Shown here: one piece after another, positions 1 to 53,730 of the stretch
Layout: the number at the start of each line of letters is the position of its first letter
How positions within the stretch are numbered: the stretch's first letter is position 1
Assembly (NCBI GenBank): GCA_017626145.1
Contig: JAGAJK010000097.1
Coordinates: 1 to 53,730 of the forward strand
From: Clostridia bacterium
GTDB lineage: Bacteria; Bacillota; Clostridia; RGIG6154
DNA: 53,730 nt
Direction: 5' to 3'
Program-made: the position numbers and the translations under genes
Notes under the pieces: model-generated
What the model saw: only the letters and a program-made list of their open reading frames with translations
The model's database searches: none
What the model was told of the DNA's origin: nothing

Positions 1-10
1 GTACAAAGAG

Positions 11-75
11 ACTGTGGTTAGAGCCTTTTAAAAACCATCAAGTGGTAGGAGGATTGAACTAATCCACAGTATCTA
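11..75 (+). other. Imperfect hairpin upstream of feoB
   Basis: An ACTGTGGTTAG arm near position 11 pairs with CTAATCCACAGT near 64-75 with one bulged base, enclosing a smaller ACCATC/GTGGT pairing. It lies about 70 bases before feoB, and no convincing reading frame covers it, so this is probably the leader of the feo transcript or the tail of an upstream RNA. Metal-sensing leaders precede feoB in some Clostridia, but I see no diagnostic core here and the window edge cuts the region. Function is unproven. Confidence 0.25.
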
Positions 76-147
76 AACACAGTATAGCATATATCCGTTA
101 AAATGGATATTTAAACTATAATTATATAATACAAGGAGGAATTAAAA

Positions 148-2157
148 ATGAGAATTGCTTTAACAGGCAATCCTAACAGCGGTAAAACCACTATGTACAA
201 TGCCTTAACCGGCAGAAACGAAAAGGTTGGTAACTGGGCAGGCGTTACCGTTGACAAGAAAGAAAGTCCTATCAAGAAAAGCTTTCATAACGGAAACGAG
301 GAATTAATTGCAGTCGACCTTCCCGGCGCTTACTCAATGTCCCCTTTTACATCGGAAGAAAGCATCACAAGCAGCTACGTTAAAGACGAAAACCCTGATG
401 CTATTATTAACATTGTAGATGCAACAAACTTAAGCAGAAGCTTATTTTTTACAACACAGCTTTTAGAGCTGGGTATTCCGGTTGTTGTTGCTTTAAACAA
501 AAGCGACATCAACGCTAAAAAGGAAAACAAAATTGATACTAAAGCGTTATCGGAAAAATTAGGATGCCCTGTTGTTGAAACAATCTCCACCTCATCAAAC
601 GGTCTTAAAGAGGTTATAAAAGTAGCTGTTTCACTTAAAGGCAAAACTCAGATTGCACCCTACAGTCAGGGTGATATCAATCTTTCGGACAAGGCAGAGG
701 TTGAAGCCTCCGACAGAAACAGATTCGACTTTGTAAACAAAATTGTAAGTGAAGTAGAAATAAGAAAAGTTGTTACAAACAAAAAGAACAAGCAGGATAA
801 AATCGACGAAATTATCACAAACAAGTGGCTTGGTATTCCGTTGTTTGCAATTGTTATGTGGGCAGTATTCTTCATTTCTCAGTCCTGGCTTGGCCCGATG
901 ATAGCTGATTTCCTCGTAGCAGGAATTGAAGCGTTCGGCGGTGTTGTTGAAGGCTGGATGGCAGGTTCTTCAAGCGAATTTTTAAAGTCTTTGGTTTCAA
1001 GTGCTATAATTGACGGTGTTGGTGCAGTTGTTGGCTTCTTACCACTCGTTATGGTAATGTACTTTATGATTGCTCTTTTAGAAGACTGCGGTTATATGGC
1101 TCGTGCAACAGTTGTTCTTGACCCGATTTTCAAGAAGGTTGGTCTTTCAGGTAAGTCTGTTATTCCTTTTGTTATAGGTACAGGCTGTGCAATCCCCGGT
1201 GTTATGGCGTGCAGAACCATCCGTAATGAAAGAGAAAGAAGAGCAACAGCGATGCTTGCACCATTTATGCCCTGCGGAGCAAAACTGCCTGTTATTGCGT
1301 TGTTCGTTGGTGTATTCTTTCCCAACTCCTCATGGATAAGCACGGCAATGTATTTTGCAGGTATTGTTATAATTCTTCTTTGTGCACTTCTTATTAACAA
1401 AATCACCTGCTATAAGCACAGAAAATCATTCTTTATTATTGAGCTTCCCGAATATAAAGTACCGAGCATCTGGAGAGCAGTTAAATCTATGTGCTCAAGA
1501 GGTTGGGCTTACATTGTAAAGGCAGGTACAATTATTTTGGTATGTAACGTTATTGTTACTTTAATGAGTTCATTTACTCCTGCACTTTCTGCGGCGGCAG
1601 AAGACGGGTCAGATTCGATTTTAGCTGTAATCTGTTCACCCGTTGACTGGTTACTTATACCGATTGTAGGTTTTGCTTCATGGAAATTGGTTGCCTGCGC
1701 AGTTACAGGTTTTATTGCAAAGGAAAACGTTGTTGGTACAATCGCAACCTTATTCGGTTTAACTGCTGTTATTAATGGTGACCTTGAAGTAGTTGGTGAA
1801 AGCAAGGCTGTAATGGATGCTTTAAGACTTACACCGATGGCGGCACTTGCTTATATGATGTTTAATCTATTTACTCCTCCCTGCTTTGCGGCAATGGGTG
1901 CGATGAATTCCGAAATGAAGAGTAAAAAGTGGTTATTCGGCGGTATCGGTCTCCAGCTTGCAGTTGGCTTTACCGTTGGTTACCTTGTGTATCAGATTGG
2001 TTCAATTATCACTACAGGTACACTTGCTGCAGGATTTATACCCGGCTTAATTGCAATTTTGGTAATAGCAGCAATTATTATTGCAATTATTGTGCATAAT
2101 CAAAAGAAATTTAAGGCAGAATATGAAATGAAAAAGAAACAAGCTGCCGCTAAATGA
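148..2157 (+). CDS. feoB: Ferrous iron transport protein B
   Basis: FeoB is the GTPase-gated membrane permease for Fe(II) uptake in anaerobic bacteria. The N-terminal G domain shows G1 GNPNSGKT (residues 7-14), G3 DLPG (57-60) and G4 NKSD (117-120). The membrane part carries the two gate regions, including CGYMARA and GTGCAIPG, with hydrophobic helices to the C-terminus. At 669 residues it is slightly shorter than E. coli FeoB (about 773) but looks complete. The start follows AAGGAGG at a good distance. No feoA is visible in the 147 bases upstream; a Cys-rich FeoB partner follows at 2465. Identification is secure. Confidence 0.97.
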   Translation: MRIALTGNPNSGKTTMYNALTGRNEKVGNWAGVTVDKKESPIKKSFHNGNEELIAVDLPGAYSMSPFTSEESITSSYVKDENPDAIINIVDATNLSRSLFFTTQLLELGIPVVVALNKSDINAKKENKIDTKALSEKLGCPVVETISTSSNGLKEVIKVAVSLKGKTQIAPYSQGDINLSDKAEVEASDRNRFDFVNKIVSEVEIRKVVTNKKNKQDKIDEIITNKWLGIPLFAIVMWAVFFISQSWLGPMIADFLVAGIEAFGGVVEGWMAGSSSEFLKSLVSSAIIDGVGAVVGFLPLVMVMYFMIALLEDCGYMARATVVLDPIFKKVGLSGKSVIPFVIGTGCAIPGVMACRTIRNERERRATAMLAPFMPCGAKLPVIALFVGVFFPNSSWISTAMYFAGIVIILLCALLINKITCYKHRKSFFIIELPEYKVPSIWRAVKSMCSRGWAYIVKAGTIILVCNVIVTLMSSFTPALSAAAEDGSDSILAVICSPVDWLLIPIVGFASWKLVACAVTGFIAKENVVGTIATLFGLTAVINGDLEVVGESKAVMDALRLTPMAALAYMMFNLFTPPCFAAMGAMNSEMKSKKWLFGGIGLQLAVGFTVGYLVYQIGSIITTGTLAAGFIPGLIAILVIAAIIIAIIVHNQKKFKAEYEMKKKQAAAK

Positions 2158-2197
2158 GAAATGTCGTTAAGGACACAATCCCCAAAAACAACAAATT

Positions 2198-2237
2198 CCC
2201 TCAAATGTTTATCACAAGCATATTTGAGAGGGTTTTT
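2198..2237 (+). terminator. Terminator after feoB
   Basis: CCCTCAAAT pairs with ATTTGAGAGGG (with a small bulge) and is followed by TTTTTG. It lies about 40 bases after the feoB stop and would separate feoB from the repeat element and small gene that follow. Confidence 0.6.
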
Positions 2238-2264
2238 GATATGTTTGATTTTGTGATGATATTC

Positions 2265-2419
2265 TAAATGATGTACAGAGTGATATTTTTGATAAATCAA
2301 AAGTGATATTAAAACTATTGTTTTAGTGATATTTTATTCGCCTTTAATCTGCCGCAGGCAATACCACTGCGAAGCAATATAACTTGTGAAAATATCACTC
2401 GCAGATATGCGAATAAAAC
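2265..2419. repeat. Palindromic GTGATATT-rich intergenic element
   Basis: This gene-free stretch contains three direct copies of GTGATATT (near 2279, 2303 and 2326). An 11-bp arm at 2325-2335 (AGTGATATTTT) has a perfect inverse at 2389-2399, and a 10-bp arm at 2332-2341 (TTTTATTCGC) has its inverse at 2409-2418. The two pairings interleave, so they would form alternative structures. Smaller palindromes (TGCCGCAGGCA and a GAAGC/GCTTC-like pair) sit inside. No open frame of note is present. It resembles the short, non-autonomous palindromic repeats scattered through clostridial genomes, but only one copy is visible here. Confidence 0.5.
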
Positions 2420-2447
2420 TGCCGAGTGTCCTTTAGAACACTCGGCA
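2420..2447. repeat. Hairpin with CCTTTAGA loop, copy 1
   Basis: A perfect 10-bp stem, TGCCGAGTGT paired with ACACTCGGCA, closes the 8-base loop CCTTTAGA. It stands 17 bases before the start of the small FeoB partner gene, just ahead of its AAGGAG ribosome site, so it lies in the 5' leader or between feoB and its partner. The same loop and closing bases occur in the terminator-like hairpin at 10291-10326. Confidence 0.6.
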
Positions 2448-2464
2448 AATAAGGAGTTTTTTAT

Positions 2465-2653
2465 ATGACAGTTACTGATTTTGTTATTATCGGCGTAGTG
2501 GTTTTAATTGTAGGCGGTGCAATTACCTATATTGTAAAAGAAAAAAAGAGCGGTGCAAAATGCATTGGCTGTCCTTACAGTAAAAGTTGTTCCTTACACA
2601 GTAAGAACACTAATAAAGAAAGCTGTTCCTACAGTTGCAAAAACGATAAATAA
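2465..2653 (+). CDS. FeoB-associated Cys-rich membrane protein
   Basis: A 62-residue protein with one N-terminal membrane helix (about residues 6-24), a short basic stretch (KEKKSG) and a cytosolic tail with five cysteines, including CIGCPYSKSC and a CSYSC motif near the end. This is the layout of the FeoB-associated Cys-rich membrane protein family (Pfam PF12669 from memory), found next to feoB in Firmicutes and thought to help Fe(II) transport or sensing, perhaps in place of FeoC. The biochemical role is not established. The ribosome site AAGGAG precedes the ATG. It is separated from feoB by about 300 bases of repeats. Confidence 0.85.
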   Translation: MTVTDFVIIGVVVLIVGGAITYIVKEKKSGAKCIGCPYSKSCSLHSKNTNKESCSYSCKNDK

Positions 2654-2672
2654 ACTTATATGCTAACAAGAA

Positions 2673-2815
2673 AGCGGTACGAATAAGTACCTCGTACCGC
2701 TCTCCTTCTAAAATTATCCTTAATCAATTACCAAGCCTCCCTGAGTTACTGCTCGTTCTCAGGGAGGCTTGGTTTATAAAGGGAATGTAAAAAATAGATG
2801 ATTTTTTGCATTCCC
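2673..2815. terminator. Three consecutive hairpins between convergent genes
   Basis: Three stems lie in tandem: AGCGGTACGA/TCGTACCGCT (2673-2682 with 2692-2701), a perfect 15-bp stem CCAAGCCTCCCTGAG/CTCAGGGAGGCTTGG (2731-2745 with 2758-2772), and GGGAATGTAAAAAA/TTTTTTGCATTCCC (2781-2794 with 2802-2815). They end transcripts arriving from the FeoB partner gene on the left and the GH28-like gene on the right. The third stem has A and T runs on its inner arms, so it can act as a bidirectional terminator; it belongs to a family seen again at 19367 and 25769. Confidence 0.65.
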
Positions 2816-2821
2816 AAGGTT

Positions 2822-4129
2822 TTATTTTAATATGTAGCCACCGTCATATTCGGAAAGGATTACGTTTTCCTTATATGCGTTCACGTTACTGATTACTACG
2901 TTTTCAAGGTATTCGGGAGTATCAACCATATGCTTGGTTATTTCACTTTCACGAACCTCGTGGAATTCGCCTTTTAAAAGTTCAATAAGAGGTGCCTTAC
3001 TCTCATTGTCCTTATCGCAGAAAACACCGTCGATAACAACGTTTTTAAGAGCCGCTCCGGGCTTGAACCAAACACTGCGTGCAGATGTGGTAATCGCACA
3101 ATCGGCATCCTTGCCACAGTAAATATCTTCGATTTTTGAATCCGCCAAAGATACATTTATCATAACCCCGACACCGTGGTTTACGTGAATATTTCTTACG
3201 GATATTCTGCTCATATCACCAACCTCGTGAGGCTTTACATATGTCCAGGCTTTCTGACCTATTCTTATCATTGTATTCGGGTTCTGATTAATACCGTCGG
3301 AAATATCTGTAACGGAATCAATTGTTATATCGTGTACCTTCATACCGTCCATACAGCGAAGTCCTACAGTTGCCCATTTTACAGAGCACGCCATTATATT
3401 GCTGATATAAATATGGTGAATATCGTAACTTTTTCCTTCAACCTTGAAGTTTTCTTTAAGAAATGTGCCCATAAGAGCAGTCAGTGCTACAACATCGTCA
3501 CCGCAGACACCGTAAATATTTTTTATTGTTATATTGTAGCAACCGCCACGAATGTCGATTCCATCCTGATTCGGATAGTCGTCGTGTGCTTCAAATGTGA
3601 TGTTTTCAATAAGACCGTTACAGCAGAAAATAAACTGATTTGCCCACCATCTCTGATTTTTCATTTTAAGACCTGTAACGGAAAAACCATCAACGTTTGC
3701 CATTAAAATCATATTATTTACTCTTATATGAGGCATTCCGTCTTTTCCCGATGTGCTTTCTGTATGACCGTTATGAACACCACCGTCAAAAGTGGCATTA
3801 CCGATACCGTTAATATGTATATTTTTCTGTGTGCCTGCAAGAGTTGTACGAAGCTCCTCATTATAGAAGTTTTCGTTTCTGAATATGTTGTCAAAGCATC
3901 CTGTTGCCTGAACAAGGTATGCATTGTCAATAACAATCTGAATGTCGTCAGGAAGCAGAATTGCGGTATCTATAACCCATTTGGTTTCATTTGTACGTTC
4001 ATTTATTCTTGGAATTACAACCTTATCAGCCCCTGTTTTCTTTGCCATATCAACAGCATTCTGGATTGATTTGCTGTCAGTTTCACCCATACATTCGGGA
4101 CAATTTGGTGTATAAAACTGTTTTACCAT
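2822..4129 (-). CDS. GH28-like right-handed beta-helix protein (paralogue 1)
   Basis: A 435-residue protein of the pectate-lyase/polygalacturonase-like superfamily, built from repeated short beta-helix coils. No signal peptide is present, so it should act in the cytosol. Around residues 187-192 it has NQDGID and around 209-211 GDD, matching two of the aspartate sites of GH28 enzymes; the usual GHG histidine motif is not found, and a RIG rather than RIK is seen later. The N-terminal block (ETDSKSI, then VVIPRINERTNE, then VIDNAYL) is shared with the genes at 25811 and 37413. A CPEC motif near residue 10 is unique to this copy. It starts 12 bases after the GH3 gene with AAGGAG, so the two form an operon. 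Substrate unknown. Confidence 0.75.
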   Translation of the reverse strand: MVKQFYTPNCPECMGETDSKSIQNAVDMAKKTGADKVVIPRINERTNETKWVIDTAILLPDDIQIVIDNAYLVQATGCFDNIFRNENFYNEELRTTLAGTQKNIHINGIGNATFDGGVHNGHTESTSGKDGMPHIRVNNMILMANVDGFSVTGLKMKNQRWWANQFIFCCNGLIENITFEAHDDYPNQDGIDIRGGCYNITIKNIYGVCGDDVVALTALMGTFLKENFKVEGKSYDIHHIYISNIMACSVKWATVGLRCMDGMKVHDITIDSVTDISDGINQNPNTMIRIGQKAWTYVKPHEVGDMSRISVRNIHVNHGVGVMINVSLADSKIEDIYCGKDADCAITTSARSVWFKPGAALKNVVIDGVFCDKDNESKAPLIELLKGEFHEVRESEITKHMVDTPEYLENVVISNVNAYKENVILSEYDGGYILK

Positions 4130-4141
4130 TTTTATTCTCCT

Positions 4142-5827
4142 TTAGAAATTTCTTATATCAGGATTAAGCTCAACCGGTGAGTCGCCTTTAAATTCAATTT
4201 CTCCGTAAATAGCTTCAACGCAGGCTTTCATCATCTCAGGTGACGGTGAATAAGCATTTATAAACATATCTGCATTTTCAAGCATTGTAAAGTGAACATA
4301 AGGATAACCGAATGAAATACCTACCGACTTTTCCTTACCGTTTGTAAAGCCGTAGAAATATGTTTCCATTTCCTTGCCGTAAAGACTTGGTAATCCCATA
4401 GGCTGATGCTGTCTTATATAAACAGCATATACAATAAGGTCGCTTTCAGCTGCAACTCTGTCCATATCCTCGTTATTAACAAGACGTCTCTGAATCTTAA
4501 CACTTGCTCCTCTGTCTTCAAATTCTTTTTTTAATGGCTCAAGAAGCTCAACTATAGAATCTGAATGGCTTGATGCAATAATTGTAACATTCTTAATCTT
4601 CTCTTTATTGAACGGAAGATTATTATTTCTGTCACGAACTAAAGTTAAGCCGCGTCTTGCAACTTCAAGGTTGATTTTTCTTGTTTCGGGAACTAACTCC
4701 TCTGCCTTGCCTTTAACGTGGCGGTAGCCTTCTTCGAACATACCCAATTTTTCTTTCATATCAAGAACTCTCTGACAGCCGTCATTAATTCTTTCTTCAG
4801 AAATTCTTCCATCACGTACAGCTTTACAGATAATTTCGTTTGTATCTGCCATACAGCCGAGAATTACATCGTTACCTGCATTTACAATTTCAACAATTAA
4901 TTCTTCATAAGGTAAAAGTGTAAAGAGTGCGCCCATTGCGATTGAATCTGTTATTACAACACCCTTAAATCCCATTTTTTCTTTTAAAAGGTCTGTTGTT
5001 ATTTTCTTTGAGATAGTTGCAGGTCTGTAAAGACCGTTGATTTTAGAATCATCAACAGCAGGAAAGGCATGGTGAGATGTCATAATTGAATATACACCGC
5101 CATCAATAACGCCCTGGAAAATTCTGCCTTGTTCTTCCCACCACTCATCGTAGTTTGTATTTAATTGCGTCGGGCAGAAGTGTGAATCTCTGAATTCAAA
5201 TTTATCTCCGCCCGGGAAGTGCTTTGCGGTTGCTGCAACTCCCTGAGACTGTGTGCCTGCTATATGTGCATTTGCAAGTTCTATCTGTCTTTCAGGTTCA
5301 GATGCTCTGTAAGTACGAAGCATCTGATTTGTACGTTTACTTCCTACATCTACAACAGGAGCCCATCTCCAGGTTGCCCCTGCACAGCGAAGCTCTTTTG
5401 CAATTGCTACACCTAAATCATAGCAAAGCTGTTCATCATTTGCCGCACCAAGTGTCATCGCTCCTACGCCACGTGATAAATCCTTAAATGTATCAGCCGC
5501 ACCTGATTCACAGTCAAGAGAAGTGAGAGCAGGAATTTTATAAACATCTGACTCCGCCATAATCCACTCGCCGTATTCTGCACTCGTGTCGGTGGTTTCC
5601 TTGTCTGCCATATCCTGATCAAGACCACGGCTTCCCATACCCGTCTGCGCCCACAGGGTACCGAATTTTTCTTTTAAAAGGTATTCATCCCTTTCTTCCT
5701 TTGTTCTTAAGCTCTCGGGCACCGCTCCCAACGTACGGGTCTTTCTATGAATATCCCACTGATAGCCCAGAAGCATCTGCCCTACCTTTTCCTCAAGCGT
5801 AAGTTCCGATATTAACGGTTTTTTCAT
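4142..5827 (-). CDS. Glycoside hydrolase family 3 protein (beta-N-acetylhexosaminidase-like)
   Basis: A 561-residue GH3 enzyme, similar in layout to NagZ-type N-acetyl-beta-glucosaminidases with an added C-terminal alpha/beta domain. KHFPGGD (202-208) with a following DSH matches the GH3 substrate and acid/base loop, and ITDSIAM carries the likely nucleophile, Asp294. No signal peptide is seen, so the substrate is probably an imported oligosaccharide or muropeptide. It heads an operon with the GH28-like gene just downstream. The ribosome site GAGGAGA precedes the ATG. Family assignment is strong; the exact sugar specificity cannot be read from sequence. Confidence 0.85.
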   Translation of the reverse strand: MKKPLISELTLEEKVGQMLLGYQWDIHRKTRTLGAVPESLRTKEERDEYLLKEKFGTLWAQTGMGSRGLDQDMADKETTDTSAEYGEWIMAESDVYKIPALTSLDCESGAADTFKDLSRGVGAMTLGAANDEQLCYDLGVAIAKELRCAGATWRWAPVVDVGSKRTNQMLRTYRASEPERQIELANAHIAGTQSQGVAATAKHFPGGDKFEFRDSHFCPTQLNTNYDEWWEEQGRIFQGVIDGGVYSIMTSHHAFPAVDDSKINGLYRPATISKKITTDLLKEKMGFKGVVITDSIAMGALFTLLPYEELIVEIVNAGNDVILGCMADTNEIICKAVRDGRISEERINDGCQRVLDMKEKLGMFEEGYRHVKGKAEELVPETRKINLEVARRGLTLVRDRNNNLPFNKEKIKNVTIIASSHSDSIVELLEPLKKEFEDRGASVKIQRRLVNNEDMDRVAAESDLIVYAVYIRQHQPMGLPSLYGKEMETYFYGFTNGKEKSVGISFGYPYVHFTMLENADMFINAYSPSPEMMKACVEAIYGEIEFKGDSPVELNPDIRNF

Positions 5828-5953
5828 AACTTATCTCCTCTTCCCATTTTTCAAAAATTGCATTAAGAATCGATATTTTTTTATCCGATTTTTTCTGCCT
5901 TTTTTTGCATTATACCACAACTGTTGACAAAGTCAAGAGAAACCTTAAATTTA

Positions 5954-6028
5954 TTGACAAAAGTACAAAAACTCCATTTACAAAAGTACAAAAACTCCAT
6001 TGACAAAAACACAAAAACGTGCTAAAAT
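5954..6028 (+). promoter_or_regulatory. Sigma-A promoter with tandem 23-bp repeats
   Basis: A consensus promoter, TTGACA (6000-6005), 17-base spacer, TAAAAT (6023-6028), drives the cobalamin riboswitch transcript. Two nearly identical 23-bp units (5954-5976 and 5977-5999, one base different) lie immediately upstream, and the promoter -35 region begins a third, degenerate unit. Each unit begins with TTGACA or TTTACA, so the -35 box has in effect been repeated at 23-bp spacing. Confidence 0.8.
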
Positions 6029-6049
6029 ACACAAAGTTTAATATACACA

Positions 6050-6366
6050 CAAAGTGTCGGCTGTGCCGTATGGGCACAGTCGGTGAAAAGGGAATCGGGT
6101 GAGAATCCCGAACGATACCAGTCGCTGTATGTGTTTAGTTTTTACTCGTGACGAAAGTCGGTCATTGGGAAACTGAGAAGGCTTAGTAAAAAACGTTTTA
6201 AAACACAAGTCAGAAGACCTGCTTTGATGCCGTTTTGTAAAATGTATTAATGTAATTACTTATACAAAGAAATGGTAGTTTTATCCGCATATATTTTGTG
6301 GATAATTTGTGGTGACACAGAAATACTCTGCTGTGGTAATTTTTTAAATTGCCGCAGCTTTTTTTA
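6050..6366 (+). promoter_or_regulatory. Cobalamin riboswitch with transcription terminator
   Basis: The B12-box features of the adenosylcobalamin aptamer are present: GGGAATCGGGTGAGAATCCC near 6090-6109, then CCAGTCGCTGTAT, and AAGTCAGAAGACCTGC near 6208-6223. The aptamer spans about 6050-6235. Downstream, GCTGTGGTAAT (6330-6340) pairs with ATTGCCGCAGC (6348-6358) before a run of seven T, giving an intrinsic terminator; an alternative hairpin lies at about 6285-6309. The arrangement fits an off-switch: cobalamin binding would end transcription before the surface-protein operon at 6446. The class is clear; the switching mechanism is inferred. Confidence 0.93.
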
Positions 6367-6445
6367 TTGCACGGCAAACAAAGGAGGAGGATAAAATTTT
6401 TAAAACATTTTTAATGTTTGCAGTACAATAAAAGGAGGAAAAACG

Positions 6446-9400
6446 ATGAAAAAAATTATATCTTTACTTTTGATTTTAACATTACTTATTTCAACATTTA
6501 CTTTCGTTTCAGCAGATACTTTAACCTATGAAACAATTATGCACAATGTTGCCTGCCGTATTCCAACTGAAGCCACATTAAGTGATGATTCAATGGAATG
6601 GTACATTGCAGACCTTGCTTCATATAATGATGCATTTGAAGGTTCGCAAAAATTAATTTCTGAAGATTTAAAGGTGCAATTTATCAATGCTTTAATTAAT
6701 AAAGCGGAAGAAAAAAGTGCCCCTGGAGATTTGGCTAAAATCATAATTGCACTTCGTGCGTTAGGTGTTGACGCAAGAAAGCTTTATAATGCAGAGGGCG
6801 AACAAATTGATGCAGTTAAAAAGCTTACCGATTTAATAGATAGCAGAAACGAAAGTGTAATAAACGAATACACCCTTCCCTACGTTATTATTGCTTTGAA
6901 CCAGGGCGAAAATTATGCGTCGCAGGAGCAGATGGATTACCTCTTAACATCTGCAATTAATACTCAGGATGCCTGGAAAAATTTATCCTGGGGATATCCT
7001 GACGCCGCAACTCCTATGATTTTTGCATTAAGTCCATATTATAATTCAAATGATAAAATAAAAACTGCAGTTGATTTTGCAATTGAAACAGTCAAAAGCT
7101 CTATAGATGAAACAGGTGTATCTGCTTCAAATGCATGTTCAACAGGACTTGCAATTGCAGCTTTTTCGGCAATAGGGATAGATTCAACCTCTGTTGAAAT
7201 TAACGAAAGCAATATAAATGTTATCGACGGGGTGCTGACATTTGCAACAGAAAACGGTGACGGTTTTAAATACGGTGAAGAAGAGGCTTCCTTTGCTACC
7301 GAGCAGTCTTTCAGAGGGCTTGTTGCATATGAGCTTTTAAAGAATGGCAAAAAGCTTTACGATTTTTACGATTACCCTATGAATGAGGCTCGCAAAACTG
7401 TTACGGAAAACTGCACAGTAACCTTTAATATCACTCCTGCCGATGCCGTTTTAACTGTAGAAAATGCCGTTCCCATGTCGGAAAACACATATGCTCTCAC
7501 CGAAGGCGTTTACAATTATTCTGTTTCAAAAGAAGGTTATATAACAAAAAATGACACCTTAACAATTACATCCGAGGATATATTATCAGGAACAAAAAAC
7601 GTTTCAATTGTCCTTGAAGAAATCGAAAGTCCTGCTCCCGATATTCCCCAGACTCCGACATTTCGTGTTCGGATAAGAGTAATGGCGCATAATGAAAATA
7701 CCTGCAATAATTCTTTAACGTACAAAGATAACGCTTCCGATTATACAGAAATAGTAAGTGAAGAATTTAACCTGACAGAAAGTCATAGTGTTCTTGATAT
7801 TTTAATAAAAGCCTTAAGAAAAAATAATATAAGTTATACAGAAAACAACGGATATGTTTCTCAAATTAACGGAGTAAGTGAATTTGAACACGGAAGCACT
7901 TCAGGCTGGATGTTTAAATTAAATGGCTTGTATCAGAATAAAAGTGCTCAGGAAATCAATGTAACAGATACAGCAACAATTCTGTGGTTCTACACCGATG
8001 ATTATACAAGAGAAAAGGGTTCAGAAAATTACAGACCGTCTTCTTCGGGCGGTGGAGGTTCGTCAACAAAAACAGAAGAAAAACCGTCATACGATATTGA
8101 AAAAACAACAGAATCCGTTCTTGAATTTATTAAAGAAGCCGTTAAAGCACCCACCTTTTCCCAGACAGGCGGAGAATGGACTGTTTTGTCACTTGCAAGA
8201 AGTGATATAGCATTTGAAGATGACTACTTTGATACATACATAAGTAATCTTAAAAATTATCTTGATGAAAATAACGGTATACTTTCGGAAAATAAGTATA
8301 CGGAATATTCACGTGTTGTAATTGCATTATCTTCTTTGGGAATAAATGCGTCAAAATTTTACGGATACAACCTTGTAGAACCGATATGCGACTTTGATTC
8401 TGTTACAAATCAGGGAATAAACGGTGCTGTATGGGCTTTAATTGCACTTGATTCTGCCGACTGCGATGACGAAGTTAAAGAAAAATATATTGATTATATT
8501 TTATCAAAACAAAACCCCGACGGCGGATGGGCTTTATCAGGGCAAAATGAAGTGTCTGAGGTAGATATGACAGCAATGGCAGTAGTTGCTCTTTCAAATT
8601 ACCAAAATGATACGGCTGTTTCAAATTCAATTGAAAAGGCACTTGATTTCCTTTCAGGAAAGCAGAATAAAAACGGCGGTTTTACCTCTTACGGAGAAGC
8701 TTCTCCCGAAAGCAGTGCTCAGGTTTTGGTTGCCCTCTGTTCGCTTAATATTGATTACACCGACAAACGTTTTGTTAAAAACAAGAAAACATTAATTGAT
8801 AACATATTAAGCTTTTACGTTAAAAATGAAGGCTTTTCCCGTGAAAAGTCCATTCTTAAGACAAATCTTTTAACAACAGAGCAATGTGCTTACGCATTGG
8901 TTGCCTGTGACAGATTTAAAAATAAAAAAAATACCCTTTTTGATATGAGTGATACCACAAAACGCACTCTTACTGAAAATACAGGGCTTAATAACATTCA
9001 CGAAGATATTACCATTCCCACATTATCATATCCAAATAAGACTTTTACGGATATTTCGGACAGTGAAAGCAAGGATGCAATAAATGTTTTGGCAGAATAC
9101 GGAATTATTCACGGCATTTCCGATGAAAATTTTGCACCGCTTGATAATATGACAAGAGCTGAATTCAGCGCAATTATTGTTAAGGCTCTTTCACTTCCCG
9201 AAAAAGACAAAAAAGTATTTAATGATGTTAACGAAGCCGAATGGTATTACGATTACATAAACACGGCATATTACTACGGCATAGTTAAAGGTGAATCGGA
9301 AAACACATTTAATCCCGAAGGAAAAATCACAAAAGCTGAGGCTTTGGTAATGCTCGAAAGAGTGGCAAAGCTTTGCGGTATGGAAAATTCAATTACCGAA

Positions 9401-9598
9401 GACGAGGCAAAAGATATTCTTGCAGGATTCATTGACTACAGAGAAATTCCCGACTGGGCATATATTTCCTTTGCTTTCTGCTGTGACAATAAAATTGCAG
9501 ATGACATTAATCTGTATTCCGAATATGATAAAGCGGTAAACCGTGAAGAAATCGCTCAGTATCTTTACAATATGTTGAAGGTGTGCAAGCTGATATGA
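6446..9598 (+). CDS. SLH-anchored transcobalamin-like surface protein, probable B12 capture
   Basis: A 1050-residue exported protein. Visible parts: signal peptide (1-23, cleavage after FVSA); an alpha-helical barrel of prenyltransferase/squalene-cyclase-like repeats (about 25-315); a PEGA-like beta domain (about 325-395); a DUF4430 domain (406-525) with GWMFKLNG at 487-494; a Ser/Gly linker (532-545); a second alpha/alpha barrel (about 550-845) with PDGGW and NGGF repeat motifs; and three SLH domains from about 867 to the end. Human intrinsic factor and transcobalamin combine an alpha6/alpha6 barrel with a C-terminal domain related to DUF4430, and this gene lies behind a cobalamin riboswitch, so binding of cobamides at the cell surface is inferred. 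SLH domains attach it to wall polymer. It overlaps the next gene by ATGA. Confidence 0.85.
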   Translation: MKKIISLLLILTLLISTFTFVSADTLTYETIMHNVACRIPTEATLSDDSMEWYIADLASYNDAFEGSQKLISEDLKVQFINALINKAEEKSAPGDLAKIIIALRALGVDARKLYNAEGEQIDAVKKLTDLIDSRNESVINEYTLPYVIIALNQGENYASQEQMDYLLTSAINTQDAWKNLSWGYPDAATPMIFALSPYYNSNDKIKTAVDFAIETVKSSIDETGVSASNACSTGLAIAAFSAIGIDSTSVEINESNINVIDGVLTFATENGDGFKYGEEEASFATEQSFRGLVAYELLKNGKKLYDFYDYPMNEARKTVTENCTVTFNITPADAVLTVENAVPMSENTYALTEGVYNYSVSKEGYITKNDTLTITSEDILSGTKNVSIVLEEIESPAPDIPQTPTFRVRIRVMAHNENTCNNSLTYKDNASDYTEIVSEEFNLTESHSVLDILIKALRKNNISYTENNGYVSQINGVSEFEHGSTSGWMFKLNGLYQNKSAQEINVTDTATILWFYTDDYTREKGSENYRPSSSGGGGSSTKTEEKPSYDIEKTTESVLEFIKEAVKAPTFSQTGGEWTVLSLARSDIAFEDDYFDTYISNLKNYLDENNGILSENKYTEYSRVVIALSSLGINASKFYGYNLVEPICDFDSVTNQGINGAVWALIALDSADCDDEVKEKYIDYILSKQNPDGGWALSGQNEVSEVDMTAMAVVALSNYQNDTAVSNSIEKALDFLSGKQNKNGGFTSYGEASPESSAQVLVALCSLNIDYTDKRFVKNKKTLIDNILSFYVKNEGFSREKSILKTNLLTTEQCAYALVACDRFKNKKNTLFDMSDTTKRTLTENTGLNNIHEDITIPTLSYPNKTFTDISDSESKDAINVLAEYGIIHGISDENFAPLDNMTRAEFSAIIVKALSLPEKDKKVFNDVNEAEWYYDYINTAYYYGIVKGESENTFNPEGKITKAEALVMLERVAKLCGMENSITEDEAKDILAGFIDYREIPDWAYISFAFCCDNKIADDINLYSEYDKAVNREEIAQYLYNMLKVCKLI

Positions 9599-10272
9599 AG
9601 TTTTTAAAAAGAAATTGTAAAACACTAATTATATTTGCTTTAATATTTATTATTGTTACTCTTGTTTCTTTTATAGATTTTTCAGAGGATAAAACAACTA
9701 CCTCTGTTAATGAAAAAAAGATTGAGTTTAACGAAAAAGCAGAGGTTGCTGTAACAGACGATATACTTCCGGATTCAATTCCGCAGCCTGAAGAAAATCA
9801 ACCTGAAGAAAAGGTTGAAATTTCCGATGTTGCTGAATCAGATGAAATTGTTTCGGAGGATAATGTTACCAAAAGTGATAAGCTTATATGTACTCTGTCA
9901 ATAAGATGTGATACAATCTTAAATAACCTTAACAAATTAAAACCCGAAAAGGCGGGAATTATTCCACCTTCGGGAATTATTCTTGCCGAAACGGAAGTTG
10001 AATTTTTCGAAGACGAAAATATATTCAACGTTTTGTTAAGAGAAACAAAAAAGAATAAAATACATTTTGAGTTTTCTAAAACGCCTGTTTATAACAGCGT
10101 ATATATAGAAGGCATTGCAAACATATATGAGTTTGACTGCGGTGATTTATCGGGTTGGCTGTATAAGGTTAATTCCCAAACACTTCCGCACAGTTGTTCA
10201 GAATATAAGCTAAAGCCCGGCGATAAAATTGAATTTATTTATACCTGTGATTTAGGAAACGACATAAATTAA
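9595..10272 (+). CDS. Membrane-anchored DUF4430 protein, second gene of B12 operon
   Basis: A protein of 225 residues if translated from the ATG at 9595, which overlaps the upstream stop (ATGA); a GTG at 9583 is possible but less likely. It has a short basic N-terminus, one membrane helix (about residues 8-26) with no clear cleavage site, an acidic low-complexity stalk (about 30-90) and a C-terminal DUF4430 domain with GWLYKVN. It is translationally coupled to the SLH protein and shares its riboswitch. It should sit on the outer face of the membrane with the domain projecting into the wall. A role as inner partner that receives or clamps cobamide is inference; no cobalamin ABC transporter is adjacent. 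Confidence 0.8.
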   Translation: MKFLKRNCKTLIIFALIFIIVTLVSFIDFSEDKTTTSVNEKKIEFNEKAEVAVTDDILPDSIPQPEENQPEEKVEISDVAESDEIVSEDNVTKSDKLICTLSIRCDTILNNLNKLKPEKAGIIPPSGIILAETEVEFFEDENIFNVLLRETKKNKIHFEFSKTPVYNSVYIEGIANIYEFDCGDLSGWLYKVNSQTLPHSCSEYKLKPGDKIEFIYTCDLGNDIN

Positions 10273-10279
10273 TTTATAC

Positions 10280-10342
10280 AAAAAACGACTCCATTGCCAA
10301 GTGTCCTTTAGAACATTTGGCAATGGAGCCGTCGTTTTTTTA
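10280..10342. terminator. Bidirectional terminator with CCTTTAGA loop, copy 2
   Basis: AAAAACGACTCCATTGCCAA-type left arm (10280-10304) pairs with the right arm ending GTCGTTTTTTT (10313-10340). The inner part CCATTGCCAAGTGT/ACATTTGGCAATGG closes the same 8-base loop, CCTTTAGA, as the hairpin at 2420. A-run and T-run flanks let it end the B12 operon on the plus strand and nadE on the minus strand. Confidence 0.85.
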
Positions 10343-11071
10343 TATTTCAGGCTTAAAGGATGGCATTAGCTGTAATTTAAACAGATTGTTCTTGTGCTTT
10401 GTGTCTATTAACCTTTTAGTATCTTCGTTATCTATAACACCTTGACGTATATACCTGTCAAGCTCGGCATAGGTAAAGCCTAAATTTTCTTCATCGGTTT
10501 TGCCGCAAAGTCCGTCAATGGGAACTTTGTCAACAAGCACATCAGGAAGGTTCAATACTCTGCCTATTTCCTTTACTTCTGTTACCGTTAAATTGCACAT
10601 AGGCGAAAAATCGCCTGCCGCATCACCGTAACGTGTAGAATATCCTACCCAATCCTCTGAAAGATTGCAGGTGTTTACAACTCTTCCGTTACAGCTTTGT
10701 GAAACCGCATACAACGTAGTCATTCTTACTCTTGGTGGAATATTCGTTTTCGTCTGAGCGGTTATTTCAAGTCCTTGGGGCATTGCATTTATAACACCGT
10801 CGACAGCCTCTTTAACATTAATCACGTAATGTTTTATACCAAGATGCTTTACCAGAAGATGAGCCATATCAATATCACCTTGCTCTCCGCAGGGCATTAA
10901 TACACCGACAACTCTGTCTTTACCTAAAGCCTCAACACAAAGTGCCGCCGCAACAGAGCTGTCTTTACCGCCTGATATACCTATAACCGCATTGCAGCCC
11001 GATCCGTTTTCTTCAAAAAATTCTCTTATCCACTTTACGCAGTCATTCTTTATCTTTTCAGCATTAAACAT
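10340..11071 (-). CDS. nadE: NH3-dependent NAD+ synthetase
   Basis: NadE converts nicotinic acid adenine dinucleotide to NAD+ with ATP and ammonia. The PP-loop SGGKDS lies at residues 33-38 in VIGISGGKDSS, and the later NLSEDWVGYSTRYGD stretch fits the NaAD site of the family. At 243 residues it is the short ammonia-dependent form without an amidotransferase (nitrilase) domain. It lies 4 bases after the nicotinamidase-like gene and is co-transcribed with it, which links salvage of nicotinamide to the last step of NAD synthesis. nadD, the preceding step, is in the window at 45503. Confidence 0.95.
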   Translation of the reverse strand: MFNAEKIKNDCVKWIREFFEENGSGCNAVIGISGGKDSSVAAALCVEALGKDRVVGVLMPCGEQGDIDMAHLLVKHLGIKHYVINVKEAVDGVINAMPQGLEITAQTKTNIPPRVRMTTLYAVSQSCNGRVVNTCNLSEDWVGYSTRYGDAAGDFSPMCNLTVTEVKEIGRVLNLPDVLVDKVPIDGLCGKTDEENLGFTYAELDRYIRQGVIDNEDTKRLIDTKHKNNLFKLQLMPSFKPEI

Positions 11072-11075
11072 ATTT

Positions 11076-11606
11076 CTATTCTCCTGTTACATTAATCTGA
11101 CACATTTTCATTGTAGTAAGTGCCGCCTCATGAGACGAAACCGTTACACCTGCACAACAATCGGCACATACTGAAATTTTGGTTTCGGGAAAGCTTGCTT
11201 TTAACAAAAGGGCGTTGGACACAACACAAATATCGGTACACAAGCCTATAAGCTCAATTTCAATTTCGTCGGGATTATATTTTGATTTTATTAAATCAGG
11301 CAAAGTAATACTCCCGAAAGTAATTTTTTCCACTTTGGTATAATTTTTACCCTCAAGAGCTTTTTTTACATCCGGATTCAAATCCCATCCCGCAGTATTT
11401 TTTATACAGTGAGGCACGGGAAGATTTTTTCCTTCCGATGTTTCGGAATAATTTTCATAATGCGTATCAAGGGTAACAAAAATATCGCCGTCAAAGCTTT
11501 CGATTTTATTTGTTACATTGCCTGTTATGCCAACTGCTTCTTTGGTGCCTAAGGCTCCGTCAACAAAGTCATTTTGCATATCAACAACAATTAAAATTTT
11601 CTTCAT
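11076..11606 (-). CDS. pncA: Nicotinamidase-like cysteine hydrolase
   Basis: A 176-residue isochorismatase-fold hydrolase. VVDMQNDF holds the catalytic Asp9, DTH (47-49) and His66 match the metal site of PncA, Lys94 is the likely catalytic lysine, and GLCTDICV places the nucleophile at Cys127. Together with nadE directly downstream, this makes nicotinamide to nicotinate conversion the likely reaction. The phosphoribosyltransferase pncB is not in the window. A promoter lies 27-56 bases upstream of the ATG. Other amidase substrates remain possible, but all family residues expected of a nicotinamidase are seen. Confidence 0.85.
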   Translation of the reverse strand: MKKILIVVDMQNDFVDGALGTKEAVGITGNVTNKIESFDGDIFVTLDTHYENYSETSEGKNLPVPHCIKNTAGWDLNPDVKKALEGKNYTKVEKITFGSITLPDLIKSKYNPDEIEIELIGLCTDICVVSNALLLKASFPETKISVCADCCAGVTVSSHEAALTTMKMCQINVTGE

Positions 11607-11633
11607 AGAAACAGCCCTTTCTTTTACTAAGTA

Positions 11634-11662
11634 ATTTTACAACAAATTTCCTTAAAAGTCAA
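11634..11662 (-). promoter_or_regulatory. Promoter of nicotinamidase-nadE operon
   Basis: Read on the minus strand, TTGACT (11657-11662), a 17-base spacer and TAAAAT (11634-11639) lie just before the pncA-like gene. Confidence 0.7.
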
Positions 11663-11663
11663 T

Positions 11664-11702
11664 CAGGTGCTTGGGAGTTAATTCCCAAGCACCTGAGTTC
11701 TT
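11664..11702 (-). terminator. Terminator of the BlaI/M56 operon
   Basis: A perfect 13-bp stem, CAGGTGCTTGGGA (11664-11676) with TCCCAAGCACCTG (11683-11695), lies directly after the last gene (M23) of the minus-strand operon. It ends just before the -35 box of the next operon. Confidence 0.8.
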
Positions 11703-11703
11703 A

Positions 11704-12666
11704 TTATCTCAGAGATATCGAATCGGCGTATTCACCATTTACCTTTACCTCAAAATGAAGGTGAGGGCCTGTTGACATTCCTGTATTCCCTACTGTTGCA
11801 ATTACTTGTTTTTTTGTTACCTTGTCACCGCTTTTAACATATACTGTTTTCAGATGCCCGTAAAAAGTGGTTACATTGTTTTCTTTACTCTTTATCAGAA
11901 CTGTATTCCCGTATTGAGGGTCAAACACAACCGAAAGAACTTCTCCGTCTGTAGCTGAATATACATTCATTCCCTCAGTGGCAACAAAATCAATACCGTT
12001 ATGCCTTATTTTTTCGCCCGTTGCAGGATTTTCTCTTACTGCAAATTCTCTTGAAATTTTACAGTCGGGGCAAGGATGAGAAAGAGAAATTTCCACGAGC
12101 GGTTTTTCTCCTATATAAAATTCCGCATAATACTCCTTTGTTTCATACTCTTCTGCCACAATAAAATCGGAGATTTCCTTTGAAATACGATACTTTCCGT
12201 CACCAAGCTTACCGTAAACAAATTCCCAGTTTACTTCAAATTCGGTGACGTCATTTTGCTTTATAAGAAATGCAGGCATTGTCCACGCTAAGTTTTCGTT
12301 AATATATGGTAATTCTTCCCATTCTTCATTTTCATAACGCTCAACCTTAAATGGTGTACCTGTCTCAAGGTTCCCTTTTACATTGCCGCCACTTTGTGTA
12401 ATCTTGTAGGTAAGTCCGGTTTGTGTAATGTTTTCTGCCGTTACAGTAATGCCCCACGGGTCAGTATTACTTACCACTATATTATCCGTTTTATTTACCG
12501 CTGCCATCACAAGATTTATACCAAGTGTTACTATAATTAAAGCAACAGTAACTAAAAGTGAAAATATTTTACTCATTTTACCGTTCTTTTTGTAGATTTT
12601 TAAAAATCTGTTTTCAATGTTTCTTTTGTTGGTACTCATTTTTGTTGTATAAAATTTTTCCATCAT
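11704..12666 (-). CDS. BlaR1-type juxtamembrane segment fused to Ig-like and M23 peptidase domains
   Basis: A 320-residue protein, last gene of the operon. Residues 4-20 (KFYTTKMSTNKRNIENRF) repeat the segment that in BlaR1/MecR1 relatives follows the M56 domain; one membrane helix (about 35-57) comes next. The outer part has an Ig-like beta domain (about 60-190) and a C-terminal LytM/M23 domain with HNGID (HxxxD zinc ligands) and HLHF (HxH), so zinc binding and cell-wall peptide cleavage or binding are plausible. It overlaps the previous gene by ATGA, with AAGGAG as ribosome site. Fused M23/M56 proteins are known; here the M23 part is a separate chain. Confidence 0.8.
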   Translation of the reverse strand: MMEKFYTTKMSTNKRNIENRFLKIYKKNGKMSKIFSLLVTVALIIVTLGINLVMAAVNKTDNIVVSNTDPWGITVTAENITQTGLTYKITQSGGNVKGNLETGTPFKVERYENEEWEELPYINENLAWTMPAFLIKQNDVTEFEVNWEFVYGKLGDGKYRISKEISDFIVAEEYETKEYYAEFYIGEKPLVEISLSHPCPDCKISREFAVRENPATGEKIRHNGIDFVATEGMNVYSATDGEVLSVVFDPQYGNTVLIKSKENNVTTFYGHLKTVYVKSGDKVTKKQVIATVGNTGMSTGPHLHFEVKVNGEYADSISLR

Positions 12667-13661
12667 ATCATTTTACTCCTTATTATAAGGCTTTGAATTA
12701 CATTAATTTCGCTTTCTGAAACCCATCTTGAAGCAATCATTTTAACGCCATTTTCGGTATTGTTGTATAAAAAGCTGCAATATCTTGTTTCATCAGTCTT
12801 AAAGTTTCGCATATGATAAATCATAATCGACACAACGTTTTGTTCTTTTCTGTATTTTTCAAGTTTTACACCAAAAAACTCATCAGGAAATGTATATTCA
12901 TTTTCAGTCAATGAATCAAGCTTTAAATCACCACCAAAAGCACTGTTAACAATTATTTCATAATCGTTGCCTGTAAATTCGTAAACCTTGTCCATAAACT
13001 CACTTTCGGCTTTTTCGCCTTTAAATGAGGCAATATATTTATAATACTCTTCAAACGCATCAACATTTTTACAAGAAGAAGCTATATAATCGGCATCTAT
13101 TTTTTCTGTTGCGTTCATATATAAATCATATCTTGAATTATATACTCCTGAAAACGATGTTTCAGGATTACTTATATCCGAAAAATCATCGTAAAACATA
13201 TAGCATAATTCATCAACATTCGGAATTAATGAAAAGATCAGTGCTGACATTTTCCTAAGCTCTGTATTATCGATATGTCTGTAATCTGATCTGTTGCCCA
13301 CCTTAAAGTTAACGGTCAATCTGTACGGCTCAGAGTCGGTTCTAAGCTGTATACCATCTACTTTATAGCCTGAATTATTGGTAAGGTCAACAATTTCCCT
13401 TACCTTTGGTGCATCTCCTATAAATGTATTTTTAAGATTATATAACGTATGGATTTCAGAAATTTCCCCTTCAGAACCTCCGTATTTGTGATTAACTGCA
13501 ATCAAAATTGCCCCTGCTGTTATGGCTACAATAAGTACCGAAAAGAAAAGTATTGATAAAATTTTTGATGCATTTGAATTCTTTGTGCGGATTTTAAAAA
13601 ATCTGTTCTCTATTGTCTTTTTATCGGGGCTCATTTTTGTTGTAAATAAATTTTCAAACAT
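12663..13661 (-). CDS. BlaR1-type sensor-like protein with DUF4825-like outer domain
   Basis: A 332-residue protein. The N-terminus (LFTTKMSPDKKTIENRF, residues 5-21) is nearly identical to that of the gene upstream at 13665-14702. A single membrane helix spans about 33-54. The outer part begins with a LYNLKNTFIGD-like segment and has SEPYRLTVNF, resembling DUF4825, a domain known as C-terminal extension of some clostridial BlaR1-like proteins. The rest (about 150-332) is not recognised. The start ATG lies two codons after the upstream TAG, preceded by GGGAGGTGAG inside the end of that gene. Probably an extracellular signal sensor working with the M56 protease. Confidence 0.75.
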   Translation of the reverse strand: MFENLFTTKMSPDKKTIENRFFKIRTKNSNASKILSILFFSVLIVAITAGAILIAVNHKYGGSEGEISEIHTLYNLKNTFIGDAPKVREIVDLTNNSGYKVDGIQLRTDSEPYRLTVNFKVGNRSDYRHIDNTELRKMSALIFSLIPNVDELCYMFYDDFSDISNPETSFSGVYNSRYDLYMNATEKIDADYIASSCKNVDAFEEYYKYIASFKGEKAESEFMDKVYEFTGNDYEIIVNSAFGGDLKLDSLTENEYTFPDEFFGVKLEKYRKEQNVVSIMIYHMRNFKTDETRYCSFLYNNTENGVKMIASRWVSESEINVIQSLIIRSKMI

Positions 13662-13664
13662 ACT

Positions 13665-14702
13665 CTACTCACCTCCCAATAAATCTACTGTTTTTTCATA
13701 CTCATCTCTGTACATATAACCGTATGCAATTTCCCTTACTTCCTCACCCATAGTTACAAATACAATCATACTTGCAAATATTTCATTGTCACCGCTGATT
13801 CGTTTTATGTAAACATCATAAGAATCTTCATCAAACTCCGAGATTGCCGAAACAAATTTTTCTTCGCTTTGAGTAACAATGCTGTCTATTTGTATAATTT
13901 CTTTCCTGTTTACCTTGAAAACAAGATTGCTTCCCTCAACTGCTTTCATTTCATACGGAACCATTCCGGCGGATTTTTCTTTTTTTAAGTCATCCTTGCT
14001 TTTATATTTTTCACCGAAAATCATCTCGCTGCCGTAAGTTTTTGAAGATGTATACACTTTTTCTACGGTTAATGAAAGATTCGTTTCTCCCACAGCCCAC
14101 AGTTGGTACTTCACTCCGTCATTCATAAAGGAATTTACGGCAGACCAGCTTAAGCTGTCATTATGAAATATATAATCCTCTTCGGGAACAAAAACTGCCT
14201 TCAAACGGTCGTAGGCAGTTTCCCTTACACGCCCGTTTTTCAGGTTCACCTCATACTCGGTTTCCTTGTCAAATTTTCTGACCCATATCTTATTGCCATC
14301 CTCCGATGCCACTACATCAAAGTCGCCGCTTTGTCCTGTAATTTTTTCCATATTATACGCATATTCAAGTACACCCTCTTTAAAGCTGTAAACAAATAAT
14401 CCGCCCATATGTGTATAAATAAATCTTTCCTTATCAGCATAAATTATTTCACCGTTACCTGAGTCAGGTGAGCTCTGCTCATAATCAAAAAGCTGTTGGG
14501 AATTATACATATATTCTTTTGAAGAAATACTGTTTACTGCCATATACAAAACAGTGAATATTATAAGTATAATCAACAATACAAAAATCAGTGCAGATAA
14601 AAATCGAAATAACCCTGAATTTTTAAACCATATTTTTTCAAATCTGTTTTCTATTGTCTTTTTATCGGGGCTCATTTTTGTTGTGAACAGCTTTTCAAAC
14701 AT
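13665..14702 (-). CDS. BlaR1-type sensor-like protein with unrecognised outer domain
   Basis: A 345-residue protein from the ATG at 14702, preceded by AAAGGTGA within the end of the M56 gene; an upstream GTG at 14711 is less likely. It opens with KLFTTKMSPDKKTIENRF, then a membrane helix (about 30-54), then about 290 outer residues with alternating beta-strand-like segments (for example IYADKERFIYTHMGGLFVYSF), suggesting a beta-propeller fragment or similar fold. I do not recognise a family for this part. It is the first of three consecutive genes with the same N-terminal module directly after the M56 gene. Confidence 0.7.
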   Translation of the reverse strand: MFEKLFTTKMSPDKKTIENRFEKIWFKNSGLFRFLSALIFVLLIILIIFTVLYMAVNSISSKEYMYNSQQLFDYEQSSPDSGNGEIIYADKERFIYTHMGGLFVYSFKEGVLEYAYNMEKITGQSGDFDVVASEDGNKIWVRKFDKETEYEVNLKNGRVRETAYDRLKAVFVPEEDYIFHNDSLSWSAVNSFMNDGVKYQLWAVGETNLSLTVEKVYTSSKTYGSEMIFGEKYKSKDDLKKEKSAGMVPYEMKAVEGSNLVFKVNRKEIIQIDSIVTQSEEKFVSAISEFDEDSYDVYIKRISGDNEIFASMIVFVTMGEEVREIAYGYMYRDEYEKTVDLLGGE

Positions 14703-14707
14703 AAATA

Positions 14708-15541
14708 TCACCTTTCTTCAACCAAATCAAGAATTGTTTTCATATAAATTTTACGGTCTGCTTCGGTCATTTTTTCGGTTACAGCTATATCGCAGGCAAA
14801 CTCGCAGGCTGAGCTTAAATTATTGCAAAGTATATAACAAAGAGGATTAAACCAGTGAATTGCGTTAACGAGCATTGAAAACCATTTTACGGGTAAATCC
14901 TTTCTCTTGTAATGTGTAAGCTCATGCAACAGTACCATACGCAGATTTTCCGGTGGAAGTTCCTTTTCAGGCAGATAAATTACAGGTCTGAAAACTCCGG
15001 TAAGCATAGGCGATTTTACATCCTTTGATATTCTTAATCCTATTTTTCTTCTTATTCCCAGCTCTTTTTTCACTTCTTCAAACAATATGTTGAAAAAATC
15101 AGAAGAATTTCTACGCATTTTTGTTATGTAATTAAAATAGCTTATTAACACAGATAAAGAAAATATCAAAACTCCCCCCAGCCAGACAACAACAAGCAAA
15201 TCGGGGACATTTACCTGTTTTTCCTCTTTAAAGGTAATCTTTGTCTCTTTCTCTGTTTCTTCAGTTAATGTTACAGTTTGTGTATCAGCGTCTTCATCAA
15301 ATATAGTAATAGCAGGCATCGCAGGTCCACCTTCTGCGATAAAAGCCATTTTTTCAACCTGCTTCTCCGGTATAAGCTTATAAACAGGCACAATCATCGT
15401 AACTAAAACCGTAACCCATACAAGATACTGCCATTTTGCAGGGAATTTCCTTGAAGTAAATGGTTTTAAAACAAGAAGAATTGCCGTTATTATAAATCCT
15501 AAAATACTCTGAAGCAACACAGTTTCCAATATTTCGTACAT
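14708..15541 (-). CDS. M56 (BlaR1/MecR1-type) membrane metalloprotease without sensor domain
   Basis: A 277-residue integral membrane protease. Two helices at the N-terminus (about 8-25 and 38-58), an outer loop and a third helix (about 114-138) precede the cytosolic catalytic domain with HELTH (206-210) and the downstream ExxCD zinc ligand (CEFACD, 246-251). In BlaR1 and MecR1 (about 585 residues) the chain continues through a fourth helix to an outer sensor domain; here it stops at residue 277, right after the protease domain. The three genes downstream begin with what should have followed. It should cleave, or trigger cleavage of, the BlaI-type repressor encoded just upstream. Active-site residues are intact. 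Confidence 0.9.
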   Translation of the reverse strand: MYEILETVLLQSILGFIITAILLVLKPFTSRKFPAKWQYLVWVTVLVTMIVPVYKLIPEKQVEKMAFIAEGGPAMPAITIFDEDADTQTVTLTEETEKETKITFKEEKQVNVPDLLVVVWLGGVLIFSLSVLISYFNYITKMRRNSSDFFNILFEEVKKELGIRRKIGLRISKDVKSPMLTGVFRPVIYLPEKELPPENLRMVLLHELTHYKRKDLPVKWFSMLVNAIHWFNPLCYILCNNLSSACEFACDIAVTEKMTEADRKIYMKTILDLVEER

Positions 15542-15544
15542 AAT

Positions 15545-15916
15545 CTACTCCAAATCAAACATTTTTCTAAGCTCAGAAATATCTTCCTTTGAAAGCTTTT
15601 CATTTTCATACAATGCGGCAACCATATTTTTAACTGAGCCTTTGTACAGCTTTGAAAGAAAGCTTTCCGTTTCATTCAAATCGTACTCACTTTGTTTAAG
15701 TAATGGGTAGTACAAATTTGTTTTACCCTTTTTATCGCAGGCTACTACCTCCTTTTTTAAAAGCCGTTGAAGAAATGTTGAAACCGTTGATGGGGTCCAT
15801 GTTTCATTTTTAAGTGCATTTACCACATCTGAAACAGTCATTTTTTCTTCCGATGACCACAGAATTTTCATAATCTCATATTCCGAATCGGTTATTGTTT
15901 GTTTGTTCTTTAACAT
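15545..15916 (-). CDS. BlaI/MecI/CopY-family repressor
   Basis: A 123-residue winged-helix repressor (IMKILWSSEEKMTVSDVVNAL, then TPSTVSTFLQRLLKKEVV as recognition region) with a C-terminal dimerisation helix pair. It lies 3 bases before the M56 protease gene, the standard blaI-blaR1 order. Operator palindromes with TGTAGCTACA overlap the promoter just upstream, so it most likely represses its own operon until the M56 protease inactivates it. No beta-lactamase gene is near, so the target signal may be cell-wall stress rather than a drug. Confidence 0.93.
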   Translation of the reverse strand: MLKNKQTITDSEYEIMKILWSSEEKMTVSDVVNALKNETWTPSTVSTFLQRLLKKEVVACDKKGKTNLYYPLLKQSEYDLNETESFLSKLYKGSVKNMVAALYENEKLSKEDISELRKMFDLE

Positions 15917-15932
15917 ATTAGTCTCCTTTTTT

Positions 15933-15991
15933 AAGTGTAATTACACTTGTAGCTACACTTCGATTATAACAAGTGTAGCTACATTTGTCAA
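15933..15991 (-). promoter_or_regulatory. BlaI-type promoter-operator region
   Basis: On the minus strand TTGACA (15986-15991), a 17-base spacer and TATAAT (15963-15968) form a perfect promoter. TGTAGCTACA lies inside the spacer (15974-15983) and again over the expected transcription start (15948-15957). A 16-bp perfect palindrome AAGTGTAATTACACTT (15933-15948) abuts the second one. The ACA/TGT half-sites are those of BlaI/MecI operators. Repressor bound at these sites would block polymerase. Confidence 0.88.
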
Positions 15992-16050
15992 GATGTTTGT
16001 AAAATTTTTTTCACATTTGTGTCAAAATGTTTCAAATTCGTATGATTATG

Positions 16051-16079
16051 TTGACAAAATTTTTAAGTAAACGTATAAT
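16051..16079 (+). promoter_or_regulatory. Promoter of first tandem GH3 gene
   Basis: TTGACA (16051-16056), 17 bases, TATAAT (16074-16079). From here into the coding region the sequence is almost identical to that at 17738 onward. Confidence 0.85.
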
Positions 16080-16108
16080 TATAAAAAACAGCCTTGGGAG
16101 GTATAAAA

Positions 16109-17665
16109 ATGGAATTTATGAAGCTTGAAGATATGACCATTGAACAGAAAATCGGTCATTTAATCGTTGCAAGAGGTTTTATTGATGATGAAGACAGACA
16201 GTACATACTCGAAATGGTTAAGAAAAGATGTGTTGGCGGTTATCAGTATGTAGGCGCTAACAATCGTAAACTTGGTAAAGAAATTTTAGCCGTTGCCGAT
16301 TATCCTATTCTTATTTGCGGTGATATGGAATCGGGTTACGGCGAAGCAAGATACACAAATCATTTAGGTATTTCAACTTCCAACGACCCTAAAATGGCGA
16401 ATTTACTTGCTCGTGCTACCGCAGTTTGCGCTAAGCGTAACGGAATTAACTTTGCATGGGCTGTTGTTGCAGACCCTACAGTTAAAGGTTCTCCCGGAAG
16501 AAGTGGAAGAGCGTTTAGTGACGACCCTGAAGTTATTTCAAAATTTGTTGTTGAAATGATTAAAGGTTATCAGCAGGAAGGTATGATTGTTTCTTTAAAA
16601 CACTATCCTTCCCACAATACACCTTATGACACTCACATGAAAAAAGCAGTATGCTATCAGACAAAGGAAGAACTTTTAAACAAAAATTTAGTTCCTTATT
16701 TAAGAGCTATGAAAGAAGCTGACCTTTCTGCAATTATGACAGGCCATGCTATGTTTAAAAACATTGATGATGTGTACATTTCATCACTTTCCAAAAAAGT
16801 TATCGATATTATAAGAGAAGAAGGCTTTGACGGTCTTATTGTTACAGATTCACTTGCTATGATGGCTATTGCACAGAACTACGGTAAATATGAATGTTTA
16901 GCAACTGCAATTATGGCGGGAAATGATATGGTTCTTCCTAACTACAGACTTTCTTACAAGGAAAGCTTTGAATACCTTATGAAAGCTTATGAAGAAGGTA
17001 TTATCACAGAAGAAAGATTAAATGAAGCTGTAAGACGCGTTCTTACCGCTCAGGAAAGAGCATCAAAGCCTGCATCTACCACAGAGCTTACCGATGAAAT
17101 GAGAGAAGCTATTGATTCTGCGGCACAAAAAAGTATTTGCGGTATTTACAAAGAAGGCTACACAGCAAAGCTTGACGAAAACACTAAAAAACTTTTCGTT
17201 CTCCTTTGCGAAAATGAATACCAGAATTCCGAAACAGATACAGCCGAAATAAAACTCTCTTCACCTCGTTCAAGAGAATCTATGGTACAGAAAAAAGCAG
17301 AAATTTTGGAATTGTTCCCTGATGCAAAAGTTCTTATTATCAACGAATTCCCAAGATTCAGCGAAAACGAACAGGTTTGTTACTATGCATCGGAAACAGA
17401 TGAAACTATTTTCTACACTTTCTGCAGTCCTGCAGCATATCAGGGCAGTAACTGTATTACCCAGAGAATCGAAAGCTTAATTGATGCCAATATGGAAAAA
17501 ATTTCAGCTATCATTCATGTAGGTAATCCTTATGAAATTTCAAAATTTAAAGATGCAAAGAGAATCATAACATCCCCTTCCGGTGGTAAAACAGAAGATT
17601 ATATCTTAAAAGCATTAAAAGGTGAATTTGTTCCTACAGGAAAGTTACCTGTTAAAATTGACTAA
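16109..17665 (+). CDS. Glycoside hydrolase family 3 protein, tandem copy A
   Basis: A 518-residue cytosolic GH3 protein from the ATG at 16109, with GGGAGG 8 bases upstream; the in-frame TTG at 16094 overlaps that ribosome site and is rejected. The (beta/alpha)8 domain has LKHYPSH followed by DTH (the GH3 KH...D-H loop, less canonical than KHFPGHG) and IVTDSLAM with the likely nucleophile Asp. A C-terminal alpha/beta domain follows from about residue 350. It closely resembles copy B at 17796 along its whole length. NagZ-like beta-hexosaminidase activity is the best guess; no export signal is present. Confidence 0.83.
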   Translation: MEFMKLEDMTIEQKIGHLIVARGFIDDEDRQYILEMVKKRCVGGYQYVGANNRKLGKEILAVADYPILICGDMESGYGEARYTNHLGISTSNDPKMANLLARATAVCAKRNGINFAWAVVADPTVKGSPGRSGRAFSDDPEVISKFVVEMIKGYQQEGMIVSLKHYPSHNTPYDTHMKKAVCYQTKEELLNKNLVPYLRAMKEADLSAIMTGHAMFKNIDDVYISSLSKKVIDIIREEGFDGLIVTDSLAMMAIAQNYGKYECLATAIMAGNDMVLPNYRLSYKESFEYLMKAYEEGIITEERLNEAVRRVLTAQERASKPASTTELTDEMREAIDSAAQKSICGIYKEGYTAKLDENTKKLFVLLCENEYQNSETDTAEIKLSSPRSRESMVQKKAEILELFPDAKVLIINEFPRFSENEQVCYYASETDETIFYTFCSPAAYQGSNCITQRIESLIDANMEKISAIIHVGNPYEISKFKDAKRIITSPSGGKTEDYILKALKGEFVPTGKLPVKID

Positions 17666-17671
17666 AACTAA

Positions 17672-17708
17672 AACTGCCTGAAAATTTGCAATTTCAGGCA
17701 GTTTTTTT
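17672..17708 (+). terminator. Terminator between tandem GH3 genes
   Basis: AACTGCCTGAAA pairs with TTTCAGGCAGTT, followed by seven T. Each GH3 copy therefore has its own transcript. Confidence 0.9.
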
Positions 17709-17737
17709 GCTGATTTGTGATATTTTTGTTCAAACAG

Positions 17738-17766
17738 TTGACAAAAATTTTAAGTAAACGTATAAT
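17738..17766 (+). promoter_or_regulatory. Promoter of second tandem GH3 gene
   Basis: TTGACA (17738-17743), 17 bases, TATAAT (17761-17766). The spacer end, -10 box and ribosome site match those of the first copy, so the duplication included the promoter. Confidence 0.85.
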
Positions 17767-17795
17767 TATAAAAAACAGCCTTGGGAGGTATAAAA

Positions 17796-19358
17796 ATGGA
17801 ATTTATGAAGCTTGAAGATATGACCATTGAACAGAAAATCGGTCACTTAATCGTTGCAAGAGGCTTCATTGATGAAGAAGATGCAGCATACATTTTAGAA
17901 ATGGTTAAAAAAAGATGTCTTGGCGGTTATCAGTATGTTGGTGATAAAAACCGAAGTGTACTGGGTAAAGAAATCTTAAAAATTGCAGATTATCCTGTTT
18001 TAATATACGGTGATATGGAGGCAGGCTACGGCGAAGCGAGATATCCTGCACATATGGGTGTAGGTGCATCCGACGACCCGAAAATGGCAAATCTGCTTGC
18101 CAGAGCAACTGCAGTTTGCGCAAAACGTGACGGTGTTAACTTTGCCTGTGCCGTTGTTGCTGAACCTGCACTTAAGGGTGACCTTACAAGAAACGGCAGA
18201 AGCTTTAGTGATGACCCTGAAAAGATTGCTGATTTTGCAGTTGAAATGATTAAGGGTTATCAGCAGGAAGGTATGATTGTTACTTTAAAGCACTATCCGT
18301 CCCCTGACGATTCACTTGGCGACTCACATATGAAAAAGACAGTTTCCCACTTAACAAAGGAAGATTTACTTAAGAGAAATCTTGTTCCTTATGTAAGAGC
18401 TATGAAAGAGGCAGACCTTACAGCTATTATGACAGGACATCCTTTAATGGCCGAAATTGATGATGTTTACATTTCCTCACTTTCGAAAAAGGTTATTGAT
18501 ATCATACGTGAACAGGGCTTTGACGGTCTTATTGTTACAGATTCACTTGCTATGATGGCTATTGCACAGAATTACGGTAAGTATGAGTGCCTGGCAACCG
18601 CAATTAATGCAGGAAACGATATGGTTCTTCCTAACTACCGTCTTACATATAAAGAAAGCTTCGAAGCACTTTTGAAGTCATATAAAGACGGTGTTATAAG
18701 TGACGAAAGACTTAACGAAGCTGTAAGCAGAGTTTTAAGGGCACAGAAACAGGCTCAACAGCCTGCAACCACAACCGTCCTTACAGACGAAATGAAAGAA
18801 GCTTTGGAACAGGCAAACCAAAAATGCATCTGCGGTATTTATAAAGAAGGCTACACTGCAAAGCTTGATCCCGATACAAAGAAATTATTTGTTCTGCTTT
18901 GCGAAAATCAGTACAATGAACCCGGTGAATTAACTCCTGAAATACAGATGGCTTCACCTCGTTCAAGACAGTCTATGGAAAAGAAAAAGGAAGAAATCTT
19001 ACAAATGTTCCCCGGTTCTGAGGTTTTGATTATAAACGAATTTCCTAACTTTACGGAAAATGAAAAGGTTTGCTACTTAGCATCCGAAACAGATGAAACC
19101 ATTTTCTATACCTTCTGTAAAATGGGTGCATATCTCGGAAGTGATTCAATCACCGAAAGAATTGCAAACTTAATTGATGCAAATATGGACAAAATTTCCG
19201 CCATCATTCACGTGGGAAGCCCATACGAAATTGAAAAATTCAAGGATGCTAAAAGAATTATCACCTCACCTTCGCAAGGTAAGTGTGAAGAATATATGTT
19301 AAAAGCCTTAAAGGGTGAATTTACTCCTACAGGTAAGATTCCTGTTAAGCTTGACTAA
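17796..19358 (+). CDS. Glycoside hydrolase family 3 protein, tandem copy B
   Basis: A 520-residue cytosolic GH3 protein, start chosen at the ATG 17796 after GGGAGG. The first 25 residues are nearly identical to copy A and the rest remains closely similar. LKHYPSPDD is followed by DSH, and IVTDSLAMMAI carries the likely catalytic Asp. Relative to copy A it has a two-residue expansion in the loop before DSH, which could change substrate fit. Differences are spread along the gene, so the duplication is not very recent or has been under divergent selection. Confidence 0.83.
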   Translation: MEFMKLEDMTIEQKIGHLIVARGFIDEEDAAYILEMVKKRCLGGYQYVGDKNRSVLGKEILKIADYPVLIYGDMEAGYGEARYPAHMGVGASDDPKMANLLARATAVCAKRDGVNFACAVVAEPALKGDLTRNGRSFSDDPEKIADFAVEMIKGYQQEGMIVTLKHYPSPDDSLGDSHMKKTVSHLTKEDLLKRNLVPYVRAMKEADLTAIMTGHPLMAEIDDVYISSLSKKVIDIIREQGFDGLIVTDSLAMMAIAQNYGKYECLATAINAGNDMVLPNYRLTYKESFEALLKSYKDGVISDERLNEAVSRVLRAQKQAQQPATTTVLTDEMKEALEQANQKCICGIYKEGYTAKLDPDTKKLFVLLCENQYNEPGELTPEIQMASPRSRQSMEKKKEEILQMFPGSEVLIINEFPNFTENEKVCYLASETDETIFYTFCKMGAYLGSDSITERIANLIDANMDKISAIIHVGSPYEIEKFKDAKRIITSPSQGKCEEYMLKALKGEFTPTGKIPVKLD

Positions 19359-19366
19359 AAAGGAAT

Positions 19367-19401
19367 GGGTCTGTAAAAAATCGTTGATTTTTTACAGACC
19401 C
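19367..19401. terminator. Bidirectional terminator, TGTAAAAAA type
   Basis: GGGTCTGTAAAAAATC pairs with GATTTTTTACAGACCC between the converging GH3 and MATE genes. It shares its inner TGTAAAAAA/TTTTTTACA core with the hairpin at 25769. Confidence 0.85.
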
Positions 19402-19413
19402 TGTTTATATTAA

Positions 19414-20751
19414 TTATGCATTTATTGAGGGTTTGGAAAATTTAAGATATATAAGACAAAGAATTATCTGAACAAGACTTGCGCAAGGTGTTGCAAGACC
19501 TATTAAGAATAATGATGTTTCAGGCAGAGCACTCATTAAAAATGTAACGGGAACTCTTATAGCTATTGCTCCTATTACGCCCTGAAGCATAACGAAAACG
19601 GTGTTTCCTCTGCCGTTGAAATACCCTATAAGGCAAAACAGCAGCGAAACAAGTATACAGTCTATGGCGTAGCCTTTAAGGTATAAAAAGCCTGCCTCAA
19701 TTACATTCGGCTCTTTGGCAAATATTGCTGTCAGCAAATCACCTTTAAAGAAAGAGAATGCACCAATCAATGTTCCTGTAACAAGCGAAGAAATAATTGC
19801 AAACTTCATTGCTGACTTTACACGGTTTGGCTTTTGTGCTGCCAGATTCTGTGCAACAAAGGTTGCAATTGCCTGCATATATGCAGAAGGGACAAGCATT
19901 ATAAAGGCACATACCTTATCGCCTATACCAACACCTGCAGAAGAAACAACATCAAAGCTGTTGGCAACCACCTGAATAACCATAAAGGAAATTCCTACTA
20001 AAAATTCCTGCAAAGCAATAGGAATGCCGAGCTTTAATTCTTCAGAAACAATTTCTTTATCAAATCTTATGTAGCTTCTGCCAAAATCAAAAGGAAGCTC
20101 TTTTTTTACAATTATTACAAGTGAAACAATAACACTTATACCCTGAGAAAGCACGGTCGCAAGTGCCGCTCCCGATGCTCCCATTTTAAATACGGCAACA
20201 AATAAAAGGTCACCTAAAATATTAAGTACGCAGGAAATTCCAACTGTGAGAAGCGGCGTTCTTGAATCTCCTATTCCTCTGAAAATTGCGCCAAGTACGT
20301 TATACGCTACTATAAATAACATACCCAAGCCACATATTTTAATATACATATTAGTTTGTTCTACTGCCTCAACAGGCGTACTTAACATATAGGTAAATGA
20401 CCTGCTGAAAATACCAAGAACAAGAGAAAGAACAATTCCTATTACCGTAAAAAAGCATAACGATGTTCCTACAGCTTTACCTGCATTTTCTCTTTCTTTT
20501 TTGCCGATACATTGTGCAATAAGAATTGTAACGCCCATAGCAAGACCTACTATAATCATAGTAAAGGTCTGCATTAAAAGCCCTCCTGTAGAAACCCCGG
20601 AAACATCTGAAGTTTCTGCAAACTGACCTACTATCATTAAGTCAACAGCTCCGTACAACGATTGCAAAACAAGTGCAAAAAAGATTGGAATTGCAAAATT
20701 AACAAGTCCTTTTATAATTTTACCTTCTGTTAAATCCTTTGTCTTTTCCAT
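19414..20751 (-). CDS. MATE family efflux transporter
   Basis: A 445-residue protein with 12 predicted membrane helices, typical of Na+- or H+-coupled MATE exporters of the DinF/MepA type. The N-terminus (LTEGKIIKGLVNFAIPIFFALVLQ) and the internal repeat of the fold (second half from about residue 235) are clear. The ATG at 20751 follows GAAAGG; the upstream in-frame TTG is rejected. Substrate is unknown. A leader of about 90 nucleotides with a terminator precedes it, so it is likely regulated by a cis-acting RNA. Confidence 0.9.
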   Translation of the reverse strand: MEKTKDLTEGKIIKGLVNFAIPIFFALVLQSLYGAVDLMIVGQFAETSDVSGVSTGGLLMQTFTMIIVGLAMGVTILIAQCIGKKERENAGKAVGTSLCFFTVIGIVLSLVLGIFSRSFTYMLSTPVEAVEQTNMYIKICGLGMLFIVAYNVLGAIFRGIGDSRTPLLTVGISCVLNILGDLLFVAVFKMGASGAALATVLSQGISVIVSLVIIVKKELPFDFGRSYIRFDKEIVSEELKLGIPIALQEFLVGISFMVIQVVANSFDVVSSAGVGIGDKVCAFIMLVPSAYMQAIATFVAQNLAAQKPNRVKSAMKFAIISSLVTGTLIGAFSFFKGDLLTAIFAKEPNVIEAGFLYLKGYAIDCILVSLLFCLIGYFNGRGNTVFVMLQGVIGAIAIRVPVTFLMSALPETSLFLIGLATPCASLVQIILCLIYLKFSKPSINA

Positions 20752-20765
20752 ACGTTTTCCTTTCA

Positions 20766-20852
20766 ATAAAAAAAGGATAAGGAGACAGACATTTCAGCCT
20801 GTAGCCTTATCCGGTATTGCATTTCTTATGAACACTTTACCTCCGAGCCAGC
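20766..20852 (-). promoter_or_regulatory. Structured leader with terminator before MATE gene, candidate riboswitch
   Basis: The expected transcript starts near 20852. Its 3' part is an intrinsic terminator: stem GGATAAGG/CCTTATCC (plus-strand arms 20775-20782 and 20805-20812) with an inner ACAG/CTGT pairing, followed by seven U. The 5' part (GGUA...UACC with an internal loop) can form a second small hairpin whose end abuts the terminator. Small terminator-controlled leaders directly before mepA-type MATE genes in Clostridia are known as guanidine-IV (mepA motif) riboswitches. I cannot match the consensus base by base, so the class is only a suggestion. Confidence 0.5.
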
Positions 20853-20858
20853 AGTCAT

Positions 20859-20887
20859 ATTTTAACATAATCCGAAAAAAATGTCAA
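20859..20887 (-). promoter_or_regulatory. Promoter of MATE gene leader
   Basis: Minus strand TTGACA (20882-20887), 17 bases, TAAAAT (20859-20864). Confidence 0.85.
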
Positions 20888-20888
20888 A

Positions 20889-21587
20889 CTAAACATAAAA
20901 TTCTTCCATAGTGTCAAGACATATACAGCCTAATGCAATGTTAAACACTACACCGCAATCAATTGCAATATGATTATTTTCCTTATATATTTTCCCTCTG
21001 CATTTTTCATCAATTAAAGCTGTAGGCGTATGCCCCGTTATAAGATACTTATCCTTAAAATATGTTCTTGCGTAATCGCACCTTCCCCACACAAGGTCGT
21101 AAAGCTCATATTCACTCAAGGGCTTGTTCTCATCAAAATTTACCAGACCGCCGTGTACAAGAACAAAGCTGTTATTGTTTACTTCAAGCTCTTCGTATAA
21201 ACTAAATTCTTCAAAATACTCAAGAATTCTTTTTCTGCTTGCTTTATTAAGTGATAAAAAACCATTAAGAGTGGTTTCGCCACCGTTAAACATCCAGTTG
21301 TCATAATTACGTAACGAAACCGTATCTAAATGATTATCGTAATTATCCTGGGTTATTTCCACATTCATTTTTTCAAGAACGGTGTAAGCCATATACTCGT
21401 GATTTCCAAGAATCGGAACAATATTGGGTCTTTTTATCATATCAAGAAGTATTTTTATGCCATCTTCACCACGGTCTACGATGTCACCAAGTATATACAT
21501 TAAATCATCTTTACCAAATCTGATTTTTTCAAGCATCGCCTGATACTTATCAAAGCATCCGTGAAGATCACTCATTACATATATCAT
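20889..21587 (-). CDS. Calcineurin-like metallophosphoesterase
   Basis: A 232-residue cytosolic phosphoesterase of the PPP/ApaH-like group. The metal-binding motifs are in order: SDLHG (residues 6-10), GDIVDRG (about 34-40), GNHEY (about 61-65), then VHGGL and ITGHTPT. The DxH...GDxxDRG...GNHE series is that of bacterial serine/threonine phosphatases and dinucleoside tetraphosphatases, so substrate choice is open. The ribosome site is GGGAGGGG. It follows the ECF S-component gene after 72 bases; its stop is just upstream of the MATE promoter. Confidence 0.88.
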   Translation of the reverse strand: MIYVMSDLHGCFDKYQAMLEKIRFGKDDLMYILGDIVDRGEDGIKILLDMIKRPNIVPILGNHEYMAYTVLEKMNVEITQDNYDNHLDTVSLRNYDNWMFNGGETTLNGFLSLNKASRKRILEYFEEFSLYEELEVNNNSFVLVHGGLVNFDENKPLSEYELYDLVWGRCDYARTYFKDKYLITGHTPTALIDEKCRGKIYKENNHIAIDCGVVFNIALGCICLDTMEEFYV

Positions 21588-21659
21588 AAAAATCCCCTCC
21601 CGTAATATGATAATTCTTTATCACGCAAAAGATTCCTTTAATAAATGAGAAAACATTTC

Positions 21660-22163
21660 TCATTTGTGAATTATGTTGTTTTTCTCAAATATCCTTGTAA
21701 TAATCAATCCTAACACAAGCCCTGCTATACCCTGTACACCGTTAGCCGGGATATTTAAAGCAGAAAGTGCTATTCCGTATAAAAAGCTTTCAAAAATAAA
21801 ATATCCGGCAACCATAAATATTTCCGAAGTAATACCGCTTATAAGTCTTGCTGATACTATGTCTGTTCTTTTAATCAGAAGCTTAAACCCAACACAAGCT
21901 ATTACAGCCATTACACCTTTTATAATAAAGGTTGCAGGTGCATAAAAGGCATAACCACTTAAAATATCTGCCAAAGCAGAACCGATGCCTGCAGAAAGAA
22001 AGGCATACAACGGTGAAAAAATCCATCCCGAAAGCAAAACAACGCAGTCACCTAAATTGATGTAGCCTTTAACGGGAGACGGAATTTTTATAATCATTGT
22101 CGCAACACACGTAAGTGCCGCCAGCATTGATGCCATAACTATTTTTTGTGTTCTTGTTTTCAT
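21660..22163 (-). CDS. ECF transporter S component
   Basis: A 167-residue membrane protein with five or six helices and the start MASMLAALTCVATMIIKIP, matching substrate-binding S components of energy-coupling factor vitamin importers (pantothenate/HMP-like group: GYINLGDCVVLLSGWIF). It would work with shared EcfA/A'/T subunits encoded elsewhere. The vitamin is not certain from sequence, and no riboswitch is seen ahead of it; a TTTACA-17-TATTAT promoter lies upstream. The start follows GAGGAGGA. Confidence 0.82.
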   Translation of the reverse strand: MKTRTQKIVMASMLAALTCVATMIIKIPSPVKGYINLGDCVVLLSGWIFSPLYAFLSAGIGSALADILSGYAFYAPATFIIKGVMAVIACVGFKLLIKRTDIVSARLISGITSEIFMVAGYFIFESFLYGIALSALNIPANGVQGIAGLVLGLIITRIFEKNNIIHK

Positions 22164-22293
22164 ATTGTCCTCCTCGTAAAAATTATAGCATTATAATATC
22201 ACAATAAAAATTTCCTGTAAAGTTTCACGGGGCTTTTTTCACAAAAAAATCACATTAACGATTATGCCCTTTCAGCAGCAATACGATATTTTA

Positions 22294-22335
22294 AATAAAT
22301 ACCGCCAAAGCACAAGGTCTTTGACGGTGTTTATT
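22294..22335. terminator. Terminator between Gfo/Idh/MocA gene and ECF region
   Basis: The arm AATAAATACCGCCAAAG pairs with CTTTGACGGTGTTTATT around the loop CACAAGGT. It ends the minus-strand oxidoreductase transcript; its position beyond the stop codon at 22343 fits. Confidence 0.75.
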
Positions 22336-22342
22336 GTGTTTA

Positions 22343-23524
22343 TTATATTTCCGGAATTTCGATTTCGATTTCTCTGCCCAGGTCGGCTGATTTCTTGATA
22401 CCCGACAGTATTGCCTGATTGTAAATAATCTGGCTTGTGGGAACAGGTGCAGGAGCACCCTCCTTAATAGCATCAAGGAATGAACGAACCTTTACATCAA
22501 AGCACCATACATCGCTCTTCTTCATAGGAATCTTTGTTTCAACCTTTTCGTCACCGATATTTGAGTAGATTGTAAGGTCACCACCGATTGTTCCGTTCCA
22601 GCATTCTGTTGAAGGAATACGCAGACCGCCCTTTGTACCCATAATAATTGTATCGCCCGGTGTGTCAAGATTCATTGCCCACGCAATTCTGAAGTCGAGG
22701 ATAATACCGCCTTCAAGACGAACAAAGCCTGCTGCAAAGTCGTCAACACCAAATGCTTTTGCATATTCTTCTCTCTTATCCTTGCGATAGCCTGAATAAT
22801 CAGGACTTGTACCGAAGAAATCAGAGGTATAGCCCGATACTGTAAGTGGCTTCGGATAGCCGATTGCATTTAATACCATATCAAGCGAATAACAACCAAT
22901 GTCACCAAGTGCACCGATACCGCCTGTTTCCTTTGCAATAAAGCTTGTTCCGAAAGGTGTAGGAATACCGCGTCTTCTTCCGCCGCCTGTCTGGATATAA
23001 TAAATATCACCTAAAACACCTGACTGAACAATATCCTTAACCATAATCATATTAGGGTCAAAACGTGGCTGGAAGCCGATCGAAAGAACCTTGCCCGATT
23101 CCTTTTCAGCTTTCATTATTTCAATACCCTCTTCTAAAGTCACGCACATCGGTTTTTCAAGAAGAACATTTATTCCTGCCTTTAAGCTGTCGATTGTACA
23201 AACAGCATGAGTCATATTATATGTACATACACTTACTGCGTCTAACTTTAAGTTTGCCTGGTCTGCAAGCATTTCTGTATGTTCACCATAGCATTTAGCA
23301 CCTTCAATTTCGTGCTTTTTGAAGAATGCTTCTGCCTTACCGGGAACTAAATCTGCACCTGCAACAATCTCAACATCAGGGAATTTTTTGTACACCTGAA
23401 TATGTGCATCTGCAATCCAGCCGGTACCTATAATACCTACCCTTAATTTCTTACTTGAATCAATTTCCTTTGCAGGACCATTGGTATTTTTAAATTCATC
23501 TAAAATCGCTTTTCCATCTGCCAT
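22343..23524 (-). CDS. Gfo/Idh/MocA family oxidoreductase
   Basis: A 393-residue NAD(P)-dependent sugar or inositol dehydrogenase-like enzyme. The Rossmann motif GIIGTGWIADAH lies near residue 29, LEKPM (the EKP motif with catalytic lysine) near residue 112, and GGIGALGDIGCYSLDM provides the conserved substrate-binding region. The start ATG at 23524 follows AAGGAG; a longer reading frame upstream is unlikely. It is a single-gene transcript. With glycosidases and regulators around it, a role in using an unusual sugar is likely, but the substrate is unknown. Confidence 0.9.
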   Translation of the reverse strand: MADGKAILDEFKNTNGPAKEIDSSKKLRVGIIGTGWIADAHIQVYKKFPDVEIVAGADLVPGKAEAFFKKHEIEGAKCYGEHTEMLADQANLKLDAVSVCTYNMTHAVCTIDSLKAGINVLLEKPMCVTLEEGIEIMKAEKESGKVLSIGFQPRFDPNMIMVKDIVQSGVLGDIYYIQTGGGRRRGIPTPFGTSFIAKETGGIGALGDIGCYSLDMVLNAIGYPKPLTVSGYTSDFFGTSPDYSGYRKDKREEYAKAFGVDDFAAGFVRLEGGIILDFRIAWAMNLDTPGDTIIMGTKGGLRIPSTECWNGTIGGDLTIYSNIGDEKVETKIPMKKSDVWCFDVKVRSFLDAIKEGAPAPVPTSQIIYNQAILSGIKKSADLGREIEIEIPEI

Positions 23525-23559
23525 ATTAAACAGCTCCTTTATGTTTTGAAATCGATTAC

Positions 23560-23588
23560 ATTTTAACACGATAACACATATATGTCAA
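23560..23588 (-). promoter_or_regulatory. Promoter of Gfo/Idh/MocA gene
   Basis: Minus strand TTGACA (23583-23588), 17 bases, TAAAAT (23560-23565). The -35 box lies close to the end of the araC-type gene. Confidence 0.8.
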
Positions 23589-23598
23589 TACTCAAAAG

Positions 23599-24402
23599 TT
23601 AAAAATTTTTGCCTTTTTTATACTCAGTCGGCGTCAATTTGTAATATTTTTTAAACTGTCTGTTAAAATAGGTTACATCATTAAAACCAATTCTCTGTGA
23701 AATGTTGGTTACGGAATCTCCTGAACTTAACAAATCCGCCGCCAGCTTCATTCTTGTGTCGTTAATATACTCTTTAAAGGTAAAACCCGTTTCCTTTTTA
23801 AACAATCTCCCCAAATACACTTCGTTATAGTGAAACAGTTTTGCTACCGAAGTTATAGAAATATTGTATTCAATATTTGAATGTATATAACTTTTTATAT
23901 TATTTATCAAGGAATTAAAGCTTTTCTTTTCGATAGGATATTTTTCAAGAAGAATCCGTATATAGCTTTCTATCAGCATCCCTGCACTTTCACACATTTC
24001 AAAGGAAAAATTCTTTTCAAAGGTTTCAAAATCAGCATTTTTGTTTTTTAAACGTTTGTATCCGCCATCGGTTAAAATGTTTCCGATATAAATAATACAT
24101 GCAACATCATCTTCCACAACTACCGGTCTTGTGTATTCATAAATTCCGTTTATACATAAACCACCAAAGGCTTTTTTAGTACGAATTGCTTTGCCGATTG
24201 CAATATTTCTGCATCTGTAACATTTTTTATATTCCTTTTCACTATTCTTAATTTTTTTGCACATATAGCTTGAATGAATCTGATGACTGTACGGAACAAT
24301 ACATTTTTCATTTCCGTAATTTCCAAAGAATATCACACCGATATGTAATTTAGTTCCGTATTCTATAGATTTTATTAAATCATAAAGACTGCTATATTCC
24401 AT
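23599..24402 (-). CDS. AraC family regulator with PocR sensory domain
   Basis: A 267-residue regulator from the ATG at 24402, with GGTGAT upstream; starts at 24408 or 24414 are possible. The N-terminal half (about 5-150) resembles the PocR ligand domain, with KKCYRCR and GGLCINGIYEY motifs. The C-terminal 100 residues form the double helix-turn-helix of AraC proteins (ISITSVAKLFHYNEVYLGRLFKKETG, then ITNISQRIGFND-like). It is divergent from the FAD oxidoreductase and close to the Gfo/Idh/MocA gene, so it probably controls one or both. PocR domains bind small hydrocarbon ligands in characterised cases; the ligand here is unknown. Confidence 0.87.
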   Translation of the reverse strand: MEYSSLYDLIKSIEYGTKLHIGVIFFGNYGNEKCIVPYSHQIHSSYMCKKIKNSEKEYKKCYRCRNIAIGKAIRTKKAFGGLCINGIYEYTRPVVVEDDVACIIYIGNILTDGGYKRLKNKNADFETFEKNFSFEMCESAGMLIESYIRILLEKYPIEKKSFNSLINNIKSYIHSNIEYNISITSVAKLFHYNEVYLGRLFKKETGFTFKEYINDTRMKLAADLLSSGDSVTNISQRIGFNDVTYFNRQFKKYYKLTPTEYKKGKNF

Positions 24403-24536
24403 AATCATCACCAAATCGTCATATATTTTTAATTATTATACCAAAAAAGTATAGTTTGTTCAAGATTAAGTTAAAAAAATGCAAGATTTCTCTTCAGTTA
24501 AAGTGTATACTGCAGATATCAGAAAGGTGTGTTTTT

Positions 24537-25760
24537 ATGAAAAAATATGATTTAATTGTTGTAGGCGGAGGTATTTCGGGTGTTGCGGCATCAGTTGCTG
24601 CAGGAAGAGAAGGACTTAGCGTGCTTCTTATAGAAAAATACGGTTCTCTCGGAGGAGCTATGACTGCAAGCCTGGTCTACCCATTTTTACATTACACAAG
24701 AGATGGCGGCAAACACTTACTTTCCGACGGCTTATTTACCGAAATGAGAAACCGTTTTAAAGAATATAACGATGAATCCTGGGAATGCTACAAGCTTGTT
24801 TTTGATGATATGGTAACCGAGGCAGGAGTTGAGGTTTTATTTCATTCAACTGTTTTTGAAGCCAAAACTATTGACAGAAAAGTAAAAAAGCTCAAGGTTG
24901 CCACAAAATCAGGAGTTTTCGAGTTCGAAGCAGACTTTTTTATTGATACAACAGGTGACGGTGAGCTTATCGCAATGACAGATTGTGACTGTCAGTTAGG
25001 ACGAGAAAGTGACAGTCTTTGTCAGCCAATGACTACCTGTTTTCGTGTAAGCGGTGTTGACCGTGAGCTTTTTATGAAGGATAAAGAAATGCTTCAGGAA
25101 AAATATAAAGAATGGCAGAGAGACGGAAAAATCAATAATCCGAGAGAGAATATTTTAGAGTTCGGCGGGCCCGGTAACGGAATCATACATTTTAACACAA
25201 CCCGTATTGTAATGCACAATCCTGTTGACCCCTTCGATATAAGCAGAGCAGAAATTGAAGCAAGAAAACAGATAAGTGAAATGATGGTATTTTTTAAAGC
25301 CAACTCAAAGGCTTTTGAAAAAAGCAATCTTGTTTCAATCGCTCATCACATAGGCGTAAGAGAAAGCAGAAAACTAAAAGGTGTTCATATTTTAACACAG
25401 CAGGAGTTAAAAGACTGCACGGCATTTGAAGATACAATTGCTCTGGGTAACTATCCTATAGACATACATAATCCCGAAGGTAAGGGTACAACCCTTTATT
25501 ATTTTAAAGATGAAGAATTCTATCACATCCCCTACCGCAGCCTTCTTCCAAAGGAATACGACAATATGCTGGTTGCAGGAAGATGTCTTTCGGCAACACA
25601 CGAGGCACATTCTGCCGTAAGAATAATGCCTATTTGTGCCTGTATGGGTCAGGCGGCAGGTATTGCGATTGCACTTGCCTGCAAAACTACAAAAAACACT
25701 CATACAATAGATATAAGTACCTTAAGAACTATGTTAAAAGAAAATGGTGCTGCTATATAA
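24537..25760 (+). CDS. FAD-dependent oxidoreductase
   Basis: A 407-residue flavoprotein (FAD_oxidored-type, Pfam PF12831 as remembered). The ATG at 24537 follows GAAAGGTG; the reading frame extends upstream but without a good start. Residues 4-33 hold the dinucleotide fold (VVGGGISGVAASVAAGREG, ending in LIEKYG). A second FAD motif, VAGRCLSATHEA, and GQAAGIA near the end close the fold. Such genes are common beside glycosidases in gut bacteria, where they may oxidise sugar derivatives. Divergent from the PocR-AraC regulator by about 130 bases. Confidence 0.85.
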   Translation: MKKYDLIVVGGGISGVAASVAAGREGLSVLLIEKYGSLGGAMTASLVYPFLHYTRDGGKHLLSDGLFTEMRNRFKEYNDESWECYKLVFDDMVTEAGVEVLFHSTVFEAKTIDRKVKKLKVATKSGVFEFEADFFIDTTGDGELIAMTDCDCQLGRESDSLCQPMTTCFRVSGVDRELFMKDKEMLQEKYKEWQRDGKINNPRENILEFGGPGNGIIHFNTTRIVMHNPVDPFDISRAEIEARKQISEMMVFFKANSKAFEKSNLVSIAHHIGVRESRKLKGVHILTQQELKDCTAFEDTIALGNYPIDIHNPEGKGTTLYYFKDEEFYHIPYRSLLPKEYDNMLVAGRCLSATHEAHSAVRIMPICACMGQAAGIAIALACKTTKNTHTIDISTLRTMLKENGAAI

Positions 25761-25768
25761 ATTAAAAA

Positions 25769-25803
25769 GGGAATGTAAAAAAACTTAGTTTTTTTACATT
25801 CCC
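25769..25803. terminator. Bidirectional terminator, GGGAATGTAAAAAAA type
   Basis: GGGAATGTAAAAAAA (25769-25783) pairs perfectly with TTTTTTTACATTCCC (25789-25803). It lies between the convergent FAD oxidoreductase and second GH28-like genes and is nearly the same hairpin as at 2781-2815. Confidence 0.9.
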
Positions 25804-25810
25804 TTTGTTT

Positions 25811-27064
25811 TTATTCGATTGTGTAGCTTCCGCTTAATTTGTCATCGTCTATTAAATTGGGTTTGCCGAAATATTTATTGCCGTTAGCAAAGTTTTTAAG
25901 GTTTCTGAAGGTTGCATTTTTAACTTCAACTGTCCTGCTTTCTTCGTGTACCCCTACATTGGTTATACCATCTTCAATCATTGTAACTGAATCTACCACC
26001 AGGTTTTCAACCACATTTGCAAGGGATACCCCCTTCATTGATTTGGAGATCACGTTTTTAATTATTATATTTTTGGTGTCGCCCATAACAGGGAACTGTC
26101 CGTTTCCGTAAGGATGAACATCGTTAATACGTACCGTAGCTTTTGACTCATATGCGTCTGTTTCTCTTGTATCTGTTACCCCGTCAACTAAAATGTTATA
26201 CATTTTTTTGCCGTTGGAGGTTAAAAGGCGTACATTTGATGTGATAAAGCAGTCGCTTGCTACATTTCTTATAATAACATCGTGAATTGAATCTGCAAGT
26301 TCTTCGGGAAAATAGTCACTTTTCTTACTTTGAAGTGCGGTAAGTGCTACTGTATCATCCTCGGTAAAGCCTGTTATATTTTCAATTAAAATATGATGAC
26401 AGCCTGCACGAAGGTCAATTCCGTCGGCATTTTTTACATAAATTGAATTGTAATCAATATTGCCGCTTTCTTTTCTTAATGGAGATTCGCCCTTATGGAG
26501 AACGCCGTTTTCGTCAACTCTTGAAAGGTCTGCTTTAAACTCAATATTACGAAAGCTTGAATGTCTTACGCACACATTGTTAATTCCCCAGTATCTTTGA
26601 TTTATAACCTTGATGCCGTCAATATGTACATTTTCGCAGTTAACAAACATTATGGGTGTATTTACTCTTATTGGCGGTCTGCCGTCACGGGAATGGTTAA
26701 ACTCCGAAAGTCCGTTATATTTTCCACCGTCGATAATTGCATTACCTACACCTGTTATATAAATATTCTTCTGAAAATCTTCAACATTTACCGATTTGCC
26801 GTTTAAGTAATTTTCGTTTGCAATCATATTACAAAAGGTATCGTCAGCCATAACAAGGTGTGCGTTATCTATTACCAGTTCAATGTCACTTGGGAGCGAA
26901 ATTGTTTCGTCAATTACCCATAAAGCCTCGTTTGTTCTTTTGTTAAGCTTGGGAATTATAACCTTATCATAGCCCCTTTCTTTAGCTTTAACAATTGCCG
27001 CATTAATACTTTTTGAATCCGTTTCTTTAATCGTTTCATTTGGTGTTACATAATAAATTTCCAT
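25811..27064 (-). CDS. GH28-like right-handed beta-helix protein (paralogue 2)
   Basis: A 417-residue protein from the ATG at 27064, which follows AGGAGG. No signal peptide is present. The N-terminal block (KETDSKSI, VIIPKLNKRTNEALWVID, VIDNAHL) matches the paralogues at 2822 and 37413. NADGID near residue 211 and EDD near 235 keep the aspartates expected in GH28; the GHG histidine motif is replaced by a segment with FITSNVRL. Compared with paralogue 1 it has an insertion of about 25 residues before NADGID. It is a single-gene transcript. Polygalacturonase activity should not be assumed. Confidence 0.75.
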   Translation of the reverse strand: MEIYYVTPNETIKETDSKSINAAIVKAKERGYDKVIIPKLNKRTNEALWVIDETISLPSDIELVIDNAHLVMADDTFCNMIANENYLNGKSVNVEDFQKNIYITGVGNAIIDGGKYNGLSEFNHSRDGRPPIRVNTPIMFVNCENVHIDGIKVINQRYWGINNVCVRHSSFRNIEFKADLSRVDENGVLHKGESPLRKESGNIDYNSIYVKNADGIDLRAGCHHILIENITGFTEDDTVALTALQSKKSDYFPEELADSIHDVIIRNVASDCFITSNVRLLTSNGKKMYNILVDGVTDTRETDAYESKATVRINDVHPYGNGQFPVMGDTKNIIIKNVISKSMKGVSLANVVENLVVDSVTMIEDGITNVGVHEESRTVEVKNATFRNLKNFANGNKYFGKPNLIDDDKLSGSYTIE

Positions 27065-27152
27065 ACCCGTTCCTCCTTTGATTTTGTGTATTATCTCATA
27101 TTTTGCAGAAAAAAGCAACATTTTTTTAATTAAATCGAATTTATTTCGTAAA

Positions 27153-27176
27153 AAAGAACGGCAAAAGCCGTTCTTT
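27153..27176 (-). terminator. Terminator of pheST
   Basis: AAAGAACGGC pairs with GCCGTTCTTT around an AAAA loop, with A and T runs on both sides, immediately after the pheT stop. Confidence 0.9.
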
Positions 27177-27182
27177 TTGTAA

Positions 27183-29579
27183 TTATCTTAATTGTATGCC
27201 AAGTTTAAATTCAAGGTCTTTTAATATTTTTGTTGTAAATTTATCCATTTCTTTCGCTGAAAGCTCTTTATCTTCAGGAGTAAAGATTACGTTAAATGCC
27301 ATACTCTTTTTACCAACACCTAACTTTTCACTTCTGAATACGTCAAAAAGGTTAACCTCGGTAATGTACTTACAAGCCTTTCTCATTGTGCTTTCGATTT
27401 CACCGCAGGTTACGTTTTCGTCGCAGATTAACGCAAAGTCACGTTCAACCTCATCAAACTGTGAAATAGGAACGTATTTCATACTTACACCGAAGTGCTG
27501 CTTTAACATATCGTAGTTAATTTCCGCAACAAATGAAGGCTTACCTAAAACAAGCTCTTCTTCCACCTGATGAGAAAGTCTGCCCATAAAGCCGACAACT
27601 TCACCATTTACTAAAATATCTGCAGTCATACCGGGATGCAGGAATGACTTTTCACTCTTAATAAATTCAAGCTTCAAGCCGAATTCTTCTGCCATACCCT
27701 CTAAAATACCTTTAACTGTGAAGAAGTTCTCATCGTCACCGTAAGCACCTAAGGAAAGAGTCATAATTTCTTCAGGAAGCTTTGTAAGAGAAGCTTCTTC
27801 TGACTTGAACACATGGGCAAGCTCGAAAAATCTTCCGCTCTTGTTTCCGTTACGGTAATTTCTTACGATGGTGTTAACCATTACAGGAGCTAAGGTTGTG
27901 CACATAATTGAATAGTTTTCCGTAATAGGATTAAGTATTCTTATAGCATTTCTTTCCTCTGCATCTTCAGCATAGTGAAGCATATCAAGGTCTTTAGTTG
28001 AATAGAATGAGAAGTTTACGGTTTCAAAAACGCCCTGCTTTGCCAAAGCATTTTTCATTTTATATTCTAATTTCTGTCCAAGATTAAGACCGCCATCCGT
28101 TACCTCTGCGGTATCAAGCTTTGATGCAGGAATATGGTCGTAGCCGTAGAGACGGATAACCTCTTCTGCTAAATCCTCATAGCTGTACACATCTTCACGG
28201 TAAAGCGGTGCTGTTGCAGAAATTTCTTCACCGTTTACTTCTAAATTGAATTCAAGTCTTGTTAAAATATCAACAATTGTTTCCTTTGGTACTTCAATAC
28301 CGAGTACACCGTTAATTTTAGCAAAGGTGGTTTTGATTGTTCTTACAGACTTATCACCGTTTGAAATATCAAAGTGGGTTTCGGCAACTGTTCCGGCGCC
28401 AAGCTCATCAATTAAGTGAAGCGCCCTCTTCATTGCCATTTCTGTTGTGTATTCATCAACACCCTTACCGAATTTAAGTGATGAATCGGAAGTCTGTCCT
28501 AAAGCACGGGATGTTTTTCTTACGCTGTCACGGGCAAATTTTGCTGATTCAAATAACACGTTCTCTGTATTATCCTTAATTTCGCTGTTCAGTCCGCCCA
28601 TAATACCTGCGAGTGCAACAGGCTTTTTGGAGTCACAGATAACAAGATTATTTTCTGTAAGCTCAAATTCCTTTTCATCAAGAGTTGTAATCTTTTCCTT
28701 ATCCTTAGCTCGTCTTACAACAATTGTTTTATCTTCTAAGGTTGTAAGGTCAAATGCGTGCATAGGCTGACCCAGCTCAAGAAGAATAAAGTTTGTTATA
28801 TCAACGATATTATTAATTGAATTAAGACCGTTTAAGAAAAGTCTTTTTCTCATCCACTGAGGTGATTTTTCAATTTTAACATCCTTTACAAAATGTGCAA
28901 TATAACGTGGGCAGATATCTCCTGCTTCAACAGAAACCTTAATAGCTTCGTCATTTGCTTCCTTTACTGCATTAAAATCAAGAGCAGGTTCTTTAACTTT
29001 TTTACCTAAAATTGCAGCAATTTCTCTTGCAATACCGATAATACTCTGACAGTCGGGACGGTTTGCTGTAACACCGATATCAAAAATATAATCGTCAAGA
29101 CCTACAACCTCTTTAATATCTGTTCCCGGAACTGTATCTTCGGGAAGAATTAAAATTCCGTACACATCCGCTCCGGGGTACATATCGTCGGTAATACCCA
29201 ATTCTTCACCTGAACAGAGCATACCGTTTGATTCAACGCCTCTTAATTTACCTTTCTTGATTTTTACTCCGCCCGCTAAAGTAGAGTTATCAAGAGCAAC
29301 AGGAACGTGCGCTCCAACAAAAACGTTATCAGCTCCTGTTACAATCTGAATTTCACGGCCGTATTCGTCACCGCAGTCAAGTTTACAAATCTGCAGGTGG
29401 TCGGAATCTGCGTGCTTTTCCATTGCGGTAATTACACCTACAACACAACGTGAAATTTCCTTACCCAGATAAATAAGCTCTTCAACCTCAAGACCCCCGT
29501 CAAAAAGCTTCTTTTCGAGTTCACTTACAGGAATATCTATATCTACATAATCTTTAAGCCAGCTAAGTGGTGCTTTCAT
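27183..29579 (-). CDS. pheT: Phenylalanyl-tRNA synthetase beta subunit
   Basis: A 798-residue beta subunit of the (alpha-beta)2 enzyme that charges tRNA-Phe. In order it shows the N-terminal region (MKAPLSWLKDYVDI), an EMAP/tRNA-binding domain (about 40-150, VGVITAMEKHADSDHLQICKLD), the B3/B4 editing domain (RPDCQSIIGIAREIA onward), B5, the inactive catalytic-like core and the C-terminal anticodon-binding fold (FDEVERDFALI). Length is normal for Firmicutes. It follows pheS by 17 bases. Confidence 0.97.
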   Translation of the reverse strand: MKAPLSWLKDYVDIDIPVSELEKKLFDGGLEVEELIYLGKEISRCVVGVITAMEKHADSDHLQICKLDCGDEYGREIQIVTGADNVFVGAHVPVALDNSTLAGGVKIKKGKLRGVESNGMLCSGEELGITDDMYPGADVYGILILPEDTVPGTDIKEVVGLDDYIFDIGVTANRPDCQSIIGIAREIAAILGKKVKEPALDFNAVKEANDEAIKVSVEAGDICPRYIAHFVKDVKIEKSPQWMRKRLFLNGLNSINNIVDITNFILLELGQPMHAFDLTTLEDKTIVVRRAKDKEKITTLDEKEFELTENNLVICDSKKPVALAGIMGGLNSEIKDNTENVLFESAKFARDSVRKTSRALGQTSDSSLKFGKGVDEYTTEMAMKRALHLIDELGAGTVAETHFDISNGDKSVRTIKTTFAKINGVLGIEVPKETIVDILTRLEFNLEVNGEEISATAPLYREDVYSYEDLAEEVIRLYGYDHIPASKLDTAEVTDGGLNLGQKLEYKMKNALAKQGVFETVNFSFYSTKDLDMLHYAEDAEERNAIRILNPITENYSIMCTTLAPVMVNTIVRNYRNGNKSGRFFELAHVFKSEEASLTKLPEEIMTLSLGAYGDDENFFTVKGILEGMAEEFGLKLEFIKSEKSFLHPGMTADILVNGEVVGFMGRLSHQVEEELVLGKPSFVAEINYDMLKQHFGVSMKYVPISQFDEVERDFALICDENVTCGEIESTMRKACKYITEVNLFDVFRSEKLGVGKKSMAFNVIFTPEDKELSAKEMDKFTTKILKDLEFKLGIQLR

Positions 29580-29596
29580 TTTCTATCATTCCTTTC

Positions 29597-30628
29597 TTAT
29601 TTATCATGCTTTTTGAACTGTTTTAAGGTTCTTATATCGTTATCAAATAAAATGTGGATATTGTTCATACCGTATTTAAGCATTGCAATTCTGTCAAGAC
29701 CGATACCAAAAGCAAAGCCTGAGTATTCTTCAGGGTCAAGACCGCATTCGATTAAAACGTTTCTGTTTACCATACCTGCGCCCAATACTTCAATCCAGCC
29801 TGTGCCTTTACAAAGTCCGCAACCTGAACCGCCACATTCACAACAAGTTACATCAACCTCAACACTTGGTTCGGTAAATGGGAAATATGAGGGACGGAGA
29901 CGTGTTTTAACATCATCGGAGAAAAGGCTTTTTGCAAGACGGTCAAGCATACCGTAAAGGTGACAGAGAGTTATATTCTTGTCAACTAACAGGCCTTCCA
30001 TCTGATGGAACATAGGTGTATGTGTTGCATCATCATCACAACGGAAAACTCGTCCGGGAACTATTACCTTAATAGGTGGCTTCTTTGAAAGCATTGTTCT
30101 TATCTGTCCCGGTGATGTATGTGTTCTTAAAAGAATATCATCTGAAAAATAGAATGTATCCTGAGCATCTCTTGCGGGATGGTCCTTAGGTACGTTTAAC
30201 GCCGTAAAGTTATAATAATCGGTTTCGATTTCAGGACCCTCGAAAATTTCAAAGCCAAGTCCTGATAAAATATCAATAAGCTCTTTTTTTACAAGAGTAA
30301 TCGGATGAAGTGCACCTGTATTATTTCTTATTCCGGGCATTGTAACATCAACAGCTTCTGCTGAATTCTTCTTTTCAAGCTCTGCCTTTTTAATTCCTTC
30401 TTCAACCTCATCAAAGCGTGCTTCTGCCCACACTTTGAATTCATTAATCAATTTACCCATTACAGGTCTTTCTTCAGGTGAAAAATTACGAAGCTCTGTC
30501 ATAAGTGACGGAACTATACCTTTCTTACTTAAATATTTTTCACGGGCAGCTTTAAAGGCTTCGCGGTTCACGTCGCCCTTCAAAGCTTCTTCAATCTCGA
30601 CTCTCAAGCTATCGATTTTAGATTGCAT
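29597..30628 (-). CDS. pheS: Phenylalanyl-tRNA synthetase alpha subunit
   Basis: A 343-residue catalytic subunit, start at the ATG 30628 after GGAAGGAAG. The N-terminal coiled-coil (about 1-85) binds tRNA; class II motifs follow, including motif 2 around VFRCDDDATHTPMFHQMEG and motif 3 FGIGLDRIAMLKYG. A CECGG...CGLCKGTGW cysteine cluster lies between them. The reading frame extends upstream to 30709, but that part belongs to the T-box terminator. It is controlled by the T-box leader. Confidence 0.97.
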   Translation of the reverse strand: MQSKIDSLRVEIEEALKGDVNREAFKAAREKYLSKKGIVPSLMTELRNFSPEERPVMGKLINEFKVWAEARFDEVEEGIKKAELEKKNSAEAVDVTMPGIRNNTGALHPITLVKKELIDILSGLGFEIFEGPEIETDYYNFTALNVPKDHPARDAQDTFYFSDDILLRTHTSPGQIRTMLSKKPPIKVIVPGRVFRCDDDATHTPMFHQMEGLLVDKNITLCHLYGMLDRLAKSLFSDDVKTRLRPSYFPFTEPSVEVDVTCCECGGSGCGLCKGTGWIEVLGAGMVNRNVLIECGLDPEEYSGFAFGIGLDRIAMLKYGMNNIHILFDNDIRTLKQFKKHDK

Positions 30629-30654
30629 ATCATTCTTCCTTCCATAGTTTTTTA

Positions 30655-30899
30655 CTAAAATAAAAAGAGCAATTTCATCCCATAGGGACGAGATTGCTCG
30701 CGGTACCACCCTAATTCAGAGTTTCCTCTGCACTTTTAATGCCTTAATGCGGCAAACATTCTGCTTAACGCGTAACGCTTTTCGCAGACAGCTCCTGTGC
30801 TGAAATTCATACTTCGTGCCCACAGGATACGCTTACAGCCGATGACGTTTCCTCTCTTTTGCGGTCAACGAACACTACTTACACACATTCAATGCCATT
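30655..30899 (-). promoter_or_regulatory. T-box leader, Phe-specific, before pheST
   Basis: On the minus strand the T-box core AGGGTGGTACCGCG (30699-30712) is followed by a terminator stem (GAGCAAT/ATTGCTC with a T-rich tail, about 30663-30699). Upstream lies a long stem I region with AGAGAGGAAACG-like bulge sequence. A TTC codon (30802-30804) followed by A in the specifier-loop position gives phenylalanine, in agreement with the genes. Uncharged tRNA-Phe would stabilise the antiterminator and allow pheST transcription. Confidence 0.93.
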
Positions 30900-30905
30900 T
30901 TATTT

Positions 30906-30934
30906 ATTATAACCAAACTATTCAATTTTGTCAA
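30906..30934 (-). promoter_or_regulatory. Promoter of pheST T-box transcript
   Basis: Minus strand TTGACA (30929-30934), 17 bases, TATAAT (30906-30911). It starts only 4 bases after the stop of the LamG gene and there is no terminator between them. Confidence 0.88.
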
Positions 30935-30937
30935 GTG

Positions 30938-32083
30938 TTAAAACAGAATTGTTACCTCTTCTTTTTCTTCATTCCAGTTTACAGATGCGCCTAATTCTTC
31001 AGCTACAAAACGAATAGGAACACACATAGTATCGTTAATTTCCTGAGGATATGCGTCAAGCTTGCAGTATTTATGATTTGACAAAGCATTTGTGTCCATA
31101 AGCCAGATAGAAATCTGATTTTCACCCAAAATTATATCTGCTCTGCCATACCCGTCGCTGCCGTCCCAGTTTATTGTACCTCCCATTCTGTCGGTAACAT
31201 AACGAAGAGGAACCATAAGTCTTTCTGTTTCCTTGTCACGTGTTATGGCAACAGGTAACTTTTCTTTTTTGCCATTGTATATTGCCTCATCACTTCCCGG
31301 CTTTAAAACAAGAGTGTTTTTATACTCTTTTTTTGCCGCATTGTAAAGAGATGCTATTTCCTCCGGGCTTACTGCACTCATATAGAATCTTGTTTCGTCA
31401 AGAATTGCGTACATATCATCAAACTGACCTGCTCCGATTGAGAAAATCTTGGAATTGTTAGCTATTGTATCATAGCCCTTTAAGCCTTCAGGCAGTCTTT
31501 CACTTCCCGAAAGATGACTGTCTACGTAATAGCTTAAAACATCACCGTCGAACACAACTGCAATGTGGTGCCACATTGATGTTACAGTTTCAGCACTCCA
31601 AAGCTTGTCGGAAGCGAAGGAATATGAGCTGTAGTTACCTTTCTTATCAACAAAGGTAATATCCGTTCTTAAAAATGTATATCCGTCTGAAAAATGGATA
31701 TTCAAAGGACCTGTTACCTTATCTCCGTTTGACGCCTCACGGCAGAAGAGTATGGGGTCAACAGATAAAGTATCCGTTACCTTTATCCATGTAGCAAAGG
31801 TAAATGCTTTTCCAAGCTTAAGACCTTCACTTCCCGTTATATCAATCCGGCCGTTACGGAATTCAAGAGCCTTATCAATCATTCCGTTGTTTGTAAATGC
31901 CAGATCTCCGTAGGTTACGGGATGGTAATCATTACCGGCAGAATTTGTTAATTCACCGTTATATTCAAGTGAAAGTACTGCTCCGCTTACATCCCTCTGA
32001 TTTAAAGCAAAAACAGTAACGGCTACTGCAACCAATGCTATGATAATTACAGGAATTATCCATTTAAGGTATTTGCTTTTCAT
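30938..32083 (-). CDS. Secreted or anchored LamG protein with copper amine oxidase N-like domain
   Basis: A 381-residue protein with an N-terminal signal or anchor helix (about 8-28). Residues about 40-250 form a LamG/concanavalin-type beta-sandwich (ALEFRNGRIDITG, FTFATWIKV, SMWHHIAVVFDG, LDETRFYMSAVSPEEI), a fold used to bind sugars or proteins. The C-terminus (about 275-381) matches the copper amine oxidase N-terminal-like domain (LMVPLRYVTDRMGGTINWDG, then CVPIRFVAEELGASVNWNEEKEEVTILF), common in clostridial surface proteins. No enzyme site is seen. It probably acts outside the membrane in wall or glycan binding. Confidence 0.85.
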   Translation of the reverse strand: MKSKYLKWIIPVIIIALVAVAVTVFALNQRDVSGAVLSLEYNGELTNSAGNDYHPVTYGDLAFTNNGMIDKALEFRNGRIDITGSEGLKLGKAFTFATWIKVTDTLSVDPILFCREASNGDKVTGPLNIHFSDGYTFLRTDITFVDKKGNYSSYSFASDKLWSAETVTSMWHHIAVVFDGDVLSYYVDSHLSGSERLPEGLKGYDTIANNSKIFSIGAGQFDDMYAILDETRFYMSAVSPEEIASLYNAAKKEYKNTLVLKPGSDEAIYNGKKEKLPVAITRDKETERLMVPLRYVTDRMGGTINWDGSDGYGRADIILGENQISIWLMDTNALSNHKYCKLDAYPQEINDTMCVPIRFVAEELGASVNWNEEKEEVTILF

Positions 32084-32162
32084 AAGTAAAACCTCCAGTA
32101 AACGCCTTTTGTTGTTTCTTCCTATTAATTATATACAAATTTACGTTTTTTGTCAAATTTGC

Positions 32163-32191
32163 TTGAAAAAAACCGACTGTTATGATAAAAT
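32163..32191 (+). promoter_or_regulatory. Promoter of DNA glycosylase gene
   Basis: TTGAAA (32163-32168), 17 bases, TAAAAT (32186-32191), ending 16 bases before the chosen start codon. This leaves a very short leader holding only the AGGTGAT ribosome site. Confidence 0.7.
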
Positions 32192-32207
32192 TTATTAGGT
32201 GATTATA

Positions 32208-33011
32208 TTGAATATTAAAATTAAAGATTTCAGTCTCACCGACACTTTTGAGTGTGGACAGTGCTTCCGATGGAACAAAAAGGAAAACGGTATATACACA
32301 GGAATTGCCGGCGGCGAGATTTTCGAAATCACTCAGAAAGGTGACTTTTTTACATTGCCGGATTCTGAGTTCCTGAAAAACTATCTTGATCTTAATACAG
32401 ATTATTCACAGATAAAGGAAAAAATTACTGTTGATTCTGTTATGGAAAAGGCAATAAGCTGTGGTCAGGGAATCCGCCTTTTAAATCAGGAATTTTTTGA
32501 GACAGTTATAAGCTTTATAATATCACAAAACAACAACATTCCGAGAATTAAGGGAATAGTTGAAAGCTTTTGCCGTACATTCGGCAGAAAAATTGAAGGT
32601 GACTTTTACGCATTTCCTGATGCCGAAAGTCTTAAAGGAATCACACCAAAAGACCTGGAATTCTTAAGGGCGGGATACCGCACGTCGTACATTTGCGATG
32701 CTGTGGAACAGATCTCGGAAAATAAAATTGATTACAGTATTTTAAAGAACGCTCCCATTGAAGAAGCACGCAGGGAGATTTCAAAAATTAAAGGTGTTGG
32801 TCCGAAGGTAGCAGATTGCATCCTGCTTTTCTCGGTTAAACGTGGTGAGGTTTTCCCTACCGACGTATGGATGAAAAGAGTTTTAACCGAGCTTTACGGA
32901 TTCAACAATTTAACACCCGATAAAATTAATGCCTTTGCAAAAGAAAAGTTCGGCGAATATGCAGGCTATGCACAGCAATATTTATTCTACAGTATGAGAA
33001 ATTTTAAATAA
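32208..33011 (+). CDS. ogg: OGG1-type 8-oxoguanine DNA glycosylase
   Basis: A 267-residue HhH-GPD DNA repair protein that removes 8-oxoguanine. The N-terminal OGG_N domain has the ECGQCFRW motif, the helix-hairpin-helix reads KIKGVGPKVADCIL, and FSVKRGEVFPTDVW contains the catalytic Lys and the downstream Asp in the order known for OGG1. The most likely start is the TTG at 32208, placed 5-6 bases after AGGTGA; a GTG at 32199 overlaps that site. A lyase reaction at the abasic site is expected. It is followed by the CBM9-like gene at 15 bases. Confidence 0.9.
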   Translation: MNIKIKDFSLTDTFECGQCFRWNKKENGIYTGIAGGEIFEITQKGDFFTLPDSEFLKNYLDLNTDYSQIKEKITVDSVMEKAISCGQGIRLLNQEFFETVISFIISQNNNIPRIKGIVESFCRTFGRKIEGDFYAFPDAESLKGITPKDLEFLRAGYRTSYICDAVEQISENKIDYSILKNAPIEEARREISKIKGVGPKVADCILLFSVKRGEVFPTDVWMKRVLTELYGFNNLTPDKINAFAKEKFGEYAGYAQQYLFYSMRNFK

Positions 33012-33026
33012 GAAAGGATTTTAATT

Positions 33027-33575
33027 ATGCAGACTTTTACAGTTACCTATCCTTGGAGCACAAACGGATACACGCCAAACATCAAATACGACCTCGATGT
33101 TAACGAAACAGGCTTTACTATGCACATTACCGCATATGAAAAAGACCCTAAAAGAGTTATGACGGAGCATTTTCAGCACGTTCATTTAGACAGCTGTGTT
33201 GAATGGTTTGTAAACTTTCTCCCGGAAAAGTGTGACAGATATTTTAATTTTGAAATCAACGCCAACGGTGTTTTAAATGCTCATTTCAGAAAAGACCGCT
33301 ATGACACAACAGATCTGAGTTTAGAGGATGCAAATTCACTCAACATAATTCCCACAATTTTCGACGACAGATGGGAAATTACTTATACCGTTCCTTTTAC
33401 ATTCATAAAAAAATACATTCCCGAATTTGAATACAAAAAAGGAATGACAATTAAATGCAACTTCTACAAATGCGGTGACGAAACAGAGTTTCCGCATTAT
33501 GGAATATGGAACGTTCAGCCCCTTGACGACCCCGATTTCCACCTTCCCGAATATTTTGCTGATGTTACTGTTTAA
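33027..33575 (+). CDS. CBM9-like carbohydrate-binding domain protein
   Basis: A 182-residue single-domain protein resembling family 9 carbohydrate-binding modules (CBM9_2/DOMON-like beta-sandwich): CVEWFVNFLPE, YFNFEINANGVLNAHFR, DDRWEITYTVPFTFI and YKCGDETEFPHYGIWNV fit the fold. No signal peptide is seen, so it acts in the cytosol or is a sensor-type module. AGAAAGG gives the ribosome site. It is co-transcribed with the DNA glycosylase gene, with no evident functional link. A terminator follows. Confidence 0.75.
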   Translation: MQTFTVTYPWSTNGYTPNIKYDLDVNETGFTMHITAYEKDPKRVMTEHFQHVHLDSCVEWFVNFLPEKCDRYFNFEINANGVLNAHFRKDRYDTTDLSLEDANSLNIIPTIFDDRWEITYTVPFTFIKKYIPEFEYKKGMTIKCNFYKCGDETEFPHYGIWNVQPLDDPDFHLPEYFADVTV

Positions 33576-33584
33576 AATTACGTG

Positions 33585-33620
33585 CCGGGTACACCCTGAA
33601 ACAGGGTATACCCGGTTTTG
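33585..33620. terminator. Bidirectional terminator between CBM9-like and ligase genes
   Basis: CCGGGTACACCCT pairs with AGGGTATACCCGG (33585-33597 with 33603-33615), one mismatch, followed by TTTTG. It separates the two converging genes. Confidence 0.8.
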
Positions 33621-33624
33621 GTAA

Positions 33625-35262
33625 TTATCTCTTTATCTTTTTAGTTGTTGTTTTCACAAAAGGCTCATCTCTTAAAATAACCTTCTCAATTCGTTTGTAT
33701 GACGGGAATTCAGAAAGCATTTCCTTAATCTTTTCAAACAGTTCTTTTTCCGAAATTTGCTTTTCTTCGTCAGGGTATATCTCGGCCAACAGTCCTTTTG
33801 TATAGCCATCCTCTTCTATGCCACGAACGATAATCTCCTTTATTTCTTCAATTTCCTTTAATTTCTCTTCAATTTCTTCGGGATATACATTTTTACCGTT
33901 ACTTAAAACGATAATATTTTTCTTTCTGCCCGAAATTGTAAGCTGACCTTTTTTATTGAAAAAGCCATAGTCACCTGTATAGAACCATCCGTCTTTGATT
34001 ACCGCTTTGGTTGCTTCCTCATTTTTATAGTAGCCAAGCATTACGGTTTCGCCCTTAACACAGATTTCACCTATCCCCTCTTCTGTCTTGTCTCTTATCT
34101 CAACCTCAACACAGGGAATGGGAAGTCCAACGGTGGAATGGTCATTAAATTTATCGGTATTTCCCGAAACAAGAGGCGAACATTCGGTTATACCGTAACC
34201 ACATATAAACATAACTCCTATCTTTTCAAAGAAACGTGCTGTTTCAGGGTTTATAGGTGCACCGCCGCAATAAATCTTTTTAAGATTACCGCCAAAAGCT
34301 GCGTGAATTTCCTTAAACAGCTTTCGTCTTATATCAATGCCAAGCTTTAAAAGAAGCTGACTTAGCTTTATGCCGATTTTAATTGTTTTTTCCTTCCCGC
34401 TTTCCTGAACCTTCTTCATAATATTTTTATAGAAAAGCTCCGCAAAAGCAGGTACTATTACCATATAATCGGGTTTATAGTAATTGAGCTCCGCCAAAAC
34501 CTTCGTAAGAGCGGAATTTATACAAATTGTTGCACCGCACCAAAGGGATACTAAAAGTCCGCAGCTTTCTTCATAGGTATGATGATAAGGAAGCACAGAC
34601 AACCCCTTTGTAAGCACGGGACAGATTCTTGCGCCGTTATATCCGCAGGATAAAATGTTTTTCTCGCTGAGCATTACGCCTTTAGGATCACCCGTTGTTC
34701 CCGATGTGTATATAAGAAGTGCAAGGCGGTTTATATCCTTGTTTTCTTTCTTAAGAATAGCTTTATAATCATCTGTATATTCACCAAAGGTGGTAATAAT
34801 TTCGCATTCTGAAATATCGCATTCATCAAATGAAACAATTCTTTTGATATTTGTTAATTTATCAAGATTATTGTTTATCTTTTCAGCATATTTTGTATCA
34901 AGAAACAAAACTTCGCTTTCGCTGTGATTTATTAAATTTGTCATCTGTTCTTCCGTTAAATCCTTATCAACAGGAACAAATACATTATCGGAACAGAGGC
35001 AGGATAAGAACATAAGTGCATAATAATAGCTGTTACGTCCCATTACCGCAATATGCTTTTTGCTGATACTATTCTTTTCAAATCCCTTTAAAATAAAGGC
35101 AACATCCTTGGCAAGCTGACTGTAACTTACAACCCTTTCTTCCTTTTTATCCTTGTAAATAAAAGCACTTCTTGCAAAATACTTTTCTTCAAGCCCCAGA
35201 ATAAGATCGTTAAAACTGCCGTAATAATCTGTTTTGTATAAAAGCTTTTCCTGTTTAACCAT
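33625..35262 (-). CDS. AMP-binding long-chain acyl-CoA ligase-like protein
   Basis: A 545-residue adenylate-forming enzyme of the ANL superfamily, activating a fatty or other carboxylic acid with ATP, then forming a thioester. Motifs in order: LLIYTSGTTGDPKGVMLS (P-loop-like A3), GYGITECSPLVSGN (A5), YTGDYGFF (A7) and ISGRKKNIIVLSNGKNVYPEEIE (A8). The A10 lysine lies in the C-terminal VKTTTKKIKR stretch. No membrane helix is evident. It is a single-gene transcript with its own promoter. The substrate is not evident; phospholipid or fatty-acid activation is the most common role. Confidence 0.88.
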   Translation of the reverse strand: MVKQEKLLYKTDYYGSFNDLILGLEEKYFARSAFIYKDKKEERVVSYSQLAKDVAFILKGFEKNSISKKHIAVMGRNSYYYALMFLSCLCSDNVFVPVDKDLTEEQMTNLINHSESEVLFLDTKYAEKINNNLDKLTNIKRIVSFDECDISECEIITTFGEYTDDYKAILKKENKDINRLALLIYTSGTTGDPKGVMLSEKNILSCGYNGARICPVLTKGLSVLPYHHTYEESCGLLVSLWCGATICINSALTKVLAELNYYKPDYMVIVPAFAELFYKNIMKKVQESGKEKTIKIGIKLSQLLLKLGIDIRRKLFKEIHAAFGGNLKKIYCGGAPINPETARFFEKIGVMFICGYGITECSPLVSGNTDKFNDHSTVGLPIPCVEVEIRDKTEEGIGEICVKGETVMLGYYKNEEATKAVIKDGWFYTGDYGFFNKKGQLTISGRKKNIIVLSNGKNVYPEEIEEKLKEIEEIKEIIVRGIEEDGYTKGLLAEIYPDEEKQISEKELFEKIKEMLSEFPSYKRIEKVILRDEPFVKTTTKKIKR

Positions 35263-35300
35263 TTTGTCACCCCGAACGAAGTTATTTAGTATTGATTACT

Positions 35301-35329
35301 ATATTACCATATATTATTTATTATGTCAA
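35301..35329 (-). promoter_or_regulatory. Promoter of acyl-CoA ligase gene
   Basis: Minus strand TTGACA (35324-35329), 17 bases, TAATAT (35301-35306). Confidence 0.78.
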
Positions 35330-35427
35330 TTGATTTGAAACAAAAAATCCTTGTGCATCAGGCATATTCTTAAAAGCAGTAAAAAGTCGTAGCTAAAACA
35401 ACTCTTAAACTTGTAACCCATTAAAAA

Positions 35428-35452
35428 TCCCCGAAACGAATCGTTTCGGGGA
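35428..35452 (-). terminator. Terminator of the GH28/GH42-like operon
   Basis: A 12-bp stem TCCCCGAAACGA/TCGTTTCGGGGA (35428-35439 with 35441-35452) directly after the last gene of the operon; the minus strand continues with ATTTTTAA. Apart from this hairpin and the ligase promoter, nothing was recognised between 35263 and 35457. Confidence 0.85.
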
Positions 35453-35457
35453 AAATG

Positions 35458-37410
35458 TTATTCCTCAATTACAAGCATATCGAGGATATGGACTTTTTCG
35501 AGGGTTGCTTTTAAGATGCCATCCTTATATGTATAGTCAACGGGCTCCATAGATGGGGCGTTGTATACGTTAAATGGTTCTTTATCAAGTTTCATTTCTA
35601 TTGTAACAGGGCCTGCGTATGGAACTTTTTCGCAATAGCCGTTATCGGACATCATAGGATAGTCGGTTGAGATATTTACAAGGGCGACTATTGTTTTATT
35701 TTCCTTTGTTCTTACTGACGGCTGAAGGTATGCAGGGCCGTTTACTCTTACAAGCCTGTCATCCTCAACAGAATCTAAAATTTCCTTAAGTACATAACGG
35801 GGTGCAGGTATTCCCGACACCTGCGCAGGAGTGAAAAAGTCGCCGAAAATTGCAACGATTTTACCTTTACCGTAAGGTGTTTCGCTTATTGCAGTATACT
35901 GCGTTGTACATTCAATTCTTCCCACACCTCTGTCATAAAGAAGCTTTTTAAGTGTTTTTGCAGTATGGGGAGTAAATTTAAGAAAATCATGTGCACTAAG
36001 GGGCATATCGGCAATTTCCATATAACCAATTTTCTGACGGTCGTCTAAATCGGAGCAGGTACCGCCTAAAACAGATTCAAATCTTTTACAAAGCTCTGCA
36101 CCTGAAATTATAACGGTTGCACCGTCTTTTGCGTATTCTTTTAATAATTCCAGGGTTTCATCATTTATTTTATTCTGCTCGGGAGCGATGATAACCGGAA
36201 AATCCCTGCCTATAGTTTTTAGGTTATCCGTTGTTAGAATAGTTGTTTCGTAACCGCTTGCGAGAGAAAGGTTTACCGCTCCTTCAATTGGCTTTATAGA
36301 TACATCGCCAATCATATAAACAGGCTCATTTAAGCTATAATAGTTTTCCTTTGAATGAAGAACTGCAACCTGAGGAATAAATTTACTTCCTTTTAAATAC
36401 GGCTCTCTTGCACGGATGAATTTTTCAACCTGAGCAAGCTGACGGAATTCCTTATCGTTAAAAACACTTGTGCGAACAGGTACTTCGTACATAAGTACCG
36501 CTCCGCCACGGCTTATTATTGACGCACTTTTCTGACAGAGTGAATCCGTTGTGTTAAGACAACGCATATCGCTTTTGGGAAAGCCCCAGGGCATTAAGTT
36601 CCACATTTTGCCCTGATTTTCCATTATTCTTGCTTCGCAGTTGGTTCGTTCCAGATTCCATGAATCACCGCTTATAATATCAGCATCGACATTTACCGAT
36701 TCAGGCTGACGGAGAGTATACGCCCAGTTACTGCAAATAAGGCAATCAGATTTAACAGCGTGAACGGCTTTGCATACCCTGTCTATATGCTTCTCAAAAT
36801 TTTTGCGAATCATTGAAAGCCACAAATCCCAGTTTTCGTCATCTTTTGATACAGGAGCTTCGCTGATGCCGTATTCATCCTTAAACTGCTGACGACATTT
36901 TTCGCAGTAGCAAGGCAGCACACCCCAGTTTTCGCCATCAATCCAGAAGCCGTCAACGTCGTATTTTTCAACAATTTCAATCATCTGAGGTATCATTAAT
37001 TCCTCATCGTAGCCTGAATTTGGACAGGTCATACCCAACCCCCAGCGACATCCGTTTTTACCGTCAGGACCTGTTACCGCCCACTCGGGGTACTGCTTGA
37101 CAGCTAAATTATCAATAACACCGGAATAGTGTAAAAGAAGCGGAATATCTAAAATTTTAGTTGCTTCTCTCCATATTTTAAGGTTGTCCTGAACAAGACC
37201 GGGACAGGTTGTTCCCACCTCGGTCGGGTAGCTTGTGTACCCGGGATGACCTTTACAGTCGCACTGAACAAAATCGGGATTGATTTTCTTTAATTTTTCC
37301 ACAAGATGTTCAACTGTTAAGTCCTTGCAAAGCATGGTATCTTTTGCTCCTGCGTGCTGGTCTGTGTGAAGTCCCCAGAATACATTTTTAAACCTTTCCC
37401 TGTTATCCAT
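35458..37410 (-). CDS. Putative glycoside hydrolase, GH42-like with trimerisation-type domain
   Basis: A 650-residue protein. The N-terminal half looks like a (beta/alpha)8 glycosidase barrel: FVQCDCKGHPGYTSYPTEVG, then DVDGFWIDGENW near residues 148-160 (candidate catalytic acid), then CYCEKCRQQFKDEYG, a segment common in GH42-like and related families. The second half resembles the beta-galactosidase trimerisation (type 1 amidotransferase-like) domain (IIAPEQNKINDETLELL, then VIISG) and ends with a beta-sandwich. No signal peptide. The start ATG at 37410 gives the best spacing from AAGGAG; an ATG at 37416 overlaps the upstream stop. Exact family and sugar unknown. Confidence 0.7.
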   Translation of the reverse strand: MDNRERFKNVFWGLHTDQHAGAKDTMLCKDLTVEHLVEKLKKINPDFVQCDCKGHPGYTSYPTEVGTTCPGLVQDNLKIWREATKILDIPLLLHYSGVIDNLAVKQYPEWAVTGPDGKNGCRWGLGMTCPNSGYDEELMIPQMIEIVEKYDVDGFWIDGENWGVLPCYCEKCRQQFKDEYGISEAPVSKDDENWDLWLSMIRKNFEKHIDRVCKAVHAVKSDCLICSNWAYTLRQPESVNVDADIISGDSWNLERTNCEARIMENQGKMWNLMPWGFPKSDMRCLNTTDSLCQKSASIISRGGAVLMYEVPVRTSVFNDKEFRQLAQVEKFIRAREPYLKGSKFIPQVAVLHSKENYYSLNEPVYMIGDVSIKPIEGAVNLSLASGYETTILTTDNLKTIGRDFPVIIAPEQNKINDETLELLKEYAKDGATVIISGAELCKRFESVLGGTCSDLDDRQKIGYMEIADMPLSAHDFLKFTPHTAKTLKKLLYDRGVGRIECTTQYTAISETPYGKGKIVAIFGDFFTPAQVSGIPAPRYVLKEILDSVEDDRLVRVNGPAYLQPSVRTKENKTIVALVNISTDYPMMSDNGYCEKVPYAGPVTIEMKLDKEPFNVYNAPSMEPVDYTYKDGILKATLEKVHILDMLVIEE

Positions 37411-37412
37411 AA

Positions 37413-38855
37413 TCATTTCTCCTTTACGGTAATTCCTTCCATTGAGGAAAGCTCTTTAATTTCGTTTTTACAGCTGTCCTTTAAAACAATTTCTCCGCTT
37501 CCGTGACCTCCGAAAACAGAATCGAAATATTTTCCGCAATACATTTTATCAAATACAACATTTTTAAAATTCATACCGTTTGCGTAAACGCAGGAGAAGC
37601 CGTCTGATTTTGTATTGTTCCATTCGATATAAATATGTTCATCATCCTTAAGGGGCTTTGCTTCTTTATCATAGGTTACATTTGAAAATCTTAAGTTTTC
37701 TACCTCACCTTCGCCAAAATATGCCGCCATAAAGCCATTACCGAAAAGACGGATATTATCAAAGCTTGAATCCATTAATGTGTTATTTATGAATAATGCG
37801 TAACGTGCGTGTGTCATTACATTTGAAACGGAAATACCAAAGGTTTCACCCGGCTTTGCCTTTTCCTTATCGTACCAGTAGGACTCACCGATAATAATTG
37901 CAGCTTCCGTTCTGTAGCCTTTTTCACCGGGAATAAGCTGACGCCACGGAATGATTTTTCCTTCGCTGTCTGTTTCAATAACGAGATCGGGGTTCTGCGC
38001 AACAGATGCATCCGTATCTGACCATGGTGAAACCTCTATAACATTATCAATTCTTACGTTGTAAATCTTGTAACCGTCGTGGTTTAAAAGTCTTATTAAT
38101 GCACATCCACCTACACCGTAGCACATAATATTTCTGATTGTAATATTTCTGATATCGCCCTCTTCAACGTTATTTACAACCTTACTGTAAATAGAGTCTT
38201 CCGTCGCAAGAAGCGCTACAATATTATCACCTACGCACCCCGTTATATTTTCAACTATAATATCGTGACAGCCTTTACAGATATCAACACCGTCCTGATT
38301 TGGAACGTTACTTATACTTGAATAACGGATATTGCTTACACGGCTGTAGCTTGTTGTGTACATACAAATTCCCCAGTAGCGGTGATTCTTTATATGAAGA
38401 TTATCGATTTTTAAGTTTTCCACATTACGGAAATACATCATACAGTTTTCCGAAATATGGTGGTCATATTCTTGTGCAACCTTTCTTGAGATACCGTTAT
38501 TTTCATACATTCCGTTATGTATTCCGCCATCAAGTGTTGCAGAACCGATACCACGGATTGTTATATTTCTCTGCTTATCACATTCTTCAATTTTTCCTTC
38601 AATTCTTGAATTTTTGTTTGCAAAGGCATTACAGTAAGCACCGTCAGCAAGTCTTAAATAAGCGTTCTGCAAAACGATATCCGATTCATCCTCAAGAAAA
38701 ACAGTTTTGCTGATGCTCCAGAGAGCCTCCCCTGTACGTTCATTGATTTTTGGAATTAAAACAGACTTTCCTGTTTTTGCGGCATCAATAACCGCCATTT
38801 GAATCATATCACTGTCGCAGGACAGGTTTTTGTAATCATTTACGTTAATATACAT
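37413..38855 (-). CDS. GH28-like right-handed beta-helix protein (paralogue 3), GDN variant
   Basis: A 480-residue protein, the longest of the three paralogues, without signal peptide. The shared N-terminal block is present (VLIPKINERTGEALWSI, then VLQNAYL). NQDGVD near residue 185 is retained, but the expected GDD at 209-211 reads GDN, so the second catalytic-type aspartate is lost. The GHG motif is also missing. It may have a different chemistry or act as a binding protein. The gene stops within the start region of the GH42-like gene and follows the DMT transporter by 13 bases, so the three form one transcript. The ribosome site is AAGGAG. Confidence 0.75.
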   Translation of the reverse strand: MYINVNDYKNLSCDSDMIQMAVIDAAKTGKSVLIPKINERTGEALWSISKTVFLEDESDIVLQNAYLRLADGAYCNAFANKNSRIEGKIEECDKQRNITIRGIGSATLDGGIHNGMYENNGISRKVAQEYDHHISENCMMYFRNVENLKIDNLHIKNHRYWGICMYTTSYSRVSNIRYSSISNVPNQDGVDICKGCHDIIVENITGCVGDNIVALLATEDSIYSKVVNNVEEGDIRNITIRNIMCYGVGGCALIRLLNHDGYKIYNVRIDNVIEVSPWSDTDASVAQNPDLVIETDSEGKIIPWRQLIPGEKGYRTEAAIIIGESYWYDKEKAKPGETFGISVSNVMTHARYALFINNTLMDSSFDNIRLFGNGFMAAYFGEGEVENLRFSNVTYDKEAKPLKDDEHIYIEWNNTKSDGFSCVYANGMNFKNVVFDKMYCGKYFDSVFGGHGSGEIVLKDSCKNEIKELSSMEGITVKEK

Positions 38856-38868
38856 TTCTTTTTCTCCT

Positions 38869-39738
38869 TTATATAATTACTGCTATTATTGATAAGATTA
38901 CTGCTATGTACATTCTCTTGTCCGCAGGCTCACGCAAAATAAATTTTGACACGCAGAAGCAGGCTATCATGGAAAGTGCACTTGATACCGGTGAATAGTA
39001 GGTTAAATCAACCATTGACATAAGTGCTACACTTACAAGGCTCCAGACATTTGACGAAGCTGATTGTAAAAATGTAAAGAATACACCTTTTTTCCCATAT
39101 TCCTTAAGCTCTTTTTTTATATCAGGTTTGGTTACTTTAATACATATCAATAAAAAGCTTATGCTTAAAACAAACAGAAAAAAGTTGGTTAAAAAGAACC
39201 AGGAATTTTCATCAAGGGTTGGCTCCATTGCGCCTTTTTTGGAAACCACGGTGCAGAAGCATTCAACCAACACACATATAATGCACCAGAATATGCCTTT
39301 TTTTGTGAATTTTTTTCCAAAACCCGAAGGATTAAACGCTATGACTGCGGCAACTATTCTAATTAAGCATCTTATTATGTTTTCATACTTTAAAGGTTCA
39401 TCAAAAATGAAAATGCCTATGAGCTGATTAAGTGCCAGAGAAAACGCACCTACAAAAATCATCTTAAAAGCAACCGTTGTATAACGAAGAGTTACAATAC
39501 CGCTTCCGATTGAAAAGGCACAGCATAAGCCATACATTATGCCGTAGAAAAGTGTTAAATAAGTAATCTGAATTTTAAACCCACTTATGATAGCAAAATT
39601 AAACATTGCAAACAGTCCTGTAAGTACAAGAACCAAGGTGCTTTTAAAAGTATTTGTCGCAAGAGATGAATTTTTCTTGTTTATATAACTTGAAAAGCCA
39701 TTAAAGAAAAACAGCAATGAAAATAATACCAAAGTCAT
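38869..39738 (-). CDS. EamA/DMT-type membrane transporter
   Basis: A 289-residue protein with about ten hydrophobic helices in two repeated halves, typical of the drug/metabolite transporter superfamily. The ATG at 39738 has GGTGAT 5-6 bases upstream; a longer start at 39750 lacks one. It is first in the operon with the third GH28-like and the GH42-like gene, divergent from an AraC regulator, and so is likely to carry a sugar or sugar acid needed by those enzymes. This is inference; no substrate motif is known. Confidence 0.8.
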   Translation of the reverse strand: MTLVLFSLLFFFNGFSSYINKKNSSLATNTFKSTLVLVLTGLFAMFNFAIISGFKIQITYLTLFYGIMYGLCCAFSIGSGIVTLRYTTVAFKMIFVGAFSLALNQLIGIFIFDEPLKYENIIRCLIRIVAAVIAFNPSGFGKKFTKKGIFWCIICVLVECFCTVVSKKGAMEPTLDENSWFFLTNFFLFVLSISFLLICIKVTKPDIKKELKEYGKKGVFFTFLQSASSNVWSLVSVALMSMVDLTYYSPVSSALSMIACFCVSKFILREPADKRMYIAVILSIIAVII

Positions 39739-39771
39739 AATAATCACCATAATAATTTTAAAACAAAACAC

Positions 39772-39800
39772 TTGCTTTAACAAGACAATTATGGTACAAT
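39772..39800 (+). promoter_or_regulatory. Promoter of araC-type gene
   Basis: TTGCTT (39772-39777), 17 bases, TACAAT (39795-39800), within the 93-base divergent interval. The partner promoter for the DMT operon must overlap it on the other strand. Confidence 0.6.
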
Positions 39801-39831
39801 CATAAGACAATATTTAACATCGAGGTGTGTT

Positions 39832-40602
39832 ATGTTAGCTGCCAGACCGTCAAATAAATTTGAAGCCGATTACTTTATCAATATAAATTGTCCGATACAC
39901 ATTAACGGCGAATGTGAAATAATCTGCTGTAAAAAGGGTGAAATAGATATTTATGTAAACGACGAAAGGTTTACATTGAGACAAAATCAAACATTTTTTA
40001 TTATGCCCTTTGAATATCACGAATTTAAAACTCCCCAAAACAGCGAATGTATAAGATTTATTATTTATGAAAAATCCGCCCAGTCATTCTTTGATTTCAT
40101 TGAAAACAAGAAGACTTCAAAGCGGATATTTACTACAGATATAAAAACACTTAATTATATAGAACATATTTTAGAACCTAATCCCGACACGGTATCCGTT
40201 AAGTCAATTACCTATGCTTTATGCCGTGAGGTTTTAAAGGGGTGCAAATTTGAAGAAAACACAGGCGGTGAATTAAGCTTGTTTACCAAAGCTCTCGACC
40301 ATATGAGCAAAAATTTTTCATCGGGTGTAACATTGGAAAGCACCGCAAAAAGCTTAGGTGTTCATCCCGTTCACCTGAGCCGCACATTTAAAAAAAGTGC
40401 CAAATACAGCTTTACGGCATATCTCAATCTTATTAAATTTTCACGGGCACAGTTTCTTTTAAAAACCACCGATAAAACAATTACCGAAATTTCCTATGAA
40501 TCAGGCTTCGGTAGCCTGAGAAACTTCAACAGAATTTTTTATTCCATTGCTAAAATGACCCCATCGGAATATAAAAGCTCATTTACCGAATACCCTTTTT
40601 AA
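39832..40602 (+). CDS. AraC family transcriptional regulator with cupin domain
   Basis: A 256-residue regulator. The N-terminal part (about 15-90) is a cupin-type ligand pocket (CCKKGEIDIYVNDERFTLRQNQTFFIMPFEYHEF), and the C-terminal part (about 155-250) is the double helix-turn-helix (VTLESTAKSLGVHPVHLSRTFKKSAKYS, then ITEISYESGFGSLRNFNRIFYSIAKMTPSEYKSS). Divergent from the DMT/GH28/GH42 operon, which it most likely activates in response to a sugar. The start follows GAGGTG. It converges with the S26-like peptidase gene and overlaps its end by 24 bases. Confidence 0.9.
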   Translation: MLAARPSNKFEADYFININCPIHINGECEIICCKKGEIDIYVNDERFTLRQNQTFFIMPFEYHEFKTPQNSECIRFIIYEKSAQSFFDFIENKKTSKRIFTTDIKTLNYIEHILEPNPDTVSVKSITYALCREVLKGCKFEENTGGELSLFTKALDHMSKNFSSGVTLESTAKSLGVHPVHLSRTFKKSAKYSFTAYLNLIKFSRAQFLLKTTDKTITEISYESGFGSLRNFNRIFYSIAKMTPSEYKSSFTEYPF

Positions 40603-41028
40603 AAATTTACCTGCAAGACGGAAAAGAACCCTCTTTTTCCGTCTTAATTTTATGTATTTCAAATACAGCTTCATATAAAAACCGTCACATTTTTTTATTC
40701 TTTCTTTTCTGTATACTGCGCACACCTTTGCAATTACGTTTTCTTTGGGAACATTTCTCTCATAAACATGCTGATTATCGCCGCAAAAGGTTAAGCTGTC
40801 ACATACGGATATAACACGGTGAAGTACATACACTCCCTCTTTTCTGCGGTAAAGAAGAATATCATCCTTTGAAATACTTTCGCATTTTTCAAGGAGAACA
40901 GAATCCTTATTCTCTCGTATAAGAGGCATCATGCTTATGCCTTTGGGGTAAAGACGGAATTTACCGCCATTATTTACAGTTTCCACAATCAATGGCACTA
41001 TATCATTAATTGACACATTTTTCTTCAT
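40579..41028 (-). CDS. S24/S26-type signal peptidase-like protein
   Basis: A 149-residue protein from the ATG at 41028 (GAAGGAAAT upstream), although the frame extends further. It has the signature of S24/S26 peptidases: YPKGISMMPLI with the catalytic Ser, LLYRRKEGVYVLHRVI with a His as in SipW/ER-type enzymes, and CGDN. No membrane helix is clear, except perhaps a basic amphipathic C-terminus. It overlaps the end of the ABC exporter gene by 23 bases, so they are translated together. Such pairs can process and export a small peptide, but no precursor gene was found nearby. Confidence 0.75.
   Translation of the reverse strand: MKKNVSINDIVPLIVETVNNGGKFRLYPKGISMMPLIRENKDSVLLEKCESISKDDILLYRRKEGVYVLHRVISVCDSLTFCGDNQHVYERNVPKENVIAKVCAVYRKERIKKCDGFYMKLYLKYIKLRRKKRVLFRLAGKFLKRVFGK
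40616..40645 (+). terminator. Terminator of araC-type gene, inside the converging gene
   Basis: AAGACGGAAAAGA pairs with TCTTTTTCCGTCTT around a 3-base loop (ACC plus C). It lies 14 bases after the plus-strand stop, within the coding end of the S26-like gene on the other strand. Confidence 0.7.
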
Positions 41029-42664
41029 AAGCTTTATTTCCTTCAATTTTAATATGCTTTGAGCTGATTTCGAGTGCCGCATTTTTATGGGTCACCGCAA
41101 CACAGGTAATGTCAGTAATACCGTTAAGATTTTCAAGCACCTTTTTTTCTGTTTCTTCATCAAGTGCACTTGTTGCTTCATCAAGAAGAAGAATTTTATT
41201 TCCGGAAAGAATTGCTCTTGCTATTGCAATTCTCTGTATCTGTCCTTCTGAAAGACCTATGCCGTTTTCTCCTATAACCGAATCAAGTCCGTCGGGTAAA
41301 TTATCCGTAAATTCATTTACACAAGCAAGCTTTACTGCCCTGTTTATCTCATCTGTATCTGCATTATCGGATATAAAGGTTATATTTTCCCTGATTGTTC
41401 CCGAAAAAATAAGATTACCCTGAGGAACATACGCAAATAAACCTCCGACACCGTTTGTAATATCAAGCTTTCCGTTTTCCGTGTTTAAAAGAATTTCTCC
41501 GTTTTGAGGCTTGTACACACCAAGCATCAGCTTAAGAATAGTACTTTTACCTGTTCCCGAAGCACCTGTTATTGCAGTAAAAGTATTTTTATCTATAACA
41601 AAGCTTGCGTTGTCAATAACAATTTCGTCCTCATAAGCAAAGGTAACGTTTTTAAATTCAATGGAATTAAGCTTATCGTAAAGATTACTGCAAGGTGCTT
41701 TATTACCCTCATCTGAAAGATTTTCAATTTCCATAAGTCTTTCGGCAGAACCTATCATCTGAAACAGCTGGGATGTAAGGAAAGAGAACGACGCAAGCGG
41801 ACTTTGAATTTTACCTGTAAGCTGAAGAACACGTGCAAGTGTTCCGTAGGTTACAGCGTCCTTGTAAATTCCGAAAGCTCCCCATATAAGAGCATAAACA
41901 AAGCCTGCTTCAAATATAAAAGCAACTAAAGAGGTCATTAAAATCATAAAGCTTGTACGTCTTAACCTTGACTTTTTATATTCATCAAGAAGCTGATCGT
42001 TTTTCTTCTGAATTCCACCCTTTGAATTAAAAACCTTTACCGCAAGAAGGTTTATAAAAACCTCCTGAATAAAAGAACGTACTCTGCTGTCTTTTTTCTG
42101 CACATCTTTATGGAGGTTTTTTATTTTATTTCTGAAAAGCAATGAACAGAATAAAACTGCAAGTCCTGCTATTAAAAATAAAACAGCAAAGGATAAATCT
42201 ACAACCGTAAGCATAACAAATGCACCGATAACCGTAGTAAGAAGATCTGCCAGATTTGGAATTAAAGTCATTACTCCGTTTGTTACTACATACACATCGG
42301 AAAACATACGGCTTTGTAAATCGCCACTGTGGTATTTTGTTATTTCAGAGAAATTGCGTGTTATCACCTTTTCGAGAAAGCTTTTTTTCAGTTTAAACTC
42401 TGCTTTTACACGCACTCTTTCATCCATATTTCTGAATATAAGACGAAGCAAAAGACTTACCAGTGCAACACAGACAAGTATAACTGAAAAATAAATAACC
42501 CTGTTTAACTCCTTATTTACGGCAGAATCAATGATTTCACCCGTAATATACGCCATTACAAGTGAAAATGCCGCAAAAAGAATATTAACCAGAGTTAAAA
42601 CACATACCGGCAAAAAACAAAATTTTGTATTTTTAAATATCCATTTTAATGCTTTTTTGTTCAT
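41006..42664 (-). CDS. ABC transporter, fused membrane and ATP-binding domains
   Basis: A 552-residue half-transporter. Six helices form the type I exporter membrane domain (about 15-310). The nucleotide-binding domain has Walker A GASGTGKST, Q-loop YVPQGN, signature LSEGQIQRIAIARAIL and Walker B ILLLDEATSALDE, followed by the H-loop VTHK. It acts as a homodimer or with a partner to export a lipid, drug or peptide. It shares a transcript with the S26-like peptidase. The ribosome site AAGGAAG precedes the ATG. Confidence 0.93.
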   Translation of the reverse strand: MNKKALKWIFKNTKFCFLPVCVLTLVNILFAAFSLVMAYITGEIIDSAVNKELNRVIYFSVILVCVALVSLLLRLIFRNMDERVRVKAEFKLKKSFLEKVITRNFSEITKYHSGDLQSRMFSDVYVVTNGVMTLIPNLADLLTTVIGAFVMLTVVDLSFAVLFLIAGLAVLFCSLLFRNKIKNLHKDVQKKDSRVRSFIQEVFINLLAVKVFNSKGGIQKKNDQLLDEYKKSRLRRTSFMILMTSLVAFIFEAGFVYALIWGAFGIYKDAVTYGTLARVLQLTGKIQSPLASFSFLTSQLFQMIGSAERLMEIENLSDEGNKAPCSNLYDKLNSIEFKNVTFAYEDEIVIDNASFVIDKNTFTAITGASGTGKSTILKLMLGVYKPQNGEILLNTENGKLDITNGVGGLFAYVPQGNLIFSGTIRENITFISDNADTDEINRAVKLACVNEFTDNLPDGLDSVIGENGIGLSEGQIQRIAIARAILSGNKILLLDEATSALDEETEKKVLENLNGITDITCVAVTHKNAALEISSKHIKIEGNKAYEEKCVN

Positions 42665-42726
42665 AAGTTTTCTTCCTTAATAATTACTATCATAAATTAT
42701 ATATTAAAAGGAAGAAAAAATCAATA

Positions 42727-43155
42727 CTAAAAGTTCTTGAAAACAATTACCCCGCCTATCATTAAAGCAACACCTAAAAGCTGTGTCCACTTAAACGGAA
42801 CCTTTGGGGTATTCATTATGCCGAAGCCATCAATCAGAGCCGCAGTTATAAGCTGGGATATGAGTATGATACTTATGGCAACCGTAGGGCTCAGTTTCCC
42901 TATTCCGAGCATAACTGTAACCGTTATTACCATACCAAGCGCCCCGCCTAACAGGTAATACCAGGGAACTGCGGTTATTTCTCTTATATTACCCTTGCCG
43001 AAAAGCATTGCCGCAATTAATGAGATTATAAAAGCCGTTCCCTGAACATAGGCATTTGCTTCCAGAAGTCCTATCTTTTCGTTAAGACGTGTATTCATAA
43101 CTCCCTGAATACTCATAGTCATACCTGCTATGATATTTGATATAAAGGCAAACAT
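42727..43155 (-). CDS. YdcZ-type DMT transporter (DUF606)
   Basis: A 142-residue protein with five membrane helices, FAFISNIIAGMTMSIQGVMNTRL at the start and WTQLLGVALMIGGVIVF at the end. This is the short half-size YdcZ family (Pfam PF04657) that dimerises or works in pairs. Function unknown. AAAAGGAGTG gives the ribosome site. It lies upstream of the ABC exporter gene on the same strand, about 60 bases apart. Confidence 0.85.
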   Translation of the reverse strand: MFAFISNIIAGMTMSIQGVMNTRLNEKIGLLEANAYVQGTAFIISLIAAMLFGKGNIREITAVPWYYLLGGALGMVITVTVMLGIGKLSPTVAISIILISQLITAALIDGFGIMNTPKVPFKWTQLLGVALMIGGVIVFKNF

Positions 43156-43223
43156 ATCATCACTCCTTTTATTTTACTTTACCCCCAAAAGGAAAATTTA
43201 TAAGAAATTTTCTTGAAAAACCG

Positions 43224-43340
43224 TTGACAAAAGGGTTTTGTTATGATATTATGTTATGGTAACCGCACGAATGTGGTCTTTTTAAGCACCCTTATGGGTC
43301 ACCTTGATTCGGCGAGTCTAAATTTGGGAGGTGAAACCGC
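43224..43340 (+). promoter_or_regulatory. Promoter and L21-type ribosomal leader
   Basis: TTGACA (43224-43229), 17 bases, TATTAT (43247-43252) starts the rplU-rpmA transcript. The leader (about 43258-43340) contains AACCGCACGAATGTGGTC and GGGTCACCTTGATTCGGCGAGTC, arranged like the L21 leader found before rplU in many Firmicutes, thought to mediate autoregulation by L21. Confidence 0.72.
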
Positions 43341-43646
43341 ATGTACGCAATTATCGTAACAGGTGGTAAGCAGTATAAGGTTACCGAAGGCGAAGTTCTT
43401 TTCATTGAAAAGAAGGACGTAAACGAAGGTGATGTTATTAAGTTTGACACTGTTTTAGCTGCATCTGACAAAGATGGCAACTTTACAGTTAACCCTGCAA
43501 ATGCTTCTGTTGATGCTAAGGTTTTAGGTCAGGGCAAAGATAAGAAGATCATCGTTTACAAGTATAAGCCTAAAAAGGGTTATCACAAGAAACAGGGTCA
43601 CAGACAGCCTTATACAAAGGTTCAGATCGAAAAGATTAATTTATAA
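43341..43646 (+). CDS. rplU: 50S ribosomal protein L21
   Basis: A 101-residue protein of full family length, with the conserved [14 protein letters not shown] start and [19 protein letters not shown] near the end. Binds 23S rRNA in the large subunit. GGGAGGTGAAACC gives the ribosome site. The next gene is rpmA after 35 bases; in most Firmicutes the prp (ysxB) protease gene lies between the two, but here there is no room. Confidence 0.98.
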
Positions 43647-43681
43647 TTTTCATTTTGCATAGTAAATTGGAGGTGCAATAA

Positions 43682-43939
43682 ATGGCTCATAAGAAAGGTG
43701 TCGGCAGTACCAAAAACGGTAGAGATTCCGAGTCCAAACGACTTGGTGTGAAAAAAGCTGACGGTCAGTTCGTTACAGCAGGTAACATTATCGTAAGACA
43801 GAGAGGAACAAAGATTCATCCGGGTCTTAACGTTAAAAAAGGCGGAGACGATACATTATTTACACTTATTGACGGTTATGTAAAATTCGAAAGAAAAGAC
43901 AAGACCAGAAAACAGGTAAGTGTATACGCAGCAGAATAA
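43682..43939 (+). CDS. rpmA: 50S ribosomal protein L27, no cleavable extension
   Basis: An 85-residue protein beginning [20 protein letters not shown], whose N-terminal tail reaches the peptidyl transferase centre. Most Firmicutes encode L27 with an extra nine or so residues ending FF/ASKKG, removed by the Prp protease; here the gene starts with the mature type, as in E. coli. GGAGGTG precedes the ATG, and no in-frame upstream start with such an extension is present. Confidence 0.98.
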
Positions 43940-43947
43940 ACAAAATT

Positions 43948-44184
43948 AAGGGAATGTAAAAAAAGCCCGGAACGTAAAAAGGCTGAGTAAAGTAAAATAT
44001 TTTAAAAATGATAAAACTTTAATTTTATATTACCCAAGGAAAAATATCGTTTAAAAACGATATTTTTTCAATTAATAAGCCTTTTTACTACGAACGAACC
44101 TCACCAAACTCGACGTATCACATACGCCTTCGGGTTCGGTTCATCCGTTCCAAGCTGTTTTTCCTATTCCTTACAAAAATGGAG
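43948..44184. repeat. Inverted-repeat element between rpmA and obgE
   Basis: The 289-base gap has ends that are imperfect inverse copies: AAGGGAATGTAAAAAAAGCCCGGAACG (43948-43974) against the reverse complement of about 44152-44181. Inside lie GTAAAAAGGCT with its inverse AGCCTTTTTAC (43977 and 44079), a terminator-like hairpin AAAATATCGTTT/AAACGATATTTTTT (44040-44068) and a hairpin with CGAACC/GGTTCG arms and CGTAT/ATACG tip (44094-44142). No reading frame is evident. It could be a miniature transposon remnant, or a folded RNA between two ribosome-related transcripts. A short TTGTAAATTTTTACAA hairpin (about 44185-44203) follows. Confidence 0.55.
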
Positions 44185-44228
44185 TTGTAAATTTTTACAA
44201 CTCTTTTTTAGAATGAAAGGATTTTATT

Positions 44229-45500
44229 ATGGCTTCATTTATTGACAAAGCGAAGATTACCGTTAAAGCCGGAAAAGGCGGAAACGGAAGTATGGCATTT
44301 CACCGTGAGAAATATGTGGCGGCAGGCGGTCCCGACGGTGGTGACGGCGGTCACGGCGGTAGTGTCATTTTTAAAGGTGACAATTCACTTTCCACTTTGA
44401 TGGATTTTAAATATAAAAAGAAATACAATGCCGAAAACGGAGAAGACGGAAAAGACAAAAAGCGTCACGGAAAAACAGGAAGCGACCTTTATATAAAGGT
44501 TCCTGTGGGAACTATTATTAAATTCAACGGCAAAATTGTCGCTGATATAAAAACAGAGGATACAACCTTTGTTGCCGCAAAGGGCGGCACAGGTGGTTGG
44601 GGTAATGCTCATTTTGCAACCGCTACAAGACAGGCTCCGAAATTTGCTAAAGTCGGTCTTTACGGTGACGAAAGAGAATTAGAGCTTGAGCTGCGTCTTC
44701 TTGCAGATGTTGGTTTTGTTGGTTTCCCCAATGTAGGAAAATCAACCCTTCTTTCAGTTATAAGTGCCGCAAAGCCTAAAATTGCAAACTATCATTTTAC
44801 AACACTTATTCCTAATTTAGGTGTTGTAGATGCAGGCGAAGGTAACAGCTTCGTTGCGGCAGATATCCCAGGTTTGATTGAGGGTGCTTCCGAGGGGCTT
44901 GGTCTCGGTCACGAATTTTTAAGACACGTTGAAAGAACAAGACTTCTTCTTCACGTTGTTGACGTTTCAGGAATTGAAGGCAGACATCCTGTTGAAGATT
45001 TTAATACAATCAACGAAGAGCTTAAAAATTACAATATGGATTTGATGGACCGTCCACAGATTATTGCGGCGAACAAAACCGATATTATGACCGATTCGGG
45101 TCCATATGAAGAATTAAAAGCACTTGCGGCGGAAAAGGATATAAAAATATTTGAAATTTCTGCGGCAACAGGAACAGGTGTAAGAGAATTGGTTGCGTAT
45201 ATCGCTTCCTGTCTTAAAGAAATTCCTATCCCTGAGGTTGAGGTTGAACCCATTACCGAGGCACTTTACACCTTTGATGAGGAAGAATTCACAATTAAAA
45301 AGGATAACGAGGTTTACGTTGTTGAAGGACCTTACGTTACAAAGCTCGTAAGCTCAATTAACTTTGACGATTACGAATCCTTAAGCTATTTCCAGACAAA
45401 CCTGCGTAAGAAAGGTATTATAAAGGCACTTGAAAATGCAGGTGTCAAAGAGGGAGATATGGTAAGAATGGAAGACTTGGAGTTTGAATTTATTTATTAA
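44229..45500 (+). CDS. obgE: Obg family GTPase (CgtA)
   Basis: A 423-residue ribosome-assembly GTPase. The N-terminal Obg fold (about 1-158) has the glycine-rich AGKGGNGSMAFHREKYVAAGGPDGGDGG; the G domain has GFPNVGKSTL (about 165-174), DIPG and NKTD; the C-terminal OCT domain (about 345-423) marks Gram-positive Obg (YEVEGPYVTKLV-like). It works in maturation of the 50S subunit. It heads obgE-nadD-yqeK-rsfS, whose genes abut or overlap. GAAAGGA is the ribosome site. Confidence 0.97.
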   Translation: MASFIDKAKITVKAGKGGNGSMAFHREKYVAAGGPDGGDGGHGGSVIFKGDNSLSTLMDFKYKKKYNAENGEDGKDKKRHGKTGSDLYIKVPVGTIIKFNGKIVADIKTEDTTFVAAKGGTGGWGNAHFATATRQAPKFAKVGLYGDERELELELRLLADVGFVGFPNVGKSTLLSVISAAKPKIANYHFTTLIPNLGVVDAGEGNSFVAADIPGLIEGASEGLGLGHEFLRHVERTRLLLHVVDVSGIEGRHPVEDFNTINEELKNYNMDLMDRPQIIAANKTDIMTDSGPYEELKALAAEKDIKIFEISAATGTGVRELVAYIASCLKEIPIPEVEVEPITEALYTFDEEEFTIKKDNEVYVVEGPYVTKLVSSINFDDYESLSYFQTNLRKKGIIKALENAGVKEGDMVRMEDLEFEFIY

Positions 45501-45502
45501 TT

Positions 45503-46093
45503 ATGAAAACAGGACTTTTAGGGGGTACATTTGACCCCATTCATAATGGACATACCGCTATTGCGGAAAATCTTATAAAGCAGAAAATTTTAGACAGAGT
45601 GATTTTTGTTGTTACATCTACCCCACCTCACAAGGATAAGGAGATTACCAACGAAATTCACCGTCTTAATATGGTTAAAATTGCATCGGGTGGCAAGTTT
45701 GAAGTAAGCGATTATGAAATTAAAAAAGGCGGTAAAAGCTATTCATTCGACACTCTTACTTATTTTTCACAGCTTTATAAAGATGACGAAATATATTTTA
45801 TCACAGGTGCGGATATGCTTTTATCTTTACCTCGCTGGTACAAATCCGACGAGCTTTTAAGAAATTTCAGTTTCATAGGTGTTGACAGAGAAAATCAGCT
45901 GTCCGACGGTAAAATGCATATAGTTGATGAAATGATACAAAAATATAATGCAAGCATTATTTTAACGGATATTAAAACTCCGTTTATATCTTCAACAATG
46001 GTTCGTGAAAAAATCAGAAACGGTGAAGATGTTTCTCCTTTTGTTGATGAAAATGTAATTAAATATATTAAGGACAATAACCTTTATGATTGA
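45503..46093 (+). CDS. nadD: Nicotinate-nucleotide adenylyltransferase
   Basis: A 196-residue enzyme joining nicotinate mononucleotide and ATP to give NaAD, the substrate of NadE at 10340. It has the nucleotidyltransferase signature GGTFDPIHNGH (6-16), VVTSTPPHKD and the ISSTMVR motif near residue 160. It starts 2 bases after obgE and overlaps yqeK by 8 bases. Confidence 0.96.
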   Translation: MKTGLLGGTFDPIHNGHTAIAENLIKQKILDRVIFVVTSTPPHKDKEITNEIHRLNMVKIASGGKFEVSDYEIKKGGKSYSFDTLTYFSQLYKDDEIYFITGADMLLSLPRWYKSDELLRNFSFIGVDRENQLSDGKMHIVDEMIQKYNASIILTDIKTPFISSTMVREKIRNGEDVSPFVDENVIKYIKDNNLYD

Positions 46094-46670
46094 AAAAATT
46101 AGAGAAGAATTAAAATCAAAACTTTCCGAAAAGCGCTTTGCTCATACCGTCGGTGTTGCTGAAACTGCAGTGAAACTTGCTGAAGCTTTCGGCGGTGATA
46201 CAAAAAAGGTATATATTGCAGGTCTTCTTCACGATATGGCTAAAGAGCTTACGTTGGAGGAAATGAACAATCTTACGCAAGATGTTGAAATCGACAGCTA
46301 TATGCGTACATCAAAGGCACTTCTTCACGGTGCAGCAGGTGCCGTTCTTGCAAAGCAGACCTTTGACGTTGATGATGAAATATATAATGCAATTTTTTAT
46401 CATACAACAGGAAGAGAAAATATGACGCTGACGGAAAAAATAATTTTCGTTTCGGATATGGCAGAGCCTTCACGAAATTTTAAAGGTATTGAGAAATTAC
46501 GTGAAATTATGCTTTCGGATCTGGATGATGCAGTTATTACTGCAGCCGATTTAACTCTCTCCTATTTGATTGAAAATCGAAAAAACATTTATCCTTTGAC
46601 AGTTATTTCAAGAAATTACATTATAAAAGAAAAAAATAGTGGAAATTCCATTGAAAGTGTGGTAAAATAG
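46086..46670 (+). CDS. yqeK: YqeK-type HD domain hydrolase
   Basis: A 194-residue HD-fold metal enzyme. RFAHTVGV gives the first His, LLHDMAKEL the HD pair, and ALLHGAAGAVLA plus YHTTGRENM further metal ligands. YqeK members hydrolyse diadenosine tetraphosphate symmetrically (family knowledge). It lies between nadD and rsfS in the usual Firmicutes order. Confidence 0.93.
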   Translation: MIEKIREELKSKLSEKRFAHTVGVAETAVKLAEAFGGDTKKVYIAGLLHDMAKELTLEEMNNLTQDVEIDSYMRTSKALLHGAAGAVLAKQTFDVDDEIYNAIFYHTTGRENMTLTEKIIFVSDMAEPSRNFKGIEKLREIMLSDLDDAVITAADLTLSYLIENRKNIYPLTVISRNYIIKEKNSGNSIESVVK

Positions 46671-46698
46671 TATAATGGAATTACAGGGAGGTATGTTT

Positions 46699-47052
46699 AT
46701 GAATTCATATGAAAAGACATGCGTTGCAGTTAAAGCTCTTGATTCTAAAAAGGCAAGAGATATTACTGTTTTGAAAATAGAGGATTTAACAGTTATTTCC
46801 GATTATTTTGTTATTGCAACAGCATCGAGCTCAACTCAGCTTCGTGCACTTAGTGATGAGGTTGATTTTGTTCTTGGCGAAGCGGGAATTGCTCCGCTTC
46901 ACAAAGAGGGAGATGCTCAGTCACCCTGGATTTTACTTGACTACGGTGACATAGTTGTTCATCTGTTTTTAGAGGATTCAAGAATGTTCTACAGCCTGGA
47001 GAGACTATGGTCGGATGCAACTAAAGTAGATGTTGAAGAAATTTTAAAATAA
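46699..47052 (+). CDS. rsfS: Ribosomal silencing factor RsfS
   Basis: A 117-residue protein from the ATG at 46699, with GGGAGG about 8 bases upstream; the frame also has ATG codons at 46675 and 46693 that are too close to or before that site. It carries the DUF143/RsfS core (ITVLKIEDLTVISDYFVIATASS; IVHLFLEDSRMFYSLERLW). It binds L14 and stops 50S-30S joining in starvation. Follows yqeK by 28 bases. Confidence 0.95.
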   Translation: MNSYEKTCVAVKALDSKKARDITVLKIEDLTVISDYFVIATASSSTQLRALSDEVDFVLGEAGIAPLHKEGDAQSPWILLDYGDIVVHLFLEDSRMFYSLERLWSDATKVDVEEILK

Positions 47053-47083
47053 ACAGGAAAAAATTCTGAAAGGATTGAAATAA

Positions 47084-49495
<2,412 letters not shown>

Positions 49496-49505
49496 TTTAA
49501 AAATG

Positions 49506-49541
49506 AGCTGTGAAAATTATCAAATTTTCACAGCTTTCTTT
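49506..49541 (+). terminator. Terminator of leuS
   Basis: AGCTGTGAAAATT (49506-49518) pairs with AATTTTCACAGCT (49523-49535), followed by TTCTTTTTT. Confidence 0.92.
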
Positions 49542-49551
49542 TTTATAAAAT

Positions 49552-49580
49552 ATAGCCGTGTGCAAATTGCACACGGCTAT
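49552..49580 (-). terminator. Terminator of 6S RNA
   Basis: Perfect 14-bp arms ATAGCCGTGTGCAA/TTGCACACGGCTAT around one base, with ATTTTAT beyond on the minus strand. Confidence 0.8.
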
Positions 49581-49589
49581 TAATTTCAT

Positions 49590-49775
49590 TTAATTACCCG
49601 CCGGACCGCTGTTTTTCTGCGTTTTTAAACCTGGTTAATCAGGTGGGTTACCGCTTGAAGGCTTAAATCGCTCCTCCTTCAATGGGAGGCCTGCAAGCCA
49701 CCTTCAAATATAGTTCCCTTATAAAAAGTGTTGGTTCAAAACACGGGCAGACTTCACCACGAATCAGGCAGGAAT
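49590..49775 (-). ncRNA. ssrS: 6S RNA
   Basis: The minus strand has the features of clostridial 6S RNA: GAACCAACACTTTTTATAAGGGAACTA near the 5' side, GGTGGCTTGCAGGCCTCCC and GGAGGAGCGATTTAAGCC in the middle, and GCGGTAACCCACCTGATTAACCAGGTTTA toward the 3' side, closing with GGTCCGGCGGGT. The ends can pair (CCCG and TGTTTT against AAAACA and CGGG), giving a long rod with an internal bulge. 6S RNA mimics an open promoter and binds the housekeeping RNA polymerase. The recognition rests on memory of related sequences; ends are approximate. Confidence 0.72.
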
Positions 49776-49800
49776 AAAGGCAAACTTTTGTTTGCTGTTA

Positions 49801-50064
49801 TTATTCTTCCTCTTCTGTCATTGCAAGATAGGTATCAAGTACCTTCTGTGCTTCTTCATCATCATCTACACCGACTAAAACTTCACAATCTTCATCGTCA
49901 TTTTCAAACTTTAAGATTACTACTCCGTCATCAGGGTCGAGAACAGGCAGAAGAATTACATAATATTCTCCGTCAAGCTCGATGGTATCAATATGTTCAA
50001 ATTCAACTTCCTTACCCTGATCGTCGGTAAGAACTATAATTTCGCCTCTTTCGTTATTTTCCAT
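49801..50064 (-). CDS. DUF1292 family protein
   Basis: An 87-residue acidic cytosolic protein with IIVLTDDQGKEVEFEHIDTIELDGEYYVILLPV, the DUF1292 signature (YrzB-type, found near conserved RNA and stress genes in Firmicutes). Its C-terminus is rich in Asp and Glu. Function unknown. The ribosome site AGGAG precedes the ATG. A small palindrome CAAACTTTTGTTTG lies just after its stop and before 6S RNA. Confidence 0.85.
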   Translation of the reverse strand: MENNERGEIIVLTDDQGKEVEFEHIDTIELDGEYYVILLPVLDPDDGVVILKFENDDEDCEVLVGVDDDEEAQKVLDTYLAMTEEEE

Positions 50065-50125
50065 TTCATTTACTCCTTTTTCATTTTAACCTTTTTTACT
50101 ATAAAATACAACTGTAATTTTTTCC

Positions 50126-50866
50126 TTATCTGCGCTTTCTCTTAACTGCAACGGGAACCTGCTGAGCCATAACAACAGCTATAAGCATTACAGAAGCTCC
50201 GAGATTCTGCAGTGAAAGGAATTTATCTGCAAGTGTTGTTTTATCAAATAAATTCAACACAAACATAAGTCCGCCAAGGAATGAATATGCAATAAGTGAC
50301 CAGGCAAAAAGCTCATCTTTCTTTTTAGCAAGATTAACAATTGCAAGTACAACACCAAATATGCAGAACAACGCACCAATTACATAGCCTGCTTTGCTTC
50401 CTGCATCAAGAACATCAATAGCTAAATCAGAAAGAACTACTGCAGCAATTGCAACAACAGAAGCAATTACCATATAAAGCACATTCTTAACAAGTGGCTT
50501 TTCTGTTAAAGCAGAATCCGCATAAGCAGGAATAAGTACAAGCGGTAAAATAAGACCTGCGGGCTTGATGTAAAGTGCAATTCTGAGTGGAATAAGATCT
50601 ATAATACAATAAACAAGCATTATAACCGCCAACAAAGCAAACTCAATACCTACTGTTTTAACACCGCATTTTTTATTTGCACAACCGTAACCAAGTACAA
50701 ATACTGACTGTACCAGCAAAAACAGATATCCGAAAGTAAGTGTCCAGCGGATTGCACCTGTTTCATACTGAAGGTAGTAATGTGTTACTGCAATCATTGT
50801 TAAAAGAACTACACAAATTGTCGAAACAGCTGTAATATTTTTTCTGTTTCCAAAAAAGTTTTTCAT
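50126..50866 (-). CDS. Unrecognised multi-pass membrane protein
   Basis: A 246-residue protein with seven or eight hydrophobic helices (for example TAVSTICVVLLTMIAVTHYY, LIPAYADSALTE linker, VLYMVIASVVAIAAVVLSDLAI) and a basic end KRKRR. I do not recognise its family. The nearby CANKKCG segment holds two cysteines. It lies upstream of the DUF1292 gene on the same strand with about 60 bases between. AAAGGGGA gives the ribosome site. Confidence 0.7.
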   Translation of the reverse strand: MKNFFGNRKNITAVSTICVVLLTMIAVTHYYLQYETGAIRWTLTFGYLFLLVQSVFVLGYGCANKKCGVKTVGIEFALLAVIMLVYCIIDLIPLRIALYIKPAGLILPLVLIPAYADSALTEKPLVKNVLYMVIASVVAIAAVVLSDLAIDVLDAGSKAGYVIGALFCIFGVVLAIVNLAKKKDELFAWSLIAYSFLGGLMFVLNLFDKTTLADKFLSLQNLGASVMLIAVVMAQQVPVAVKRKRR

Positions 50867-50895
50867 ATATTTTGTCCCCTTTCGTGTATAATAGT

Positions 50896-50924
50896 ATTAT
50901 ACTAATAATATGGAATTTTTTCAA
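50896..50924 (-). promoter_or_regulatory. Promoter of membrane protein gene
   Basis: Minus strand TTGAAA (50919-50924), 17 bases, TATAAT (50896-50901). Confidence 0.72.
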
Positions 50925-50995
50925 TAGAAATTACAAATATTTTTTAATTTTTATAATTTTCATGAAATTACCCGGGTCTTATTTTACGTTATTTA

Positions 50996-51120
50996 TTGAC
51001 ATATATTTCAAAATGTGTTAAACTTAGCATAAGAAAAGCAATTATTAGTTTTATTTCTTCGGGTACCTTTCTCCGTCCGGAGAATTTAAATATTATATGC
51101 CGCAACGGAGACGGCGGTAA
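50996..51120 (+). promoter_or_regulatory. Promoter and GC-rich structured leader of small membrane peptide
   Basis: TTGACA (50996-51001), 17 bases, TAAACT (51019-51024), then a leader of about 100 bases. In it TCTCCGTCCGGAGA forms one hairpin near 51070-51083, while its first arm TCTCCGT can instead pair with ACGGAGA further on, and GCCG...CGGC closes another hairpin just before the ribosome site. These are mutually exclusive, as in RNA switches. No known riboswitch class was recognised. Confidence 0.45.
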
Positions 51121-51132
51121 AGGAGCGTTATT

Positions 51133-51282
51133 ATGAAAACATGGCACAAACTTGTATTGGTATTCTCAATTCTTTCTGTAATGGCTACAGCAGCAATTCT
51201 TCTTATCGATTATCAGCGTGACCGCAAGGTAATAACAGCTGTTAAAAAGCTTTTAGAGCAGAAAAAGGTAATTGAGTTATAA
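51133..51282 (+). CDS. 49-residue single-helix membrane peptide
   Basis: A short gene starting ATG after AAAGGAG. The product (begins MKTWHKLVLVFSILSVM) has one membrane helix of about residues 6-24 and then a basic-amphipathic tail with RDRK, KKLLEQKK and EL at the end. It is preceded by a good promoter and followed by a terminator, which argues for a real gene despite its length. Related proteins are unknown to me; function unknown. Confidence 0.65.
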   Translation: MKTWHKLVLVFSILSVMATAAILLIDYQRDRKVITAVKKLLEQKKVIEL

Positions 51283-51300
51283 TCCTATTTACACAGAACA

Positions 51301-51333
51301 GCGCAGAAAATGCAGTTTTCTGCGCTTTATTTT
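51301..51333 (+). terminator. Terminator of small membrane peptide gene
   Basis: GCGCAGAAAA pairs with TTTTCTGCGC around TGCAG, with TTTATTTTTTG beyond. It lies 20 bases before the rfbD start, so rfbD is transcribed by readthrough or a promoter not recognised. Confidence 0.85.
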
Positions 51334-51352
51334 TTGATTTCAGGTGATTAAA

Positions 51353-52204
51353 ATGAACATACTTATTACAGGTGCTGACGGTCAGCTTGGATTTGAAGTA
51401 ATACGTCGTCTGAAACTCGAAGACGAAAGCTTAAACATTACTGCTACCGATGTTAATTCCCTTGATATCTGCAATATCGAAGAGGTTGAAAAGGCATTAA
51501 AAGGGATTGATGTTGTTATAAACTGTGCCGCCTTTACAAACGTTGACTTATGCGAAAGTGAAATTGAAGCAGCATATAAAATAAACTGCGACGGTGTTAA
51601 GAATCTTGCAGATGTTTGCAATAAAGAAAATGCCGTATTAATTCACATTTCCACCGACTACGTTTTTGATGGAAATAAAACAACGCCCTACACCGAAGAA
51701 GACAAAGTAAACCCTGTAACGGTTTACGGAAAAAGCAAGCTTGCAGGTGAAAGGGAAGCTGAAAAATGCAGAAAGCATTTTATTTTAAGAACATCGTGGC
51801 TTTACGGTGAAAACGGGAAAAATTTTGTTAAAACTATGATTAGCCTTTCAAAAACGAAAGAGTTTTTAAAGGTTGTAGATGACCAGACAGGCACTCCCAC
51901 CTCGGCATTTGATTTAGCTAAGGTAATTTATTTGTTTATAAACTGCAACGATTACGGAATATATCATTGCACAGGTAACGGTCAGGCTGTTTCCTGGTAT
52001 GAATTCACAAAAGAAATATTCCGGATTAAAGGAATAGCTACTCCTGTTTATCCTTGCTCAAGCGAGGAATTTAATGCAAAAGCACCACGCCCTCATTACT
52101 CGGTTCTTGAAAACCGCAAGCTCCAAAATATCGGAAAGGATATTATGAGGGACTGGAAAATTGCTCTTAATGAATTTTTAACTGAAAGGAACGAAATACT
52201 ATGA
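51353..52204 (+). CDS. rfbD: dTDP-4-dehydrorhamnose reductase
   Basis: A 283-residue NAD(P)H-dependent short-chain reductase that makes dTDP-L-rhamnose in the last step of its synthesis. ITGADGQLGFEV at residues 4-15 is the cofactor motif; STDYVFDG and YGKSKLAGE give the Thr/Tyr-x-x-x-Lys catalytic set. The ATG at 51353 follows AGGTGA; the frame extends to 51344 only. It overlaps argH by ATGA. Other rfb genes are not present, so the sugar route must be completed elsewhere. Confidence 0.92.
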   Translation: MNILITGADGQLGFEVIRRLKLEDESLNITATDVNSLDICNIEEVEKALKGIDVVINCAAFTNVDLCESEIEAAYKINCDGVKNLADVCNKENAVLIHISTDYVFDGNKTTPYTEEDKVNPVTVYGKSKLAGEREAEKCRKHFILRTSWLYGENGKNFVKTMISLSKTKEFLKVVDDQTGTPTSAFDLAKVIYLFINCNDYGIYHCTGNGQAVSWYEFTKEIFRIKGIATPVYPCSSEEFNAKAPRPHYSVLENRKLQNIGKDIMRDWKIALNEFLTERNEIL

Positions 52205-53571
52205 AAATGTGGGCAGGCAGATTTAAAAAGGAAACTGATGAACGTGTAAACAGCTTTAATTCATCACTTCCCTTTGACTGCAGAATGTACCGCCACGATA
52301 TACGCGGAAGTGTTGCACACGCAACTATGCTTTGCAAGCAAAATATTATCTCAAAAGAGGACTGTGAAAAAATCATTAACGGTCTTAATGAAATTTTAAT
52401 CGATATTGAAGAAGGTCTTCTTACTTTCGACAACGGTGCCGAGGACATACATATGTTTATTGAAGAAGAGCTTACCAAACGTATAGGTGATGCCGGAAAA
52501 AGACTTCATACTGCACGAAGCAGAAACGATCAGGTAGCGCTTGATGTTCGTCTTTACCTTGAAGAGGAAACAAAAACCGTTATTGAAATGGTTAAGGAAT
52601 TAATTGAAACTCTTTGTGATAAAGCAGAAGAAAATTATAATGTAATTATGCCCGGCTACACTCATCTGCAGAGAGCTCAGCCTATTACAATGGGTCACCA
52701 TCTTATGGCTTACGTTCAGATGCTTATGCGTGACAAAGAGCGTTTAGGTGAAGTTCTTGAGCGTATTAAGGTGGTTCCTTTAGGAAGCTGTGCGTTGGCA
52801 GGTACTACATATCCTATTGACAGACAGCTTGTAAAAGAACTTCTTGAATTTAATTCTGTTTGCGAAAATTCCCTCGACGGTGTTTCGGACAGAGATTTCT
52901 GTATTGAGCTTGCATCTTCCCTTTCTATACTTATGATGCACCTTTCAAGATTAAGTGAAGAAATAATTCTTTGGTGCAGCTGGGAATTTAAATTTATCGA
53001 GCTTGACGACAGCTTCAGCACAGGTTCGTCTATTATGCCACAGAAAAAGAATCCTGATATCACTGAATTAATCAGAGGAAAGACAGGTCGTGTTTACGGA
53101 GATCTTAATACGCTTCTTACTATGATGAAAGGCCTTCCACTTGCTTATAACAAGGATATGCAGGAGGATAAAGAGGCTATTTTCGATGCAGTTGATACTG
53201 TTAAAGAATGTATCGAAACCTTTATACCTATGCTTGATACTATGCGTACAATTCCCGAAAATATGCGTCGTGCAGCAGCAAAAGGCTTTATTAATGCCAC
53301 AGACCTTGCCGATTACTTAACTAAAAAGGGCGTTCCATTCAGAGATGCTTATAAGATTTCAGGAACACTTGTTGCATGGTGTATTGACAACGATACAGTT
53401 CTTGAAAATGTACCCCTTGAAGAATTCAAGAAATATTCTGATATTTTTGAAGAAGATGTATATGACGCAATAAGCCTTGAGACCTGTGTAAATACACGTA
53501 CCTCAGAAGGCGGACCGTCACCGGATTCAGTTTTAAAACAAATCAAATCCGTAAGAGAAAAATTATCATAA
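52201..53571 (+). CDS. argH: Argininosuccinate lyase
   Basis: A 456-residue enzyme of the fumarase/aspartase superfamily that splits argininosuccinate to arginine and fumarate. It opens with MKMWAGRFKKETD, has the HTARSRNDQVALD stretch, PGYTHLQRAQPI (general base region) and the signature GSSIMPQKKNPD. Length is typical. It overlaps rfbD by 4 bases, an unusual neighbour, since argG is not in the window. Confidence 0.97.
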   Translation: MKMWAGRFKKETDERVNSFNSSLPFDCRMYRHDIRGSVAHATMLCKQNIISKEDCEKIINGLNEILIDIEEGLLTFDNGAEDIHMFIEEELTKRIGDAGKRLHTARSRNDQVALDVRLYLEEETKTVIEMVKELIETLCDKAEENYNVIMPGYTHLQRAQPITMGHHLMAYVQMLMRDKERLGEVLERIKVVPLGSCALAGTTYPIDRQLVKELLEFNSVCENSLDGVSDRDFCIELASSLSILMMHLSRLSEEIILWCSWEFKFIELDDSFSTGSSIMPQKKNPDITELIRGKTGRVYGDLNTLLTMMKGLPLAYNKDMQEDKEAIFDAVDTVKECIETFIPMLDTMRTIPENMRRAAAKGFINATDLADYLTKKGVPFRDAYKISGTLVAWCIDNDTVLENVPLEEFKKYSDIFEEDVYDAISLETCVNTRTSEGGPSPDSVLKQIKSVREKLS

Positions 53572-53580
53572 TAAAAAATT

Positions 53581-53600
53581 CCCGACGCTAAAGCGTCGGG
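53581..53600 (+). terminator. Terminator of rfbD-argH
   Basis: A CCCGACGC/GCGTCGGG stem with loop TAAA, flanked upstream by AAAAAATT and downstream by TTGC. Confidence 0.8.
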
Positions 53601-53620
53601 TTGCTAAGGACATTAAAAAA

Positions 53621-53652
53621 ATAAGCGGTGTAACTATTGCGGTTGCACCGCT
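53621..53652 (-). terminator. Hairpin after the partial right-edge gene
   Basis: AAGCGGTGTAAC pairs with GGTTGCACCGCTT around TATTGC. It lies downstream of the stop of the minus-strand gene at the edge, which is followed by such a hairpin, so it most likely ends that transcript. Confidence 0.6.
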
Positions 53653-53662
53653 TAGTCCATTT

Positions 53663-53730
53663 TTACGCACTTTTTTCATTGCGTATTTCATCCATTAAAG
53701 AAAGTAGTTCTTTTTCGTCAGGTATGTTGA
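53663..53730 (-). CDS. C-terminal end of a gene cut by the window edge
   Basis: Read on the minus strand, the last bases give a frame ending in DEKELLSLMDEIRNEKSA and a TAA stop at 53663-53665, with the remainder outside the window. It looks like a helical, charged C-terminus. The codon use is ordinary for the region and the hairpin at 53621 follows, so it is probably a real gene. Function cannot be told. Confidence 0.5.
   Translation of the reverse strand, partial: NIPDEKELLSLMDEIRNEKSA

Follow-up and report, generated by a model that had tools for sequence, protein, structure and literature searches.

A predicted transcobalamin-like, wall-anchored system for cobamide capture encoded by a cobalamin-riboswitch operon of a Clostridia bacterium

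Known systems for extracellular cobalamin capture

The animal cobalamin carriers transcobalamin, intrinsic factor, and haptocorrin (2bb5, 2pmv, and 4kki) are built of an alpha/alpha toroid and, after it, a beta-grasp domain of the SLBB type. Burroughs et al. (2007) described bacterial SLBB-toroid surface proteins accompanied by paralogous extracellular SLBB genes and CbiO/CbiQ neighbors, and had already proposed that this transcobalamin-like SLBB clade scavenges B12 (PMC1796856). The text of PMC1796856 mentions neither a riboswitch nor SLH domains or the S-layer, and its section on architectures describes no toroid and SLBB split over two proteins. In Bacteroides, B12 is captured at the surface for a transporter by BtuG, an outer-membrane lipoprotein that works with BtuB and whose gene is linked to those of B12 transport (PMC6143338). 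While Bacteroides has BtuG, little is known about the means by which Gram-positive bacteria enrich B12 on the outer side of their membrane; in the open-access papers searched, we found no bacterial DUF4430/toroid protein that had been tested for B12 binding.

We analyzed a two-gene operon of a Clostridia bacterium whose predicted function is, very probably, that of a transcobalamin-like surface capture system for B12 or other cobamides, repressed by B12. The operon is a variant within the transcobalamin-like SLBB clade: a toroid-plus-SLBB surface protein, a second extracellular SLBB gene, and CbiO/CbiQ-type genes are features in common with the systems of Burroughs et al., whose SLBB proteins correspond to Pfam DUF4430, but here the operon is separated from its transporter and has two toroids. 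The bacterial protein shares ~11–17% identity with the animal carriers in structural alignments, and differs from them in having an SLH wall anchor, a beta-sandwich between the two domains, and a second toroid, while the operon's other SLBB is part of a distinct membrane protein. With BtuG, the system would be analogous in role only. New relative to the 2007 work are the control by riboswitches, seen on a large scale, the anchoring by SLH domains, and a rule that pairs toroids with SLBB partners.

Operon layout and predicted folds

Positions refer to the window, the whole 53,730-nucleotide stretch of DNA that was analyzed. The operon comprises the following features.

6000..6028, + strand: promoter-like TTGACA-17-TAAAAT with a TG extension (11/12 matches; consensus match only)
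6035..6240, + strand: cobalamin riboswitch aptamer RF00174 (cmscan 76.4 bits, E 4e-17)
6330..6366, + strand: intrinsic terminator of the leader (13-bp stem at 6330–6358, then a T run)
6446..9598, + strand: gene 1, predicted wall-anchored transcobalamin-like protein of 1050 aa (ORF, Pfam, AlphaFold, Foldseek)
9595..10272, + strand: gene 2, membrane-tethered SLBB/DUF4430 protein of 225 aa (hydrophobic N-terminal segment, DUF4430, family alignment)
10289..10328, + strand: closing terminator-like hairpin common to the operon and a convergent gene (16-bp stem)

The riboswitch begins 7 bases after the end of the promoter-like site, covers the RF00174 model over its full length (positions 1–189 of 189; gathering score 31.5 bits), and sits ~200 bp upstream of gene 1, outside the range 6446–10272 given in the original prediction. 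The leader terminator has a folding energy of −17.4 kcal/mol (z −4.2), which none of 200 shuffled sequences equaled. Genes 1 and 2 overlap as ATGA at 9595–9598; the length of the gene 2 protein is counted from this ATG, while the mechanical ORF list starts it at a GTG at 9583. Because a strong hairpin (10289–10328) stands before a convergent nadE-like gene, we take the transcription unit to consist of these two genes. The layout read from the letters alone, with a riboswitch and terminator heading a two-gene operon, is thus borne out at both ends. So is the description of gene 2 as a membrane-tethered DUF4430 protein: its product has one N-terminal hydrophobic segment and a low-complexity stalk before the DUF4430/SLBB domain (residues 141–217, Pfam E 3e-13, over the cut-off).

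Pfam matches and the structural model together give the order of segments in the gene 1 protein.

6446..6514, + strand: probable signal peptide, residues 1–23 (sequence reading, MKKIISLLLILTLLISTFTFVSA)
6518..7399, + strand: toroid 1 (alpha/alpha), residues 25–318 (AlphaFold model, structural matches)
7412..7612, + strand: beta-sandwich spacer, ~residues 323–389 (strands in the model; PEGA-like by pattern only)
7661..7996, + strand: SLBB/DUF4430 domain, residues 406–517 (Pfam, model, 5no0 match)
8111..8995, + strand: toroid 2, residues 556–850 (Pfam Prenyltrans; no SLBB partner after it in the chain)
9032..9580, + strand: SLH domains, residues 863–1045 (Pfam SLH E 3.5e-25; PDB SLH matches)

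Pfam had no match for toroid 1, which the AlphaFold model shows as a confident alpha/alpha toroid, and found nothing significant for the beta-sandwich, a segment that the earlier description of the protein did not contain. The DUF4430 match (residues 447–517, E 6e-13) is over the cut-off, and in Foldseek the domain matches the transcobalamin beta domain 5no0. In the predicted structure, strands 440–443 and 446–450, following a helix at 425–435, form the hairpin after a helix by which the transcobalamin SLBB clade is defined (PMC1796856). Toroid 2 is matched by Pfam Prenyltrans over residues 658–800 (E 2e-9) and is homologous to stand-alone toroid/SLH proteins adjoining genes like gene 2. The two alpha/alpha regions and the DUF4430 domain originally assigned to this protein are therefore present, whereas of its three SLH domains two are significant Pfam stretches and the third repeat is weaker. 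NCBIfam named no specific family for either protein. Pyruvylation of a wall polymer by CsaB is needed for SLH anchoring. A csaB gene is present in the genome (TIGR03609, 281.8 bits, over the cut-off), and its presence beside the SLH repeats fits the predicted anchoring of the gene 1 protein in the wall.

We modeled residues 25–535 of the gene 1 protein with AlphaFold2 from 19 aligned sequences, which gave a mean pLDDT of 89.5 and a pTM of 0.64. The original prediction would have failed on predicted folds unlike transcobalamin. It withstood this test: the ten best Foldseek matches among solved structures were without exception chains of transcobalamin, intrinsic factor, or haptocorrin, in alignments spanning both domains (E 4.2e-9 to 1.3e-7, probability 1.00), followed by a next match at E 5.6e-4. 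In VIA-align, members of the transcobalamin family scored Z 17.5–19.2 over 336–350 residues, with intrinsic factor (2pmv) at Z 19.2 over 340 residues of both domains; the rmsd in this alignment is ~21 Å because the two domains differ in relative placement, and with a pTM of 0.64 the orientation of the domains in the model is unreliable, which makes a closed sandwich of toroid and SLBB around one cobalamin, part of the transcobalamin/intrinsic factor architecture, a conjecture for this protein. Toroid 1 alone scored best against type II terpene cyclases (Z 20.5), which have the same fold. Transcobalamin was not among the matches when the PDB was searched with sequence profiles from alignments of gene 2 and of both toroid-SLBB units; the link to transcobalamin is one of predicted structure and genome context.

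Cobalamin regulon and related loci

The genome encodes two MetH-like proteins and one B12 radical-SAM protein, and no match to cbiH/cobJ was found in it (95% complete). From gene content, the bacterium apparently needs B12 and cannot make it; a gene missing from a 95%-complete genome is no proof of this. Only two RF00174 matches occur in the genome, one at the operon and one at the C50 locus, where the riboswitch is followed by the genes for EcfT and for an EcfA-EcfA-S fusion of an ECF transporter, in the manner of ECF-type B12 transporters (CbrT/CblT class). The B12 specificity of the S-component at this locus is inferred from the riboswitch. To our knowledge, characterized ECF B12 importers have not been described with extracellular capture proteins. 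In a further surface-protein cluster (C45), genes for a giant SLBB/SLH protein, for a toroid/SLH protein, and for one like the gene 2 product stand together with those for a CobA adenosyltransferase and a further ECF transporter. RF00174 was not found on C45, where the contig begins just 883 bp before the gene; in the similarly arranged locus L092 the riboswitch lies 760–1000 bp before the same gene, and with this spacing a riboswitch at C45 would fall at the contig edge.

The association with cobalamin riboswitches extends across the class. In a survey of 79 genomes, DUF4430 occurred in 40, forming 60 clusters, and 33 of the 60 had a cobalamin riboswitch on the same strand within 8 kb upstream (0.3 expected by chance), while only 2 had one on the wrong side. 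Among the 27 clusters that had no riboswitch, 11 were lone ORFs of <190 aa, apparently another subfamily. Searches at the order level added nothing, as the order comprises the same few genomes. Scanning named genomes with the gene 2 family detected at least 579 relatives, and 80 loci were kept: a toroid gene lay directly before the gene-2-like gene in 67 of the 72 with enough upstream sequence, and EcfT directly after it in 62 of the 76 with enough downstream sequence. An Rfam scan found a cobalamin riboswitch in 12 of 14 loci examined. At the closest full ortholog (L023), a riboswitch, a toroid 1-SLBB-SLH protein, gene 2, EcfT, and EcfAA-S stand in one row, and toroid 2 is absent. Taken with the transcobalamin-like folds, the operon’s own riboswitch, and the occurrence of MetH where cbiH/cobJ was not found, the linkage of riboswitch and ECF genes in relatives supports B12/cobamide capture well; with SLH repeats and CsaB both found, the same evidence speaks for the originally proposed wall-anchored system.

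Toroid–SLBB pairing and alternative readings

Toroids in these loci differ in whether an SLBB follows in the same chain. Those without one lie directly before a gene encoding a gene-2-like, membrane-tethered SLBB protein in 65 of 70 cases, whereas those with one do so in 0 of 11 (81 toroids, Fisher p 4e-10, a value to be taken as a guide only, as kin loci are not independent). All of these loci were picked for holding a gene-2-like gene, which inflates the absolute fraction and leaves the contrast between the two classes informative. By this rule, toroid 2 and gene 2 have the look of a split transcobalamin. Three loci (L107, L147, and L159) have two toroids as in gene 1, the first with its own SLBB and the second, without one, adjoining gene 2, and at L120 the toroid 2 and gene 2 families are fused naturally in one chain of 463 aa. 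Full-length chains of the transcobalamin family took Foldseek ranks 1–15 with the model of this fusion (pLDDT 88.2; best E 2e-10). Domains of human transcobalamin made separately need the addition of cobalamin to assemble (PMC5599065), which together with the pairing rule and the fusion suggests a single site formed in trans. We put at about even the chance that toroid 2 and the gene 2 SLBB are two halves of one cobamide site, one in the wall and one on the membrane, drawn together by the vitamin, which they would carry from the wall to the importer.

The two proteins could also divide the work differently, with gene 2 encoding a binding subunit of its own, docked to the ECF transporter, and toroid 2 binding B12 alone or being structural. 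This possibility, which concerns the split site and leaves B12 capture unaffected, is a substantial one that we rate somewhat below an even chance: gene-2-like genes stand directly before EcfT at 62 of 76 loci, and the beta domain of transcobalamin, when isolated, can bind cobalamin unaided (5np4; PMC5599065), but the preference of gene-2-like genes for toroids lacking an SLBB in their own chain (65/70 against 0/11) and the transcobalamin-like fusion of the two families speak against it.

Two other readings would change the ligand or the activity. Burroughs et al. allowed for B12 precursors (PMC1796856), haptocorrin-type binders accept incomplete corrinoids (PMC5599065), and the solved structure 3u7z, an SLBB domain of Ruminococcus gnavus, is titled a putative metal-binding protein, all of which would suit a ligand other than complete cobamides, such as cobinamide or another precursor, cobalt, or haem. 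We regard such a ligand as improbable, given that the riboswitch senses cobalamin, that the linked CobA acts on corrinoids, and that the two-domain match is to cobalamin carriers. That the toroids are instead enzymes resembling terpene or squalene cyclases, in an operon that makes or modifies a surface lipid, would agree with Pfam and PDB sequence matches to squalene-hopene cyclase and drimenyl diphosphate synthase, with the RefSeq names of relatives (prenyltransferase/squalene oxidase repeat, terpene cyclase/mutase), and with the toroid-only structural Z, which is highest to cyclases. We nevertheless consider this reading hardly credible, and rejected it because the catalytic DxDD motif is not conserved (1 of 74 related toroids): it is missing from 73 of them, and the sole DxDD in the gene 1 protein (residue 672) falls within a loop that varies from one relative to another. 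Signal peptides and SLH anchors, moreover, place the toroid proteins outside the cell, cobalamin riboswitch control and ECF linkage are ill-suited to a cyclase, and the two-domain structural matches are to the transcobalamin family only.

Under the preferred reading of cobamide capture with a split site, scarce corrinoid would let transcription read through the leader, and both proteins would be made. The gene 1 protein would be held in the wall by its SLH domains, bound to pyruvylated wall polymer, and the gene 2 protein would sit on the membrane. Toroid 1 and its own SLBB could clamp one corrinoid in cis, while toroid 2 and the SLBB of gene 2 could bind corrinoid in trans, with B12 joining the halves. 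Such bridging would bring B12 to the membrane, beside the ECF importer encoded elsewhere in the genome, which would take it up, and MetH would be the likely user. At high B12 the riboswitch would terminate transcription.

The system described here turns the 2007 prediction into something specific, widespread, and testable, namely predicted riboswitch-controlled catchers near ECF importers. If binding is confirmed, these proteins would be the bacterial equivalent of the human B12 carriers and perhaps also their origin, as PMC1796856 proposed; confirmation would further account for many genes that now bear terpene cyclase annotations and reveal the way in which Clostridia compete for the vitamin. 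The split site, if true, would serve as a general means of uptake in both Clostridia and Paenibacillus, and its rule would be a new route for a vitamin across a thick wall. Many of the relatives are gut or rumen MAGs, and Paenibacillus and others also carry the system.

Tandem riboswitches and a small repeat protein

Two cobalamin riboswitches lie in tandem upstream of a DUF4430 gene at a locus in G004, a genome of the same class (L022, G004:C29:5778-6373), and the cobalamin riboswitch is likewise present in tandem copies at L111. L007 (303-887) and L022 (5293-5742) both encode a small protein whose repeats centre on GPWPRVLEKAGLK; its gene is situated directly 5' of the giant SLBB/SLH gene in the C45 cluster, the second surface cluster of the same genome as the window, and directly 3' of the riboswitch in G004.

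Small DUF4430 proteins

In G002, a gene for a 152-aa lipoprotein-type DUF4430 protein overlaps that of a 182-aa membrane protein similar to an ECF S component (L030, 6814-7783), possibly representing the same kind of pair with another ligand; no cobalamin riboswitch was detected in this genome. A solitary gene in G001 encodes a 147-aa lipoprotein-type DUF4430 protein (L029, 8596-9039) and has no obvious B12-related neighbours. DUF4430 proteins of small size seem to form a subfamily of their own.

Annotation of toroid relatives and other RNAs

In RefSeq, proteins related to the toroid halves go under the names prenyltransferase/squalene oxidase repeat protein or terpene cyclase/mutase protein, labels that are probably misleading. 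Rfam also matched three ordinary RNA elements in the window.

Other RNA elements of the window
30681-30901, minus strand, T-box leader
43253-43329, plus strand, L21 leader
49591-49777, minus strand, 6S RNA
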